A DNA stretch of 64,000 nt from NCBI GenBank assembly GCA_017161655.1, contig JADFCV010000003.1, positions 148,361 through 212,360 on the forward strand, read 5' to 3'. The notes beneath the pieces are model-generated. The model saw nothing but the letters and a program-made list of their open reading frames with translations, did no database searches and had not been told where the DNA came from. The translations under genes were made by a program, and so were the position numbers. Position 1 is the first letter of the stretch. Every line of letters starts with the position of its first letter. Origin of the DNA: Candidatus Sumerlaeota bacterium (GTDB lineage: Bacteria; Sumerlaeota; Sumerlaeia; Sumerlaeales; Sumerlaeaceae). Of the stretch, positions 1-64,000 are shown piece after piece.

Positions 1-107
1 GCAGAGTTCTTGACGCGAAGTGATCACTCCCCTCCCGCGCTCCCTTTTTGCGGTTGCCCAGAAGACAAAGCAAGGCGTGAGCGGCACGGTTGAGGCATTG
101 GTCCCGA

Positions 108-1301
108 TTACTTTTTGAAGATCTTTTCGAAGACGCTCTCAGCAGCCCGCAGTGGTTTCGAGACCCCCTCTCGAACAGGTGCTGTGGCACTTTTTAGGGC
201 GCGCTTAACTGTGCTATCGCGAGACGTATCGGCACCCTGCGCATTGCGCAGATTTTTTCCAAAGTAGCGAAAATGCCATGGTTCGATGACACGGTTGCCA
301 CTCACAACCGTGAGCTTCCATCCATAGCGCCCCGCGTTGCGCGAAAGCCATTTCCCTTCAGGGGTATTGGCAAAGGAGGGTTTCAGCAAATAGCGTTCGG
401 TGGAAGTGAGATCTACTGTCGTGCCAAGCATGTGCTCGCTTTTTCCCGGTCGCCCCACAGTGCGCGAAGCACGACGTCCTCCGTTCTGACTGTAAAGCCG
501 TTGCTGATGCTCATAATCGCGGTAGCCGCTCACAACTTTTAGCGTTAAGCCTTGGCGCTGCGCGTCGCGAACCATGCGCACCAGCGACTCTGCCGCTTCG
601 CGGCGTAAGTAAATCGGCTGGTTTGCGTAGCAATACTCAGCGGGTAACAGAACAAGGTCTGTCGGCATGAAGTTGGCCGGAAGCTGATCGCGATACGGAT
701 CTTCACCTCCGATCGGCAGATCACGGCCACCGAGCCCTTTCCCACGCAATACGAGGGGGACAGGACAATTGGCCGGACGGCGACGATAATCGGTCATGAA
801 ACTTGTGGCAGAAGGAACGAGGTTCCGGAAAATCTCACGGGTGCGATCATACACCAGCACGGAGGTTTGGCCGCGCGACGTGGGAACCTGGAGTTCTGTC
901 ATGTCGCTCGAAGCTTCTTCCGTGGGCGACGGCATCGCCTCTGGCTGCGAGAGAGTTTCTTCGCTCTTCGCCTGCGACGCAGGGGCAAAATCGCCGTAAA
1001 ACATCGGTACGACTTTTCGCCCAGAATCAGGGCGCGGCTCAGTTAGCTCCGCCTCACCTTCCGGGGCAACTCGCGAACTCCTGAGGCTCGTGGCACCAGC
1101 ATCTTCTCCTGGTTGGGGTGCGGCTACAGATTTGCCGGGTGGTCGTAGCGGCAATACCAACACACCAATGTCACTTATCGCGTCCGTTTTCTGAGCAGAC
1201 GCTGCTGTTCCTTCCTGTGGGAACATTCCCAGCGCGAGTCCCAGCGTTGCGGCACACACAACCACATGAGGCGCCACGCTACTCCAAAGCCGCCATGTCA
1301 T
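108..1301 (-). CDS. Secreted D-alanyl-D-alanine carboxypeptidase, VanY/M15B family
   Basis: Predicted zinc peptidase that trims the terminal D-Ala of peptidoglycan stem peptides in the periplasm. The 397-residue product opens with a hydrophobic signal-like segment (about residues 8-30), followed by a low-complexity Pro/Glu/Ser linker and a C-terminal M15B domain. Visible zinc-site motifs are SEHMLGTTVD (His and Asp ligands) and EPWHFRYFG (catalytic Glu and third ligand His), preceded by the family block VVSGYRDYEHQQRLY. The ATG start has only a weak ribosome binding site, but the signal peptide directly follows it. It is the last gene of a minus-strand run with a phosphohexomutase and a PASTA protein, fitting a cell-wall theme. 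Which carboxypeptidase subtype it is cannot be told from sequence. Confidence 0.88.
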   Translation of the reverse strand: MTWRLWSSVAPHVVVCAATLGLALGMFPQEGTAASAQKTDAISDIGVLVLPLRPPGKSVAAPQPGEDAGATSLRSSRVAPEGEAELTEPRPDSGRKVVPMFYGDFAPASQAKSEETLSQPEAMPSPTEEASSDMTELQVPTSRGQTSVLVYDRTREIFRNLVPSATSFMTDYRRRPANCPVPLVLRGKGLGGRDLPIGGEDPYRDQLPANFMPTDLVLLPAEYCYANQPIYLRREAAESLVRMVRDAQRQGLTLKVVSGYRDYEHQQRLYSQNGGRRASRTVGRPGKSEHMLGTTVDLTSTERYLLKPSFANTPEGKWLSRNAGRYGWKLTVVSGNRVIEPWHFRYFGKNLRNAQGADTSRDSTVKRALKSATAPVREGVSKPLRAAESVFEKIFKK

Positions 1302-1424
1302 GATCCAGCTCTATGCTGCATGGTTGTCACTACTGCGATGTTGTCTTTTAGCGACAATGGTTCTCGCCACGCAATTGATTCCCGCATGACGCGGCTGCCC
1401 AAATCTGGCAAATAGCTTCAGGCG

Positions 1425-2777
1425 TCACTGGGTGTTGATCACCCTTTGCCAAACGCGATCCACAAGCAGTTGCGCTGCAGCTTCCGTAGGTGCCTCAGCA
1501 AAAACACGCACCACGGGCTCAGTTCCTGAGGGACGCAGGTGGACCCATGAGTCGGCGTAGACAGCTTTGAGCCCATCTTCGCTCACGAGTTCGAGCGCGT
1601 CGCGAAACTCCTCGCGCATACGTACGAGGATTTCGGCCACATTGCGATCGCCACGCGCAAACTTGGTTTTGACGATTTTGTAATCGGGAATCTGGCTATT
1701 GAGCTGCGACAGCGAGACGCCTTTGCGCGCGAGCGTATCGAGAATGAGAGCGACCCCGGTGGCCGCATCGCGACCACAATGCACAGGCGGATAAATCACT
1801 CCCCCATTGCCTTCGCCGCCAATAACGGCATTCGTGGCGCGGATCTTTGCCACGACATTCGCCTCTCCAATGGGTGTGCGATAGAGCGGCACACCAGCCG
1901 CTTTTGTCACATCGTCCAGAGCACGCGTCGTGGAAAGGTTGACCACAACAGGGCCTTTTTTGCGCTCGAGAATTGAGGCAGCGGCCAGGGTGATCGTACG
2001 CTCTTCGCCTAATGGGTGCCCCATTTCGTCCACAAGTGCGAGACGGTCTGCATCCGGATCAACAGCAAGACCCACGTGTGCACCGAATTTCCGCACTTGA
2101 TCACAGAGCTCCGTGAGGTTCTCAGGCAGCGGCTCAGGGTTGTGCGCGAATTCGTGATTGATGTCATCGAAAAGAAGCTTATAGGTGCAACCAAGCTTCT
2201 CGAGCAGGGGAGGCAACATCACCGCCCCCACACCGTTCACACAATCCGCAACAATGCGGAAGCGCCGCGCTTTGATAGCCTCGACGTCCACTTGCGCCAG
2301 AACTTTCTCGATGTGTCTCTCGATGGCCGTGGTAATGCGGCTCACTCTCCCGATTGAGCGATAACTGACGCGGCGAAAAGCGCCCGAACTCACGAGCTCA
2401 AGCAGACGCAGGTTTTGTTCCTTCGTGAGGAAGGAGCCTTGCTCATCGAAGAATTTGTACGCGTTCCACTCGGCGGGGTTGTGGCTCGCGGTGATGGCGA
2501 TGCCGCCCGCGGCTCCTAGCTCGCGAACCATGAGCCCGACGGTGGGCGTGGGCACAAGACCAACATCGTAGATCTTGCAGCCACATGACTCAAGCGCGGC
2601 AAACGCGAGATGGCGCATCATGTCGCGCGTGAGACGAGTATCGCTGCCCACCACAACGGGGCCGCCTTCGATGAGTGTTCCAAACGCAAGGACGTAACGA
2701 ATAAACGATTCGGGAGTTAGGGAATCGCCAACAATTCCGCGAATTCCCGCGACACTGATCATTGGTTGTGAACTCAT
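1425..2777 (-). CDS. Phosphoglucosamine/phosphomannomutase family protein
   Basis: Alpha-D-phosphohexomutase that moves phosphate between C1 and C6 of a hexose or hexosamine; it probably supplies precursors for peptidoglycan or surface polysaccharide. All four family sites are present: the phosphoserine loop TASHNP, the metal-binding loop DPDADR, the sugar-binding loop GEGNGG and the phosphate-binding loop RPSGTEP near the C-terminus. I start at the ATG giving MSSQPMISVAGIRG, since that matches the family N-terminus; the reading frame stays open 28 codons further upstream (to 2861) without recognisable homology. Length (about 450 residues) is normal. Substrate preference (GlcN-P, Man-P or Glc-P) cannot be decided by eye. 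glmS lies about 27 kb away, so a GlmM role is possible but not shown. Confidence 0.9.
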   Translation of the reverse strand: MSSQPMISVAGIRGIVGDSLTPESFIRYVLAFGTLIEGGPVVVGSDTRLTRDMMRHLAFAALESCGCKIYDVGLVPTPTVGLMVRELGAAGGIAITASHNPAEWNAYKFFDEQGSFLTKEQNLRLLELVSSGAFRRVSYRSIGRVSRITTAIERHIEKVLAQVDVEAIKARRFRIVADCVNGVGAVMLPPLLEKLGCTYKLLFDDINHEFAHNPEPLPENLTELCDQVRKFGAHVGLAVDPDADRLALVDEMGHPLGEERTITLAAASILERKKGPVVVNLSTTRALDDVTKAAGVPLYRTPIGEANVVAKIRATNAVIGGEGNGGVIYPPVHCGRDAATGVALILDTLARKGVSLSQLNSQIPDYKIVKTKFARGDRNVAEILVRMREEFRDALELVSEDGLKAVYADSWVHLRPSGTEPVVRVFAEAPTEAAAQLLVDRVWQRVINTQ

Positions 2778-2959
2778 AGCTTCGAGAGGATGAAGTCCGA
2801 AACCTCCAACGCAAGCGTAAGTTGCAAACGAGCGCGAGCGGATTGTTTTCAGCTCACACATGGGCTCTCTGCTAGCTATGAGCCGCGCCTGTGTTGAAAA
2901 AGGTTACGCCCAAAAGCAGGTCAAACCCCGCTGCGAGCTTGCCAAGAGCAGGCATCGAG

Positions 2960-3979
2960 CTAAGGCGTTGGCGCCGTATTCGCTGGCGTGGGCTGCGTCG
3001 GCGCCGGCGTCTTCGGCGGCCCTTTGCTCAGCAGAAGGTGAACCGGTTCAGGTTTTTCGAGACCCTTGTTTGGCTCAGGATTTTGGCTGATGACACAATC
3101 CCGCGGCACCGTCTCGCTTTCGAGATAAGAAATGTCGCCGACATCGAGCCCGGCCCCACGAATCTTATTCTCAGCATTATCTCGGCGTTCGCCGACGACA
3201 TCGGGGACGATATAATTCGCACGGCCACTGCTCACAACCACCCGCACCAGTGTCCCCTGTTTTGCTTTCCCTCCAGGTGGCGGCTTTTGTTCAATGATCT
3301 CCCCCGGAGCCACCAAAGTGTTTGGCTCGACGCGTTCCTTGAGCAGACCAAGCTTTTTCTGGCCCAGGACGTCGAGTGCATCGGGCACTTTCATCCCCCG
3401 CACATTGGGGACCACAACTTCCTCAGTTCGGACGTAGGCACGCACCACCTCATAGCCAATAAATGCCCCAATTGCCCCAACAAGAACAACAACGATGGCC
3501 ATGCGAATGACAAGGCCAATGAGGCTGAAAAGGAACGAGAACAAGCCCCCCTCATTGCGGCTCTTGCGGCTTTCCTCCACTCGCCCTTGCCACTTTGGTC
3601 GGGCAAGACTGCGGCGTTGCTGTTCCTTGGCACTCGCGCGCCGGTAAGCCGCGGCTGCTGGTTGCGTAGCACCCTTTTCCGGCGAAGTGGGCGACGTCAG
3701 GTCCCGGGAGCGGGCAACTTCATCGCGCGGTAACCCCGTCTGCAATTCCGAATCGCGGGGAGGCGGACCTGGCGCAACCTCAAGCTCACCACTATCATCG
3801 GAGAGAACCGGAAGTCGCAGAGTCGAATTATCCAGCCCAGGTTCGCCCGCAGGCGGTGGTGGAGCTTCTCCCTCTATCGTGAGCGCTTCACTTTCTCGAG
3901 GGCGACTACGCCTGAAGAGACCAAAAAGGCCGGGACCAGCCTTTGCTTTTCTCACTATCTTCTTGCGTCGTTTTTTCAT
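2960..3979 (-). CDS. Membrane-anchored protein with two PASTA domains
   Basis: A 339-residue protein with a very basic N-terminus, a disordered Pro/Glu-rich cytoplasmic region, one transmembrane helix (about residues 152-176) and two extracytoplasmic PASTA repeats (about 187-252 and 257-320), ending in a Pro/Thr-rich tail. PASTA domains bind peptidoglycan fragments or beta-lactams and normally sit on PknB-type kinases or penicillin-binding proteins. Here no kinase or transpeptidase domain is attached, so it is probably a wall-sensing or scaffolding partner; that is inference. It lies between the phosphohexomutase and the hibernation factor on the same strand. The only soluble Ser/Thr kinase in the window is 37 kb away and has no PASTA domains. 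No strong ribosome binding site is visible. Confidence 0.85.
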   Translation of the reverse strand: MKKRRKKIVRKAKAGPGLFGLFRRSRPRESEALTIEGEAPPPPAGEPGLDNSTLRLPVLSDDSGELEVAPGPPPRDSELQTGLPRDEVARSRDLTSPTSPEKGATQPAAAAYRRASAKEQQRRSLARPKWQGRVEESRKSRNEGGLFSFLFSLIGLVIRMAIVVVLVGAIGAFIGYEVVRAYVRTEEVVVPNVRGMKVPDALDVLGQKKLGLLKERVEPNTLVAPGEIIEQKPPPGGKAKQGTLVRVVVSSGRANYIVPDVVGERRDNAENKIRGAGLDVGDISYLESETVPRDCVISQNPEPNKGLEKPEPVHLLLSKGPPKTPAPTQPTPANTAPTP

Positions 3980-4361
3980 CCGCGTGGGTCGTGCTTGCTC
4001 GCACTAGAGTATCCTCACCGGAAGCATGCAAGCACCTTTCAGCATTCTGCCCTGGACTAGTACTTCCGAAGCGCGCGCATTCATTGCCCTGGAACTCAGT
4101 TAGCCTCATCACGATTGCAGCGTGTTGTGCGCTGGAATCTCTGACAATGATACGCCGCTGAAGAATCACGGCGCATCCGCAAGCCGACCCAACACGCATT
4201 GCTCAAAAGAGTGCTACTACGATAGCACAATCCCCCCATACCCGCAAGTTGCCGTTAATGGTCCCCCTCGAGAGGACTCTTTTGGAGTTTCATGTTTCCC
4301 CACCAGGGTGTCCACGCTGCAATGTTGCCACCACATTTTGGACCGCACACAGCACCGGCAG

Positions 4362-4414
4362 ACAAAAAAAGAAACTGCCCCGGCCTCTTCTTGCCTATGG
4401 CCAGGGCAGTTTTA
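4362..4414 (-). terminator. Rho-independent terminator of the hibernation-factor gene
   Basis: Read on the minus strand, an AAACTGCCCTGGCC arm and a GGCCGGGGCAGTTT arm form a long GC-rich hairpin with one mismatch in the stem. It is followed by C and seven T. It lies 36 bases after the hibernation-factor stop codon, and would separate that gene from the PASTA gene downstream. Confidence 0.88.
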
Positions 4415-4449
4415 ATCAGATAACAAGCTAATTACACAACAAGTTGACT

Positions 4450-5103
4450 TTACGCAATGACCGGCTTGATGATTCCGAGGTTTCCGTCTTTCCGGCGAAA
4501 CATGATGCACAGATCCTCGCTGTCCTCATCGCGGAAACAAAAGAAGTGTTCGTCCGCGAAAAAGAATTCGAGCGCAGCATCCTCAAACGAAAGGGTCGGC
4601 ACCTCCACCTCATTCGGGGGAAAAACCAGCAAGCCGAGTTTCTCGATTTCCAAGGGCATGGCGCGGCGTTTTGTGGACGCGCGTTTGGACACGGCCGCCG
4701 CCATGCCCGTGCTCTCTGTTTCCTCTTCCTCCTCCACAACCTCTTCTTCCGAGCCTTCTGCTGTCACGGCAACGGCACTGCTTTTCTTCGGACTTCCTTT
4801 CGTTTTTTGCTTCTTTGTGGCACCCCGCACTTTTTCCCACTTCTTCTTGAGCTGGCGCTCGGCTTTATCCATGAGCGCGTCGATGGCGGGGACCAGTTTC
4901 GGATCCTTCGTCTTCGCTGTAATGGAGACGGGACCGTCTTTCACCATCAGCTCAACTTTGTGCTCATAGCGGTCACGCTCGATTAGCACTTCCACCGACT
5001 GGGCGTTTTCAACGTAGCGCTTCAGTCGAGAAAGTTTCTTCTCGATGTACTGCTGAACTTCGGGCGTGAGATCGAAGTGACGCGAAGTAATACGCACAGA
5101 CAT
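4450..5103 (-). CDS. hpf: Ribosome hibernation promoting factor, long form
   Basis: Binds the 30S decoding region and promotes inactive 100S ribosome dimers when growth slows. The N-terminal S30AE/YfiA domain (MSVRITSRHFDLTPEVQ onward, about 100 residues) is clear. A Lys/Glu-rich linker follows, and then the C-terminal dimerisation domain of long HPFs (about residues 150-217). I choose the ATG at 5103 because GGAGG lies 8 bases upstream. A GTG five codons earlier (5118) would overlap that Shine-Dalgarno sequence, so it is unlikely. Long HPF alone suffices to dimerise ribosomes in organisms that have it. A strong terminator follows, so it probably forms its own transcription unit, divergent from the histidine kinase. 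Confidence 0.93.
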   Translation of the reverse strand: MSVRITSRHFDLTPEVQQYIEKKLSRLKRYVENAQSVEVLIERDRYEHKVELMVKDGPVSITAKTKDPKLVPAIDALMDKAERQLKKKWEKVRGATKKQKTKGSPKKSSAVAVTAEGSEEEVVEEEEETESTGMAAAVSKRASTKRRAMPLEIEKLGLLVFPPNEVEVPTLSFEDAALEFFFADEHFFCFRDEDSEDLCIMFRRKDGNLGIIKPVIA

Positions 5104-5379
5104 AGTTGCTGCCTCCACAGGAAAATGATGGCCTGACGGCCGAGACGCACTTCGTCTTTCCGAGGCGTTGCATCATCGGTGTGCATCTCTTTATTCTCTA
5201 GATGAGGCATAAACTTCAAGAGCGAAACGTCGGTGTTTTATAAAAAACTCTCATAAACAAAACTCACAGCTGTTTGCGCCCCACGCACAGATAATCACAC
5301 GTGTCCCTGCGGATGAGTTCTTTCCTGCTGACCAAAAGACACCGTTAGTCATGAAAGACTCCTTCTATGTTGACTTTCT

Positions 5380-6696
5380 TTGTCCCTGCTTAAGAATACC
5401 GATTCAGGTGCCATGGAACCAAGGGCAGGAGATAGAGAAAGCCTCACCGGCACGCGTTTCACGTTTCAGGACATCTTCCAAAGCCTGACATGCGCTTTGC
5501 GCTTTGAGGAGATGCTCGATTGTATTCTGTCGGTGGCACTGCGCGAGCTGGAAGCCGATGAGGGTTCAATTCTCCTTCTCGTCGGAGAAGAGAGTCGAGA
5601 ATTGAAAATGCTGGCTTCACGTGGGCTTCCGGAGGAGATCGTGAAGCGCGGCTATGTGCCGCGCGCCGGTTCACCCAGCGAACGCGCACTGCTCGAACAG
5701 CGCCCACTCATTCTGAACGGCACCCTGGAAACTGCCGGAACAGCGTCACGAGAGTTTCAACCCCGCCAGATTCGGTCGGCGCTCTGTGTGCCTTTGCTTG
5801 TCAGCGGACGCGTGCTGGGCACGTTGAACCTGAACCGCACACGTGAGGGAGCGCTGCCGTTTGATGATCGCGACTCGCGCCTGGGCCAGATGCTGGCGTC
5901 TCAAGCTGCTATGGTCATCGAGAACCATCGCCTTTATGAAGAACTGCAGCAGCGCGAACGTTTGGCTGCGCTGGGGGAGGTTGTTGCTGGAATTGCGCAC
6001 TGCGTAAAAAACATGCTCGCCGGCCTCCAGGGCGGGCTGGGCCTCGTGAAAATGGGTGTGGAGCAGCAGAATTGTGACCTGGCAGAAAAAGGCCTGGAGA
6101 TTCTTACACGCTCTGTTGCGATGTTGTCGAACCTTATGCTCGATCTCCTTGATTTATCCAAGGACCGAACTCCCATCCGTGAGCCGTTTATCGTCCAGGA
6201 AGTGCTCGAATACATTGCTGATCTCCTAGGAACCAAAGCATCGACAATGGGAGTGCAACTTGAGGTGGAGACCAAAGAGGCACACTTTGAGCTGTGGGCC
6301 GATCGCAACCAAATCACCCGCGCATTGTTAAACCTTGTAGTCAATGCCATCGAAGCATGCGGAGAGGATCACTCGGGGCAAAAGGCTTTATGCGTACAGG
6401 TGCGGGCGCAACGCTTGGGCAGCGAGGATGTCCTTCTCGCGCCCGATGAGCTTGCCAAAGCTCCCGAGTGGGCTTTGTTTGAGGTCGCTGACAATGGACC
6501 AGGCATACCGCCAGACGTGATTCCCAGATTGTGGGACCCTTTTTTTAGCACGAAAGGATCAAAAGGCACCGGAATTGGCTTAGCAGCTGTGCGCAAGACT
6601 GTGAGCGAGCACGGAGGAAAAATCCATCTGGACACGGAAGTCGGCCGGGGAACAAAGTTCATGATGTTGATCCCAAATCTGAAATCCGCCAACTGA
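5380..6696 (+). CDS. GAF-domain sensor histidine kinase (soluble, orphan)
   Basis: A cytoplasmic two-component kinase. An N-terminal GAF sensor domain covers about residues 30-185. A dimerisation/phosphoacceptor helix follows with the likely phospho-His in AGIAHCVKN (about His207). The C-terminal HATPase domain shows the N box (NLVVNAIEA), G1 (DNGPGIP), F box (FFSTKG) and G2 (GTGIGLA). There is no transmembrane segment, so it probably senses an internal ligand or redox state. No response regulator is adjacent. The start is uncertain: a TTG at 5380 opens the frame and an ATG lies at 5413, neither with a convincing ribosome binding site. The sequence between H box and G boxes is the short NtrB/AtoS-like type, so a sigma54-activator partner elsewhere is plausible but not shown. 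Confidence 0.9.
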   Translation: MSLLKNTDSGAMEPRAGDRESLTGTRFTFQDIFQSLTCALRFEEMLDCILSVALRELEADEGSILLLVGEESRELKMLASRGLPEEIVKRGYVPRAGSPSERALLEQRPLILNGTLETAGTASREFQPRQIRSALCVPLLVSGRVLGTLNLNRTREGALPFDDRDSRLGQMLASQAAMVIENHRLYEELQQRERLAALGEVVAGIAHCVKNMLAGLQGGLGLVKMGVEQQNCDLAEKGLEILTRSVAMLSNLMLDLLDLSKDRTPIREPFIVQEVLEYIADLLGTKASTMGVQLEVETKEAHFELWADRNQITRALLNLVVNAIEACGEDHSGQKALCVQVRAQRLGSEDVLLAPDELAKAPEWALFEVADNGPGIPPDVIPRLWDPFFSTKGSKGTGIGLAAVRKTVSEHGGKIHLDTEVGRGTKFMMLIPNLKSAN

Positions 6697-7067
6697 CAAA
6701 CCCGATGACCCCGCAGTTTTCGCATTCTCCCTGCCTCTAGAAAGCCTGACTCCTAGGGGAATTCCCTACCGGAAAGGGTTCGAGCCTCTCGGGATAGACC
6801 TTGCATGGGTGTTTCGCCATACGACGGCACGACGCGAGAGCGCTCGTGAAACAGATCACGTGCGTCGTCATATTGGCTTCCCGCTGGGAATACCCCAAAG
6901 GTGATATGAATAGGGGGACAGGGGGGGATGGTATGGCATCGTGGCCGAAATTTTTTTGGGTATTTTATGCCGAAAAACGTTGAGATTTTCGGTGTCCCAG
7001 AATCAATTGACGTGTAAATGTAATTGTGGGGGAGAGAAGAGCGCACTTAGGTTGAGGTTGGTGTGGA
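6697..7067 (+). other. Gene-free interval with a small hairpin
   Basis: No credible gene in 371 bases. It holds poly-G and poly-T runs and a CCGAAAA...TTTTCGG inverted repeat near 6971-6993. It probably carries the promoter and leader of the peptidoglycan-binding gene downstream, but I cannot place promoter boxes confidently. Confidence 0.4.
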
Positions 7068-9158
7068 ATGAAGCTGATCAAGTGGATCCTCGTTGCAGTC
7101 ATAAGTTGCGTTTTATGTGTGGTTAGCGTATTTCTTATCCGAAAGGCTGTGACTCCTTCGCAGCCCGGCACGCGTCTTGTTCCTGCCAGTGCACAGGCTG
7201 GGCATTCGCCTGTCTCGCGCGTGCCGATAGAAACCGTCTCGAACACGCGCAACGACGCGGTACCCACCCGTCCAAGCGGGGGCGCAACCTCTCCGACACC
7301 AACTCCTTTCGTCGCCCCCACTCCTATTGGAAAGCTTCCCGCTCCTGGAATCGTTGCAGAGCAGAAACATGCGAGCGAGCGCCCAACGGTGGCAGCGGGA
7401 GCGTCACCCACACCCAGCGTCACACCAACGCCGACGCCCCAGTTTGTTTTCGACGTCAACGTTCAGCGCGCACAACAATTTCTTGCGCAATTGGGCTATT
7501 CGGTCGGACGTGCAGATGGAAAGCTTGGCCCTCGGACCGAGGCAGCGCTGGAGGCCTTTCAACGAGAACATGCGCTGGCTCGCACCAAAAAACCGGATTC
7601 TGCCACGTTGGCAAAGCTCGAGGAGGAGGTGAAACGGCGGACCGTTGCCGCAAACACCAAGGTTTCTTCTGCCACAGTCAGCGCCAGGAGTTCGTCCACG
7701 AGCGAAACCGCTTCCGCCTCCACTTCTGTGGCGGCGCGCCCACGGCGGCTCGGGGAACCGCAGCTTCTCCTTGTGAAAGGTGGCCCAAAAGATCCTGAGT
7801 TTGGCGCGGTACCAAAACTCGATAATCGCGCTGACGTGGTGCGGGTGCAAAAAGCCTTGTCAGCCGCAGGGTTTTACAAAGACGAGATTGACGGGCGGTG
7901 GGGAAAAGCTTCCCTAGCGGCGCTCGAAGAATTTCAGAAGTCATTGGGGACAAAGCCAAACGCAAAACTCGACCAAGAGACATGGCAGAAGCTGGTGACG
8001 GCATCCGGCCCAACCCCCACACCATTGCCAGACATGCTGGTCGTCGCCCCAGTCTCCAAAACATTGAAAAAGAGCAAGTTGACGAACCGCCTGACGTGGT
8101 TCACCCCCTCGCCCGAAGCAACGCCCGTCGCGGCCGCCGCCCCAGCCCCACAACCAGGGCACGGCTCAGATGCAAGCGCCCTTTCACCGGCCGCACAGCC
8201 CAGTTCCAAATCTACGGCCGCCTCCAAGCCAGCGCCAGCGTCGGCCGGCCAGTCCCCCCCCGTGATTCGGCCTGCCGCGGTAGCACCAGCCGCCACGCCA
8301 CTCAATGATGTTGCGGGGACGGGTCAACCTGAGGAAGGACGCCCCCAGCCCACAAACGCTGCCCCCCCTGCCCCCACAGGCAGTTCTCTCGACGTGGCAA
8401 GTGCGAATTCCGTCGAGTTTTCTCCTTCGGCTGCAACGAGGGCAACAAATGGGGTGCCGGTTCTTCTGCCGCGCAGTCCTAATGAGCGGGGCAACGGGAC
8501 TTATGCCGATGCGGTCGCGCTGAACTCTCCCCAGGCTGCGCAACCGCGCATCGCGACTGTGGCACGCGAGGCGAATCCTTCCCGATTGCTCACCGAGACA
8601 GGGGATTCTTCCACCACCGGCGCTAGTGGAGCGACGAGCGATCCTCATACGCTGGCGGATCGCCTGCGTGCCGCGGCCCGGGAACTCGAACAAACCGCCC
8701 CGAAAAGCAAACGTGAACAGGCCGAGGAAAAGGTCCGGGCGGTAGAAAGTGTTTTCAACGACCTCAAGCGCCGCTGGTCCGACAAGTTCAAGAGTGGCGC
8801 GGTCGCTGATCAAATTGCCTCGGTCGAAAGCGGTTTCAAAGCCATGAAGTCGGATTTTCAGAAGGGCGAATATGACCGGATCATTGCGCGAGGCGATGGC
8901 TTTAAACGCGCGATTGAAATTGTCTCCGCACATGCCTACGTCGCCTCCATGCTGAACAAGCCCGAAGTGCGAGCAAAGATCCCCAAGAGCGACCTGCAGG
9001 CGATTGAGACCTTGCGCCGCGAAGCTGAACGCAATCCAGAACGCCTCGACCGACAGGAAAAGTTCCTGGACGCTGCCGCACTCATCAAATCGCGGCTCGA
9101 CGCGGCCGGCTCCTCGCCGCGAGCACAGGCAAAGCGAGAATCAAAAACAGCCCGTTGA
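7068..9158 (+). CDS. Membrane-anchored protein with two peptidoglycan-binding (PG_binding_1) domains
   Basis: A 696-residue protein with an N-terminal membrane anchor (about residues 5-25). Two PG_binding_1 domains lie at about 130-187 and 250-310, each with the hallmark GxxDGxxGxxTxxAL pattern (GRADGKLGPRTEAALEAFQ and DEIDGRWGKASLAALEEFQ). A long Ala/Pro/Ser/Thr-rich region (about 310-530) follows, then a charged helical, probably coiled-coil C-terminal region (about 540-690). It should sit in the inner membrane and hold the cell wall. No hydrolase or transpeptidase domain is visible, so the role is structural or adaptor-like by inference. The ATG at 7068 immediately precedes the anchor. I cannot name the helical C-terminal domain. 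Confidence 0.82.
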   Translation: MKLIKWILVAVISCVLCVVSVFLIRKAVTPSQPGTRLVPASAQAGHSPVSRVPIETVSNTRNDAVPTRPSGGATSPTPTPFVAPTPIGKLPAPGIVAEQKHASERPTVAAGASPTPSVTPTPTPQFVFDVNVQRAQQFLAQLGYSVGRADGKLGPRTEAALEAFQREHALARTKKPDSATLAKLEEEVKRRTVAANTKVSSATVSARSSSTSETASASTSVAARPRRLGEPQLLLVKGGPKDPEFGAVPKLDNRADVVRVQKALSAAGFYKDEIDGRWGKASLAALEEFQKSLGTKPNAKLDQETWQKLVTASGPTPTPLPDMLVVAPVSKTLKKSKLTNRLTWFTPSPEATPVAAAAPAPQPGHGSDASALSPAAQPSSKSTAASKPAPASAGQSPPVIRPAAVAPAATPLNDVAGTGQPEEGRPQPTNAAPPAPTGSSLDVASANSVEFSPSAATRATNGVPVLLPRSPNERGNGTYADAVALNSPQAAQPRIATVAREANPSRLLTETGDSSTTGASGATSDPHTLADRLRAAARELEQTAPKSKREQAEEKVRAVESVFNDLKRRWSDKFKSGAVADQIASVESGFKAMKSDFQKGEYDRIIARGDGFKRAIEIVSAHAYVASMLNKPEVRAKIPKSDLQAIETLRREAERNPERLDRQEKFLDAAALIKSRLDAAGSSPRAQAKRESKTAR

Positions 9159-9501
9159 CCCCCCTGTAAGTTTCCTTGCCCCTCAGCCTCAGCTGGTTGG
9201 GCGCATCAGGGCATGGGGAGCAATGGGTTTGAGCCCGATGTAGGCCAGCCGGAATACGAATTTGGGGGAGAGGGAGAATCTCCAGCGCACTGCCGACGAA
9301 TAATTCCGCAGCCTCTTATGCGCGGAGATGACCGTGCCTGTACTTCGCGAACGCCATCTCCACGAAGTGCGGGCGCACTCCCCCTCAGGAAAGACAAGGT
9401 GTCCTCAGCTGCCAGGTAGCAGGAGCCCGTCGTTATGTGACTTTCGAAAGGCCCCCGTGGGGGGGTTGAATTTTCTTTTGTTTTACCGGCTAGTTGCCCA
9501 C
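9159..9501 (+). other. Gene-free interval
   Basis: About 340 bases with no recognisable gene, RNA or terminator. Short frames exist on both strands but lack family resemblance and ribosome binding sites. Confidence 0.4.
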
Positions 9502-9729
9502 ATGAAATTCCGCTGCAACATTGGATGGGGTGGACGGATCCTGCGGATCGTGGTAGGACTAGTTTTGATTGCCGATGCCTACCTCCTTTATCGTTTCAAA
9601 ATGCCCGACGATCAGTGGTGGTCGCTGGCACTGCAAATTGTTTTAGCCGCGTTTGGTGCCTTCACAGTTTTCGAAGGTGCGGTGGGATGGTGTGCCGTAC
9701 GGGCTCTCGGCATCCGCACGCGGTTTTGA
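9502..9729 (+). CDS. Small DUF2892 (YgaP-type) inner-membrane protein
   Basis: A 75-residue membrane protein with the DUF2892 pattern: an N-terminal amphipathic NIGWGGRILRIVVG block, a first hydrophobic helix, a short polar stretch, a second helix and the closing GWCAVRALGI block that matches the family's GWCPLYxxLGI. In other proteins this domain is the membrane part of YgaP-like rhodanese proteins, but here it stands alone. I start at the ATG giving MKFRCNIG because it matches the family start; the frame stays open further upstream. No Shine-Dalgarno is evident. Function is unknown. Confidence 0.72.
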   Translation: MKFRCNIGWGGRILRIVVGLVLIADAYLLYRFKMPDDQWWSLALQIVLAAFGAFTVFEGAVGWCAVRALGIRTRF

Positions 9730-10048
9730 GCGTTTTGCGGTGAGTGGTGACAGTCAGTAGGCGGGGATAAGACTCTGCGGCCGCAGCATGTCCGTGTCGG
9801 CGCCTTCGCCACAAACGCGTCGTCCCAGGTGCAGGTAGCTCTCCCGGTTCTACAAAGGAAGAATTTCGCAAAATCCTTTGTTTCCCGGACACAGAGCCTT
9901 GCGAATCCGACGAAAATGGAATCTATCCTAAGGCGCCTCGCGCCCCACTCCTCCGCTCTGACGACACGCCAGGCATCTGCCCCCTCGTCCGGGCGCCAAA
10001 AGGACAGTCTTCAAAAGTCTAGATAGAGCTTTCGTAGGGCACTGCGGC
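9730..10048 (+). other. Gene-free interval before the repeat region
   Basis: No gene, RNA or repeat recognised in about 320 bases. It leads directly into a broken copy of the 3' end of the secreted repeat-protein gene. Confidence 0.4.
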
Positions 10049-10178
10049 TCGGACGGAGAACGGGCGTCAGATTTACCGGATCCATGTGACGGGGGTCACG
10101 TCGCTGGGAGCTGTGGCGATTGGCGCCATACCGGCCAGTATGGTCCCGGTGGAGGTCAGCCACTTCACGCTCGAGTAG
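10049..10178 (+). pseudogene. Truncated copy of the 3' end of the secreted repeat-protein gene
   Basis: These 130 bases match 12544-12673, the last 130 bases of the secreted repeat-protein gene, with only six mismatches that I can count, and end at an equivalent stop codon (TAG here, TAA there). The encoded tail ends in the same VPVEVSHFTLE. Sequence on both sides is unrelated to the intact gene, so only the C-terminal tail was copied or survived. It may be the remnant of a tandem paralogue whose 5' part was deleted. Confidence 0.85.
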
Positions 10179-10331
10179 GCGGTGGAGAGGTTCGTCGCTG
10201 GGGCGGCGCGCGAAGATGAACGCCTGGTGCCAGGTCTTTGAGTAAAGCGGGTCCTGGAGCAGGAAGCTATTGACGCGCACGGGGGGCCATACCTCACATA
10301 TCAACCTGTGAACATGTTGATGCGTTATTGG

Positions 10332-10566
10332 CCCGCACGCGCGGCGGGGTACACCTTGGGCCATGTCATTCATCGGTTGCCTAAGCTATGGACGCGCCCG
10401 CTGGACCGCATCCGGCACGATGTCATTGACCTGCTGCGCAAGTTATGGCCGCTCAAGCAGGGTGGCCCACATCCGGTACCATCTCATTCGTCTGCTGCAC
10501 AAGCTCTCTAGGCATACGCCGGGCGGGGCACGTCCGGCGCCTTGTCTTTGATTTGCTGGATGCTGG
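10332..10566 (+). repeat. Four degenerate ~58-bp tandem repeats
   Basis: Four consecutive units end at about 10391, 10448, 10508 and 10566. Each carries a core like CATCCGGxxCxATGTCATT followed by GCTGCxxAAGCTxTGG. In shifting frames the units encode a similar peptide (RIRHDVIDLLRKLW, HIRYHLIRLLHKLS, HVRRLVFDLLDAGE). They look like a decayed repeat-protein gene with frameshifts rather than a CRISPR, because whole units are similar and there are no unique spacers. Confidence 0.6.
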
Positions 10567-10624
10567 AGAAGCTACTGAGGCGCCCGCGGGGCGGGAAGGA
10601 GTGCACAGGGCGCTCTCCGCCGAG

Positions 10625-10830
10625 CGAGAGGCCGGTGGCGATGACGCGATGCATTCCTGAGCTCGAGGACAAGCGCTCATGGCGGGGAGAGCTCCGCGTG
10701 GACAACGCGACGGATTCTTGATCTCGAGAGTAAAGCACAGCGCCGGGCTAGAGCGCCGGGTAACGGGACGGGAGGCATTCATGATCTCGAGGAAAAGTGT
10801 TTCGTCCGGCGAGGGCCCCGTGAGGGGGGT
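10625..10830 (+). repeat. Three degenerate ~61-63-bp tandem repeats
   Basis: Three units centred on CTCGAG at about 10662, 10723 and 10786 share the pattern GACGcGAxGCATTCxTGATCTCGAGGA, followed by an AAG-rich and CGG-rich stretch. They follow closely after the 58-bp repeats but have a different core. No continuous reading frame covers them. Between 10830 and the secreted-protein start nothing else is recognised apart from a CTTTTCTGTCATCTGAGACACC stretch just upstream of that gene. Confidence 0.55.
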
Positions 10831-10966
10831 GCGGCGGGGGCGAGGGTGTGTTGGTGGGTCTGTCTTTTTTCTTGAAATCGCCCGTCGTTTGGATGTCGTA
10901 TGACTGCAAGGTGACAGAAGCTTTTCTGTCATCTGAGACACCTTGAAAAAGAAAGGTGCAAGGGTC

Positions 10967-12673
10967 ATGAGAGTAGAAGTCGCAGCAAACCGGGCGCGTG
11001 TAGCGTGTTTTGTTTTGACGTGTTTGGCGTCGAGCTTTGGTCCGTGGGTAGGGTTTGGGGCTGAGGTGAAAGCTCAGTCGAGGCCGCGGGATGGTGGGAG
11101 CCTGCCTGCGATTGTGCGTGGGCCGGAGGCAGACCCGAGTAATGTCTGGTGGGACGACCAGTTTGGGGCTTCTGGGGCCGGGGTCGATAACTCGGTTTAT
11201 GCTCTAACCTTTGATGCTGCGGGGAACCTTTACGCAGGAGGTTTCTTCACCACGGCCGGGGCAGTGTCGGCGAATCGTATCGCGAAGTGGGATGGGACAA
11301 GCTGGGCGGCGCTGGGAAGCGGAATGAATGATGGAGTTTATGCCTTGACCTTTGACCCCGCGGGAAACCTTTACGCAGGAGGGAACTTCACCACGGCTGG
11401 GGGAGTGACTGCGAATCGTATAGCGAAGTGGGATGGAGCAAGCTGGGCGCCTCTGGGAAGCGGAATGGATAGTACTGTCCAAGCCTTGACCTTTGACTCG
11501 GCGGGGAACATTTACGCAGGAGGTTTCTTCACCACGGCCGGGGGAGTGCCGGGGAATCATATAGCGAACTGGGATGGGACAAGCTGGTCAGCTCTGGGAA
11601 GCGGGATGGATAGTACAGTCTTTGCCTTGACCTGTGACACAGCTGGGAACCTTTACGCAGGAGGTTGGTTCACCACGGCGGGGGGAGGGACGGTCAATCG
11701 TATAGCGAAGTGGGATGGGACAAGCTGGTCGGCTCTGGGAAGCGGAATGAATGATACAGTCTGGGCCTTGACCTTTGACTCGGCGGGGAACCTCTACGCA
11801 GGAGGTTGGTTCACCACGGCCGGGGGAGCATCTGCGAGTAAAATAGCGAAGTGGGATGGGACAAGCTGGTCGGCGCTGGGAAGCGGAATGAGTAATGTAG
11901 TCTTTGCCTTGACCAGTGACACTGCGGGGAACCTTTACGCAGGAGGTGTGTTCACCACGGCCGGGGGAGTGTCGGCGAATGACATAGCGAAGTGGGATGG
12001 GACAAGCTGGGCGGCGCTCGGAAGTGGTTTGAGCAGTACGGCAAGAGCTCTGGCCGTGCGTGACAACGCGCTTTTTGTGGGAGGAAGCTTCACGCAAGCG
12101 GGGGGCAAGGATTCCCGGTACATTGCCTTGTGGCAGCCTCGGGTGGACGTGAGCCGTGCGGTGGTTTCGGCGACTCCGGGGCCGCTGACGATCGGCAACG
12201 CGCGTTATGGTTTCTACAAGCCTTCGCTTGAGCTGACCACGGGGACGACGGTGAGCTACGCCGGTGGTTTGCCCACGACTGTGACTCTGGAGCGAGCGCC
12301 AGCGATCAAGGTGGGGGGTCAACGTGTCAACGGGGCGTTCGTTGTGACGCCCACGGATCTGAGCTTTGGCGGGACGGGGGCAGAGCTGTGGGTGGAGTTC
12401 AGTGAGGATGATGTGGCCGCCTACAGTGGTGAGAGCTATGGCAACTTCCGTGCCGTGGCGATGACCTACCCGGCGGGGTATCCGGGGAGCCAGGAGGCGG
12501 CGAGCGTGACGCTTTTGCCCAACCAGAGCGCACCGGTGGCGCATCGGACGGAGAATGGGCGACAGATTTACCGGATCCATGTGACGGGGGTCACGTCGCT
12601 GGGAGCTGTGGCGATTGGGGCCGTGCCGGCCAGTATGGTCCCGGTGGAGGTCAGCCACTTCACGCTCGAGTAA
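10967..12673 (+). CDS. Secreted repeat protein with six 47-residue beta-propeller-like repeats
   Basis: Exported protein of about 568 residues: a signal peptide (hydrophobic segment and a likely cleavage region near AEVKAQ), six near-identical 47-residue repeats and a seventh degenerate one. The C-terminal region of about 200 residues ends abruptly in VPVEVSHFTLE. Each repeat carries the blocks ALTFDxAGNLYAGG, FTTAGG and IAKWDGTSWxALGSGM, typical of secreted Kelch/delta-60-type repeat proteins that form beta-propellers. I start at the ATG at 10967, with AAAGGTG upstream; a TTG eight codons earlier (10943) is less likely. The closing PVEVxxF resembles the PVELxxF stretch seen before sorting domains in Bacteroidota-like secreted proteins, but no sorting domain follows. 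Function is unknown; adhesion or surface binding is a guess. Confidence 0.8.
   Translation: MRVEVAANRARVACFVLTCLASSFGPWVGFGAEVKAQSRPRDGGSLPAIVRGPEADPSNVWWDDQFGASGAGVDNSVYALTFDAAGNLYAGGFFTTAGAVSANRIAKWDGTSWAALGSGMNDGVYALTFDPAGNLYAGGNFTTAGGVTANRIAKWDGASWAPLGSGMDSTVQALTFDSAGNIYAGGFFTTAGGVPGNHIANWDGTSWSALGSGMDSTVFALTCDTAGNLYAGGWFTTAGGGTVNRIAKWDGTSWSALGSGMNDTVWALTFDSAGNLYAGGWFTTAGGASASKIAKWDGTSWSALGSGMSNVVFALTSDTAGNLYAGGVFTTAGGVSANDIAKWDGTSWAALGSGLSSTARALAVRDNALFVGGSFTQAGGKDSRYIALWQPRVDVSRAVVSATPGPLTIGNARYGFYKPSLELTTGTTVSYAGGLPTTVTLERAPAIKVGGQRVNGAFVVTPTDLSFGGTGAELWVEFSEDDVAAYSGESYGNFRAVAMTYPAGYPGSQEAASVTLLPNQSAPVAHRTENGRQIYRIHVTGVTSLGAVAIGAVPASMVPVEVSHFTLE
11195..12040 (+). repeat. Six in-frame 141-bp tandem repeats
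   Basis: Six units of exactly 141 bases (47 codons) run without gaps from 11195 to 12040, with a degenerate seventh to about 12140. Nucleotide identity between units is very high, including silent positions, for example repeated GGGACAAGCTGG and TTCACCACGGC blocks. That indicates recent expansion or gene conversion. The copy number may vary between strains. Confidence 0.93.
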
Positions 12674-12702
12674 CCACCCCAGCCAATCTCGAAACACAGG
12701 GG

Positions 12703-12738
12703 AAGAGGCGGGCTGTGGCCCGCCTCTTGTTCTTTCTC
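12703..12738 (+). terminator. Terminator after the secreted repeat-protein gene
   Basis: A perfect 11-bp stem (AAGAGGCGGGC / GCCCGCCTCTT) with a TGTG tetraloop is followed by a T-rich GTTCTTTCT tract. It lies 29 bases after the stop codon on the same strand. Confidence 0.85.
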
Positions 12739-12906
12739 CGACGGCGCGACGCAAGCTTTCGTCCGCCCCAAGGTGCTTTTTTTCTCCCATCGCCGAAAGC
12801 CGGAGCGGACGTAAATTTGGATGGGCACGGCAAAATTGCTTTTGACAGACCTCCTTTCTCTGCTTGGTAACAGGGAGCACGAACCAACGTGAAGAGGTGA
12901 TGGTGA

Positions 12907-13557
12907 ATGAAAATCGGAATTGTCGGCGCAGGACGCATGGGTTCGGCTTTAGCCCGGCTGTGGGCAAAAGCCGGGCACGAAGTGATATTGAGCGACATCA
13001 TGCCTCCAGAAAAACTCGAGGCAATCGCCCACGCCATTGGTCCTCAGGCACGCGTTGCCAGCGTTGAAGAGGCGGCTCGTGTGGCTGAAGTGCTGCTGCT
13101 TGCGGTGCCCTGGGCTAGCGTGCGCGATGTTGTAGCGGCCTGCGGCAGCCTCGCTGGGAAAATTGTCCTGGATGTGATAAACCCGGTGAAAGCAGACTTT
13201 TCCGACCTCGAATTCGGCTTCACAACGAGCGCATCCGAGGAAATCGCAAAGCTGGCGGACGGGGCGCGCGTATGCAAGGCCCTCAACACCATTCCGTCTC
13301 CCGTTTTCCACTTGCCCGAGTGCAAAATCAGCGGAATGAAGGTGAGCGGTTTTTACTGTGGGGACGACGACGAGGCAAAGCGCACCGTGGCTCAGCTCGT
13401 TGCTGATGCAGGTTTCGAGCCAGTGGACTGCGGGCCACTATCGAGTGCTCGTTACCTCGAAGCAGTGGGAATGCTGCTCATCCGCATTGTCGTGGCGTTG
13501 AAAGCATCGCCGGAGCTGGCCCTGACACTCATCCGGGACCAGAAGCCATGCTGCTAG
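12907..13557 (+). CDS. NADP-dependent oxidoreductase, F420-reductase-like (COG2085)
   Basis: A 216-residue Rossmann-fold protein with the nucleotide-binding start MKIGIVGAGRMGSALA. It resembles the NADPH:F420 oxidoreductase / 6-phosphogluconate-dehydrogenase-like family: LLLAVPWASV in the middle, then VLDVINPV and a KALNTIPSPVF block. Such proteins move hydride between NADP(H) and a cofactor or small metabolite. Nothing nearby indicates F420 synthesis, so the true acceptor is unknown. The ATG start has GAGGTG upstream. It is a single gene between a terminator and a convergent purD. Confidence 0.82.
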   Translation: MKIGIVGAGRMGSALARLWAKAGHEVILSDIMPPEKLEAIAHAIGPQARVASVEEAARVAEVLLLAVPWASVRDVVAACGSLAGKIVLDVINPVKADFSDLEFGFTTSASEEIAKLADGARVCKALNTIPSPVFHLPECKISGMKVSGFYCGDDDEAKRTVAQLVADAGFEPVDCGPLSSARYLEAVGMLLIRIVVALKASPELALTLIRDQKPCC

Positions 13558-13937
13558 GGCGACGCGCCCGGCACGATTGTTCGCCAGGTGCACGAGGCGT
13601 GGCCGTTTTTGCCTCTCCCCCGGGCGACTAAGTCAGACGAGCTGGTGTGCGACACGGCCGTTGAGAACACAGACGAAGGCAAAGCGGCTCGTGGTTTCCC
13701 CGCGTCATTTGGGGCACACGGCGTCGCGCCACGGCGGGTTGGCGGGGGGCATGACAGCAATCCCTGAGAATCGGCAGCCGGGCTGAGGCAGCATCTGCAG
13801 GGCAACCGCCCCAGGTGGCAAAGCACCAGTCGCGATTTTTGTCCAGGGCCGCACTCTTAACGTTGGTGCGCGTTTGGCATTCCATCGAGAAAATGGATGC
13901 CGTTCGACGCTGACGGGAGCAGGTAAGTGGTGCGCCT
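13558..13937 (+). other. Gene-free interval between convergent genes
   Basis: About 380 bases between the oxidoreductase and purD stops. No gene, RNA or convincing terminator seen. Confidence 0.4.
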
Positions 13938-15245
13938 TCAATCAGCTCCCCCCTCGAGGCGTTCAAGGGCGCGATGCGCAATATCGCGGCGGTAATGCGC
14001 TCCATCGAAGCGAATGCGCTGAATTTCTTGATAAGCCAGATGCAGAGCGCGCGGCAAGGAAGTGTGAAGCGCCGTGATGCCGAGCACGCGTCCTCCTGCC
14101 ACCACGAAATCGCTCGCACGCTGAGCGGTACCGGCGTGAAAAACGAGTACTCGTCCATCGAGCATAACGTCCTCGAGTCCCTCGATGACCGCGCCTTTTT
14201 CCGGCGCCTCCGGGTAGCCACGTGCCGCCATGACGACGCATACGGCCACATGGGGATCCCATTCGAGATGGTGTTCGCAGAGGCGGCCGTCGCACACCGC
14301 CTCGACAATGTCGAGCAAATCGTTGCGCAAGCGCGGCAGAACCACCTGGGTCTCCGGATCGCCGAAGCGGCAGTTGAATTCCAGCACACGCGGACCTTCC
14401 TCAGTGATCATCAGTCCTGCATAAATGACCCCTTTGTAAACGATGCCGCGTCGTTGCAGTTCCTCCAGCAGCGGAAGGAAAACCGTTTCGCGCACTTCCT
14501 CCATGAGTTCGTCAGTGACTACGGGTGCGGGGCTGTAGGCCCCCATGCCGCCCGTGTTGGGCCCGATGTCGCCATCATGCAAACGCTTGTGGTCCTGAGC
14601 ACTGGCCATCGGAAGGATGACGTTCCCATCCGTGAAAGCCATGATGCTTGCCTCTTCACCTTCCAGGAACTCCTCGATGACAATGCGCTCGCTGGCGGCT
14701 CCAAACTGGCGCTCCACAAGGTTTCGGCGAATCGCTTCGTAGGCTTGCTCAAGTGAATAGGCAACGGTGACGCCTTTTCCGGCTGCAAGACCGTCAGCTT
14801 TGACAATGAGAGGTGGGCCAAGCTTTCGCGCAAATTTCTGTGCTTCTTTCGCATCAGTGAAGGTTTGAGCCATGGCCGTGGGGATCCGGGCAGCCTGCAT
14901 GACTTCCTTGGCGAAACTCTTGCTGGCTTCGAGACGCGCCGCCTCGCGAGAGGGACCGAACACCTTTAGGCCGGCCTTCTCGAAGGCATCCACAATCCCC
15001 TCGGCAAGGGGTGCTTCCGGGCCAACAATCGTGTAGTCAATGCCCAACGTAAGGGCGCGGCGAACAAGCTCGCAAAAATTCTCGCCCCATGGAGCGTCGA
15101 AACAGATGGCATCGCGGGCGATACCGGCATTGCCCGGCGTGCAATAAATGGGACCGACGCGTTTGCTCTGACGAAGTTTCCAGACAATCGCGTGCTCTCG
15201 TCCGCCCCCACCAATAACCAGAACTTTTCTCAAACTGTTGCTCAT
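13938..15245 (-). CDS. purD: Phosphoribosylamine--glycine ligase
   Basis: Joins glycine to phosphoribosylamine using ATP, the second step of de novo purine synthesis. The 435-residue length is normal. Visible are the N-terminal GGGGREHAIVWKL, the ATP-grasp blocks KADGLAAGKGVTVA and EEFLEGEEASIMAF, and the metal/ATP site ending EFNCRFGDPETQVVLPRL. The start overlaps the purM stop by four bases (ATGA), implying translational coupling. With purM it forms a two-gene purine operon. Confidence 0.97.
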   Translation of the reverse strand: MSNSLRKVLVIGGGGREHAIVWKLRQSKRVGPIYCTPGNAGIARDAICFDAPWGENFCELVRRALTLGIDYTIVGPEAPLAEGIVDAFEKAGLKVFGPSREAARLEASKSFAKEVMQAARIPTAMAQTFTDAKEAQKFARKLGPPLIVKADGLAAGKGVTVAYSLEQAYEAIRRNLVERQFGAASERIVIEEFLEGEEASIMAFTDGNVILPMASAQDHKRLHDGDIGPNTGGMGAYSPAPVVTDELMEEVRETVFLPLLEELQRRGIVYKGVIYAGLMITEEGPRVLEFNCRFGDPETQVVLPRLRNDLLDIVEAVCDGRLCEHHLEWDPHVAVCVVMAARGYPEAPEKGAVIEGLEDVMLDGRVLVFHAGTAQRASDFVVAGGRVLGITALHTSLPRALHLAYQEIQRIRFDGAHYRRDIAHRALERLEGGAD

Positions 15246-16267
15246 GAATATTCGACCCTCACCTTTCCTGTGCCTTTGACGATTTCTCCGACGACATGAA
15301 CGCGCTCACCCGCGCGTTGGGCCACCCGAATGAGTCGCCCCTGCTCGCGCTCTGCCGCCACCGCCATGAACCCAATGCCCATATTGAATGTGGCAAGCAT
15401 TTCCTCGTATTCGACCGGACCACAGCGCTGGATGAGTTTGAAAATAGGCGGTGTTTCCCAGCGTTTTTTGTAAACCACTGCATCGACGTTTTTCGGCAAC
15501 ACCCGGCAGAGATTGCCAGGAATGCCCCCGCCGGTAATGTGGGCATAAGCTTTGACCGCCACCCTGGCTGTGCGCAGAGCTTCGACGAGGGATACGTAGA
15601 TGCGCGTTGGAGTGAGGAGGACATCGCCAAGGGGGGCGCCCAGCTCGCGTACCGACGTCGTGAGCTTCATCGCTGCCTGCTCGAGCAGAACTTTCCGCGC
15701 GAGCGAAAAACCGTTCGAGTGCAGGCCGCTCGACTCGAAACCAAACACGAGATCGCCGGGCTTGATCTTGCTGCCGTCGATGACACTGGATCCGTCCACA
15801 AGCCCAACGCCAAACCCGGCGAGATCGAAATCGCCCCTGGCGTAAAGCCCCGGCAATTCTGCCGTTTCGCCACCCAGCATCTCCATCCGAGCCTCTTCGC
15901 AGCCGGCAAGAATCCCGTCGAAAATGGCTTTCGCCTCGTCGAGCTGGAGCTTCCCCGTGGCAAAATAATCGAGAAAGAATAACGGCTTTGCGCCACAGGT
16001 GATAAGGTCATTTGCCACCATCGCGACGAGGTCGATGCCGATGGTATCGAAACGGCGAAGAGCCTTGGCGATGAGTAGCTTTGTGCCCACGCCGTCAGTG
16101 GAGCCAACAAGCATCGGGCGCTTCATACCGCGCAGGGTTGGCAGGCGGAAGAGACCACTGAACCCACCAATCGCGGGCCTCTTTGAGCGGATATAGTCGA
16201 CAAACTCATCCGCGGCCGAAATGTCCACGCCTGCGTCGGCATAAGTGATGGCTTTTTTGCGTGCCAT
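15242..16267 (-). CDS. purM: Phosphoribosylformylglycinamidine cyclo-ligase (AIR synthetase)
   Basis: Closes the imidazole ring of AIR from FGAM with ATP in purine synthesis. The protein has 341 residues and the family features TYADAGVDI at the start, GGFSGLF, the ATP/substrate loop VGSTDGVGTKLLIA, the GGETAELPG block and the late ITGGGIPGNL. A GAGG Shine-Dalgarno sits seven bases before the ATG. It is the first gene of the purM-purD operon, divergent from cstA. Confidence 0.97.
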   Translation of the reverse strand: MARKKAITYADAGVDISAADEFVDYIRSKRPAIGGFSGLFRLPTLRGMKRPMLVGSTDGVGTKLLIAKALRRFDTIGIDLVAMVANDLITCGAKPLFFLDYFATGKLQLDEAKAIFDGILAGCEEARMEMLGGETAELPGLYARGDFDLAGFGVGLVDGSSVIDGSKIKPGDLVFGFESSGLHSNGFSLARKVLLEQAAMKLTTSVRELGAPLGDVLLTPTRIYVSLVEALRTARVAVKAYAHITGGGIPGNLCRVLPKNVDAVVYKKRWETPPIFKLIQRCGPVEYEEMLATFNMGIGFMAVAAEREQGRLIRVAQRAGERVHVVGEIVKGTGKVRVEYS

Positions 16268-16746
16268 GAAAACCCTCGGAGGAAAAATTAAGGCTCAAAA
16301 ACGCATGTCGAGCGCGTTCGCAGAACCCGACATTTACCACGACCACCATTACCCCGGGGAGGCAAGGAAAACAATAAGACGAAAAGGTGTCGGCGCACTC
16401 GGCACCTGCCCGAACCGGAAAATGCTGAACAGGGGCTTCACCTCGACGGGGACAAGCGAGTAGGAGAAGCCCGTCGTTTAAGTGTTCTTTTCTTAGCACT
16501 CACTGGCTATCACACAGAACCAGGCTGGGTATCGTCTCCGACATCGGGAAGCTAATGGCGGACCCCGGCGGACATTGCGGAAGCAAGACCCAAAAGAAGC
16601 GCCCCTTGTCCATGACAGCACTCCGTAAGTGCCCGCCCTCTTTTCGAGAGAGTGCGGCGCGTGGAGTCCTGGCTACCCGACGAAAAATAATGAAAAACCT
16701 GTCGAGCGGAGTAGAGAATCAATAAGACCGTGGAGGATGATTGGCA
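16268..16746 (+). other. Divergent promoter region of purM and cstA
   Basis: About 480 bases with no recognisable gene. It must carry promoters for both divergent units. The cstA ribosome binding site GGAGG is at 16732-16736. No riboswitch or operator is recognised. Confidence 0.4.
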
Positions 16747-18534
16747 ATGGGCTTATTAGTCTTTATTGTGATTTCTTTTGTTAGTTTGCTTTTATCTTAT
16801 CTTGTTATCGGGCGTTTTTTACAGCGCCTTTTTGGGTTGAGCACAGAAAAGAATACACCTGCGCATGTCCAGCGCGATGGGCTTGATTATGAACCAGCTC
16901 GCGCATCATATTTGCTGCCGCAGCACTTTTCTGCGATTGCAGCGGCTGGTCCCATTGTTGGGCCAATTCTCGCCGGCATCTACTTTGGTTGGGGGCCAGC
17001 GTGGCTGTGGATCATTATTGGTTCGGTGTTTATCGGTGGGATTCACGACTTTACAGCCCTTGTGGCCAGTGTCCGACATCAAGGTCGCTCTGTCGCTGAG
17101 ATTGTTCGCGCCTATATGACTCCGCGAGCGCACACGCTTTTCCTTATCTTTATCTGGTGTGCCCTCGTGTATGTGATCGTGGCCTTCACCGATGTGACAG
17201 CTGGCACGTTCGTGCAGGCCGGTAGCGCGGCGGAGGCGGCAGCGCCAGGTCCTGCCGTCGCCACATCCTCCACGCTCTACCTCGCTCTGGCTTTTGCCAT
17301 GGGACTGATGTTGCGGTTCACGCGCATAGGGCCTGTGCGAGCAAAGATAATCTTTCTCCCACTCGTCGCCCTTGCTATCGTGGCGGGGCCATGGCTCCCT
17401 CTCGATTTGGGGAAGCTCATGCCAGGTGCAGATCAACAACATGTTCAACAGGTGTGGGGCTACCTGCTCCTGGGTTACTGCTTTGTGGCCGCTATGGTGC
17501 CGGTGTGGTTGCTTTTACAACCACGTGGAGAGTTGGGCGGCTATTTTCTTTACATTGTCATGGGGATAGGGGTGCTGGGGCTGACGATTGGGGCGGTCTC
17601 GGGCAATTTCTCAATCCAGGCCCCCGCTTTCAAAGGATGGATTGCTAAAGACGCGTCCTTTGGCGGAGCTCTCCCGCTGCTGCCAATCTTGTTCATTACG
17701 GTGGCGTGTGGTGCCTGCTCAGGCTTTCACAGCATTGTAGCCAGCGGCACAACCAGCAAGCAACTCGACCGGGAAGCAGATGCTAAGCCCGTTGCTTACG
17801 GCGGGATGCTTCTGGAAGGGTTCTTCGCTTGCTTGAGCCTGACGACGCTCATGATCCTGGCACCTGCTCAGCAAAAGGGCGGCGCCGACGCCATTTATGC
17901 GAATGGCATTGCCAGCTACGCGGCCCAGCTTTTCGCCCCGTTTTTGCCGGCTGGGGTGAGCCCCTTTCAGATCCTTTATCAGTTCGCACTGCTGTGCTTT
18001 GCGACATTTGTTTTCGATACGCTTGATGCTTGCACGCGCCTGGCCCGTTACGTCCTCATGGAGCTCTTCGGCTGGACCACGCGTCGCCAGGCCGTCATCG
18101 CTACCGTTCTCTGCCTTGTGCTGCCGGCTGTTGCCATCGCTCTACCGCGTGTGAACGTGGACGGCAAGGCGTTGCCCCTGTGGAAAGTGTTCTGGAACAT
18201 ATTTGGCAGCTCGAATCAACTCTTAGCGGCACTGACACTCCTGGGGGTTACGGTGTGGCTGGCGCGCAAGCGCATGGCTTACTGGCTGACGTTATGGCCA
18301 TCAGTCTTCATGATGCTGGTGACGCTCTGGAGTCTCATCCTTATGATCGGTCCGTACCTGGGCCGGTGGAAAACAGGACAACCCATCGAGCTCATCCACC
18401 ACCTGCAATTCGCCATTGTGCTTTCATTGATCGGCCTCGCCGTGTGGCTGGTCATAGAGGCGTTTATCACCTGGCGCACGCTAAGCGGAGCTCCGCCCTC
18501 TGAGGCAACGAGCCCGGTTGCGGAAGTAGCCTAG
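16747..18534 (+). CDS. cstA: Carbon starvation protein CstA, pyruvate/peptide transporter family
   Basis: Polytopic inner-membrane transporter of the CstA family, linked to uptake of pyruvate or peptides on carbon limitation. About 595 residues with more than a dozen hydrophobic segments. CstA hallmarks visible are GPIVGPILAGIYFGWGPAW, GGIHDF, the CGACSGFHSIVASGTTSKQ signature and FDTLDACTRLARY. It is shorter than the enterobacterial protein (about 700 residues), as in many other phyla. Either the ATG at 16747 (10 bases after GGAGG) or a TTG at 16741 (4 bases after it) may start translation; I prefer the ATG. It stands alone, divergent from purM. Confidence 0.93.
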   Translation: MGLLVFIVISFVSLLLSYLVIGRFLQRLFGLSTEKNTPAHVQRDGLDYEPARASYLLPQHFSAIAAAGPIVGPILAGIYFGWGPAWLWIIIGSVFIGGIHDFTALVASVRHQGRSVAEIVRAYMTPRAHTLFLIFIWCALVYVIVAFTDVTAGTFVQAGSAAEAAAPGPAVATSSTLYLALAFAMGLMLRFTRIGPVRAKIIFLPLVALAIVAGPWLPLDLGKLMPGADQQHVQQVWGYLLLGYCFVAAMVPVWLLLQPRGELGGYFLYIVMGIGVLGLTIGAVSGNFSIQAPAFKGWIAKDASFGGALPLLPILFITVACGACSGFHSIVASGTTSKQLDREADAKPVAYGGMLLEGFFACLSLTTLMILAPAQQKGGADAIYANGIASYAAQLFAPFLPAGVSPFQILYQFALLCFATFVFDTLDACTRLARYVLMELFGWTTRRQAVIATVLCLVLPAVAIALPRVNVDGKALPLWKVFWNIFGSSNQLLAALTLLGVTVWLARKRMAYWLTLWPSVFMMLVTLWSLILMIGPYLGRWKTGQPIELIHHLQFAIVLSLIGLAVWLVIEAFITWRTLSGAPPSEATSPVAEVA

Positions 18535-18659
18535 GGCATTTTGAGTGCTCTCCCCGACGCAAGACTTGAAGAACCGTTTCTGGCGCACCATGAGGAAAGA
18601 TGCATTTTCGCGCTTCTTGCGAATAACGCATTCGAGACACAGCATCATAAGATGACATT

Positions 18660-20114
18660 ATGTTCGAGAGCCTGACTGAAAAACTAGAGTCTGTTTTTAA
18701 GAACCTGCGCGGGCAGGGACAAATCACGGAAGCCAACGTCAAGCAAGCCATGCGTGATGTGAAGATGGCTCTGCTAGAGGCCGACGTGAATTATAAGGTG
18801 GTGAAAGACTTCCTGGCGCGGGTGCAGGAGAAAGCGCTGGGGACCGAAGTTTTGACCTCTGTGACTCCTGGCCAGCAGATGGTGAAGATCATCTACGACG
18901 AGCTGGTCGAAGTGCTCGGTGGAGACAATCCCCCCTTCCGCCTGGAGCCGGGAAAAACTCATGTCATCCTGATGTTGGGTCTCCAGGGAAGCGGTAAAAC
19001 CACCTTCTGTGGAAAACTGGCCAAGCGCTTTGCTAGAGAGGGATGGAAGCCCTTGCTGGTGGCGTGCGATATTCACCGCCCTGCTGCCGTGCACCAATTA
19101 CACGTGGTCGGCGAGGCAGCAGGTGTGGATGTGTTCAGTCAAGGCACGGACAAGCCGGCCCCAGAAATTGCAAAGGCGGCTCTGGAGCATGCGCGTCAGC
19201 ACGGCCACAATTTGATCATCGTGGACACTGCGGGTCGTCTGCACATTGACGACGTGCGGATGGATGAACTTGCGGCGATTAAAGAAACCGTGAAGCCCTC
19301 GTTCACGTTTCTCGTGGCCGATGCCATGACGGGTCAGGATGCGGTCACGAGCGCCGCGACGTTTCACGAAAAAGTGGGCATTGACGGCGTGTGTCTTACA
19401 AAAATGGACGGCGACGCAAGAGGCGGTGCCGCACTCTCGATTCACGCCATGACGGGTAAGCCCGTAAAGTTTATCGGCACGGGCGAGAAACTCGAAGACT
19501 TGCAAGAATTCTTCCCGGATCGAATGGCGAGCCGCATTCTCGGCATGGGTGATGTTGTCTCGCTTGTCGAGAAGGCTCAGGAGCATTTCGACGAAAAACA
19601 AGCAGCCGACCTGGCGCGCAAAATGCGCACCGCCAGCTTCGATCTCGAAGATTTTTTGTCGCAGATGCAACAGCTGAAGAAAATGGGGCCGCTGCGCAGC
19701 CTTCTTGAGCTTCTGCCTGGTGTCGGCAGTGCTCTGAAGGATGTCGATATTCCCGAAAGCGAGATGAAACGCACCGAAGCCATCATCCTCTCCATGACTC
19801 CCGAGGAGCGGCGAAATCCCTCCATCATTGACGGGCGGCGGCGACTTCGCATCGCGCGCGGCAGCGGAACGACCCCGCAACACGTCAACGCACTCCTCCA
19901 ACAATTCGAGCATGCCAAAAAGATGATGCAGGGCGTGATGAAATTGCAGGATCGCGTGCGAGCTGCTGGCCCGGATGGCCAAGGCGCCCCAGCCAGCATC
20001 ACTGGCACGAATCTCTCGGCACGTGAACGAGCAAAACGCTTACAAAGGAAACTGTTCGAGCGGCGACAGCGCCAACAGCAGATCCGACGCCAAAAGCAGC
20101 GAAAAAAGAAATAA
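18660..20114 (+). CDS. ffh: Signal recognition particle protein Ffh
   Basis: GTPase of the signal recognition particle; with 4.5S RNA it targets membrane proteins to FtsY and SecYEG. Domain order is N (helical bundle from MFESLTEKLESVF), G and M. G-domain motifs are GLQGSGKTTFCGKLA (G1), DTAGRLHIDD (G3) and TKMDGDARGG (G4). The M domain carries GMGDVVSLVEKAQ and the RNA-binding block RRRLRIARGSGT, then a basic tail rich in Arg, Gln and Lys. At 484 residues it is slightly longer than average because of that tail. No 4.5S RNA gene is recognised nearby. Confidence 0.97.
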   Translation: MFESLTEKLESVFKNLRGQGQITEANVKQAMRDVKMALLEADVNYKVVKDFLARVQEKALGTEVLTSVTPGQQMVKIIYDELVEVLGGDNPPFRLEPGKTHVILMLGLQGSGKTTFCGKLAKRFAREGWKPLLVACDIHRPAAVHQLHVVGEAAGVDVFSQGTDKPAPEIAKAALEHARQHGHNLIIVDTAGRLHIDDVRMDELAAIKETVKPSFTFLVADAMTGQDAVTSAATFHEKVGIDGVCLTKMDGDARGGAALSIHAMTGKPVKFIGTGEKLEDLQEFFPDRMASRILGMGDVVSLVEKAQEHFDEKQAADLARKMRTASFDLEDFLSQMQQLKKMGPLRSLLELLPGVGSALKDVDIPESEMKRTEAIILSMTPEERRNPSIIDGRRRLRIARGSGTTPQHVNALLQQFEHAKKMMQGVMKLQDRVRAAGPDGQGAPASITGTNLSARERAKRLQRKLFERRQRQQQIRRQKQRKKK

Positions 20115-20237
20115 TGCGCACGGACGCGGCTCACAGACGCTGTGAAAAAAGCTGCTTTTCGGTGGGCGGGAATGCGTCCGGACGGCGATAACGCCTTCAC
20201 GATGCATTTGCACTACGGAGAAAAATCCTGCCTCGCA

Positions 20238-21344
20238 TCAACCCTGGAAGGCGTTTGCCGACTCAATCACATAGTCCACTTCATCGTCACTAAGTTCTGC
20301 GAACATCGGGAGAGAAACAACTTCGTCGCAGAGTCGCTCGGCATGCGGAAAATCCCCTCGCGCATAACCCAAATACCTGTATGCCTCCTGAAGATGAACG
20401 GGTACAGGATAATGAACGAGACACTCGACGCCCTTTTCGGCCATGAAGCGGAGGAAGCCATCTCGTGCGGCCGTGCGAATCGGATAAAGATGATAACAAG
20501 ATGAAACATTTGTCGGGATAAAAAGGTGACGTAGCGCAGGGTTGGTGATACCCGTGCGATAACGTTGGGCAATCTCCGCACGGCGAGCGGTCCATGCCTC
20601 AAGATGCGGTAACTTGGCGCGGAGAATAGCAGCTTGAATTTCATCGAGTCGGCTGTTTGTCCCGGGAATCTTGTGATAATACCTGCGCTCCTGGCCGTAG
20701 TTGCGTAGCATCCGAAGGCGCTCAGCAATCTCAGGCGAGTGAGTCGTTACTGCGCCGGCATCGCCAAAGGCGCCAAGATTCTTTGAGGGGTAAAAACTCC
20801 AGCAAGTGGTGAATCCCTGGGCGCCAACAGGCCGACTGCGATATCGGGCGCCATGTGCCTGAGCCGCATCATCCACCAGCACGGCACCGTGCTGGGCAGC
20901 CAAGCCAGCAATGCGCGAAAGATCAGCCGGCGTGCCATAAAGATGAACCGGGACTACCGCCTTCACGCGATGCTCCGAGAGCACCTCTTCCAAGGAAGAT
21001 GGATCCATGAGAGCCGTGTCGGGATTGACGTCGCAAAGGACGACTCTTGCACCGGTCAGAGAAATGCCCGCCACCGTGGGAACACAGGTGTTCGGCACAG
21101 TGACAACGACGTCACCTGGCCCAACGCCATGGGCCCACAACGCTAAATGGATTGCTTCCGTCCCGGAGCCGCAGCCCACGGCATCCACAGCACCTACGAA
21201 CGCCGCCCACTCCTGTTCAAAAAGCCGCCCCTCTTCCCCCAGAACAAACCAGCCACGTTCAAGGACACGGTTGATCGCGGAATCGATCTCATTCCGATGG
21301 CGCGCATACTGGCGCGAGAGATCTCCAAATGGAACTCGGTGCAT
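20238..21344 (-). CDS. DegT/DnrJ/EryC1/StrS sugar aminotransferase
   Basis: PLP-dependent enzyme that aminates a keto nucleotide-sugar, as in amino-sugar or surface-glycan synthesis. The PLP-binding lysine lies in SFYPSKNLGAFGDAGA (about Lys188) and the PLP-contact block is VLVDDAAQAHGA. The start MHRVPFGDLSRQYARH is typical of the family, so I choose the ATG at 21344, 4 bases after the stop of the epimerase gene; the frame stays open 62 codons further upstream. The pairing with an NAD-dependent epimerase/dehydratase-like protein and two GT2 glycosyltransferases suggests synthesis and transfer of an aminodeoxysugar. The product is not known. Confidence 0.93.
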   Translation of the reverse strand: MHRVPFGDLSRQYARHRNEIDSAINRVLERGWFVLGEEGRLFEQEWAAFVGAVDAVGCGSGTEAIHLALWAHGVGPGDVVVTVPNTCVPTVAGISLTGARVVLCDVNPDTALMDPSSLEEVLSEHRVKAVVPVHLYGTPADLSRIAGLAAQHGAVLVDDAAQAHGARYRSRPVGAQGFTTCWSFYPSKNLGAFGDAGAVTTHSPEIAERLRMLRNYGQERRYYHKIPGTNSRLDEIQAAILRAKLPHLEAWTARRAEIAQRYRTGITNPALRHLFIPTNVSSCYHLYPIRTAARDGFLRFMAEKGVECLVHYPVPVHLQEAYRYLGYARGDFPHAERLCDEVVSLPMFAELSDDEVDYVIESANAFQG

Positions 21345-21348
21345 GGCA

Positions 21349-22446
21349 TCAGGCTCCCCAGGGGATTCTGTCAGGTGGGCACGGGGGCACGCCGGCAGGA
21401 TGCTCGCCCCAGTACCAATCCTTATACGATCGATAGTACTCGAGTGTGCGGCGAATTCCTTCGCGGACGCTGACGCGTGGCCGCCACCCGGTGAGCTTCT
21501 GGAACTTCGAATAATCAGCAATGTAGTCACCAGGCTCGATCACCTTGGCTTCAGGCGGGAAGGGAATAAGTTCATATTCCCCGCTCCCATTCACTTCAAT
21601 GGCGAGCTCAACAAACTCTTTCAGGCTAAGCGGCTCGCCGCCGAGATTGAAGGCTTCGCCATTGGTACGCTCATCGGCCATCGCAATGAGCAACGCTTCA
21701 ACGACATCGGACACATAGTTGATATCGCGAACCTGTGTACCCGTGCCATAAAGGCGAATCTTTTCCCCATCAATAAGCTGGCGGAGGAACCAGTTCAACA
21801 CTCCCTGGCGGTGATGACGCATTTGGTGGCGTGGGCCAAATGTGTTCGTCATGCGGAGGGAACACGCGCGAATACCGTACACATCATTGTAAAGGAGATG
21901 ATATGCTTCGCCGGCGATATTGTTGATACCATTCACGTCCACAGGTCGCATGGGGGTGTCTTCTGTGACGGGCTTACCGCTGGTGCGCCCATACTGGCCT
22001 CGCGTGCCAGCAAACACCACTTTGATACGCGGATTGAAGAGCCGACATGACTCCAAAATGGAGAGCTGACTCACGCAATTGATCTCGAGATCCGTGAAAG
22101 GATCACGCATGCTATCGACGTGGCTCAGGGTCCCGGCCAAATTGAAAAGCAGATCCTGATCCTGCACCAGATAATTCATACTTGTCCGGTCGCGAACATC
22201 AGAAATGTTCACCTGGACGCGGTCCCGAACAGGCTCGATATTGAAGGTGTTTCCTCCATATTCGGGAATCATCGAATCCACGATGAGCACACGTGCTCCC
22301 AGTCCCACAAGGACTATGGCCAGGTTGCTCCCGATGAATCCCATCCCCCCGGTAATCATCACGCGCTTGTCGCGATAGAATTCCGCAAGCGCTGCGAGGC
22401 GTTCTGGCTCTTCAGTGCGTAAAGTTTCGAGCAAAAACGATCCCAT
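21349..22446 (-). CDS. NAD-dependent epimerase/dehydratase family protein with altered catalytic motif
   Basis: Extended SDR protein with the NAD-binding loop TGGMGFIGSN near the N-terminus and nucleotide-sugar family blocks (LAGTLSHVDSMRDP, LRMTNTFGPRHQ, RDINYVSDV, FNLGG). The usual catalytic YxxxK is absent: the aligned stretch reads VNGINNIAGE, giving Asn at both positions (about 172 and 176). I recall a subfamily with NGINK here, in which only the Tyr is changed. The Ser/Thr active-site block is AGTRGQYG. I start at the ATG giving MGSFLLETL, 5 bases after the upstream glycosyltransferase stop. It probably makes or modifies the sugar used by the neighbouring aminotransferase. The reaction type is uncertain. 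Confidence 0.85.
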   Translation of the reverse strand: MGSFLLETLRTEEPERLAALAEFYRDKRVMITGGMGFIGSNLAIVLVGLGARVLIVDSMIPEYGGNTFNIEPVRDRVQVNISDVRDRTSMNYLVQDQDLLFNLAGTLSHVDSMRDPFTDLEINCVSQLSILESCRLFNPRIKVVFAGTRGQYGRTSGKPVTEDTPMRPVDVNGINNIAGEAYHLLYNDVYGIRACSLRMTNTFGPRHQMRHHRQGVLNWFLRQLIDGEKIRLYGTGTQVRDINYVSDVVEALLIAMADERTNGEAFNLGGEPLSLKEFVELAIEVNGSGEYELIPFPPEAKVIEPGDYIADYSKFQKLTGWRPRVSVREGIRRTLEYYRSYKDWYWGEHPAGVPPCPPDRIPWGA

Positions 22447-22451
22447 GCGTT

Positions 22452-23171
22452 TCACCCTTGACGAAGGACAACAAGCTGCCACCACAGCTTCATGACCCCC
22501 ACACCCACAGCGGCAATGCGCCGGAAATTGAAGAATTGCGATTTGCCATAGACACGAAAGAAATGGCTCACACCCACTTCCTCGAAACGAGCGCCTGACG
22601 CTTGAAGCTTGCGCACCAGTTCAAGGCAAATCACGCCGCTGTCTTGCGGGAGGGAAATCTTCTCGAGTGCGGACTTGCGAATGAGCCGAAAATCGCAGTC
22701 AACATCGCGAATCTTTAAATTGAAGAGCAGCTTCATGGCCCAATGATACATCTTGCCGATTACGATACGATGAACTGGATCATGGCGTTTTATTTTGTAG
22801 CCCTGGACCACGTCAACATTTGGCCCCACTTTTTCGACCAGGAGTAAAAGCTCCCGGGGATCGTATTGGGCATCCCCATCGGTGTAAAAAACCCAATCCT
22901 TTTGAGCGTTTGAGAATCCTGAACGAAGGGCACCGCCATAGCCGCGATTCTGCTCATGGAAAACGAGTCGCAGGTGTTGTGGATAGAGTTCGGCAAGCTC
23001 CTTGAGGACGGTTCGACTCATATCGCTACTTCCATCATCCACCACGATAACTTCGTAGTCGTCCGTCACCTTTTCGGCGGTTTCCAGCGCCGTCAGCACG
23101 AGCGAACCGATTGTTCCCCCATCATTGTAACATGGAAAAAAGATACTAAGACTTGTCAGTGGCTTGGCCAT
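22452..23171 (-). CDS. Glycosyltransferase family 2 (dolichyl-phosphate-mannose-synthase-like)
   Basis: About 239 residues with a GT-A fold: SIFFPCYNDGGTI at the start, VIVVDDGSSD and the metal-binding YTDGDAQYDP. The closing part resembles polyprenyl-phosphate glycosyltransferases (VDCDFRLIRKSAL, then RVYGKSQFF) and has no strong transmembrane helices. It likely loads a sugar onto undecaprenyl phosphate or a related lipid carrier. The ATG at 23171 has a strong GAGGAG five bases upstream. The frame is open 98 codons further upstream, but that part is unlike the family. A 224-base gap separates it from the upstream glycosyltransferase. Confidence 0.9.
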   Translation of the reverse strand: MAKPLTSLSIFFPCYNDGGTIGSLVLTALETAEKVTDDYEVIVVDDGSSDMSRTVLKELAELYPQHLRLVFHEQNRGYGGALRSGFSNAQKDWVFYTDGDAQYDPRELLLLVEKVGPNVDVVQGYKIKRHDPVHRIVIGKMYHWAMKLLFNLKIRDVDCDFRLIRKSALEKISLPQDSGVICLELVRKLQASGARFEEVGVSHFFRVYGKSQFFNFRRIAAVGVGVMKLWWQLVVLRQG

Positions 23172-23395
23172 GAAGTCTCCTCTTCGAAGCTCACCAAATG
23201 GTCCTGCTTTGCTGTTCTCAAAATCTCTCGGTCCCTTTTGGCTAACTTTGTGGTATGCCATGCTGAAGGACGCAGTGTCTTTGTCAATAAAACATAAAAC
23301 TTTTCGAAAATAGCCAGGGCCATAAGAAGGGAACGCTGCGGGAAGAGAAGCAAAGTGGCTCTGAAGACCAACCGCTAGCTTGGTCGCGAAGCCAA

Positions 23396-24310
23396 TCAGA
23401 TTTGTATTCTCCCGGCGGTGATTTTGCTCAGAAGATACCTTCCGAGTGTGAGGGCCGGGATCCACCAGAACAGGATAAACCTCTGACGCAAGGTAAGAGG
23501 GAAATCAATGTAGGCAATGCGGCGACATTCACGGCCCTCTGGCGTCAGCCACCATCTCCAGCGTCGAAGAAAACCCTTCGCACCTAATCGCAGCACGTAG
23601 AAACGATTCATAACGCGTTCTGTATAGAGGCGATGCGCATAGCCATCAGCGGGTCGCACCCGCCCTTCCGTGCTGAGCCGATGCTGGACAGCTGCATCGG
23701 GCAGCACCACAAACTTCCAGCCCCTGTCGCGAGCACGCGCACACAAATCGAGGTCCTCAAAGATGTAAGGATAGGCGGGATCGAAACCGCCGAGCTCCTC
23801 GAGCACTTCACGTCGCCACACACTAAAGCAGGTGGAAATGTAATGCGGGTCGCGCCACTCGCTGCGGCTTCTATGGAAATCGTGATATCCCCCTTTATCA
23901 GGATAGCCGGCCATAAACCAAATGTGCTTGCGCTCAGCGTCCTCATAAATGGCAGGAGCGGTTGCTGCGGCCTGAGGCTCCTCCTGAAAAGCGTCAAGAA
24001 GCCGTCGCACGAGATCGTCGTCGAGCGCGACCGCGTCCGAATCCATGAATGCAATGTAGGGTGCGCGGGCGAGACGTATCCCCACGTTGCGTCCTACACT
24101 TGCGCCAAGATTGCGCTGCGCACAGTGGAGAATGGTAGGAAGTTTTCCCCAAGAACGAACGTATTCGGCAGTCCCATCTGTCGAGCCATTGTCAACAATC
24201 ACGAGCTCGATGGACACACCACGTTGGGCGACCATACTCTCCATAGCGAGAGCAAGGTCTTTGCGCCTCTGGTAAGTGACGATGACTACAGAAACATCAG
24301 GTCGATTCAT
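23396..24310 (-). CDS. Glycosyltransferase family 2, rhamnosyltransferase-like
   Basis: A 304-residue GT2 enzyme with VSVVIVTYQRR at the start, VIVDNGSTDGT, the metal site FMDSDAVAL and the acceptor-side block YIFEDLDLCARARDRGW. It resembles WcaA/rhamnosyltransferase-like enzymes of polysaccharide assembly. Its start lies three bases after the stop of the radical SAM gene, which suggests one mRNA. The C-terminus holds a hydrophobic stretch (FILFWWIPALTLGRYLL), so it may touch the membrane. The sugar donor is unknown. Confidence 0.9.
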   Translation of the reverse strand: MNRPDVSVVIVTYQRRKDLALAMESMVAQRGVSIELVIVDNGSTDGTAEYVRSWGKLPTILHCAQRNLGASVGRNVGIRLARAPYIAFMDSDAVALDDDLVRRLLDAFQEEPQAAATAPAIYEDAERKHIWFMAGYPDKGGYHDFHRSRSEWRDPHYISTCFSVWRREVLEELGGFDPAYPYIFEDLDLCARARDRGWKFVVLPDAAVQHRLSTEGRVRPADGYAHRLYTERVMNRFYVLRLGAKGFLRRWRWWLTPEGRECRRIAYIDFPLTLRQRFILFWWIPALTLGRYLLSKITAGRIQI

Positions 24311-24313
24311 CTC

Positions 24314-25486
24314 TTAAAGTTTCCGCAGCATTGAGCGAAGACCTGCAAACGAATACTCGATGTTCTTTGATAAGTAGCAGCCATGGGTGCACCAACAACG
24401 GCTCGTGGCGCGGCGCATGGCCTCCGCCTCCGGCGAATCCCACGCCCGCATGAAATTGAGATCGTAGTCACGCACGTTTCCAAACGGTTTGGAAAATTCG
24501 CAGACTGCAAGCTCGCCAGTGGCATAGAGTACGGCGACATTCTGTCCAGCGGAAACGCAATCCACGAGTTTGCGCTTTGTCTTGAGCATTTCGACGGTGA
24601 AGTGTGTCGTGAGATGAAAGGAATGGTTCGCAATTCCACGACGGCGATTGATCCCGTCTAATGTTGCTAAAATGTTATCCCACTCCTCTTGTGGGGGCAG
24701 AGAATCCTCGGGTGGATTGAAGTCGGCACGATACTCCGGAGCTAGCCCCCAGAGACTAAAGTTCGTGCCGCGGACAAACTCGAAACCTTGCCGAGCGTGC
24801 GGATAGTGCGACTCCACATGCCACGCCAGCTCTTCTAGCTCACGCCAGTTTCGCGAAGTTATGATCGTAATAACACCGAATTCGAGCTGGTACGGATAGC
24901 GCTGACGAAGCTCTTCTAAAAGGCCAAGGGTGGCGTTAGCACGTTCCCATGCGCGTGGACTTTGTCGAACCTCGTTGTGCGTGGCCTCAAGGCCGTCAAG
25001 CGAAACCAGAACATCCACACAGCCAGGTAATTCTGCACCAACAACCTCTTCGACAAATCTTTGCACACGTTCGGGCAGGAAACCATTTGTGATAATTGCC
25101 ACGCGCTTCGCTTGGGTCGCCTTGCCAAGAAGAATGGTAATTTCCGAGCACTCAGGATGGAGCAGCGCTTCGCCGCCAGTAAGAAAGATTCGCTCAAGTG
25201 GTGGAATTGTGGGAGCAAGCTTTTCGTAATCGGAAAGGCGCAATTCCCCCGGCACATAGCCAAGCTCTTCGATATAGAAGCAGTGTTTGCAGCGAGCGTT
25301 GCACTGGTTGGTGAGAAAGACAAAAAGGTCTTCGAGCGTGCCTCTGCGATTGCGCAGGAGCTGCCATCGCCGCCGAACATAACGGGGCAAGTAGCGCCCG
25401 AGCCATTGGCGGAAGAAAAAGTCGCGCTTGGCACGTTGCTCGTTTGTCATTGCTAAGAACAATTCTTTCACGCGCCGTGCATTCAT
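24314..25486 (-). CDS. Radical SAM/SPASM-type protein
   Basis: The [4Fe-4S]-SAM motif CNARCKHC is clear in the first 75 residues, followed by FLTGGEALLHP. A C-terminal set of cysteines (DCVSAGQ, VCEFSK, CWCTHGCYL) suggests a SPASM or half-SPASM domain that holds an auxiliary cluster. Such enzymes modify peptides, sugars or cofactors. Here it is tightly linked to GT2 glycosyltransferases and a BioF-like synthase, so a small-molecule or glycan substrate is as likely as a peptide; no precursor peptide gene was seen. The start is uncertain: ATG at 25486, TTG at 25495 or ATG at 25450, none with a clear ribosome binding site. Confidence 0.87.
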   Translation of the reverse strand: MNARRVKELFLAMTNEQRAKRDFFFRQWLGRYLPRYVRRRWQLLRNRRGTLEDLFVFLTNQCNARCKHCFYIEELGYVPGELRLSDYEKLAPTIPPLERIFLTGGEALLHPECSEITILLGKATQAKRVAIITNGFLPERVQRFVEEVVGAELPGCVDVLVSLDGLEATHNEVRQSPRAWERANATLGLLEELRQRYPYQLEFGVITIITSRNWRELEELAWHVESHYPHARQGFEFVRGTNFSLWGLAPEYRADFNPPEDSLPPQEEWDNILATLDGINRRRGIANHSFHLTTHFTVEMLKTKRKLVDCVSAGQNVAVLYATGELAVCEFSKPFGNVRDYDLNFMRAWDSPEAEAMRRATSRCWCTHGCYLSKNIEYSFAGLRSMLRKL

Positions 25487-25544
25487 AATGCACAAGGCGC
25501 TGCTCTTTCATTTAAGGCGTAAAAAGGGCGAGTCGTCCCACGTT

Positions 25545-26783
25545 TCATTGAGCAAGCGACCGCATCTCCTCGGCAAGGCAAGCAGCAAGCTCTTCTATTG
25601 CGTGTTCTGGATGCGTGGCCATCAGCGTGAGGCGAATTCGGGCTGTCCCAGGCGGCACGGTTGGCGGACGGATCGCAACACCTAAAAACCCTTTTCTTTC
25701 GAGCTGTGTCGCTAACCGCAGTGTATCGTCAGCGTTTCCCACCACAACAGGGACGATAGCTGATGGGGAATCTGCCACGGCAATGCCCTTCGAGCGGAGC
25801 GCCGCACGTAACATGGCGGCATTGTGTGCGAGCGCCTCAAGACGTCCTGGTTCGTCCTCAAGCACCTCCAGCGCAGCCAAAGCCGCCGCTGCACATGGTG
25901 GCGCTAACGCCGTATCGTAAATGAAAGCGCGCGCGCGATTCACCAGAAGATCGCGTAGGCATTGCGGACCTACGACGAAACCTCCTTGCGAGCCAAGCGC
26001 TTTGCTGAGCGTTCCAATCTGGATGCATTGCGGCGAACCCGAAAGACCTGCAGCGGCCACGGCACCAGCTCCGCTGGGTCCAACCACACCCGTCCCATGA
26101 GCGTCGTCCACGACGAGAAGTCCCCCTTCGCGCTCAGCAATTTCGTGGAGTTCCCGCAACGGTGCGACATCCCCATCCATCGAAAACACCCCCTCCGTCA
26201 CAATAAGCACGCGCACACCCTGCGGCGAGGGGTGCTTCGCGACAAGACGGCGTACTTCGCGCAGGGCGGACTCTGGGTCGTTGTGGCAAAAGGACTTCCA
26301 GGGAGCGCCACAAGCAAGAATCGCGTCAACCAGACTGGCATGAACTAACTTGTCAAAGACGATGGGGACGCGCGAACCGTCCCTACGTCTGGAAAGCGTC
26401 TGGATAAGTCCGATATTAGCCAGAAAACCCGACGAAAAAATCAGGGCCGTCTCTACTGCTTTGAACGAAGCAAGTCGTGCTTCGAGCTCCTCGTGGAGGG
26501 TAAGAGTCCCTGTTATCAACCGGGAGCCACCGGAGCCTGCACCATATTGCTCGGCAGCCTGGCGCACTCGCTCCAAAACACGTGGGTGAGACGCAAGATC
26601 CAAATAGTTGTTCGAGCTGAAATTCCACAGCATCCGTCCCCCGCGCTCGATGCGTGGTCCCACGTGACAGTTCGATGCTTTGAGTTCACGCCAGAGATGG
26701 CGTGCCTTCAGCTCGGAAAGTTGAGATTCAAAATCACTCCAAAGCGTCACCTTGTCCACGGTCGTTATGTGCTCTGCCGGCAT
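25545..26783 (-). CDS. Alpha-oxoamine synthase, 8-amino-7-oxononanoate synthase-like
   Basis: PLP enzyme that condenses an amino acid with an acyl-CoA or acyl-ACP and releases CO2. The PLP lysine lies in GTLSKALGSQGG; other family blocks are NFSSNNYLDLASHP, GSGGSRLITGTLTLHEELE and VVDDAHGTGVVG. I start at the ATG giving MPAEHITTVDK because homology begins shortly after it; an ATG at 26843 and an open frame beyond it are also possible. It could be BioF for biotin, but no other biotin genes are near. Its place before a radical SAM gene and glycosyltransferases also allows a role in a lipid or natural product, as for serine palmitoyltransferase-like enzymes. Confidence 0.88.
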   Translation of the reverse strand: MPAEHITTVDKVTLWSDFESQLSELKARHLWRELKASNCHVGPRIERGGRMLWNFSSNNYLDLASHPRVLERVRQAAEQYGAGSGGSRLITGTLTLHEELEARLASFKAVETALIFSSGFLANIGLIQTLSRRRDGSRVPIVFDKLVHASLVDAILACGAPWKSFCHNDPESALREVRRLVAKHPSPQGVRVLIVTEGVFSMDGDVAPLRELHEIAEREGGLLVVDDAHGTGVVGPSGAGAVAAAGLSGSPQCIQIGTLSKALGSQGGFVVGPQCLRDLLVNRARAFIYDTALAPPCAAAALAALEVLEDEPGRLEALAHNAAMLRAALRSKGIAVADSPSAIVPVVVGNADDTLRLATQLERKGFLGVAIRPPTVPPGTARIRLTLMATHPEHAIEELAACLAEEMRSLAQ

Positions 26784-26857
26784 TGGAAAATTCAGTAATC
26801 GGCGCGAGCAAGAGGTTTCCCCCGGTAGAAGGTTAAGAAGCATGGCGGGCTGCTTGC

Positions 26858-27454
26858 CTATCGACGCCCAGGCTTCGGCGTGCGCTGAGGCGAAGGCATA
26901 GACGGGGGGCCCAGTGGGTCCGCAACTAGCCCATGGAGGAATCTTGCGAAGTTGCGCTCCGCTGTCTTTGAGTCCTTTTCCATGGCCAGGCCGAAAGCTA
27001 TCAAGCAAACGACCACAAAGAAATACGCAAAAGCCCCGAAGATCGTAAGCCAGGGAAGGACATCCTCTCTTCCCTCCTTCCGAGTAAGGACGAGAATTCC
27101 CAAACAAAATCCCGCTGCAACAGCCATAATCGAGAAAAGAACAATCACCCCAAATAAGAAGGCCGATTCCGACTCCTCCACAGACACAAAATCCCCAGTG
27201 GCACCCACAGAAGCTAAGGCAAACAGAAAACTCACCGCTGTCATAAGGATTCCCAAACTTACCAAGCCACAACCGATCATAGACAGAGGCCGGCGACTAA
27301 ACGACAGACCCTTGCTTGCCGAGTGGGAGACATGAGGATACGCCGGCAGAGGTGCTCTTTCCGCACGCTCCTTTTTCCTGAGCTTACGAATGCGTTCTCG
27401 CGCTCGACTTAGCTTATCGGCGAGTTCTTGCTTGTCATCGAAAGGTGGTTGCAT
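26858..27454 (-). CDS. Hypothetical membrane protein, three predicted helices
   Basis: About 198 residues. A charged N-terminal helix rich in Lys/Arg/Glu (LADKLSRARERIRKLRKK) is followed by three hydrophobic segments and a Pro-rich C-terminal tail. I do not recognise a family. The ATG at 27454 has GAGGG close upstream; the frame is open further upstream without homology. It lies directly before the BioF-like gene on the same strand and is divergent from truA, so it may be the first gene of the glycan/synthase operon. Confidence 0.6.
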   Translation of the reverse strand: MQPPFDDKQELADKLSRARERIRKLRKKERAERAPLPAYPHVSHSASKGLSFSRRPLSMIGCGLVSLGILMTAVSFLFALASVGATGDFVSVEESESAFLFGVIVLFSIMAVAAGFCLGILVLTRKEGREDVLPWLTIFGAFAYFFVVVCLIAFGLAMEKDSKTAERNFARFLHGLVADPLGPPSMPSPQRTPKPGRR

Positions 27455-27577
27455 CCATCCCTCTGCTTCGCACTGAGTGCAGCTTGACGCCCGAAAAATG
27501 AAGTTAAAAGGACTGAAAAAAACAACGACGCATTTGTTCGATGACGTCAAGTCACAAGACGCGTGCCTCACTGGGAG

Positions 27578-28345
27578 ATGATGGTGTCAGCAGATGGATC
27601 ACAAAAGCGCATCATCCGAATGACGCTCGAATACGACGGAACGCGTTACGTCGGCTGGCAGCGTCAAGCGAACGGGATTTCCGTTCAGGAAAAAGTCGAG
27701 GAAGCGCTGAGCCGACACCTGGGCGAGCGCATCCGGGTCACTGCCGCTGGGCGAACCGACGCCGGTGTCCACGCCCTCGGTCAGGTCATAAGTTTCCCCA
27801 CAACCAGCAGCTTGCCTGTGCGTGCAATGGCCCGTGGGGTTCTCCCCTATCTGCCGCGCGACATCGCTGTCATCGATGCCGCCGAGGCTCCGCCGACTTT
27901 CAATGCACGCCGCTCAGCCCGCTTGCGATGGTATCGATACTTCATTCTGAATCGTTCCGTGGCGCCGGCTGTGGGATCCGCTTATGTCACCCACGTGCCT
28001 TATCGTCTCGACGTTGCACGGATGCAGGAAGTGGCGAAAATCCTCGAGGGGCACCACGATTTTCGCGCTTTCCGAGCCAAGACTTGCACCGCCGTAAGAA
28101 CGGTTCTGACCCTCCATCGGCCTGAGATTACTGAGCTCGGCGATGGATTGCTCGTGTTGGATTTCAAATGTCAGTCATTTCTTCAAAATATGGTGCGGAT
28201 CATGGCTGGCGTGATGGTCAATTGTGCCCGCGGAAAGATGGGGCTCGACGCAGTTCGAGAAATGCTCGAAACCGGCGCGCGTCCGAACGAGGCCGTGACC
28301 CTGGCGCCAAACGGCCTTTTTCTCTACCGCGTACTCTATGACTAG
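27578..28345 (+). CDS. truA: tRNA pseudouridine(38-40) synthase
   Basis: Converts uridines 38-40 in tRNA anticodon arms to pseudouridine. The catalytic Asp lies in AAGRTDAGVHALGQV. Other TruA blocks visible are LEYDGTRYVGWQRQ, GHHDFRAFRAK and FLQNMVRIMAGVMV. Length (about 255) is normal. The exact start is uncertain; ATG codons at 27578 and 27581 follow GGGAG very closely, and another lies at 27620 right before the conserved part. Confidence 0.95.
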   Translation: MMVSADGSQKRIIRMTLEYDGTRYVGWQRQANGISVQEKVEEALSRHLGERIRVTAAGRTDAGVHALGQVISFPTTSSLPVRAMARGVLPYLPRDIAVIDAAEAPPTFNARRSARLRWYRYFILNRSVAPAVGSAYVTHVPYRLDVARMQEVAKILEGHHDFRAFRAKTCTAVRTVLTLHRPEITELGDGLLVLDFKCQSFLQNMVRIMAGVMVNCARGKMGLDAVREMLETGARPNEAVTLAPNGLFLYRVLYD

Positions 28346-28401
28346 CGGTAACGAGAAGCCGTGATGATCACTTTTTCTGATGGTGGCAGTCGTCGCGCCG
28401 C

Positions 28402-29352
28402 TTAATCGGGCACAATCCGGGTACCTGTCTCGCCGGCCAGCGCTTCGGTGAAGTTTTCTGGGGCCGTTATGATGACCACATCACCGCCTCCGCGGAGAAA
28501 ACGGATCGCAGCTTGTATTTTGGGGCCCATACTGCCAGCGGGGAATTGCCCCTCCGAAAGATACTTCTCGGCTTCGCTCACAGTCATTTGGGGCACAAAC
28601 CGTTGGGTTGGTTTCCGATAGTCGAGCGCGACCCGCTCCACACCCGTGAGTATCACAAAGGTCCCAATGCCAAGCTGAGATGCAAGCATGGCGCTGGCAA
28701 GGTCTTTGTCGATAACCGCCTCGACCCCATGAAGGCATCCATGCTCATCACGCACGACAGGAATACCCCCACCCCCTGCAGCGATGACGATAAAGTCGTC
28801 TTCCAGCAATGCCCTCACTGCGGCAAGCTCGATGATTTCTAAGGGCTGCGGCGAAGGCACAACACGGCGCCATCCTCGGCCGGCGTCTTCCCGCATGATC
28901 CAGCCGCGCTCAGCCATCATCTTGCGCGCTTCCTCTTCCGAGTAAAAGCGGCCAATGGGCTTTGTGGGATTCTGCCACGCAGGGTCCTCACGACTCACCA
29001 CGACCTGGGTCAGCACACACACAACACGCTCAGGCAAGTTTTGCCGGTGGAGAATGTTGAAAAGCACTTGCTGAAACATGTAGCCCATGCCGCCTTCGGA
29101 ATCAGAGACACAGGTATCGAGGGGCAGAGGATAGATGTAGGAGGATGCTAGTTCACTGCGCAGGACGATATTCCCCACCTGAGGGCCATTTCCGTGCGTG
29201 AGCACAACCCGCTGGTAACGTCCCCGAATGCCTCGAACGAGCTCCTGCATCGTCCGCTCCGTGTTGCGAAACTGCTGCTCAACGGTTCCCTCCTCGCCTT
29301 CGCGGGTGATAGCATTGCCCCCAAGAGCAATGAGAATGGCTGATTCTCGCAT
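28402..29352 (-). CDS. arcC: Carbamate kinase
   Basis: Interconverts carbamoyl phosphate + ADP and ATP + carbamate. Hallmarks are ALGGNAITREGEEGT at the start, LTHGNGPQVGNI, SEGGMGYMFQQ, AAGGGGIPVV, VIDKDLASAMLA and the final GSMGPKIQAAIRF. The ATG at 29352 has GGAGA eight bases upstream; the frame is open 23 codons further upstream. Arginine deiminase and ornithine carbamoyltransferase genes are not in the window, so it may serve another carbamoyl-phosphate route such as purine or allantoin breakdown. Confidence 0.94.
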   Translation of the reverse strand: MRESAILIALGGNAITREGEEGTVEQQFRNTERTMQELVRGIRGRYQRVVLTHGNGPQVGNIVLRSELASSYIYPLPLDTCVSDSEGGMGYMFQQVLFNILHRQNLPERVVCVLTQVVVSREDPAWQNPTKPIGRFYSEEEARKMMAERGWIMREDAGRGWRRVVPSPQPLEIIELAAVRALLEDDFIVIAAGGGGIPVVRDEHGCLHGVEAVIDKDLASAMLASQLGIGTFVILTGVERVALDYRKPTQRFVPQMTVSEAEKYLSEGQFPAGSMGPKIQAAIRFLRGGGDVVIITAPENFTEALAGETGTRIVPD

Positions 29353-29946
29353 AGTTGCGTCTCCGTAAGCAGGGACACCGCTCATTTCGCCACGGCTGGG
29401 CGAAAGCGGTGGATTTTCCATGTCACCCGTTGCCAGGTTAATAGCGTAGGATCACCGTGGCGCTCGCCGAAGACAAGGGAAAAATGTTGAGACGCGAGTC
29501 TGGCTTCAAAAGTCATCGAGGAAAGGCGAGTAAACCCCCAAAACCAACATGGGCTAAGGGAAAGTCTCGACTTACGACCCTGGGTGAGTGCCCTGGGTTT
29601 GTGTCGATTCTCTGGTTCTTCGCATGCGCTGTCCCCCCGATGGAAGCAACCCCTTGGTGACGGGTCTCTTGTCGACAGAAGAAAAAACAACGGGCGAAAT
29701 CGTTTTTGATAAATAATAATGAATAATTCCTGCGTCCCTTGTAAGTGAGCCACTGAACGGTTCATGACGGTCTAGTTCGACTTATGGGCTCTTCTCTCGT
29801 CGGCCCCAGAATTTTCGATGAAGCCATGGTGAGAGGTGATTGGGTGAGCACCTCGCATCCGAGTTTTGTGCGCGGAATCGAGGGGTTCATAGACCATGGG
29901 CGTCGATGCTATCGCGATTTTGGTTCCATGAGAGGAAATATCAACT
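29353..29946 (+). other. Gene-free divergent region before glmS
   Basis: About 590 bases with no credible gene. An AT-rich stretch (about 29700-29728) could be the glmS promoter. I looked for a glmS ribozyme but see no matching core. The glmS ribosome binding site (GAGAGGA) is near 29931-29937. Confidence 0.4.
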
Positions 29947-31776
29947 ATGTGTGGGATTTTTGCCTACCTCGGTTGGCGCAACCCTATCCCTATTCTTTTG
30001 GAAGGACTTTCTCTTCTCCAATACCGGGGCTACGATTCCGCCGGGCTTGCTGTTTTCCACGAAACGGGGCTACATCGATTCAGATGTAAAGGAACAATTC
30101 ATGACTTAAGGGTGGCAATCGGCGATTTCTGTCCAAAAGGCCAGGTGGGAATAGCTCATACGAGATGGGCAACTCATGGCACTCCTTCGGAACTCAATGC
30201 TCATCCCCACATGGTTAGTGGAGTGGCTATCGTGCATAACGGAATCATCGAGAACCACTTTGAGTTAAAGAGCAAGCTTCTGGACACGGGGGCGAGGTTT
30301 GAATCTGAAACCGACACCGAAGTCCTTTGTCACCTTGTCGCTGCGGAGTTGTCAATAGGACGACGTTTCTTCGATGCGGTACGTGAAAGTCTACGAAAGG
30401 TGCATGGCTCTTATGCTTTAGCTGTGATGTCTGATAGGGAACCAGATGTGCTCGTTGCAGCCCGAAATGATAGTCCATTGGTTATTGGGATAGGAGAAAA
30501 GGAGTTTTATATTTCTTCAGATGTTACTGCTCTCTTACCTTTTACAAACACTGTGCTGTTTTTAGAAGATGGGGACGTTGCTTTGCTCAAGCGGGAAAGC
30601 ATTGAGATCCAAAACCTAGCAGGATCTCGAGTGGAACGCTCGACACGTGTCATTCACGACGAGTTTTCTCCTGCTGAATGTCATGGTTATGCACATTTCA
30701 TGTTAAAGGAAATCTACGAACAGCCTTTTGCCCTCAAGCGCACGCTGAGTCACTATATGCCGGATCGCAATGATCTCATAGGTTTGCCGGATGACTGTCT
30801 GGAGTTTTTTGAGCAGGTGGAACCAAAGCGACTTGTGTGTGTTGCCTGCGGCACTTCTTATTATGCCTGTCTCGAGGGGAAGTTCGTCCTCGAGCATACG
30901 CTGAAGATACCAGTTGAGGTGGATTTGGCCTCCGAATTCCGTTATCGCCCCCCGCTGCTAGATCCGCAATCCCTGGTTATTTTAGTGTCACAATCTGGAG
31001 AAACCGCGGATACAGTCGGGGCCCTGCGAGAAGCAAAACGGCAAGAGGCACCTACGCTGGGCGTCTGCAATGTTCCAGGTTCTACGCTCGCCCGTGAGTG
31101 TGATTTCGTGTTTTATACCCATGCGGGTCCAGAGATTGGCGTCGCCTCCACAAAGGCGTTCACCTCTCAACTAGCTGCCTTTGTAGTATTGGCAGTGGGA
31201 TGGAGCGCGATCAGAAAAGCTCTCGCGCCAGATCGCAAGCGGGAGATTGCCAGGGGACTTGCTGAAATCCCTCACCTCATGGAACACACTCTCAAACTCG
31301 ACTCCAGAATGAGAGCCCTCTCTGAGCAGTTTTCCACCGCCCAGAACTTCCTCTACTTAGGGCGGGGACCCCTCTATCCTATCGCGCTAGAAGGCGCCCT
31401 TAAGCTCAAAGAAGTTTCATATGTCCATGCAGAGGGCTGTCCCGCTGGGGAGATCAAACACGGTCCCATCGCCCTGGTGGATGAAAACATGCCAGTTTTT
31501 ATTCTTGCTCAACGCGATCATCTTTTACCAAAAGTACTGAACAATTTACAGGAAATACATACTCGCGGTGGTCAAATCCTGGCTGTTACTGACCATTCTA
31601 TAGAGAGCTTATCCTGCCCCGTTGTCGACCAACTTAAGTTTCCGGTGACAGATTGGCTACTCGGTGCTTTCCTCGCAGTTATTCCGTTGCAACTCTTTGC
31701 TTACTATATGGCTGTGGTACGTGGTTTGGATGTGGATAAGCCCAGAAACCTGGCTAAAAGCGTCACAGTTGAATGA
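29947..31776 (+). CDS. glmS: Glutamine--fructose-6-phosphate aminotransferase (isomerizing)
   Basis: Makes glucosamine-6-phosphate from fructose-6-phosphate and glutamine, the entry step to peptidoglycan amino sugars. Cys2 (MCGIFAYLG) is the glutaminase nucleophile. TRWATHG and NGIIENH complete the glutaminase site. Two SIS domains show CGTSYYACLEG, SQSGETADTV and GCPAGEIKHGP, and the C-terminus KPRNLAKSVTVE is characteristic. The 609-residue length is standard. The gene is more AT-rich than its neighbours (one 60-base row at 30481 has 22 G+C by hand count), which hints at transfer or a different history. Confidence 0.97.
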   Translation: MCGIFAYLGWRNPIPILLEGLSLLQYRGYDSAGLAVFHETGLHRFRCKGTIHDLRVAIGDFCPKGQVGIAHTRWATHGTPSELNAHPHMVSGVAIVHNGIIENHFELKSKLLDTGARFESETDTEVLCHLVAAELSIGRRFFDAVRESLRKVHGSYALAVMSDREPDVLVAARNDSPLVIGIGEKEFYISSDVTALLPFTNTVLFLEDGDVALLKRESIEIQNLAGSRVERSTRVIHDEFSPAECHGYAHFMLKEIYEQPFALKRTLSHYMPDRNDLIGLPDDCLEFFEQVEPKRLVCVACGTSYYACLEGKFVLEHTLKIPVEVDLASEFRYRPPLLDPQSLVILVSQSGETADTVGALREAKRQEAPTLGVCNVPGSTLARECDFVFYTHAGPEIGVASTKAFTSQLAAFVVLAVGWSAIRKALAPDRKREIARGLAEIPHLMEHTLKLDSRMRALSEQFSTAQNFLYLGRGPLYPIALEGALKLKEVSYVHAEGCPAGEIKHGPIALVDENMPVFILAQRDHLLPKVLNNLQEIHTRGGQILAVTDHSIESLSCPVVDQLKFPVTDWLLGAFLAVIPLQLFAYYMAVVRGLDVDKPRNLAKSVTVE

Positions 31777-31913
31777 GCTTAAGTCTTCCTTGCCACGCAA
31801 GTAGCGTAGACATGCCGGCTTCATATAAACCTGCCGAGTAAAAGTGTTATATCGGTTAAGCTTGGACTAACTTTTGCAAGTTCTAAGTCTAACACCTTGC
31901 TGCACGCCTTCAC

Positions 31914-33173
31914 CTAGGCCGTTTTTGCCTTTTGATTGACTAATGACGTCTTTGGAAAATCGTGCCCTAGGATTAGTCGAGCGTTCGCCCCGAGCCAATC
32001 CTCGATCACGGTGGCGTAAATAGAGCGAAAATCCGTCGTAAAAACCAGGTCGCCATTATCGAGGTTTGTAAGGGAAGGTCGCCGACCGTGCAAGCCGGCG
32101 CGAACTCCGGGGCCGATGATAAACACCGGCTCGGCAGTTCCGTGATCGGTCCCGCCGCTGGCGTTCTCCGCCACCCGTCGGCCAAACTCGCTGAACGTCA
32201 GGACAAGCATGCGCTCGCTTTGGCCTTGCTGTTCGAGATCTGTGATAAACGCAGCTATTCCTTCAGCAAATTCTTTCAGAAGGCGGGAGTGGACATTGAG
32301 TTGATTGGCGTGAGTATCAAAACCGCTGAGGCTCACAAAGTACATCTTTGTAGGCAGACCTCCCGCGATCATCATAGCAATGTTTCGAAGATCGGAAGCA
32401 AACTGGGTATTTGGGTAGGTGACACGACTTTTATAACGCTTCGTTACAGCCTGGATTTTATCTGCGCTGAGAACCGCATCGGCCATGACGTGGCGGACAA
32501 AGTCAAGCGACGCGTTTTGCGTCTCTTTTGCGGCTGAATTCATGGCACGAAACCGTTCAACATTCGCCCCGTCTGGTCCGGCAGGCCAGGTGAAACGGCC
32601 TGGTGCGGCAACAGCCACGCCAAGACCTCGTCTGCCGTAGAAAGCCTGTGGGCGAGCTCCGGTCATCGCGATCGCAAGAGTCGGATCGTTGCCATATTGC
32701 GCGGCGCAGGCGTCAAGGTAACGCCCGATCCATCCCGAGGAAAGCGTCGTCTTTGAATCCGACGCTGTGTGCCAGATTTCCATGGAGCGAAAATGCGACC
32801 GGTTAGGGTTCGGGTACCCCACACCTTCGACGATGACCACCTGCCCCCGATCAAAGAGTTTTTTCAGCTCCGTTAGGGACGGATGCAGCCCCACGTGGTC
32901 GTCGAGGATCAATAATTCCGCGCGTGGGATTGCTAGACGTGGACGTGCGCGATAGTAAACATCGTCGCTGTAAGGAATGAGCGTGTTCAGTCCATCGTTG
33001 CCGCCCGCGAGCTGAACCACAACAAGAACCCGCTCACCAGCAGATCCCCCGCCTGCCGCCGAGGCGGTAGCGGAAGCAAGCTCCACGAGAAAGCGTGGGA
33101 TCATGCAGCCAGCTGCCACCATCGTACCCGCGCGCAGAAATTCGCGTCGCGTGTAAAGGTTTCTTTGCGACAT
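31914..33173 (-). CDS. DUF1501 protein with Tat signal
   Basis: A 419-residue protein of the DUF1501 (sulfatase/alkaline-phosphatase-like) family. It begins with a twin-arginine signal (TRREFLRAG then a hydrophobic run), so it is exported folded. Family features visible include VVVQLAGGNDGLNTLIPY, GVGYPNPNRSHFRSMEIW, the SGFDTHANQ block and TFSEFGRRVAENASGGTDHG near the C-terminus. DUF1501 genes are usually paired with DUF1800 genes, as here (26 bases after it, same strand). The substrate is unknown. Translation starts after GGAGA. Confidence 0.93.
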   Translation of the reverse strand: MSQRNLYTRREFLRAGTMVAAGCMIPRFLVELASATASAAGGGSAGERVLVVVQLAGGNDGLNTLIPYSDDVYYRARPRLAIPRAELLILDDHVGLHPSLTELKKLFDRGQVVIVEGVGYPNPNRSHFRSMEIWHTASDSKTTLSSGWIGRYLDACAAQYGNDPTLAIAMTGARPQAFYGRRGLGVAVAAPGRFTWPAGPDGANVERFRAMNSAAKETQNASLDFVRHVMADAVLSADKIQAVTKRYKSRVTYPNTQFASDLRNIAMMIAGGLPTKMYFVSLSGFDTHANQLNVHSRLLKEFAEGIAAFITDLEQQGQSERMLVLTFSEFGRRVAENASGGTDHGTAEPVFIIGPGVRAGLHGRRPSLTNLDNGDLVFTTDFRSIYATVIEDWLGANARLILGHDFPKTSLVNQKAKTA

Positions 33174-33198
33174 AGGTGTCTCTCCGTTCCGAGGTTGC

Positions 33199-34836
33199 TC
33201 AACAGAGCTGATATTCTGCTGCCGAAAGCAACAGGTACATCAAAGCCTGCCTTTTTGACAAAGAAAGATCCCTCACTAATCCGGCTTTCTCCCCTGATTT
33301 GTTCTCCGACTCGGTTGCGAGGTCGAGCAAGACTCTCCGTTGATTGTCCGAAAGTCCCACTGGGAGAAAGTAGGCCGTCAGAGATGAGACAAGTTTTTCT
33401 ACTTTCCAATTTTCATACGGTGCAAAGAACTTATTGATATCAAATGGAAGTGAAACAGACTGACGAGGTTCCCTTGGCAGACCAGGATTTGCAAGCGCCA
33501 AAAGGAACGCGTCGATTGAGCTGTCGCTCATTGTCATATCATCACTTGCCACACCCGCATCCCGCATGATCGTGCTCGTTTCAGGGTTCCTGCCTGCTTC
33601 ATCTGGCCGACGTGGTATTCTTTCTGCACGAGCAAGCCGCGCACCCTGAGGTGGCTCACCGGTCAGAAGGTATCGGGCAAAACTGCATCTCACAAAGACC
33701 GTATTCGTGGTGATCCAGCTTCGACCGCCTTCCCACCCTTTTACGTTCGGCGGATGAAAAAGCTCCTGTCCCATGGCGCGCATGGCGGCAACCGTGATCG
33801 GCGCAGGCGGAAGCTCGGTACCAAGTTGTCCGGTCAGTTGAATCACATATTGCGCGGGCGATTTCAGTTGCGATGCTACGGCTTTCGGACTGTAGAAGGC
33901 TTGCGAGAGAAACATTTGGCGAAGAACTGGTGCAAGTTCGTAGTTAGAGTTTCTTAAAGTTTTGGATAATTCCTTGACAATCTCCTCCTCGGGGTTTTCG
34001 TAGGCAAAGAAGGTCCACAGTTTCTTGCAAATGAATTCGGCACAGGCTGGCTGCTGGAGAACTAGGTCGATCACAGCATCCCCGTCGAAACGGCCCACGC
34101 GCCCAAAGATGCTCTTCGTTCCATCGTCGTGATTTCTTGCTACGAACACAAACTGGTCTCCGCGCGAAGTCCAGCCAGTAAATGCACGCGCGGCTTCTTT
34201 GATATCCCGCTCGGTATAATGCCCCTCACCCAGGGTGAAGAGTTCGAAGAGCTCGCGTGCCCAATTCTCATTCGGGCTGTCTTTTCGACTTGTTCGATTA
34301 TCGAGGTAGGCCAGCATCGCCGGGCTCTTGCCAACGGCTCGGACAAGTTGCCCAAAGTTCCCAACAGCATACCGGCGCATCACCGTATTCAGATCGTAGA
34401 GGAGACGAGCAAAACGCACCTTCTCAGCAGACACAGCAAAATGCCCATGCCAGAAGAGGGTCATTTTCTCCTGGAGGGGGCGGGGGGTGGTGCGCATCCG
34501 CTCGAGCCACCACATTTGCAGCCGAACCATAGCCTCCCGTTCGGTCTGCCGGCGTTCGCGCAAGAGGCGCTGACGCTCCTCTGCCGAAAGCTGAGAAAGC
34601 TTTTTCCGCGCCATCTGCTCATCGTCCACCGGTGGCAGGTCCTGTAGCTGCGGATAGGGATCAGGATAGCGCTCGTAACTGACAAGGCTTTCCACAGCCT
34701 CCTGCGGGGACATGGCGGCGAGTCGCTGAATCGCGCTTGGGGGGATGCCAAAACCGGCTCGTTCCAGCAAGTGGCGGGCTTTCGATGTGTCCCACACAAA
34801 CGAAGGAATCTGCGTCACCGGCGCGACCAAGCTCAT
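33199..34836 (-). CDS. DUF1800 protein, partner of the DUF1501 protein
   Basis: About 545 residues with DUF1800 features: HLLERAGFGIPPSAI near the start, LWWLERM-like text and MTLFWHGHFAVS, NENWARELFELFTLG, EAARAFTGW, and the late PPNVKGWEGGRSWI. I start at the ATG giving MSLVAPVTQ because AAGGAG lies eight bases upstream; the frame is open 19 codons further. No signal peptide is evident. The DUF1800-DUF1501 pair is common in planctomycetes, Acidobacteria and proteobacteria and has no settled function; a role in a secreted or surface system is inference. Confidence 0.92.
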   Translation of the reverse strand: MSLVAPVTQIPSFVWDTSKARHLLERAGFGIPPSAIQRLAAMSPQEAVESLVSYERYPDPYPQLQDLPPVDDEQMARKKLSQLSAEERQRLLRERRQTEREAMVRLQMWWLERMRTTPRPLQEKMTLFWHGHFAVSAEKVRFARLLYDLNTVMRRYAVGNFGQLVRAVGKSPAMLAYLDNRTSRKDSPNENWARELFELFTLGEGHYTERDIKEAARAFTGWTSRGDQFVFVARNHDDGTKSIFGRVGRFDGDAVIDLVLQQPACAEFICKKLWTFFAYENPEEEIVKELSKTLRNSNYELAPVLRQMFLSQAFYSPKAVASQLKSPAQYVIQLTGQLGTELPPAPITVAAMRAMGQELFHPPNVKGWEGGRSWITTNTVFVRCSFARYLLTGEPPQGARLARAERIPRRPDEAGRNPETSTIMRDAGVASDDMTMSDSSIDAFLLALANPGLPREPRQSVSLPFDINKFFAPYENWKVEKLVSSLTAYFLPVGLSDNQRRVLLDLATESENKSGEKAGLVRDLSLSKRQALMYLLLSAAEYQLC

Positions 34837-35253
34837 ACCCGAGCTCCTTCCGTCATCGCGAATATGAGGGCTGAGAAGCAACCGGCGTACCAAACAAAGG
34901 TCGCTAGAGAATTGTCAACGGAACTGGGGTTCCGGGAAACTCCTGGGAACGGAGCGAAGACATCCGGGCACGAAATCGTGCAGCTCATGACGAAATCGTA
35001 CGCAGTAGGGCGACCCGCCACGACACCGGCATCTATGAACCCTCAGTGAGCCAAGGCTTTTCACCTTTGACTGATTCACGAACTCAGTGAAAGGACTGCC
35101 GAAGATGACGGCATTCCTGCCCAGAGCGAAAAAACGAGAATGTTGCGCCCCCTTCTCCCCCTCCTGCAAGGAATTCCCCAAAGTAAGGACCCCATGAAAG
35201 GAGGAGGGCATCAGCGTGGACCTCACGCCTGCCCTGGGTGCCCCCTCTTTGTC
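34837..35253 (-). other. Gene-free interval downstream of guaA
   Basis: About 415 bases between the guaA stop and the DUF1800 start. No gene, RNA or clear terminator recognised. It should contain the promoter for the DUF1800-DUF1501 pair. Confidence 0.4.
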
Positions 35254-36789
35254 TTACTCCCACTCGATGGTGCTGGGGGGTTTTGAACTAATGTCGTACA
35301 CAACACGGTTGACCCCTTGCACCTCATTGATGATGCGCGAAGCGATGCGGGCCAGTAATTTCCAGGGCAGTTGGACAAAATCAGCAGTCATTCCGTCCAC
35401 GCTCTCGACGGCGCGGAGTGCTACAACATTTGCGTAAGTGCGGGCGTCTCCCATGACGCCTACGGCTTTGACTGGTAGCAACACGGCAAAGCTTTGCCAG
35501 ATGCGGTGGTAGAGTCCAGCAGCCTTGATTTCCTCCAGCACGATAGCGTCGGCCTCACGCAATACCGACAACCGCTCTGGAGTGACCTCCCCCAGAATGC
35601 GTACCGCTAACCCTGGTCCGGGGAAGGGCTGACGCCACAGCATTTCGTGCGGGATCCCCAGCTCACGACCAAGCTCGCGCACTTCATCTTTGAAGAGTTC
35701 CCGCAATGGCTCGACCACACGGCCCTGTTCCATGAGCTCAAGAATTTCGCGCACGCGGTTGTGATGAGTTTTGATGGTTGCGCTCGGTCCCTTGACGCTC
35801 ACGCTTTCAATGACGTCGGGATAGAGGGTTCCCTGCGCCAGTAGGTCGTGCGGCCGCAGTTTGCTGAAGAAGACCTCCACGAAGAGCCGACCAATGATAC
35901 GTCGCTTTTCTTCTGGATCTGTAACTCCGCGCAACGCTTCGAGAAAACGATCGGACGCATCAATGAACACCACCTCGATTCCGAGGTGTTTGCGGAAGTT
36001 CTCGCGGACCGTTTCGGCCTCGTTCTTGCGGAGGAGGCCATTGTCCACAAAGACGGGCACAAAACGGTCACCCACGGCGCGGTGCATCAGCGTCGCCAGG
36101 ACGGTTGAGTCGACGCCTCCGCTCACGGCTCCGACAATCCGTGCATCAGCAGGGGATTGAGCGAGCCGTTGGCGCGTTTCTTCGATGGCATGCGCAATGT
36201 AGTCGCGCATGCGCCACGTGCGCTTCGCTTTGCAAATCCCCAGCACAAAGTTGCGCAAAATGCGCTGCCCATGGCGCGAGTGATGCACTTCGGGGTGGAA
36301 CTGAAGGCCAAAGAGCGGGAGCGAACGGTGACGCACGGCCACCTGCTGGCACCCCTCCGTACTTGCTAACGTTTCCCAATCCGGCGGCAGACTGACTGCT
36401 GCGTCGTTGTGGCTCATCCAAACGACGCTCCCCACCGGAACGCCAGCAAAAAGCTGGTGTGGCGAAATACTCACGAGATGAGCCCGACCGTACTCGCTGT
36501 GCGCCTGGGGCCGGACTTCCCCGCCAAGGAGGTGCACCATGAGCTGCATTCCGTAGCAGATGCCGAGAACAGGGCACCCGAGCTGAAGAATTTGTGGATC
36601 CATGCGGGGCGCGGCCGGGTCCGTCACCGACGCTGGACCACCCGATAGAATGATCCCCTCAGGCCGAAGTGCCTGAATATCCTCAGGCCGAGCCGAACAG
36701 GGGAGAATCTGGGCGTAAACGCGCAAGGCCCGCACTTTGCGCGCGATAAGCTGCGCATATTGCGATCCAAAGTCTAGAATGACGATCAT
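35254..36789 (-). CDS. guaA: GMP synthase (glutamine-hydrolysing)
   Basis: Converts XMP to GMP with glutamine and ATP. The N-terminal class I amidotransferase has the nucleophile Cys in LGICYGMQLM and the His/Glu of LQFHPEVHHS. The ATP-PPase domain shows the PP-loop SGGVDSTVLA, and the dimerisation domain ends in KPPSTIEWE as usual. At 511 residues the length is standard. It follows guaB3 on the same strand with a 174-base gap, so the two steps from IMP to GMP may be co-expressed. Confidence 0.97.
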   Translation of the reverse strand: MIVILDFGSQYAQLIARKVRALRVYAQILPCSARPEDIQALRPEGIILSGGPASVTDPAAPRMDPQILQLGCPVLGICYGMQLMVHLLGGEVRPQAHSEYGRAHLVSISPHQLFAGVPVGSVVWMSHNDAAVSLPPDWETLASTEGCQQVAVRHRSLPLFGLQFHPEVHHSRHGQRILRNFVLGICKAKRTWRMRDYIAHAIEETRQRLAQSPADARIVGAVSGGVDSTVLATLMHRAVGDRFVPVFVDNGLLRKNEAETVRENFRKHLGIEVVFIDASDRFLEALRGVTDPEEKRRIIGRLFVEVFFSKLRPHDLLAQGTLYPDVIESVSVKGPSATIKTHHNRVREILELMEQGRVVEPLRELFKDEVRELGRELGIPHEMLWRQPFPGPGLAVRILGEVTPERLSVLREADAIVLEEIKAAGLYHRIWQSFAVLLPVKAVGVMGDARTYANVVALRAVESVDGMTADFVQLPWKLLARIASRIINEVQGVNRVVYDISSKPPSTIEWE

Positions 36790-36963
36790 GGAGTTCTCGC
36801 TTCGCTCTTTGACAGAGAATAGAGGTGTCTGGTCTCGGTTGCTGACGGACGACCCGACACCATTTTTCCTACTTGTTCTTTCTTCTACGCATCGCCCGCA
36901 CGCTAGCGGGAAGTGAAAGCAAATGCCACAAGGGGGCGTTCCGTTCGCGTGGGCCTCGCTGGC

Positions 36964-38124
36964 TCACTTCCCCATGCCGATGCGCTGGGCCTTTTGAAAG
37001 ATCTTGCCTTCTGTTTTGATCGCCGGAGCAATGACGAGTTCCACACGTTGGAGCTCGCGGAGGTTGCGCGCCCCGACACTGCCCATGCAGGTGCGGAGAG
37101 CGCCCATGAGGTTCTGCGAACCATCGTCAAGGCGTGCCGGACCAAAAAGGATTTCCTCGAGCGTTCCGCTCGTGCCGACATGGATGCGCGTACCCCGTGG
37201 CAAGTTCTGATGCGGCGTGGCCATCCCCCAGTGATAGCCCCTGCCTGGAGCCTCCTCAGCTTTGGCGAAAGCGCTCCCGACAATCACTGCGTCTGCACCG
37301 GAAGCAAAAGCCTTGCAGATATCCCCGCCGACACTCATACCGCCATCGGTGATGATTGGAATGTAGCGTCCGGTCTGCACGAAATACTTATCGCGTGCCG
37401 CCGCGCCATCAACCGTGGCCGTGACCTGCGGGACGCCAATACCAAGGACACCCCGACTTGTGCATGCAGCACCAGGACCAATGCCAATGATAACTGCCGC
37501 AGGATTGCACTCCATGAGTTCGAGCGCAACTTCGTACGTCACGCAGTTTCCCACCATGACCGCCATTTTTGTGTTGGCGATGAATTTGGCGAGATCGAGC
37601 ATTTTGTACTCGCTGGAAATGTGGCGAACAGTGCACACAGTGGACTGAACCACAAAAATCTCACAACCGGCTTCCTCGGCCAGAGCGCCATAGCGTTCGG
37701 CCTTTTGTGGGATGGAACTCACGATGGGAGGCACCCCAGCCGCGCGAATTTGCTCAATGCGGCGTTGAATGAGATCCTCGCGAACCGGAGGCTGATAAAG
37801 CTGCTGCACGAGTTCCGTTGCCCGCTCTGGTGTAGCTGCAGCAATCTCGTTGAGAATGTCCGAAGGATCTTCGTAACGGGTCCACACACCTTCGAGATTG
37901 AGAATTGCCAGGCCGCCCAGCTTGCCCATGAGAATTGCGAAGTTTGGATCCACGACGCCATCCATGGCGGCGGCGATAATCGGGACTTCGTAGCGGCGCC
38001 CTGCAAGCTCCCAGGAAGTGTCTACTTCGTTAGGATTGATTGTCACCGTCCCCGGGACAATCGCGATTTCATCAAAGCCGTAGGCACGACGCGCCTTACG
38101 ACCACGTCCTATCCATTCACCCAT
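36964..38124 (-). CDS. guaB3: GuaB3-family IMP dehydrogenase-like protein
   Basis: A 386-residue TIM-barrel protein of the IMP dehydrogenase/GMP reductase superfamily without the CBS insert of GuaB. The catalytic Cys loop reads GIGPGAACTSRGVLGIGVP, and the phosphate-binding part is ITDGGMSVGGDICKAFASGAD. The N-terminal ARRAYGFDEIAIVPG matches GuaB3 proteins of actinobacteria and cyanobacteria. Some members have IMP dehydrogenase activity. Its position just before guaA suggests it supplies XMP here. An AAAGGAG lies about 12 bases before the ATG. An inverted repeat 25 bases upstream of the start is a possible operator. Confidence 0.92.
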   Translation of the reverse strand: MGEWIGRGRKARRAYGFDEIAIVPGTVTINPNEVDTSWELAGRRYEVPIIAAAMDGVVDPNFAILMGKLGGLAILNLEGVWTRYEDPSDILNEIAAATPERATELVQQLYQPPVREDLIQRRIEQIRAAGVPPIVSSIPQKAERYGALAEEAGCEIFVVQSTVCTVRHISSEYKMLDLAKFIANTKMAVMVGNCVTYEVALELMECNPAAVIIGIGPGAACTSRGVLGIGVPQVTATVDGAAARDKYFVQTGRYIPIITDGGMSVGGDICKAFASGADAVIVGSAFAKAEEAPGRGYHWGMATPHQNLPRGTRIHVGTSGTLEEILFGPARLDDGSQNLMGALRTCMGSVGARNLRELQRVELVIAPAIKTEGKIFQKAQRIGMGK

Positions 38125-38149
38125 TGTTCAAAGCTTCTCCTTTAGGAGA

Positions 38150-38168
38150 TTTTGTCAAAATGACAAAA
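38150..38168 (-). promoter_or_regulatory. Inverted repeat upstream of guaB3 (possible operator)
   Basis: A perfect 8-bp inverted repeat, TTTTGTCA-AAA-TGACAAAA, lies 25 bases upstream of the guaB3 start. An adjacent TCTCCTTTAGGAGA palindrome overlaps the Shine-Dalgarno. The spacing fits a repressor site or a hairpin in the 5' leader. No regulator is assigned. Confidence 0.5.
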
Positions 38169-38890
38169 ACTCCACGCATGAATGTGGAAACTTTGAACAC
38201 AATAGGCAGCCCGTGGCGCAAAGGCGTGTCAACAGACATTCTTAGGCTTCGGGATTTTTTTTCGAACATGAGCGAGCGGCGCCTCTATATCGCGAAAAAT
38301 CAGATAACAAGTCGCTCTGCTCAACGGCGTGTGTCTTGCCTAGGCACGGTCTCGGCCGTTGAAAACCGAAGTTTTCAGGGAGACTTTCGCGACGATCAGA
38401 GAACGCGTGCTCGCTAAAACCCCAGCTTTGGGCATGCTGGATGCGCACAAAGTTTCGGATCACGCGCTTGACTCGTGAACTGAGCGAAGGACAGTGCGGG
38501 CACCTAGCGGCTTTGATGACAACCACCACATTGAGACGAAAAACAAACTCGCGTGAGGCGGCACGAAGCTTTGCCACCGACCAAACGGCGGTTCAAGTCC
38601 CGCCCTGAGAAACACCCGTTTCCACATGAGGTCCTTCGAAACCTTTCGAAGATTTCCTCTGTGGAGTGTGCGCTCGTGCATGACCACGCAGGTTTTATGA
38701 TGGGAAGCTCTCGTAGCTGCTGAACCTTTGTTCGCATCGAACGAAAACTCGCCGCGCACACATCACAAGAACGATAGGAATGCGGCGGTAAAATCTGTTG
38801 GTTTCGAGAGGGGCTTGCGGCACAGACGTGTTTACCACTGTCGTCTACCGGAACGCTTTCCCAGAGTAACCGCACTTCCCTGGCCCCCCA
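38169..38890 (-). other. Gene-free interval between tig and guaB3
   Basis: About 720 bases without a credible gene. A T-arm-like GGTTCAAGTCC occurs near 38590 but no tRNA can be folded around it. The tig terminator lies at the far end. Confidence 0.4.
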
Positions 38891-38930
38891 CGAAAGAAGA
38901 AACGGTGCTGCCCAGCTCATGGCAGCACCG
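38891..38930 (-). terminator. Terminator after tig
   Basis: On the minus strand a perfect 10-bp stem, CGGTGCTGCC / GGCAGCACCG, with an 8-base loop is followed by the T-rich TTTCTTCTTTC. It lies about 65 bases after the trigger-factor stop. Confidence 0.85.
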
Positions 38931-38993
38931 CAATTATCAATTGATCTTTTTAAATAGCTAAAACAGCACGGGAGCGCCTATCTCCCGATCGCT

Positions 38994-40403
38994 CTAACTC
39001 TCACTTTGCTCCGTGGCCGTTGGCTGCTGTTTGGGAGGCACCCAACTAATTTGCGCCTTTTTCAGGAGATACTCGCGGATTTTGTCGAATCGCACCTCTT
39101 CTACGAAGCTGTCCCATTGACGGGCTTTTTCGAGTGCGGCGCGCACAGCAAGGGGTTTTCGTCCTTCGGCCTCCGCTCTTGCCTTCAGAGCTGCATCCAC
39201 ATCTTCGGGAGTGGCCTCGATGTTCTCCTTCGTCCCGATAGCGTCGAGCAGGAGGTAGCCTTTCACGCGCAAATTGGCATCACGTTCAATTGCAAGCCGA
39301 TATTCTTCGCGCGTTTGGCCCCGCAGCTGCCATGGCAGACGCCCTGTGGCATACATGAACCGCAGGTCGCGGTGCATAAGGTCACGCTCGACCTGAGCCT
39401 GGAGGCTTGGCGGAACTTCAAAATCGTTAGCATCGGTGAGCTTCTTCACGATGGCATCGAAGGCACTGTCCATCTTCTCAGCCTCAATGCGCTTGCGGCA
39501 CATGTCTTCTGTGGCTTCGCGCAGCTTGGCAAGGCTTTCGTAACCCAGGTCCTTCGCGAATTCGTCATCGAGTTCAGGAACGCGGAGCTGCTTCACAGCC
39601 TTGACGTTAACAATGTATTTGACCTTGGTGCCATCGGCGCGAGGAGCTTCAACTTCGAACTCATCCCCAGCTTTTTTGCCCACTAGCGCGGCACGGACTT
39701 CATCCGGCACCGGCGCATTGCTTTCGGCATGGACAAAGACATCCGTGCCCTGGTCCACAGTCTGTCCCTTGGCGTTTACCGCCTTGTAATCCACAACCAC
39801 GCCGTCGTTGGCTTCAGCGGGACGATCGACCTCCTCGAAGAAGGCGCTACGATAACGCAATGCTTCAAGCTCGCGTTCCACCATGTCCGGCGGCATGGGG
39901 ATGTCTTCGACTTCGACAGCGATGGATTCGTAACCTTTTGGATCTATTTCGGGTTTGACCTCGACTTCTATTTTAAGCCGCGCCGTCTGGCCAGGTTCAC
40001 CGACGATTTCGTGAACTCGCGGCGTGCCATAAAGCATGGTCTGCTTTGTTTCGGCATACTGGCGTAGGATGGCGGGGACCACCTTCTCCGCAAGGCTCTC
40101 CTGCGCTTCGCGCATGAAACGCCTCTGCAAAAGCTTCAACGGCGCTTTGCCTTTGCGGAATCCCTCGAGTGCCACATTTTGCTGAAATTCTTTGAAAAGT
40201 TCTTCCAGACGCGAAGTCCACTCCTCGGCCGCAATTTCCACCACAATCATACGGCGCGATTGAGGAAGCGGCTCTTCGCTAACAACCTGATGGGGAACTG
40301 CTTTTTCTTGTTGATCTCGGACGCGACGCGCAGCCTCGTCCAGAACGCTTTCCTCCGCACCTTCTGTCGGGGTCTCTTGTGTGCTTTGCTTTTCTTCTGT
40401 CAC
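38994..40403 (-). CDS. tig: Trigger factor
   Basis: Ribosome-bound chaperone and peptidyl-prolyl isomerase. The ribosome-docking signature appears as GFRKGKAPLKLL; an FKBP-like PPIase domain (about residues 195-275, from NDGVVVDYKAV) and the helical C-terminal substrate-binding arms follow. At 469 residues it is slightly longer than typical, because of an acidic N-terminal extension and a Gln/Thr/Ser tail. The start is a GTG with GGAGG 11 bases upstream; the first ~50 residues are not conserved, so a later start is possible. No clpP/clpX genes follow, unlike many genomes. Confidence 0.95.
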   Translation of the reverse strand: MTEEKQSTQETPTEGAEESVLDEAARRVRDQQEKAVPHQVVSEEPLPQSRRMIVVEIAAEEWTSRLEELFKEFQQNVALEGFRKGKAPLKLLQRRFMREAQESLAEKVVPAILRQYAETKQTMLYGTPRVHEIVGEPGQTARLKIEVEVKPEIDPKGYESIAVEVEDIPMPPDMVERELEALRYRSAFFEEVDRPAEANDGVVVDYKAVNAKGQTVDQGTDVFVHAESNAPVPDEVRAALVGKKAGDEFEVEAPRADGTKVKYIVNVKAVKQLRVPELDDEFAKDLGYESLAKLREATEDMCRKRIEAEKMDSAFDAIVKKLTDANDFEVPPSLQAQVERDLMHRDLRFMYATGRLPWQLRGQTREEYRLAIERDANLRVKGYLLLDAIGTKENIEATPEDVDAALKARAEAEGRKPLAVRAALEKARQWDSFVEEVRFDKIREYLLKKAQISWVPPKQQPTATEQSES

Positions 40404-40969
40404 CTTTAGCAGGCCTCCAAAGCTTTCACTGCCAGAATCTTACGAGACCGGAGTTGGTTGCTCAGGTCCACTCGGCGAATCATTCATGCCTACAGTCGCA
40501 ACGAATCAAGAGAAACAAATAGCACGAGGCTTTCATTCTTTGCGACTCGTGGAAAATCGCCCAGCAAATACAAAACCGAATAGCAAATTCATTCACCCGC
40601 TGAGAAAAACTGGGATGGGGGTAAAGCGCGTTCCCACGGTCACCAACCGCAAAGCACAACGCTCGACCCCGTCCGTGAATCCGTTATCACGTGGCCCCTC
40701 GCCTTTCGCGGTTTCGAAACATTGAAAGGGAAATGAGACCGCCGGGGGAGAAAAGATATGCACCGAAATCTGACTCGAAACCGCCCCGACCGGAGAATGG
40801 AAATGGGTTCAGAGCCCACGTTTTGAGACAGCCCCCCGTATTGGGACAGCGTGGGAAGAGTTCATTGAGGTGAAGAACAACCTGGAAAAAGGTCAGGGGC
40901 GGTTTTCGGAAACTTTTTTGCCTGGGACGGCGTCAGAGAATGTGACAACTGTGTGAACGTGAGGAGTGA
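40404..40969 (+). other. Gene-free divergent region between tig and the kinase
   Basis: About 565 bases with no credible gene. It should carry the two divergent promoters. No operator or RNA motif recognised. Confidence 0.4.
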
Positions 40970-42115
40970 GTGTTGGGCGATAGATCGCCTTTTCCATTGC
41001 TTATGGGGGTTTTGGCGCGTCTCGGATCGCGGAAAGAGGACAACGGCAAAGGGGATAGTCCAAGCCGCCAGGCCGTAGCGGGTCCCGAGACGCCGACGGC
41101 TCCTTTGGATGACGACGAGACTCGGCTTCTCGGCGATCTCCGGCCCGGCATACGGGTGGGAAGCTATGTGCTTGAGCGCCGGCTCGCCTGCGGGGGCACG
41201 GCGTGGGTGTTTCGCGCACATCGGCTGGCGGATGACAAATCGGTCGCACTGAAGATTCTTCGTCCGAAACTGGCCCAGCGCAGCGAGTTTCTCGATATTT
41301 TTCTCCGCGAAGCCGAGGCGCTTGCCGAACTGAATCACCCCAATGTCGTGAGTGTTTACGGCCGTGGGGTAGCCAACGAACTTCACTTTCTTGTGATGGA
41401 ATACGTGGACGGCGCTTCCCTGGAACACCTGCTGCTCGATGAAGTGGAACTCAACAAAACCCAGCAAATGCACCTTGTGCGCGAAATTTGCTTAGGCGTA
41501 GGATATCTCCACGCCAACGGTGTGGTGCATGGCGATTTGAAGCCTGCCAACGTGCTGGTAGGGATTGAGGGAAGTGTGAAGTTGACGGATTTCGGGCTGG
41601 CGCGCTGGATCTGGCGCGCCGGTCATGATGTGGAACAAGTGGTGCGATGCTGCACTCCGGCCTACGCTGCGCCTGAACTGCTGGCTGGAACCGCCATGCC
41701 TTCCCCCGCCACAGACATCTATGCACTGGGGGTCACTTTTTACAAGGTTCTCACCGGCCAGCTCCCGGCAAGGCCAGAGTTAGCCGGACCACAAGCCTTC
41801 GAGCAAACCAGTGCGAATGTGGTGGTGTCGGTGGCTAACGGCGGCGGCCCAGGAGCTCCCCAGGTTGGGGAAGGAGATGGGCTCAATCCAGCGGTCCGAA
41901 AGCCAGGGTCTGAAAGCAAAGCCGGTCCTGGTGTGGAGTTTGATAACGCCGCGGGCAGCATTTCGCGTCCGGAAGGCGGCGCTCTGCTGGACAAGGAGCT
42001 TCCGGAGCCTCTCCAGCGCGTGCTTGCCCGGGCAATGGCCCCCGATCCCGACGATCGTTATCCGACAGTTGGACACTTTCGCGCAGAACTAGAATTCGCC
42101 CTTCAAGAGACGTGA
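40970..42115 (+). CDS. Soluble serine/threonine protein kinase (Hanks type)
   Basis: A 381-residue kinase with an N-terminal ~60-residue charged extension. The glycine loop is ACGGTAWVF (first Gly replaced), the ATP lysine is in VALKIL (about Lys95), the catalytic loop is HGDLKPAN (the usual HRD Arg is Gly), followed by DFGLA and the APE-type YAAPE. A ~100-residue Gly/Ala/Pro-rich insertion interrupts the C-lobe before PLQRVLARAMAPDPDDRYP. There is no membrane helix or sensor domain. HGD kinases are active in other families, so it may not need activation-loop phosphorylation. GAGGAG precedes a GTG at 40970 and a TTG at 40973; an ATG lies at 41003. Confidence 0.9.
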   Translation: MLGDRSPFPLLMGVLARLGSRKEDNGKGDSPSRQAVAGPETPTAPLDDDETRLLGDLRPGIRVGSYVLERRLACGGTAWVFRAHRLADDKSVALKILRPKLAQRSEFLDIFLREAEALAELNHPNVVSVYGRGVANELHFLVMEYVDGASLEHLLLDEVELNKTQQMHLVREICLGVGYLHANGVVHGDLKPANVLVGIEGSVKLTDFGLARWIWRAGHDVEQVVRCCTPAYAAPELLAGTAMPSPATDIYALGVTFYKVLTGQLPARPELAGPQAFEQTSANVVVSVANGGGPGAPQVGEGDGLNPAVRKPGSESKAGPGVEFDNAAGSISRPEGGALLDKELPEPLQRVLARAMAPDPDDRYPTVGHFRAELEFALQET

Positions 42116-42230
42116 CGCCCTCGCCCGCGGGAGCAAGCGCCCTGGCTACCTCAGGATCTCCGCGCAAACATCTCGCACGCGGATTGTATTGCCACTAAAA
42201 GGATAAGGCCGAACGGAGCGAAAACCTGGG

Positions 42231-43679
42231 ATGGCTTACGACAACTTGCGCGAATTCGTGGCAGCATTAGAAAAGGCTGGAGAACTTGTCCGCATCAAAG
42301 CGGAAGTTGATCCGGAGCTCGAAATCACAGAAATTGCGGACCGCGTGATGAAAAGTCCGGGCGGGGGCAAGGCACTGCTTTTCGAGCGGGTTCGAGGCCA
42401 TTCAATCCCGGTTCTTATCAACATGTTCGGTTCCCGCCGCCGCATGCAAATGATCTGTGGAGCAGAGAAACTCTCTGAAATCACGGAGAACTTCCTTGCG
42501 CTGGTAGAATCCCGGGGGCCGATGAGCTTCCTCGAAAAGCTGAAGATGCTGCCCAAGCTCAAGCAGCTGAACGACATTTTCCCCGTAGAAGTGAAATCGG
42601 CCGCCTGGCATGAAGTGCCGATCGAGGAACCATCGTTCGATCTTCTGCCGGTGTGCAAATGCTGGCCCAAAGATGGCGGCCCGTTCGTGACCTTGCCGAT
42701 GGTATTTTCCCGCGATCCGGTGACAGGCGCAACAAATTGCGGCATGTATCGGCTTCAGATTTTCGATTCAAAAACGTGTGGCATGCACTGGCACATCCAC
42801 AAGGGTGGGGCAGAGCACCTGCGGCGAATGAAAGAACGCGGCGAAGTGCTGCCCGTGACAATTGTCCTTGGCGCTGGCCCCGCAGAGATTTTCTCGGCTG
42901 CTGTCCCCCTGCCTCCCGATATCAACGAGATGATGTTTGCGGGGCTCCTGCGTGGTGCCCCGGTAAAAGTCGCGCGATGCCGCACGAACAATTTGCTCGT
43001 GCCAGCCGAGGCAGAAATTGTGCTCGAAGGCTACGTGGATCCGGGCGAATTGCGGCTGGAAGGACCTTTTGGCGACCACACAGGGTACTATTCTCTGCCG
43101 GACATGTATCCGGTGTTCCATCTCACGGCCATGAGCATGCGGCGCAACCCGATCTATCCCCACACGATCGTGGGGCCGCCGCCCATGGAAGACGCCTACA
43201 TCGGCGAGGCCATTGAGGAGCTCTTTTCGCCAATTCTCAAACGACAGTTTCCCGAAATCGTCGATATGCACATGCCCGTGTGGGGATGTTTCCACAACCT
43301 TATGCTTGTGGCCATCCGGAAAGCTTATCCGGGGCATGCACGCAAGGTTATGCACGGGATCTGGGGGCTAGGGCAGGCCATGAACACGAAGCTCATTGTC
43401 GTTGTCGACCACGACGTCAACCTGCGCAACTACGGCGAGGTCGTGTGGCGTGCCACCAACAGTGTGGATTACGCGCGCGATGTGGAAATTGTGAGAGGCC
43501 CGGTGGACGACCTGGACCACGCCGCGATGTTCCCGCGGTTTGGGGGCAAGATGGGGATTGACGCCACCAAAAAGTGGCCTGAGGAAGGCCATTCCCGCCC
43601 GTGGCCGGAAATCGCTCGCATGAGCGACGAGGTCCGCAAACGCATCGACGAACTCTGGCCGCAGCTGGGGCTAAGCTAG
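42231..43679 (+). CDS. UbiD-family decarboxylase
   Basis: Prenylated-FMN-dependent (de)carboxylase. At 482 residues it has the family start MAYDNLREFVAALEKAGEL, PMVFSRDPVTGATNCGMYR, the HWHIHKGGAEHL cofactor block and LEGPFGDHTGYYS. A UbiX flavin prenyltransferase gene is not seen in the window. Candidate roles are a step in menaquinone (futalosine route) or ubiquinone-like synthesis, or aromatic acid decarboxylation; sequence alone does not decide. It follows the kinase by 115 bases, and its stop overlaps the convergent pseudogene by four bases. Confidence 0.92.
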   Translation: MAYDNLREFVAALEKAGELVRIKAEVDPELEITEIADRVMKSPGGGKALLFERVRGHSIPVLINMFGSRRRMQMICGAEKLSEITENFLALVESRGPMSFLEKLKMLPKLKQLNDIFPVEVKSAAWHEVPIEEPSFDLLPVCKCWPKDGGPFVTLPMVFSRDPVTGATNCGMYRLQIFDSKTCGMHWHIHKGGAEHLRRMKERGEVLPVTIVLGAGPAEIFSAAVPLPPDINEMMFAGLLRGAPVKVARCRTNNLLVPAEAEIVLEGYVDPGELRLEGPFGDHTGYYSLPDMYPVFHLTAMSMRRNPIYPHTIVGPPPMEDAYIGEAIEELFSPILKRQFPEIVDMHMPVWGCFHNLMLVAIRKAYPGHARKVMHGIWGLGQAMNTKLIVVVDHDVNLRNYGEVVWRATNSVDYARDVEIVRGPVDDLDHAAMFPRFGGKMGIDATKKWPEEGHSRPWPEIARMSDEVRKRIDELWPQLGLS

Positions 43680-45492
43680 TCGCGCGAACGCGCCCAGATC
43701 GGACCCCGCAATTGCAATCGGCTCACGCTGACTGTTCCTTCGATGTCATTTGTAAAGGTGAGCCGCATGACTTTGGCCAATGCTGGCACACTTATCACAT
43801 GCCATGCCGTCCCTGTCGTCTCTTGAAAGCGGTTGAGCCAGTGACGGTATGAAAGAACGCTACCGGGACCTACTGGGACATTCACCGGTTGCCCTTTTTC
43901 AGTGAAAAACTCATATCTGACATTCGGCCCCCAAAACTCATTATCATTGCGCACCTTGATACAGTAGTCGTACTTTACCACATACTGTGGGACATAGCCA
44001 GGATCAGTGATAACATCAAACAGTTCCAACTTCGTGGGACCGGTGGTTTCAAATACACCATCTCGCATGAGCTCTGCAGCGCGAGATTTCGATCTAGCCA
44101 AAGGTCCAGTGAGCAGGTTTGGTCCTGAAAAACGCATCCAGTTTACTAACGTCCCCAGAGCACATAAACACAGGTATCCGCCCACAATAACTATTCCCCG
44201 ACGTTTTAGTGCAGGCGTGTCAAAAATCTTGCCAAGGGCAATTCCAGCCGCCATAATCGCAGGAACATCCGCCCCCAGCCGGTATCGATGAACCGCAGGG
44301 ATGACTAAAACTGGGGCGAAAAGCACCCACCACGCCAACACCAAAAATCCCCTCCAGCGGCCTGCCGCCACCGCGAGGCCAAAAAGTGCCAGAACATATA
44401 TGAAAAACCAATCAAGTGTGACAATTGAGGCATAGGGTCCAAACGGAAAGTCCTGCACTCCACCAGGGTACTCGAATGCCCAAGGCCAAAACGCTTCCCG
44501 ACAAGATGAAAACGCCTTGTTAACCCGCGACGGTAGCAACAAAACTGTCTCGTAGATAGGGTGGGTTTTAATAAAATTTATAGCTTCTCTGGCGTACTAC
44601 TTATCGTTCTCTAACCAAGAACGTCCTTTTGGAATAAACTCGCGGTAAAGATCCTTATATCGCTCGAATTGAGGCCATCCTCCGTCCGATATGGGATTAT
44701 TTCCCTGATATAAATTCATGCCCGTATTAGCTGACAAGAACATAGGCTCGCCGACAATTAACGAATTCTTTATACACCACGGCACCACAACAAGTGAAAC
44801 AGCAAACATCATGGCACCAATGTGACAGAGCATTTTATGTAGATTGGCGTATTTTTCGCCCCTATTAACACTGCTTACAATCATTAAAAAATACTGGAAT
44901 CACAATAAGAATATAGTTCATCCTTACCAATGACACAAATCCTATCAACAAACCTATTAATCCGGCTCGAATTATCGATCGCTTGGCTAAAAAATGAGAA
45001 CAACTCCACACCACCAGAATTAATCCGGGAATAGCCACCGACTCACTTAATAACAATGAATACGTATAAATAAAAGGTAAGTAGGAGCTATAGCAAATTC
45101 CCGTTGCTATAGCTGCAGTCCGTGATTCCGCGAATTGCTCAACACTTTTCATCAAGGGGAGGCTTGCCAATCCGGAGACCGCCACCTGAATGATAAGAAT
45201 TGGTTTCAAAAGAGAGAATCCCACAACATGAGTTAGAAAAAAAAGCCAGAGCGCATAGCCCGGGGGGAAAAAGAATTAGGCCTGTTGCTACAGACTGTGG
45301 CTGAAACAGTCTAGATGCATTTTCTACATAAGCGCTCATATCGGAAGTTGGCGAATAAAAAATGACTGATGAGTGAATAAGTCTAATGACAGTTGCAAAT
45401 GCGGCTATCAGGATATAGAGCCAGTCAATGTGCGAAAATAACAACCCTAGTTTTGTTGTCATCCGCCTGAAAAGGTAAGATCCACCTAACAT
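43676..45492 (-). pseudogene. Broken GT39-like membrane glycosyltransferase
   Basis: Three minus-strand fragments form one protein of about 600 residues if two frameshifts and a stop are repaired. The fragments are 45139-45492 (N-terminus with SDMSAYVENASRLF), 44865-45224 (membrane region) and 43676-44884. The first shift sits at a run of six C near 45262-45267; dropping one C restores FPPGYALWLFFLTHVVGFSL. The second sits at a run of six T near 44885-44892; dropping one restores PVFLMIVSS. A TAG at 44597-44599 then interrupts LENDK/YAREAINFIKTHP in frame. The intact protein would resemble dolichyl-phosphate-mannose-type GT39 enzymes: many helices, then a soluble C-terminal part. The 5' half is very AT-rich (27% G+C in row 44881 by hand count) and the 3' end GC-rich (65% in row 43681). 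Confidence 0.85.
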
Positions 45493-45676
45493 GATTCACT
45501 CATTCCTTTTCAGCAAGTTATAGTGGTGTTTTTGCAACCTTCGACAAATATATGATCTCACGCTTACGTTATGATCGGACAGTTAGAGCGGCGCCAGTCC
45601 AATTGTATACATAAGGGTTTGAGAACACGCTAAAGTTTTCTTTTCCATAAGAAATTACAGAATCGTCTTTACCCTC

Positions 45677-48487
45677 TTACGTCTCTGCTGTTTCGCGGAG
45701 TTCTTCTTGGGACTTGAGGCGCCAATGGGGTTCGCCGCGACGGAAGACGGCAACGCCGTCGCGTAGCAGTGGCTCAAGGGGTTCAGGCCGCAGGGCGTGT
45801 TCGATGATGAGCTGCTGCTGGCGACGATGCATGGCGAGCGATGCCGTGGCCGGCGAGGCTGACCGCGCCCGTCCCACATACCAAATCGGCGCATCCTGGC
45901 GGTACGTTGTTAAGTTGGCGTGCACAAACCCCCACGCGCCAAAATTGGTCGGCTCTTCACTGACCCACACCCACTCCGGCGCTGATTGATACCGCTGGGT
46001 GATCTCTTCCCACAGCTCGTCCCAAATGGGATAGAACTGCTCCACCCGAACGATGGCCACATCGTTGATCCCGCGCTCCCTGCGTGCAGCAGACAATTCG
46101 TAGTACACTTTGCCGCTGCAGAAAAGCACTCGCCGCGGCGAACTTGGCGCCAAGGGATCGTCGAGGATCTCTTCGAAGTGCCCCTGCGTCAGGTCCTCGA
46201 CCCGACTGGTGACTTCTGGATGACGCAGCAGACTCTTGGGCGTGAGCATCACGAGCGGACGCCGGAAGTTACGCCGCACCTGCCGCCTGAGGCAATGGAA
46301 GAGCTGAGCGGGTGTGGACGGTTGCACGACCTCCATGTTGTTCTCGGCGCAGGCTCGCAAGTGCCGCGCAAGCCACGCGTTGGAGTGCTCGGGGCCCTGC
46401 CCTTCATAACCGTGCGGCAGAAAGAGCACCAGCCCACTGTATTGGTCCCACTTGGAAATGGCGGCCGCAATGAATTGGTCGAGCATCACCTGCGCACCGT
46501 TGACGAAGTCCCCAAATTGGGCTTCCCAGATGATGAGCCGATGGGGATCGCCGATGGAGTAACCGTAGTCGAAGCCCAGCACCGAGGCCTCGGCCAGCGC
46601 GCTGTCGTAAACGCAAAATTGCGCCTGCGATGAGTCGAGCTGGGTGAGTGGGATGTGCATCTCCCCGGTCTTTTGGTCAATGACGGCCGCGTGGCGCTGA
46701 CTGAAGGTTCCACGGCGACTGTCCTCGCCGCTCAAGCGCACGCCCGTTCCTTCGAGCAGAAGCGAGCCGAATGCAAGAATCTCGGCATGTGCCCAGAAAA
46801 GGGGGCCACCCGCGAGAACCGCGTCGCGGAAATCTTCGTAGAACTTCCGGATCTTGCGATGCGGTGTGAAGCCTGGTGGAAACTCGCACACGCGGCGAGC
46901 GATGCGCTCAAGGATTTCCCGCTCCACGCCAGTCGCAACTGGGGCGTGTGAGTACTCGCGCACAAGTCCGCGCCATCGCCCTCCAAGCTCCTGTGCGGTT
47001 TCCACCGGCTCGGGTTCTGCAGCATCACGCCGGGCAGCATCGAGCTCGGCCGCATAGCGCTCACGTTCCGTTTGCTCGGCGGCATCGGTGAGGATTCCCG
47101 CCGCTCTCAGCTCGCGCGTGTAGAGCTCAAGCACGGGCGGGTGTTTCTGGATTTTCGCATACAGAAGCGGCTGAGTGAACGAGGGTTCGTCCGTTTCGTT
47201 GTGGCCCAGGCGGCGGTAGCACCACATATCCACCACCACATCTTTGGCGAACGTCTGTCGGAATTCTAGCGCCAGGCGCAAGGCATGGGCCACGTGCTCG
47301 GGGCGGTCGCCGTTGACGTGGAATATGGGAGCGCCGAAGCCCTTCGCCACATCTGTGGGGTAAAGGGAGGATTTGTAATCCAGGGGGGAAGTTGTGAACC
47401 CAACCTGATTGTTAATGATGAAATGAATGGTACCGCCAGTTCGGTAGCCTTTGAGCAGAGCCAGATTCAGTGTTTCGGCCACAATCCCCTGACCCGCAAA
47501 GGCCGCATCGCCGTGGATGAGCAAGGGCAGGACGGTTTTGCGCTCCGTGTCGTTGCGAATGGCCTGCTTGGCCCGCGCCTTGCCCTCGACCACAGGGTTC
47601 ACCGCCTCGAGATGACTTGGGTTGGCCACCAGCGAAAGATGAAGAGGCTGACCGGTTGGCGTGAGAATGTCGTTCGAGAAGCCCTTATGGTATTTCACAT
47701 CGCCGTCGCCATAGTAGGTGTCGGCAATGAAATTGTCCTCAAACTCGTGAAAGATCTGTTCGAGCGGTTTCTGGAGAATGTTGGCGAGCACATTGAGCCG
47801 ACCCCGGTGCGCCATGCCAAAAACGATCTCGACGATGCCGGCGGCCGCTGCCTGCGTGAGAAGATCGTCGAGCGCCGCGATGAGCGTCTCGGCGCCTTCG
47901 AGCGAAAAGCGCTTCTGCCCTCGATAGGTGCTTTGCAGGAAGTGCTCGAACATTTGCGCGCGCAGCAACATGCGCCACAAGCGCAAGCGCTCTTCGGGAG
48001 TGAACTGCGGCCGGTTGCGGGTGGGTTCCATGCGCTGCTGAAGCCAACGGCGTTCGGCGCGCTCCTGAATATGCATGTATTCGATGCCGATCGGGCCGCA
48101 ATAGGTCTCGCGCATGATCGCAACGATCTCACGCAGCGGCGCCGCGGTGATCCCGGGAATGTGGTTTGCGTCGAAAACCTGCTCCAGATCCTGGGCAGAA
48201 AGACCAAAGCTCTCAAGCTCAAGCTCCGGATGGGAAGAGGGGGGCGGCTCGAGAGGGTTGATGTCGGCAATTCGGTGCCCCACCGCACGATAATGATAAA
48301 TTAATGAGTTAACAGCCGACTGAAGGTGCTTCCCTTCGATTGGGACAGCGTCCGCCGACCGAGCGAATTCAAACCCCTCGAAAAACGCGGCAAGCTCGGG
48401 ACTCACCGACGAGGGGTCGCGCTGCCAGGCCTCGTAGGCCTGCTCAAAGTACGCGGCGTTCATCCCCACTGCGATACGTTTCACCAT
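45677..48487 (-). CDS. sucA: 2-oxoglutarate dehydrogenase E1 component
   Basis: Thiamine-diphosphate-dependent decarboxylase that starts the oxoglutarate dehydrogenase step of the TCA cycle. About 936 residues. Family features are the N-terminal NAAYFEQAYEAWQRDP (E2-binding segment), MAHRGRLNVLANIL, the ThDP site beginning GDAAFAGQG, and SQRHAAVIDQKTGE followed by GYSIGDPHRLIIWEAQFGDF. The ATG at 48487 fits the conserved start; the frame is open 29 codons further. The E2 (sucB) and E3 (lpd) genes are not adjacent, which is unusual but seen in some phyla. Confidence 0.96.
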   Translation of the reverse strand: MVKRIAVGMNAAYFEQAYEAWQRDPSSVSPELAAFFEGFEFARSADAVPIEGKHLQSAVNSLIYHYRAVGHRIADINPLEPPPSSHPELELESFGLSAQDLEQVFDANHIPGITAAPLREIVAIMRETYCGPIGIEYMHIQERAERRWLQQRMEPTRNRPQFTPEERLRLWRMLLRAQMFEHFLQSTYRGQKRFSLEGAETLIAALDDLLTQAAAAGIVEIVFGMAHRGRLNVLANILQKPLEQIFHEFEDNFIADTYYGDGDVKYHKGFSNDILTPTGQPLHLSLVANPSHLEAVNPVVEGKARAKQAIRNDTERKTVLPLLIHGDAAFAGQGIVAETLNLALLKGYRTGGTIHFIINNQVGFTTSPLDYKSSLYPTDVAKGFGAPIFHVNGDRPEHVAHALRLALEFRQTFAKDVVVDMWCYRRLGHNETDEPSFTQPLLYAKIQKHPPVLELYTRELRAAGILTDAAEQTERERYAAELDAARRDAAEPEPVETAQELGGRWRGLVREYSHAPVATGVEREILERIARRVCEFPPGFTPHRKIRKFYEDFRDAVLAGGPLFWAHAEILAFGSLLLEGTGVRLSGEDSRRGTFSQRHAAVIDQKTGEMHIPLTQLDSSQAQFCVYDSALAEASVLGFDYGYSIGDPHRLIIWEAQFGDFVNGAQVMLDQFIAAAISKWDQYSGLVLFLPHGYEGQGPEHSNAWLARHLRACAENNMEVVQPSTPAQLFHCLRRQVRRNFRRPLVMLTPKSLLRHPEVTSRVEDLTQGHFEEILDDPLAPSSPRRVLFCSGKVYYELSAARRERGINDVAIVRVEQFYPIWDELWEEITQRYQSAPEWVWVSEEPTNFGAWGFVHANLTTYRQDAPIWYVGRARSASPATASLAMHRRQQQLIIEHALRPEPLEPLLRDGVAVFRRGEPHWRLKSQEELRETAET

Positions 48488-49354
48488 AGGGCGTCCATTC
48501 CGTGATGTCGCAGTCTCGCGATCGCTTCCGCACGCGGTGCTGATGCTTTTTGCAGGAGCACGCATCCCACCCACTTGCGAAAGTTACACAGAAGCATAGG
48601 CCAAGGAAGGATGACGTCAACGACAATGGAAACGCAAAGAGAAGGAAAGATTAGCACCAGGACCGAGAAAAAAACATCGATCATCCCCGCCCCCTTCCTG
48701 AGAGCGCAATCATTCAACATTCCGCCATTGGCCAGACAGCCTGGACGCTCGAAGTCCGTCAGGTGCCTGGCAGAGTGGGGCCACGTCTCGCCCAACCTTT
48801 GCGACCGTGGTGGCTTGCATGGAATCCTCGAGCACCCGGCAGCGACCGGCTCCCACAACCATTGACAGAGCCGCCCTCCGGCGCACTTCGCTCGCTTGTG
48901 GGCTCGTGGAGCCTTCTCATCGCACATGGCGCGGCTCGGGCGACTCGTACGTGTGCGCCCCACCTCGGTTGGCTCCTGGGAAGTCACAGCGCTCCCAGCC
49001 CAAACGTCGCAAAAGGCGCCCCTCACTCCGGCGGCCGAGACACGTGAGCACTCACGAAGTCCGTTGAGCGGCCATCGGGAGAAGGGGTTGCGTTTCGCTT
49101 TTCCGGCGAAACCACGGCATTCGCCACGACACGGTCAGAACCCAGCCGGCCGTGAACATGGGGCAATCGGAACGGTAGTAGAGGAAAAACGTGTGTGGAT
49201 TGGCTCCCTCGCTTGTGAGTTTCCCCTTCGCAGGAACGCAAGAGGCTCACCGCGGGACGAGGCACCCCGGCCGGGGCGTAAGGGCGTGAACGGAGTCCCC
49301 CCATCTGCACGCGGCATCCAATTTAGAGAATAGTTACTAAAGGAGAATAGAAAC
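48488..49354 (+). other. Gene-free interval before the accessory island
   Basis: About 870 bases. Long frames exist on both strands but none has family resemblance or a ribosome binding site. One minus-strand frame contains a hydrophobic stretch near 48600-48680 that I do not trust. No RNA gene recognised. The region marks the step from housekeeping to accessory DNA. Confidence 0.4.
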
Positions 49355-49846
49355 ATGAAAAGAGTCGCAGTGTTTGTTGATGTACAGAATATTTACCTAA
49401 CAACGAAGCAGGTTTTTGGCGACGGGCGCCTGAATTTTGAAACACTCCGCACCTACCTCTGCAAAACTGCTGACAACATTGTCACACTCAATGCCTTTAC
49501 TTGCTACGACCCGAACAACCGCGAACAAATGTCGTTTCTGAACGCACTTGGTCTCATCGGGTTTCGGGTCATTGCCAAACCGATTCGCCGACTTCCCAAT
49601 GGCGACATCAAAGCCAACATGGACCTCGAGATGGCGCTGGAGGTCATGAGCCAGTGCGACGCCGTGGACGAGGTCGTGCTCGTCACGGGGGACGGGGATT
49701 TCAAGGCGCTCGTAGACCACCTGGCCCGTCGGGGAAAAATCGTTCGCGTCATCGGCCCGCAGGAGCTCACCTCGCCCGACCTTATCCAGTCGTGCCACGC
49801 TTTCGAAAATCTTCATCAGATCCCCGGCATCCGCGATCTGAGCTGA
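49355..49846 (+). CDS. NYN-domain (DUF88/LabA-like) putative ribonuclease
   Basis: A 163-residue PIN-like NYN protein. The acidic residues that would bind metal are in VFVDVQNIY, KANMDLEMALE and VTGDGDFKALVDHL. NYN proteins of this type are predicted or shown to cut RNA. An AAAGGAG lies 10 bases before the ATG, a strong site. It stands 190 bases before nurA on the same strand and could be part of the defence island or a separate RNA-processing gene. Base composition is like the core genome, unlike nurA-herA. Confidence 0.85.
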   Translation: MKRVAVFVDVQNIYLTTKQVFGDGRLNFETLRTYLCKTADNIVTLNAFTCYDPNNREQMSFLNALGLIGFRVIAKPIRRLPNGDIKANMDLEMALEVMSQCDAVDEVVLVTGDGDFKALVDHLARRGKIVRVIGPQELTSPDLIQSCHAFENLHQIPGIRDLS

Positions 49847-50036
49847 GGCGAAACAGCACGCACAACCCCTAACGAATTTCGTTGAAAATGACGGTTTGCC
49901 GTGCAATGCCCTAGCGCGTGAAACATAGAGCGTGTTGTCTTTAGAATGAGACATAGTGACAGGAGCTGGTTGCTCCGTCTGTGGGGCGATCTATGACGGG
50001 GCAGGCCGTGCATTGGCTCGGCAGGGAGGGACTCGC

Positions 50037-51170
50037 ATGATTGATCCGGCTGATTTTCAAGATCTGAAGCAAGAGATTGAGAAATGTGTTGAGGCAGATC
50101 GCAGTCTCCTCGCGCAGCTATGCTCTGAAATCGATGGTCTGAGAAATAACGTTCACCGGATCCGGCCCCGTCGGGCGACTTCCGTATCGTTCGTGGCAGC
50201 TGATGGCGGAAACAATCAGCTCAGATTTGATCCATTCCTTATCCAGATCATACGAGTGGTAGATAGCAGCAACGAGCATCATTGCCTAGAGTTCGTCACG
50301 CCACACATCCCAGTGGCCAGACTCGATGAACGACATCTCACACCTCAGGGCATGCCTCAGAGCGCTCTTGGAGAGATGATGCGCGCCTTGGGCGTTGAGT
50401 CCCTAGCGCAGCTTAGCCCCATGATCAGAGACCCAGCACCGGGAAAGCCCCGTTCCGTCAGTTGGGTGCAAGTTTACAGAGAACTAACCGAATGGGCCGT
50501 ACTTTTTCGGCTTCTGAGTAAGGATTTTGCCACCGACACTCTCGTCCTCATGGACGGTTACCTACGAAGCAAAGTTTTTTCAAAGGATTTTTTCTCAAGA
50601 CTACTGAAAAAAATTGAAGAACGTGTCAATTCCCATTATCAGCGTATGCGGCGCAAGATCTACCTGGCGGGAATTGCCAAGAAAAGCAAAGTTTTAGATC
50701 GCTATAGACTAGCGATGGCTATGCAAGGGATTCTACAAACCCCTTATCCTGCCTATGTAGAAGTCCCCAGAGAGATAGAAGTAAAAGCCTACGAGTATGA
50801 GGAATATGCGCGCGGAGATGACATGGCAACGGCGGAGGGCGAGGCTAATAAGTTCGTAGGTGGGAAACTTTTCTTCGCAAAGTTCGGGGACAGAATTCAC
50901 GATGACATTTGGCCCATTGATATTTTTCTTCCCCAAACCGCGGAGGCGGATGCTATCATGGGTTTTTTACTCACTGAGGCACAAGATGGTTTTCCGGTCC
51001 CCTACTATCCCCGCTGTTTACAAAAAGCACATGAAAACGCAGCCTTGCATGACTTCGATTTCGAATTACTTCAGGACGCAATCTTTGAAGCCATTCGCTC
51101 CGCGCTAGGTGAGCAGGCACGTATTCTTGATGTGTTCGATTTAAAAGATAAGATTCTTTCCGGCAACTAA
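50037..51170 (+). CDS. nurA: NurA-domain nuclease
   Basis: A predicted 5'-3' nuclease of the NurA family (RNase-H-like fold), partner of the HerA translocase. About 377 residues. Visible family blocks are VAADGGNN (first acidic Asp, the usual DGS becomes DGG), LVLMDGYLRS (second acidic Asp) and LAGIAKKSKVLDRY. Later come KLFFAKFGDRIHDDIWPIDIF and the C-terminal AHENAAL-containing helix block. I choose the ATG at 50037 since GGGAGGG lies about 6 bases upstream; the frame is open 27 codons further. herA follows after 33 bases. In archaea the pair resects DNA ends; bacterial pairs occur mostly in defence loci. The gene is AT-rich (32% G+C in row 50581 by hand count), which suggests transfer. Confidence 0.88.
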   Translation: MIDPADFQDLKQEIEKCVEADRSLLAQLCSEIDGLRNNVHRIRPRRATSVSFVAADGGNNQLRFDPFLIQIIRVVDSSNEHHCLEFVTPHIPVARLDERHLTPQGMPQSALGEMMRALGVESLAQLSPMIRDPAPGKPRSVSWVQVYRELTEWAVLFRLLSKDFATDTLVLMDGYLRSKVFSKDFFSRLLKKIEERVNSHYQRMRRKIYLAGIAKKSKVLDRYRLAMAMQGILQTPYPAYVEVPREIEVKAYEYEEYARGDDMATAEGEANKFVGGKLFFAKFGDRIHDDIWPIDIFLPQTAEADAIMGFLLTEAQDGFPVPYYPRCLQKAHENAALHDFDFELLQDAIFEAIRSALGEQARILDVFDLKDKILSGN

Positions 51171-51203
51171 AACTATCAAAAAAAGATCATGGAGTAACCC
51201 AGC

Positions 51204-53297
51204 ATGGAATTGTTTCCAAAAAACAAAATCATAGGGATCTTTCGCGGCTTTCAGCCCCGCGATTTAGAATTTCATGCAGATTTAGTTTTTCCTTACAAGG
51301 CAGAATTCCAAAATATCCCTATGCACGGCCAATTTGTACTTGTCCAATTAGAAACTAACGATGAGGCCTTGTTAGGACGAATTGGAGCTTTTACATCGGA
51401 AGGAAAACTTTCCTATGGCGGTGGAGAAGAATTCAACATCCGGGCTGTTCAGGAAGACAGACCAATTCCAGAGGACCTCAGAGAGCAATACCTTCGTTAC
51501 CGTGTGATGATTCGGATTTTGGGAATCCTCAGGAACACACCTAACGGTCTCGTATTCGTTCCATCGCACCGACGTCTCCCGCATGTTGGTAGCAAGGTAG
51601 CATTTCCTAGCGACGAAGTCGTGAAGGAAATCGCGGGCCACAACACGCAAGGTGCTCCACTCGGACACCTTGCGTACGGGGAGTATGTCTTCTGTGGTAG
51701 TCAAGAAACTAATCATCAACAACCCTGGCTGATTAAAAAAGATCCGGAAATCATCGTTCGTTTTCCCATTGAATCACTTGTTGCGCGGCGAAGTCTTATT
51801 TTTGCTCGAGCAGGATTCGGTAAGTCGAACTTGAATAAACTCTTGTTTTCGGAGCTTTACCGCCAGACCCCGACTATTCGCAAGCGGGGGGGCCGGGCGG
51901 CTCCGGTTGGAACCATTATTTTTGACCCCGACGGGGAATATTTTTGGCCTGATGACAAGGGGCGACCAGGGCTTTGCGATGTTCCCCACCTTGAAGATAA
52001 ACTCGTAGTTTTTACCAAACGTCAAGGACCTAGTTCCTTTTACGATTCCTTCGTTGCGTGCAACGTCCGCTTGGATCTGCGCGATTTTCCGCCGGCCCAT
52101 GTCATTTCCATTGCGATCGATCCGGAACGACAAGAGCAACAAAATGTGCGCAAACTGAAAGGGCTAAGCCCGCAGCGGTGGAGTAAACTTGTGGAACTAA
52201 TTGAACGCGAAGGTCATGGTGCCAGCCTTGAAGAAATTGCCCACATTTTAGATCTCGACCCCGGGCGGCAAGAAGCAGAAGCGCTCGCCGCAAGAGCTAA
52301 CATGGCTACGATCGTCAAATTGTTGCATGATAGCAGCAGCCAGTTTCTCCACATGCTTGTGACTAGCCTCCGGGAAGGCAAGTTGTGCATTGTTGACTTG
52401 TCCCAGATGCGGGGTTCCCAGGGATTTATTCTAGCCTCGCTTATTTTGAACTACATCTTTACATTGAATCAGGACGAATTTACAAAAGCTGACCCCGAAA
52501 CCATCCCGACAGTAGCTGTTATTGAAGAAGCGCAATCTGTTTTGAGGGAAAACACATCCGCAAGTGAGCCGTTCATAGCGTGGATCAAAGAGGGACGAAA
52601 GTATGATCTCGGGGCTATTCTGATCACCCAGCAACCAGGAAGTATTCCCACAGAGATACTGAGTCAGGGTGATAACTGGTTTGTTTTCCACCTTTTATCG
52701 GCCGTGGACTTATATGCTTTAAAGAAAGCTAATGCGCATTTTAGTGACGACCTCCTCAGCTCATTGCTAAACGAACCAATTCCAGGTCATGGTGTGTTTT
52801 GGAGTTCAGCAGGGAAGCCATATCCCTTGAGTGTTCGGGTGCTTTCCTTTGAGTCTCTTTACCAGCCAAGAGATCCGTCTTTCTGCCTTCCAAAAGCACA
52901 GACCTTTGCTGAAGAATTAAAACTCCGACCAACTTTTAATATCCAACCACAAGAAACGCCTTCGTCCGGACCCGTTGGCCCGGCCAGTCCTCAGGAGCCG
53001 AAGAAAGTTCAGGACAAGCGGGCTATTATTGAAGAGGAGGCGATTGACCACTTCTGCAAATCAGAACTTGCTGAAAAGCTTCTTAAAGGCGAGAAAGTAA
53101 GGTGGGGGGAAATCAAGACATTTCATAAGAACTACATTGCAAAGCGCTACTCGGACATTGCCAACCTGGATAAGTTTTGCTACGATCTTGTCAGGCCATC
53201 ATTAGACAGGTTAAAGGATATCCATCACATTATTTGGGGTACTGTGATAGAAGAAGGAAAAACAAAAGTGTATTTCAAAAGCGCAGTGGATAAATAA
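51204..53297 (+). CDS. herA: HerA-type DNA translocase ATPase
   Basis: A 697-residue FtsK/HerA-type hexameric ATPase. The N-terminal HAS-barrel covers about residues 1-180. Walker A is ARAGFGKSN (about 201-209), Walker B is TVAVIEEA (436-443), the Arg-finger region is EGRKYDLG and the sensor block is LITQQPGSIP. The C-terminal ~100 residues (from KRAIIEEEAIDHF) form an extra charged helical domain not typical of archaeal HerA. It should pump DNA into or past NurA. The methyltransferase gene begins six bases after its stop, so the three genes are probably one transcript. Confidence 0.92.
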   Translation: MELFPKNKIIGIFRGFQPRDLEFHADLVFPYKAEFQNIPMHGQFVLVQLETNDEALLGRIGAFTSEGKLSYGGGEEFNIRAVQEDRPIPEDLREQYLRYRVMIRILGILRNTPNGLVFVPSHRRLPHVGSKVAFPSDEVVKEIAGHNTQGAPLGHLAYGEYVFCGSQETNHQQPWLIKKDPEIIVRFPIESLVARRSLIFARAGFGKSNLNKLLFSELYRQTPTIRKRGGRAAPVGTIIFDPDGEYFWPDDKGRPGLCDVPHLEDKLVVFTKRQGPSSFYDSFVACNVRLDLRDFPPAHVISIAIDPERQEQQNVRKLKGLSPQRWSKLVELIEREGHGASLEEIAHILDLDPGRQEAEALAARANMATIVKLLHDSSSQFLHMLVTSLREGKLCIVDLSQMRGSQGFILASLILNYIFTLNQDEFTKADPETIPTVAVIEEAQSVLRENTSASEPFIAWIKEGRKYDLGAILITQQPGSIPTEILSQGDNWFVFHLLSAVDLYALKKANAHFSDDLLSSLLNEPIPGHGVFWSSAGKPYPLSVRVLSFESLYQPRDPSFCLPKAQTFAEELKLRPTFNIQPQETPSSGPVGPASPQEPKKVQDKRAIIEEEAIDHFCKSELAEKLLKGEKVRWGEIKTFHKNYIAKRYSDIANLDKFCYDLVRPSLDRLKDIHHIIWGTVIEEGKTKVYFKSAVDK

Positions 53298-53303
53298 AAT
53301 GAT

Positions 53304-54395
53304 ATGATGATTCCTCTCCTAGGCATTTGTCCATATTTTACCATGTTTCCTATTTCTTTCCCTCTATCAGTTCTACAGGGAGCCACCACCCCCGGCGATA
53401 TTGTCCTAGACCCCTTCTGTGGGCGAGGAACGACGAATCTCGCTGCGCGTGTCCTGGGTTTGGAATCTGTCGGAGTAGATGCAAATCCTGTGGCCGTGGC
53501 CATTGCTCAGGCAAAACTGGTTTCTGTTTCCCCACATGACATTGTGGAGGAGGCTCAGGCGATGATTAGCCATACAACCTTCGACGCTGAGCTTCCTCAA
53601 GGCGAGTTCTGGGAGTTGGCTTACGCCCCTGAGGTATTGCATACGCTTTGTCGCTTCCGGAAAGCTCTTTTAGAGGATTGCGGGACACCCGCGCGCATCG
53701 CCCTACGAGCTATCCTGCTAGGCGCCCTTCATGGGCCAATTTACAAGAATGTCCAGGGCTACTTTTCGAACCAATGCCCCCGAACCTACGCGCCGAAGCC
53801 TGACTATGCCATCCGTTTTTGGAAAACTCACAAACTTAGTCCGCCTAAGGTTGACATTTTAGGCATCATCGCTCGGCGGGCCCAACGATACTATTCTGTG
53901 AGTTATCCATCCACGGGATCCATTCGCTTGGGAGATAGTCGAGAACAACAGGCTTTAGCTCCGCCGCAAGGAAAGGAGGCATTCACATGGGTCATAACTT
54001 CTCCTCCGTACTGGGGTATGCGGACCTATATCACAGATCAATGGTTGCGCTACTGGTTCCTTGGCGGTCCCTCTACCGTGGACTACTCCGCTCAAGGGCA
54101 GCTTTCCCATTCCACTTCCACATCGTTTGCTCGCGATTTGCGGAGTGTTTGGAAAAACGCAGCGCAGGTGTGTGCTCCGAAAGCGAAACTTGTCATCAGG
54201 TTTGGCGCGATCTCGTCGCGAAAAGTGGATCCGCTTACTCTCCTGGAAGAGTCCCTTGCGGATACCGGATGGGTTATCACAAAGGTCCAAGATGCCGGCA
54301 CGGCGCCACGGGGTCGCCGGCAAGCTGATACTTTCTTGAGACGAGATTCAAAACCTGTCCGAGAGCTAGATGTCTGGGCAAAGAAGATTGCGTAA
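53304..54395 (+). CDS. DNA methyltransferase with TSPPYW motif, NurA-HerA linked
   Basis: A 363-residue SAM-dependent DNA methyltransferase. Motif I is DPFCGRGTTNLAA (about residue 36) and motif IV is TSPPYWGMRTY (about 232-242), typical of N4-cytosine or some N6-adenine enzymes. Motif I precedes motif IV, the reverse of the common beta-class order, with ~190 residues between that could hold a target-recognition part. The start MMIPLLGICPYFTMFP lies six bases after the herA stop without its own ribosome binding site, implying coupling. It could mark self DNA for a NurA-HerA nuclease. Target sequence unknown. An orphan or epigenetic role is the alternative. Confidence 0.85.
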   Translation: MMIPLLGICPYFTMFPISFPLSVLQGATTPGDIVLDPFCGRGTTNLAARVLGLESVGVDANPVAVAIAQAKLVSVSPHDIVEEAQAMISHTTFDAELPQGEFWELAYAPEVLHTLCRFRKALLEDCGTPARIALRAILLGALHGPIYKNVQGYFSNQCPRTYAPKPDYAIRFWKTHKLSPPKVDILGIIARRAQRYYSVSYPSTGSIRLGDSREQQALAPPQGKEAFTWVITSPPYWGMRTYITDQWLRYWFLGGPSTVDYSAQGQLSHSTSTSFARDLRSVWKNAAQVCAPKAKLVIRFGAISSRKVDPLTLLEESLADTGWVITKVQDAGTAPRGRRQADTFLRRDSKPVRELDVWAKKIA

Positions 54396-55111
54396 CGCAC
54401 TGTGCAGTCATACCCCTGTCGATCCCGCCTGCCTGGGACAGAGGCACCTGTATCTTCCGGCGGTGGATGCCCTGCTGTGCCGTCCCGACGACAAGCCGAA
54501 CAGGAGATGCGCTCTTGCTGCCCGCCCGGATCGGCGTGTGCGCTGGAGTTACGCGTCCTTGCCCCTCGGACGGGGCCTGAGCGGAGATGAACCTCGCAAT
54601 AATGGCTTTTTCCCTCTTGACATGGCGGTGGCCACGCAGTCTTAAACTCAGGCTTGTGCAAGGAATCGGCAGGAGTGGGGAGATGAATTGCAGCTTGTCC
54701 GGCACAGGTTCGAAAACGATGGCCGCAGGCTCGAGGATGGGGCGAAGGCATTGCCGCACCTTAGCTCGCAGCGTCGCCGACACTCTCAGAAGCCCGGCTG
54801 GAAAAAAAGAGATGTGCCACGTCCGCATCCTTTTGCCGGAAAGGGCCCTGATGAAAATTCACTCTCGCCGTGCCGGCAAGCCCCTTCGTGCTCTCACAGC
54901 TTGCTGCTTTTTCAATACTCATGATTCGGAAGGAACTAGCTCGGAGCCAACACCCCTTTTCGTCAATCAGGACGGCGAAAAAATGGTCTCTCCGCTCAGC
55001 TCGGATGATCAACCGATGCCGGGGAGAAGTAGAATGAATGGTCATCGACTCGAAATCCGCGGCTTGTCCGTTCGTGGCCAGCGCACGTGACGACCAGGTG
55101 CTGAAACGTCA
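54396..55111 (+). other. Gene-free interval splitting the island
   Basis: About 715 GC-rich bases between the two methyltransferase cassettes. Frames on both strands show no family resemblance. No attachment site, terminator or RNA recognised. It may hold the promoter of the second cassette. Confidence 0.4.
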
Positions 55112-55768
55112 ATGAACGCTCACATCAAATCGCGCAAACGGGTTGTGGACTTTGGCGAAGTGCTCACGCCGCCCCACATCGTGGAGGCGATGCTCGACCT
55201 GGTGGCCAGCGAGGCCGAACGCATTGATTCACGCTTTCTCGAGCCGGCGTGCGGCACGGGGAATTTCCTTGTCCCTGTGCTCGAGCGTAAGCTCGCCACC
55301 GTCAAGAAACGCTACGGCCGCCGCCAGATTGAATTCGAGCGCAACGCCATTCTCGCAGTCTCCTCGCTCTATGGAATCGACATTCTCGAGGATAACGCGC
55401 GCGAGTGCCGCGAGCGTTTATTCCAGGTGTTCGACGCGGCCTACACCGGCACGTTTCGCGACGCGGCCCGGCAAGCTGTGCGCGATGCCGTCCGCTACAT
55501 CCTTCAGCGCAACATCATCCATGGCGACGCCCTCACGCTGAAAACCGTCGGCGAAAACCCGGGGCCCATTGTCTTTAGCGAATGGTCGCTGGTCAAGGGA
55601 TCCCTTCTTAAGCGCCGCGATTTCACTTTTCACGAGCTATTAGACCAGAGCTCGATGCGCGAGCTTCCCCTTTTTTCAGACCTTGGAGAGGAGGCCTTCA
55701 TCCCCGAGCCAATCCGCGAGTATCCGCCCATTCCCTACTGGGAGGTGCCCCATGCCTATGACGATTAG
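55112..55768 (+). CDS. DNA methyltransferase-like protein lacking the NPPY motif
   Basis: A 218-residue protein with a good SAM-binding motif I ([14 protein letters not shown]), the N-terminal [14 protein letters not shown] found in adenine methyltransferases, and IIHGDALTL. Where NPPY should follow, it reads [19 protein letters not shown], and the protein soon ends. It therefore binds SAM but probably does not methylate. Its stop lies inside the next gene, which starts 17 bases before it ends, so the two are translationally coupled. Its catalytic partner is the Eco57I-type methyltransferase that follows. A role as an inactive subunit is inference. Confidence 0.82.
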
Positions 55769-57260
55769 TCACAATCCCGATGTGCTCTTATGCCTGGCCA
55801 ACCTTTCGAGCGACGAGGTTTTCACCCCGCCGCGGATTGCCAACGACATGCTGGACCTTTTGCCCAACGAGCTCTGGAGCGACCCTGAAGCCCGGTTTCT
55901 GGATCCCGCCTGCAAGTCCGGGGTGTTCCTGCGCGAGATTGCCAAACGGCTCGATAAGGGATTGCAAACAAAAATCCCCGACCGGCAGGAGCGCATCAAC
56001 CATATTATGAAAAACCAGCTCTTTGGCATCGCGATCACGGAACTTACCGGCCTGCTCGCCCGACGCTCGCTCTATTGTTCCAAGTCCGCGAACGGGAAGT
56101 ATTCGGTATGCACGGTTTTCGGCACGCCCGAGGGCAACATCCGCTATCGGCGCATAGAACACACCTGGAAACATGGCCGCTGCGCCTTCTGCGGCGCCAA
56201 CGCTGCCAAATATGCCCGCGGCGAGGAACTTGAAACCCACGCCTATGAGTTTATCCACACCGACAACCCGGAGGAGATTTTTGATATGAAATTTGACGTT
56301 ATCATCGGCAACCCGCCATATCAATTGAGTGACGGGGGATTTGGTAGAAGCGCGACGCCGATTTACAACAAGTTTGTCCATCAGGCCAAGAAGCTGAATC
56401 CGCGCTATCTGGTGATGATTATCCCTTCGCGGTGGTTTGCAGGCGGCAAGGGCCTGGATGCTTTCAGAGCCGAAATGCTAAACGATGATCGGATCCGTAA
56501 ACTGGTTGATTTCGAGGATGCCTCGGAAGTCTTTCCAGGTGTGGATATAGCCGGCGGTGTCTGTTATTTCCTTTGGGAGCGGGACTCCCGCGGACCTTGT
56601 GAAGTGACCAATGTGCATAAGGGTGAAAAGGTCGTTTCGGTCCGAAGTCTCAATGAATTCCCCACCTTCATTCGTCACAGTCAAGCCGTATCCATTGTGC
56701 GCAAGGTGCTCGGAAAGAAGGAGAGGAGCATGAGCGAACAGGTATCAGCCAGTAAACCCTTTGGATTGCGTACTTTTGAGCGTCCTCAAAAGTCTGGCGA
56801 TCTCATCTTGCGCTGGCAAAATGGGGAAGGACCTTACCCAAAAAACCTTATCACTGTTGGTACTGAGCTTATTGATAAATGGAAGGTCATTACATCCTAC
56901 GTTGGCTATGACCACGCTGGAAATCCTGGGCCGGACGGAAAGAGAAGAGTCTTTTCCAAAATTGACATCCTACCACCAGGGACAATCTGTACTGAAACGT
57001 ATTTGGTAGTTGGGGCTTACGATTCCCGAAAACACGCTGAGAATTTAGTTGCTTACATGAAAACCAGGCTATTCCGTTTCCTCGTGTCTCAGTTCATGTA
57101 TTCGCATCACATCACAAAGGACGCTTACGCTTTCGTCCCCACTCTCGACATGGACACCGAATGGACTGACGAAATGCTTTATAAGCGATACGGACTTACG
57201 GAGGAGGAGATCGCCTTTATCGAGTCAAAAATCCGGCCTATGGAGGCGAACAATGAGTAA
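55752..57260 (+). CDS. Eco57I-type DNA adenine methyltransferase
   Basis: About 502 residues. Motif I is [12 protein letters not shown] (residues 49-60; the usual Gly is Lys), and the catalytic motif IV is [13 protein letters not shown] (NPPY at 187-190). A small zinc-ribbon-like insert has [10 protein letters not shown] (Cys144, Cys147). The C-terminal half should contain the target-recognition domain. An ATG at 55752 follows GGGAGGTG. G+C drops from about 55% in the catalytic half to 38% in row 56821 (hand counts), consistent with exchange of the specificity domain. It overlaps the upstream methyltransferase-like gene. Adenine methylation of self DNA, with the GIY-YIG helicase downstream as nuclease, is the natural reading. 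Confidence 0.9.
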
Positions 57261-57302
57261 CCATTCTATTCCTCAAACCATCTTTAGCACAGGAGGTTTA
57301 TT

Positions 57303-58215
57303 ATGACATTTCTTGAACTAATAGAGAAGGTGCTTCGAGAAGAACGGCGCCCGTTAACTGCTAAAGAAATATGGGACATAGCGGAAAAAAGAGGCTATGC
57401 TGAACAAGTTGGCACACGTGGAAAAACACCGTGGGCAACGATACAGTCAACCATCTATGTTGAGATGCGGGATAATCCCAACTCCAAGCTCACGAAATCA
57501 GGGCGAAGGCCTACCCGTTTTGTGTTAAAGGAATTTGCGGATGTACCTATACCATCAAGCAATGAACCAACACTTCCTACTAAAGCTAATTATACAGAAA
57601 GAAACCTTCATCCATTTCTGACTTACTTCACCTACATGTACCAGGGGATCTATACCAAAACAATTTATCATCAGAATTCATCTAAAGAGCGCTATGCCCA
57701 GTGGCTGCATCCAGACATGGTAGGCGTGTATTTCCCTTTGGATACCTGGAGACCGGAGGTACTGGAGATTGCGCGGGAGGTGGGAACCCAGGTCCTTAGG
57801 TTGTATTCCTACGAACTAAAACGAGAACTTACCTTTAACAACTTGCGCGAGGCCTTTTTCCAAGCAGTATCTAACTCCTCCTGGGCACATCAAGGATATT
57901 TGGTTGCATCAGTGATTGCTCAGGATGAAGACTTTATAGAGGAACTAAAGCGGCTGTCCACTTCTTTCGGAATTGGCGTAATCAAACTCGACGTTCACAA
58001 TCCAGATGACTCGGAAATTCTGATTCCGGCAAAAGAAAGAGAGTTTCTGGACATAAACACGATCAATCGACTTGCAGAAATAAATAGCGATTTCCGCAAA
58101 TTTCTCAAGGGAATTAAAATTGACCTTTCCAGCAAAGAAATACGCAAGGAACGTTATGATCCAGTTCTTAGCAGCGAAGAGCTGGTACGTTCAATAAGTG
58201 AAACGGAGCCTGCCG

Positions 58216-58223
<8 letters not shown>
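57303..58223 (+). CDS. HARE-HTH protein, COG2958-like
   Basis: A 306-residue protein. The first ~75 residues form a HARE-type winged helix (MTFLELIEKVLREERRPLT, WDIAEKRGY, then WATIQSTIY), found in chromatin proteins and restriction enzymes. The remainder (from about residue 95) resembles the conserved part of COG2958 proteins, with the blocks YAQWLHPDMVGVYFP and SYELKRELTF. It is AT-rich (33% G+C in row 57541 by hand count). GGAGG lies seven bases before the ATG. It overlaps the helicase gene by 8 bases. Such proteins accompany restriction-modification loci and may recognise modified or target DNA; whether this one is a nuclease is not clear. Confidence 0.8.
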
Positions 58224-60723
<2,500 letters not shown>

Positions 60724-61019
60724 GCTGGGCCGGCCGGAGCACCGCCCAAACATCGAACCGGTCACGGGCAAATTCTCGGAAAAGACGGGCGTGCCCCCCA
60801 GCAGAGGGCACATCGTGATCTCGACGTGGCCGGTCTTGCAGCGTCTGGCTGTGCCCTGAGAACCGCAAGGCTTAGGGCGTGGTGTTGCCCACTTCTTCTG
60901 AGTGCGAGGGATTGATCCCCGCCGCCGACCCCGCACGACTCGCTGACGAAACACGACAGCAGCGAACCCCCGCGTGCCATGGGGGCCGAAGGGGGAGCAT
61001 GCGGTGGCAGCGAGGCGGC

Positions 61020-61283
61020 TTAGGAGGACTTCTCCTTTTCGATCAACGCCGCACGGATGTCGGTGAGGGTCCCGTTGATGCTAAAAAGAATGATGATGAT
61101 TTCACAATAGACCCGCCAGACGATGGGGCCGACAAAAACATAGAGAAGCCCCACCAGTGACGCGAATCCGCCCTTTAGGATGAGAGCAAGTCCCACGAGG
61201 ACGCAGACCACCACGCCAAGAATAAAAAGAAGCTTGATGATAAACGGCGTTATCATCTTCCGAAAAGCGAGAAAATCTTCCAT
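61020..61283 (-). CDS. DUF4282 small membrane protein
   Basis: An 87-residue protein with two hydrophobic helices and the DUF4282 start FRKMITPFIIKLLFILGV. Family members sit in the inner membrane with no known function. AAGGAG lies eight bases upstream of the ATG. It faces the GIY-YIG helicase gene and is probably unrelated to the restriction cassette. Confidence 0.8.
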   Translation of the reverse strand: MEDFLAFRKMITPFIIKLLFILGVVVCVLVGLALILKGGFASLVGLLYVFVGPIVWRVYCEIIIILFSINGTLTDIRAALIEKEKSS

Positions 61284-61647
61284 GACCGATCTCCTTCAGG
61301 GATATGGTGCCGATCCAGGAAGGTAAGGTAATGAGAAGGCGAAGAGGTGGCAAGAAAAAAAATGGTTGATTCACGGGCGCCCGGACCGCCCGCCGGGGAT
61401 TCCCCCTCTATCCCCCTCGACGAAAGGCAGTTGACGCTGGCGTGCCCTCGCGCTCGTCGCATGGCGCCCGGGGGTTCCTGGCCAGCGCCCAGCCAGCGCT
61501 TTTCGCTTCGCGCCCTGGCGCGGCGGTGATGCACTCCTCGCGCGCACCCCGCGGAACACGGTCCGCGGAGCCGCCCCAGCAACGGATGAGAATGGGCGTC
61601 AGGCGCCACGGCCCTGGCGCATGCCCCTCGGGGGCCACGAGCCGCCC
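61284..61647 (-). other. Gene-free interval with GC-rich hairpin
   Basis: About 360 very GC-rich bases with no gene. A GCGCCA-CGGCCC-TGGCGC inverted repeat at 61603-61620 follows the stop of the deoxyhypusine-synthase-like gene but lacks a T tract, so it may be a pause or weak terminator. Confidence 0.45.
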
Positions 61648-62673
61648 CTACTGCTTGCCCGTGGCGCGCGCGATGAGGGCGTCGGCCTCCTCCGGCGCGC
61701 TCTGGCATTCAAGCAGCGCCTGAAGCATGAGGGGGGCCACAATGGTGGCGTCGCTCTCGATGACGAACATCGGCGTCTCTGGCGTGAGTTTGTCCCACGT
61801 GATTTTTTCATTCGGCGTGGCGCCCGAATAGGAACCGTAGGAGGTCGTGGAATCCGAGATCTGGCAGAAGTAGGCCCACGGCTTCACGGGCTTCTTCAAA
61901 TCGTACTTGATGGAGGGCACGACGCAAATGGGGAAATCGCCCGCAATGCCGCCGCCAATCTGGAAAAAGCCCACGCCGGCGCCCTGCGACAGTTGCTCGT
62001 AAACGTCGTAGAACCACACCATGTATTCGATGCCCGATTTCACAATGTCGGCGCGGCATTCGCCCGTCTTCACGTAGGAGGCAAAGATGTTGCCGAAGGT
62101 GGAATCTTCGTGGCCGGGCACGACGATGGGGAGATTGCGCTCGGCGGCCGCCAGGAGCCAGCATTCCTCGGGCGGACCGGACATGAGTGAGCGATCCAGC
62201 GAGAGCACGAGGCGGTAGAAGTATTCGTGCCAGAAGGCGCGCTGGCCCTGGCGCGATGCCTCCTCCCACATGGGCACGATGAGCTTTTCCACCACGCGGA
62301 AGGCTTCGTCCTCGGGGATGCTCGTGTCGGTCACGCGCCGCTGGCCCAGCTCGAGCAGCCGCGCGTCATCTTCTTTGCGGAAGTAGCGGTACTCGGGGTA
62401 ATCGTGGTAGTGCTCGTGGGCCACCAGGCGGAAGAGCGACTCTTCGAGGTTGGCGCCCGTCACCGACATGCCGTGGATGAGTCCGGCACGAATGGCAGGC
62501 GCAAGGCTAATGCCCAGCTGCGCCGAGGACATCGCCCCCGCCACAGCCCAAAACATTTTGCCGCCCTGGCGGATGTGGCGCCAGTAGGCCAACGTGGCGT
62601 CGCGCGTCGCGCGAGAGTTGAAATTCTTATAGTTGCGAAGGATAAACTCCAGGATCGGCATCTTGCTTTCCAT
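61648..62673 (-). CDS. Deoxyhypusine-synthase-like protein
   Basis: A 341-residue member of the deoxyhypusine synthase family. Recognisable blocks are NSRATRDATLAYW near the start, AGAMSSAQLGISLAPAIR, VPGHEDSTFGN, GGGIAGDFPI, QISDSTTSYGSYSGA and NEKITWDKL, whose final Lys aligns with the catalytic Lys of the eukaryotic enzyme. In eukaryotes and archaea the enzyme modifies eIF5A. Bacteria lack that protein, and bacterial members usually make homospermidine or have unknown roles. GAGAGG lies seven bases before the ATG. No polyamine genes are nearby. Confidence 0.9.
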   Translation of the reverse strand: MESKMPILEFILRNYKNFNSRATRDATLAYWRHIRQGGKMFWAVAGAMSSAQLGISLAPAIRAGLIHGMSVTGANLEESLFRLVAHEHYHDYPEYRYFRKEDDARLLELGQRRVTDTSIPEDEAFRVVEKLIVPMWEEASRQGQRAFWHEYFYRLVLSLDRSLMSGPPEECWLLAAAERNLPIVVPGHEDSTFGNIFASYVKTGECRADIVKSGIEYMVWFYDVYEQLSQGAGVGFFQIGGGIAGDFPICVVPSIKYDLKKPVKPWAYFCQISDSTTSYGSYSGATPNEKITWDKLTPETPMFVIESDATIVAPLMLQALLECQSAPEEADALIARATGKQ

Positions 62674-63089
62674 GGCCCAACCTCTCGTTTGCAGCTTCCC
62701 TTGGTGGCGCGGCTCTGCGCACGAGCACGCCCACGGCCGAAGAGCGAACTCGACGTCGCCCCGAACCTATACCACGCAAGGGGCTTCTCTCGTCAAAGAA
62801 AGTCGGCAAATCAACGCACAGGCAAAAAAACCGCCGAAAAGCAGGCCAACAAAGCCGACCGACCGGACGAAGCTCCGGCTGGAATGAGCGAAAACCGCGC
62901 ATGCCGCAGATCGGTGGGGGGATGGCAATGTCCCCCCGGGGGATTCGTCCAGGGCCCCGAGCGCTCTCTCCCGTGCGGCGGAAAACACACGCCCCGGGCA
63001 AACAGGGTAGCCACGCCTCGCTCTCGTTACCCTTTCCAGTGTCGCAGTATTGCGGCTCGCGCTGGATGCCGCCGCCCTCCATCGCCAGC
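62674..63089 (-). other. Gene-free interval
   Basis: About 415 bases with no credible gene. It joins the decayed helicase and may contain further unrecognisable parts of it. Confidence 0.4.
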
Positions 63090-63800
63090 TCACCAACCGG
63101 CACCCGCGGAGATCAGGTCCTCGAAGCGCTCCTGGGTGTGCTCGCTCACGTGGGCCGCGTTCCAGCCGCGCCGCTTGTCCGGAGGCTTAACCGAATCCAT
63201 CGGCACGACCACCTGGGAGAACAGAGTGCACAGGTTGCGAGTTTTCTTGACTTGAGACCCGCGACTCGGCACCCGGGACGGCCTAGATGCGGCTGAGCGT
63301 TCTGATATCATCCGGCAGGACAAGCTGAAAAATGCTCGTTGAAGTGCTACCGCATTTCGGACACCCACTGGCTCACCAAACCCCGGAGTTTGAACTCCCG
63401 CATGCCGAGCCCGGCCTCAATGGTCTTGCCCAGGCCGACCTCGTCCGCCAGGAGATAACGCACGCGGTCGCCCGATATCGCCTTGGAGAGCGCTCGGATC
63501 TGATGCGGCAACGGGATGACAGACGATTCGGATGGGCGCAAGCAGGACGTCCTGGGTCAGGGCGTCGGCTACTCGCGCCGCAGCGGCGAGATAGGTCAAG
63601 TGATGAGTGCTGAGGACCGAGGACTGAGCAGAGGAAAGGGCAGAAGCGTCAACGCGGATGATAAAATCGCTTGATGGAAGCCAAACGCGGAAGGATGTGC
63701 CTCCCCATAGGCAGACCTTCTCGATAATCTTCCCCAAAACCTTTCGTCGGTGGACGAGCACCCAATCTCCATCGAAGAATCGCTGCTTAAAGATGATGAA
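63090..63800 (-). pseudogene. Decayed SNF2-family helicase, DISARM DrmD-like N-terminal part
   Basis: Minus-strand fragments in several frames line up as one SNF2-type protein. The order is QRFFDGDWVLVHRRKV, RVADALTQDVLLAPI, then after a one-base shift SSVIPLPHQIRALSKAI and the Walker A block LLADEVGLGKTIEAGL. KLRGLV is followed directly by SQWVSEMR, a short deletion, then a TAG. After another shift come FQLVLPDDIRTLSRI, VVVPMDSVKPPDKRRGW and ERFEDLISAG, where it ends. The DEAH box and the rest of the helicase are missing. The order and wording match large SNF2 helicases of DISARM-type loci as I recall them; other SNF2 families are possible. Confidence 0.75.
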
Positions 63801-63899
63801 CTAGTCGCTTGGCTCATCCTGCTTCAGTTCCACCTGGTTTGTACACGGTTTATTGACATTTTCCTGGTTGACTTTCCTATCGCATTCTGCCACGTTTGA

Positions 63900-64000
63900 T
63901 CATACTTCGTCGCTCGATAGCCACAACTCTTCATCTTCACCCGGGAGAGACGCCGCCTTCGCTTCAAGACTCGATATCAACTTCGCCGTCCACCCATAAG
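63900..64000 (-). CDS. C-terminal end of an unidentified gene, cut by the window
   Basis: An open frame enters from the right edge on the minus strand and ends in LPGEDEELWLSSDEV followed by TGA. Only 32 residues are visible, rich in acidic residues at the end, so no family can be named. It is the gene upstream of the decayed helicase and may show whether a DISARM-like locus continues. Confidence 0.45.
   Translation of the reverse strand, partial: YGWTAKLISSLEAKAASLPGEDEELWLSSDEV

Follow-up and report, generated by a model that had tools for sequence, protein, structure and literature searches.

In the phosphorothioate system TdpC-TdpAB, restriction is carried out by TdpAB, which degrades unmodified DNA and is itself restrained by the mark of the host. 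The characterized NurA-HerA complexes act at DNA ends (PMC9960219; PMC4641729). The repair phenotypes of Deinococcus and Thermus strains deleted for NurA-HerA are modest or paradoxical (PMC9960219). In 2026 it was proposed for archaea that NurA-HerA performs antiviral degradation in place of resection (PMC12977600). What the pair does in bacteria is still a matter of debate, and a conserved methyltransferase partner offers a direct test.

Such a partner is encoded in a stretch of 64,000 nucleotides of a Candidatus Sumerlaeota bacterium (contig JADFCV010000003.1), here called the window. It harbours a nurA, a herA and a DNA methyltransferase gene, in that order and all on the plus strand, separated by 33 bases (nurA-herA) and 6 bases (herA-methyltransferase), in a tight operon of coupled genes (Table 1). 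A reading of the DNA by itself (the sequence-only reading) had given the same coordinates, strand and gaps, and had described the genes as AT-richer than their surroundings. Indeed, their GC contents of 48.8, 47.2 and 53.0 %, respectively, lie below that of the window (55.8 %) and that of the adjacent sucA gene (60.6 %). The longest nurA reading frame starts at GTG 49956; since alignments with relatives begin at residue 28, the start is likely to be ATG 50037. The promoter is presumably located in the leader between nurA and a preceding NYN-domain nuclease gene (49355-49846); in one relative locus (L010) a PIN7-domain gene likewise lies immediately upstream of nurA. Directly downstream of the operon (55112-60723) a second, restriction-like gene set is found, consisting of two Eco57I/MmeI-type methyltransferase reading frames, a HARE-HTH protein and a T5orf172 (GIY-YIG) protein with a ResIII helicase. 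The single PADLOC model PDLC03626 for Type IIG systems matches two separate reading frames of this set.

Table 1 Coordinates of the three-gene operon in the window and of related gene sets at other loci (positions within each locus)
Feature	Locus	Position	Strand	Length	Remark
nurA-like nuclease gene	window	50037..51170	+	377 aa	
herA-like hexameric DNA translocase ATPase gene	window	51204..53297	+	697 aa	
N6_N4_Mtase-family amino-methyltransferase gene	window	53304..54395	+	363 aa	N4-cytosine or N6-adenine; motif order X-I-...-IV
Intergenic leader, NYN gene to nurA	window	49847..50036	+		sequence read directly
Divergent HerA-NurA-methyltransferase operon	L111	128-4887			
Divergent HerA-NurA-methyltransferase operon	L153	4226-9083			
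Divergent HerA-NurA-methyltransferase operon	L154	8738-13539			
Divergent HerA-NurA-methyltransferase operon	L112	8130-12900			
Methyltransferase family with ~1400-aa AAA helicase	L083	9956-15306			paired or same island
Methyltransferase family with ~1400-aa AAA helicase	L084	9944-15465			paired or same island
Methyltransferase family with ~1400-aa AAA helicase	L013	1-4118			paired or same island

Pfam, PADLOC and NCBIfam gave no match for the NurA protein. When a profile built from 36 relatives was searched against the PDB, TdpB was the sole match (7e-6). The AF2 predicted structure (pLDDT 86) also found TdpB as best PDB match in Foldseek (6.6e-11, at 19 % identity), followed by NurA of S. 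solfataricus (8e-6). Residues D56, E152, D173, Y324 and H332 are invariant among the relatives and, judged by their order and spacing, presumably correspond to the archaeal active site. This correspondence is supported by the catalytic role of D58 in S. solfataricus NurA (PMC4641729). Profile, predicted structure and invariant residues point to a NurA-type protein with an RNase H-like fold and an acidic active site. HerA carries the HerA central domain (Pfam DUF87/HerA PF01935, 7e-20), with Walker A GFGKSN and Walker B VAVIEEA; Walker A residues 204-209 and E441/E442 are invariant. Against all PDB chains its profile matched TdpA best (1e-26) and HerA of S. solfataricus next (4e-16). TdpA and TdpB are thus the nearest solved relatives of HerA and NurA (TdpAB structures 8wet, 8wfd and 8y1k), the similarity being remote for both and, between TdpA and HerA, read as relatedness rather than orthology. 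Where TdpA falls in the HerA tree is not relied upon, the sequence being partial and its branch very long; the TdpA fragment had no match among plasmids.

The third protein belongs to the N6_N4_Mtase family (PF01555, 3e-15) and displays the motifs DPFCGRGTT and TSPPYW. Its AF2 model (pLDDT 90) has Dam of E. coli as best Foldseek match. DPFCGRGTT, SNQ..RT and TSPPY are invariant across relatives, and the catalytic residues of all three proteins appear intact. Target recognition would be expected between motifs I and IV; this segment holds the invariant SNQ..RT and KP residues, and part of it equals the catalytic motifs in conservation. The target site may therefore be common to the whole methyltransferase family.

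A scan of species-representative genomes for HerA relatives yielded 138 confirmed proteins, of which 80, all at least 53 % identical, were kept. They span Proteobacteria, Acidobacteria, Chloroflexi, Firmicutes, Cyanobacteria, Planctomycetes, Bacteroidetes and relatives of Leptospira, as well as archaea such as Methanoperedens. Among cultured organisms, carriers include Pandoraea nosoerga, Thermomonas flagellata, Thermovorax subterraneus and Nitratireductor sp. XY-223. NurA adjoins HerA in all 80, and the same methyltransferase family is encoded within the locus in 58. Conservation of the three genes together, set beforehand as the test on which the sequence-only reading would stand or fall, was thus found across phyla. 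Among the 58 loci the order is nurA-herA-methyltransferase in 37 and methyltransferase-nurA-herA in 13; in seven nurA-herA is followed by a convergent methyltransferase gene and in one the methyltransferase lies 1.6 kb upstream. As a rule, nurA and herA are -8 to +25 bases apart, and herA and the methyltransferase gene -58 to +20 bases; a few larger overlaps stem from the calling of reading frames. The layouts track the HerA tree with five changes. The methyltransferase and HerA trees are congruent (Mantel r 0.65, 0 of 2000 permutations; 0.82 once the exchanged loci L014, L018 and L047 are left out), a value that mirrors co-inheritance as well as any functional coupling. The association of nurA, herA and the methyltransferase gene is real, widespread and more than chance.

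This methyltransferase is missing at 22 of the 80 loci. Some of these end at a contig cut or have another methyltransferase nearby, and for several no methyltransferase was found within 10 kb or in the assembly. On the HerA tree they nest inside the family (13 changes) and therefore mostly look like losses or assembly cuts. Other methyltransferase genes occur at some loci: a D12 methyltransferase convergent with HerA (L074), two HsdM-type genes (L050) and further methyltransferase-like genes (L068, L033); a match at L035 (28 % over 91 amino acids) was discarded as too weak. A search of 22 of the genomes concerned found in G015 the methyltransferase gene on another contig (52 % identity), the HerA contig (L045) being cut. 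Four other genomes (G003, G004, G008 and G016) harbour copies of ~45 % identity, which group with methyltransferases paired with a ~1400-aa helicase-nuclease of Rhizobium and Bradyrhizobium plasmids; in G004 this helicase-nuclease lies in the same island as NurA-HerA. The ~1400-aa AAA protein, a presumed nuclease found on conjugative Rhizobium/Bradyrhizobium plasmids, is related to the DpdJ and Mokosh helicases. A nested methyltransferase clade is thus paired with a helicase-nuclease instead, a partner exchange expected of a modification subunit.

The converse search, with a methyltransferase profile in 402 genomes of two other phyla, gave matches in 15 genomes. Both close matches (L099 and L150/L155) lie directly after HerA. 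Apart from four exceptions described below, the remaining ones occur with other partners; their identity, where it was measured, is ~27-36 %; the sample from the phylum of G076 was too small to be informative. That the methyltransferase would as a rule occur without NurA-HerA, the other outcome that would have spoken against the proposal, was not borne out: the close family is almost always found with NurA-HerA or, in one clade, with the substitute helicase-nuclease. Another methyltransferase branch (L085 7823-11095, L101, L102, L103 and L114) follows a ParB-like protein and a ~350-aa protein that had no Pfam match, and is possibly a separate system. At L113 (7380-9649) a related methyltransferase comes directly after a DUF262-like protein (domain recognized by eye), hinting at a GmrSD-type partner.

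The four exceptions (L111, L112, L153 and L154), from two phyla, are HerA-NurA-methyltransferase operons with overlapping or touching genes. Their HerA and NurA are very divergent and their methyltransferase is a distant relative of that of the operon. NurA was confirmed by Pfam at L111 and L112; at L153 and L154, where Pfam gave no match, the DGS motif, size and position suggest a NurA. The herA of L112 may be broken, since it is split over two overlapping frames. Searching with the divergent NurA furthermore revealed a D12 (Dam-type) methyltransferase that overlaps HerA and is followed by a Pfam-positive NurA (L149, 3132-7577). Taken together, these operons indicate that at least two unrelated groups of DNA methyltransferases have been joined to HerA-NurA. 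Two family members encode a 39-41 % identical NurA-HerA without this methyltransferase, one of them (L098, 6798-12777) beside a DpnI-family nuclease and its separate methyltransferase.

The module is patchily distributed and has spread horizontally. Any HerA relative was found in just 4 of 61 relative genomes, and a genome of the same genus (80 % complete) had no HerA relative and different genes beside sucA. The phage collection held no HerA or methyltransferase relatives, and plasmids no close HerA. Enrichment near known defence genes was a further check named by the sequence-only reading. Here 266 PADLOC models had a match among 117 flanking proteins, against 98 models among 103 control proteins from carrier genomes, but these counts are inflated by redundant and heavily overlapping models, so that the signal is just mild. 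Some individual loci adjoin TmtA, HamC or DrmD, whereas many genes flanking the module belong to ordinary metabolism.

The three genes probably constitute one restriction-modification-like unit, in which HerA-NurA would degrade DNA and a methyl mark would spare that of the host. It is best read as working like TdpC-TdpAB, with base methylation replacing the sulfur mark. In host DNA, a short sequence would be marked by the methyltransferase. A HerA hexamer and a NurA dimer would load on duplex DNA, pump it with ATP and degrade it, and marked DNA would be spared, probably through stalling of the motor or blocking of the nuclease by the mark. This mechanism is modelled on TdpAB and on the literature on NurA-HerA (PMC9960219; PMC4641729; PMC12977600). 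We infer the role in defence, the degradation of DNA, the sparing of methylated DNA and the methylated base. The reading is preferred because the three genes stay together in different phyla and the methyltransferase almost always accompanies NurA-HerA or a substitute, and it is strengthened by the relationship of HerA and NurA to TdpA and TdpB, which the sequence-only reading had missed. The restriction-like system proposed by the latter is thus supported in part. The mildness of the defence enrichment, the metabolic character of many neighbours, the 22 loci lacking the methyltransferase, the failure to find any counterpart of a site-recognition subunit and the action of characterized NurA-HerA complexes at DNA ends (PMC9960219; PMC4641729) count against it.

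This last point is what an alternative based on end-processing would build on: NurA-HerA would degrade any DNA from its ends, as RecBCD does, and on host DNA the methylated sites would, like Chi, act as brakes at which degradation gives way to recombination. The T. kodakarensis study compares the system with RecBCD and is sceptical of a role in resection alone (PMC12977600), and the apparently constant specificity region of the methyltransferase would suit one fixed signal. Nevertheless, mobility and patchy distribution fit an accessory immune trait better than core repair, and the swap to a different helicase-nuclease fits restriction as well; this alternative is considered improbable. With the operon lacking another specificity protein, the methyltransferase might double as the site-reading subunit and, as part of a Type I-like complex, bring NurA-HerA to sites that are not methylated, NurA-HerA itself not being sensitive to the mark. 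At many loci herA and the methyltransferase gene show stop-start coupling, which suggests equal expression, but in other layouts the methyltransferase gene is convergent or 1.6 kb away, and a complex of this kind is considered quite unlikely.

A repair or housekeeping NurA-HerA pair that happens to lie beside an unrelated methyltransferase is the least probable explanation and seems very unlikely. Some NurA-HerA pairs do lack a methyltransferase of this family in their vicinity (e.g. L097), and it is missing at the 22 loci mentioned above. However, co-occurrence in 58 of 80 loci with three compact layouts, the congruence of the trees and the presence of methyltransferases in two further lineages disfavour it, as does the absence of the module from most relatives.

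The preferred, restriction-like reading predicts a gene-dependent methylation motif and a methyl-sensitive nuclease activity of NurA-HerA. If true, it would reveal a widespread, unnamed restriction-like class in many phyla, and sulfur and methyl marks could both feed the same kind of motor-nuclease. A more far-reaching proposal is tentative and rather doubtful as a whole: HerA-NurA may be a general restriction engine joined several times to unrelated methyltransferases, in which the methyl mark does not act where DNA is cleaved but on an end-resection machine in translocation, by blocking its motor or braking it in the manner of Chi. Such ATP-driven restriction would form a class apart from Types I-IV, and phosphorothioate TdpAB would be one branch of it.

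The open-access literature yielded no description of a NurA-HerA-methyltransferase system, in agreement with the earlier remark that this exact set is not a recognized named system; mention in older papers (Iyer 2004; Makarova 2011, 2013) is possible. MADS, DISARM, BREX and other methylation-linked multigene systems share the logic of a DNA methyltransferase with an ATPase, but the present operon has three genes only and lacks their hallmark proteins; the mad1-mad8 set of MADS is not present in it, with weak similarity to mad8 only. The anti-phage systems SIR2-HerA and DUF4297-HerA also combine a HerA ATPase with an effector, which here is NurA, accompanied by a methyltransferase; the NCBIfam model for anti-phage HerA scored 55 bits, below its cut-off of 800. 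DndFGH and the 'HerA/FtsK capture' systems likewise recruit a HerA-type motor for restriction, with a different nuclease and mark, and NurA goes unmentioned in these papers (PMC10853773; PMC12839542). Archaeal and Deinococcus NurA-HerA end-resection complexes share both folds, adjacent genes and conserved catalytic residues with the pair described here, which differs in the methyltransferase in its operon, in its mobile and patchy occurrence and in a sequence closer to TdpAB than to archaeal HerA. As in restriction-modification systems, a DNA methyltransferase is genetically linked to a nuclease and kept together with it. TdpC-TdpAB has the same combination of a HerA-type motor and a NurA-type nuclease, whereas the mark gene, third in the operon, encodes not TdpC but a SAM-dependent DNA amino-methyltransferase.
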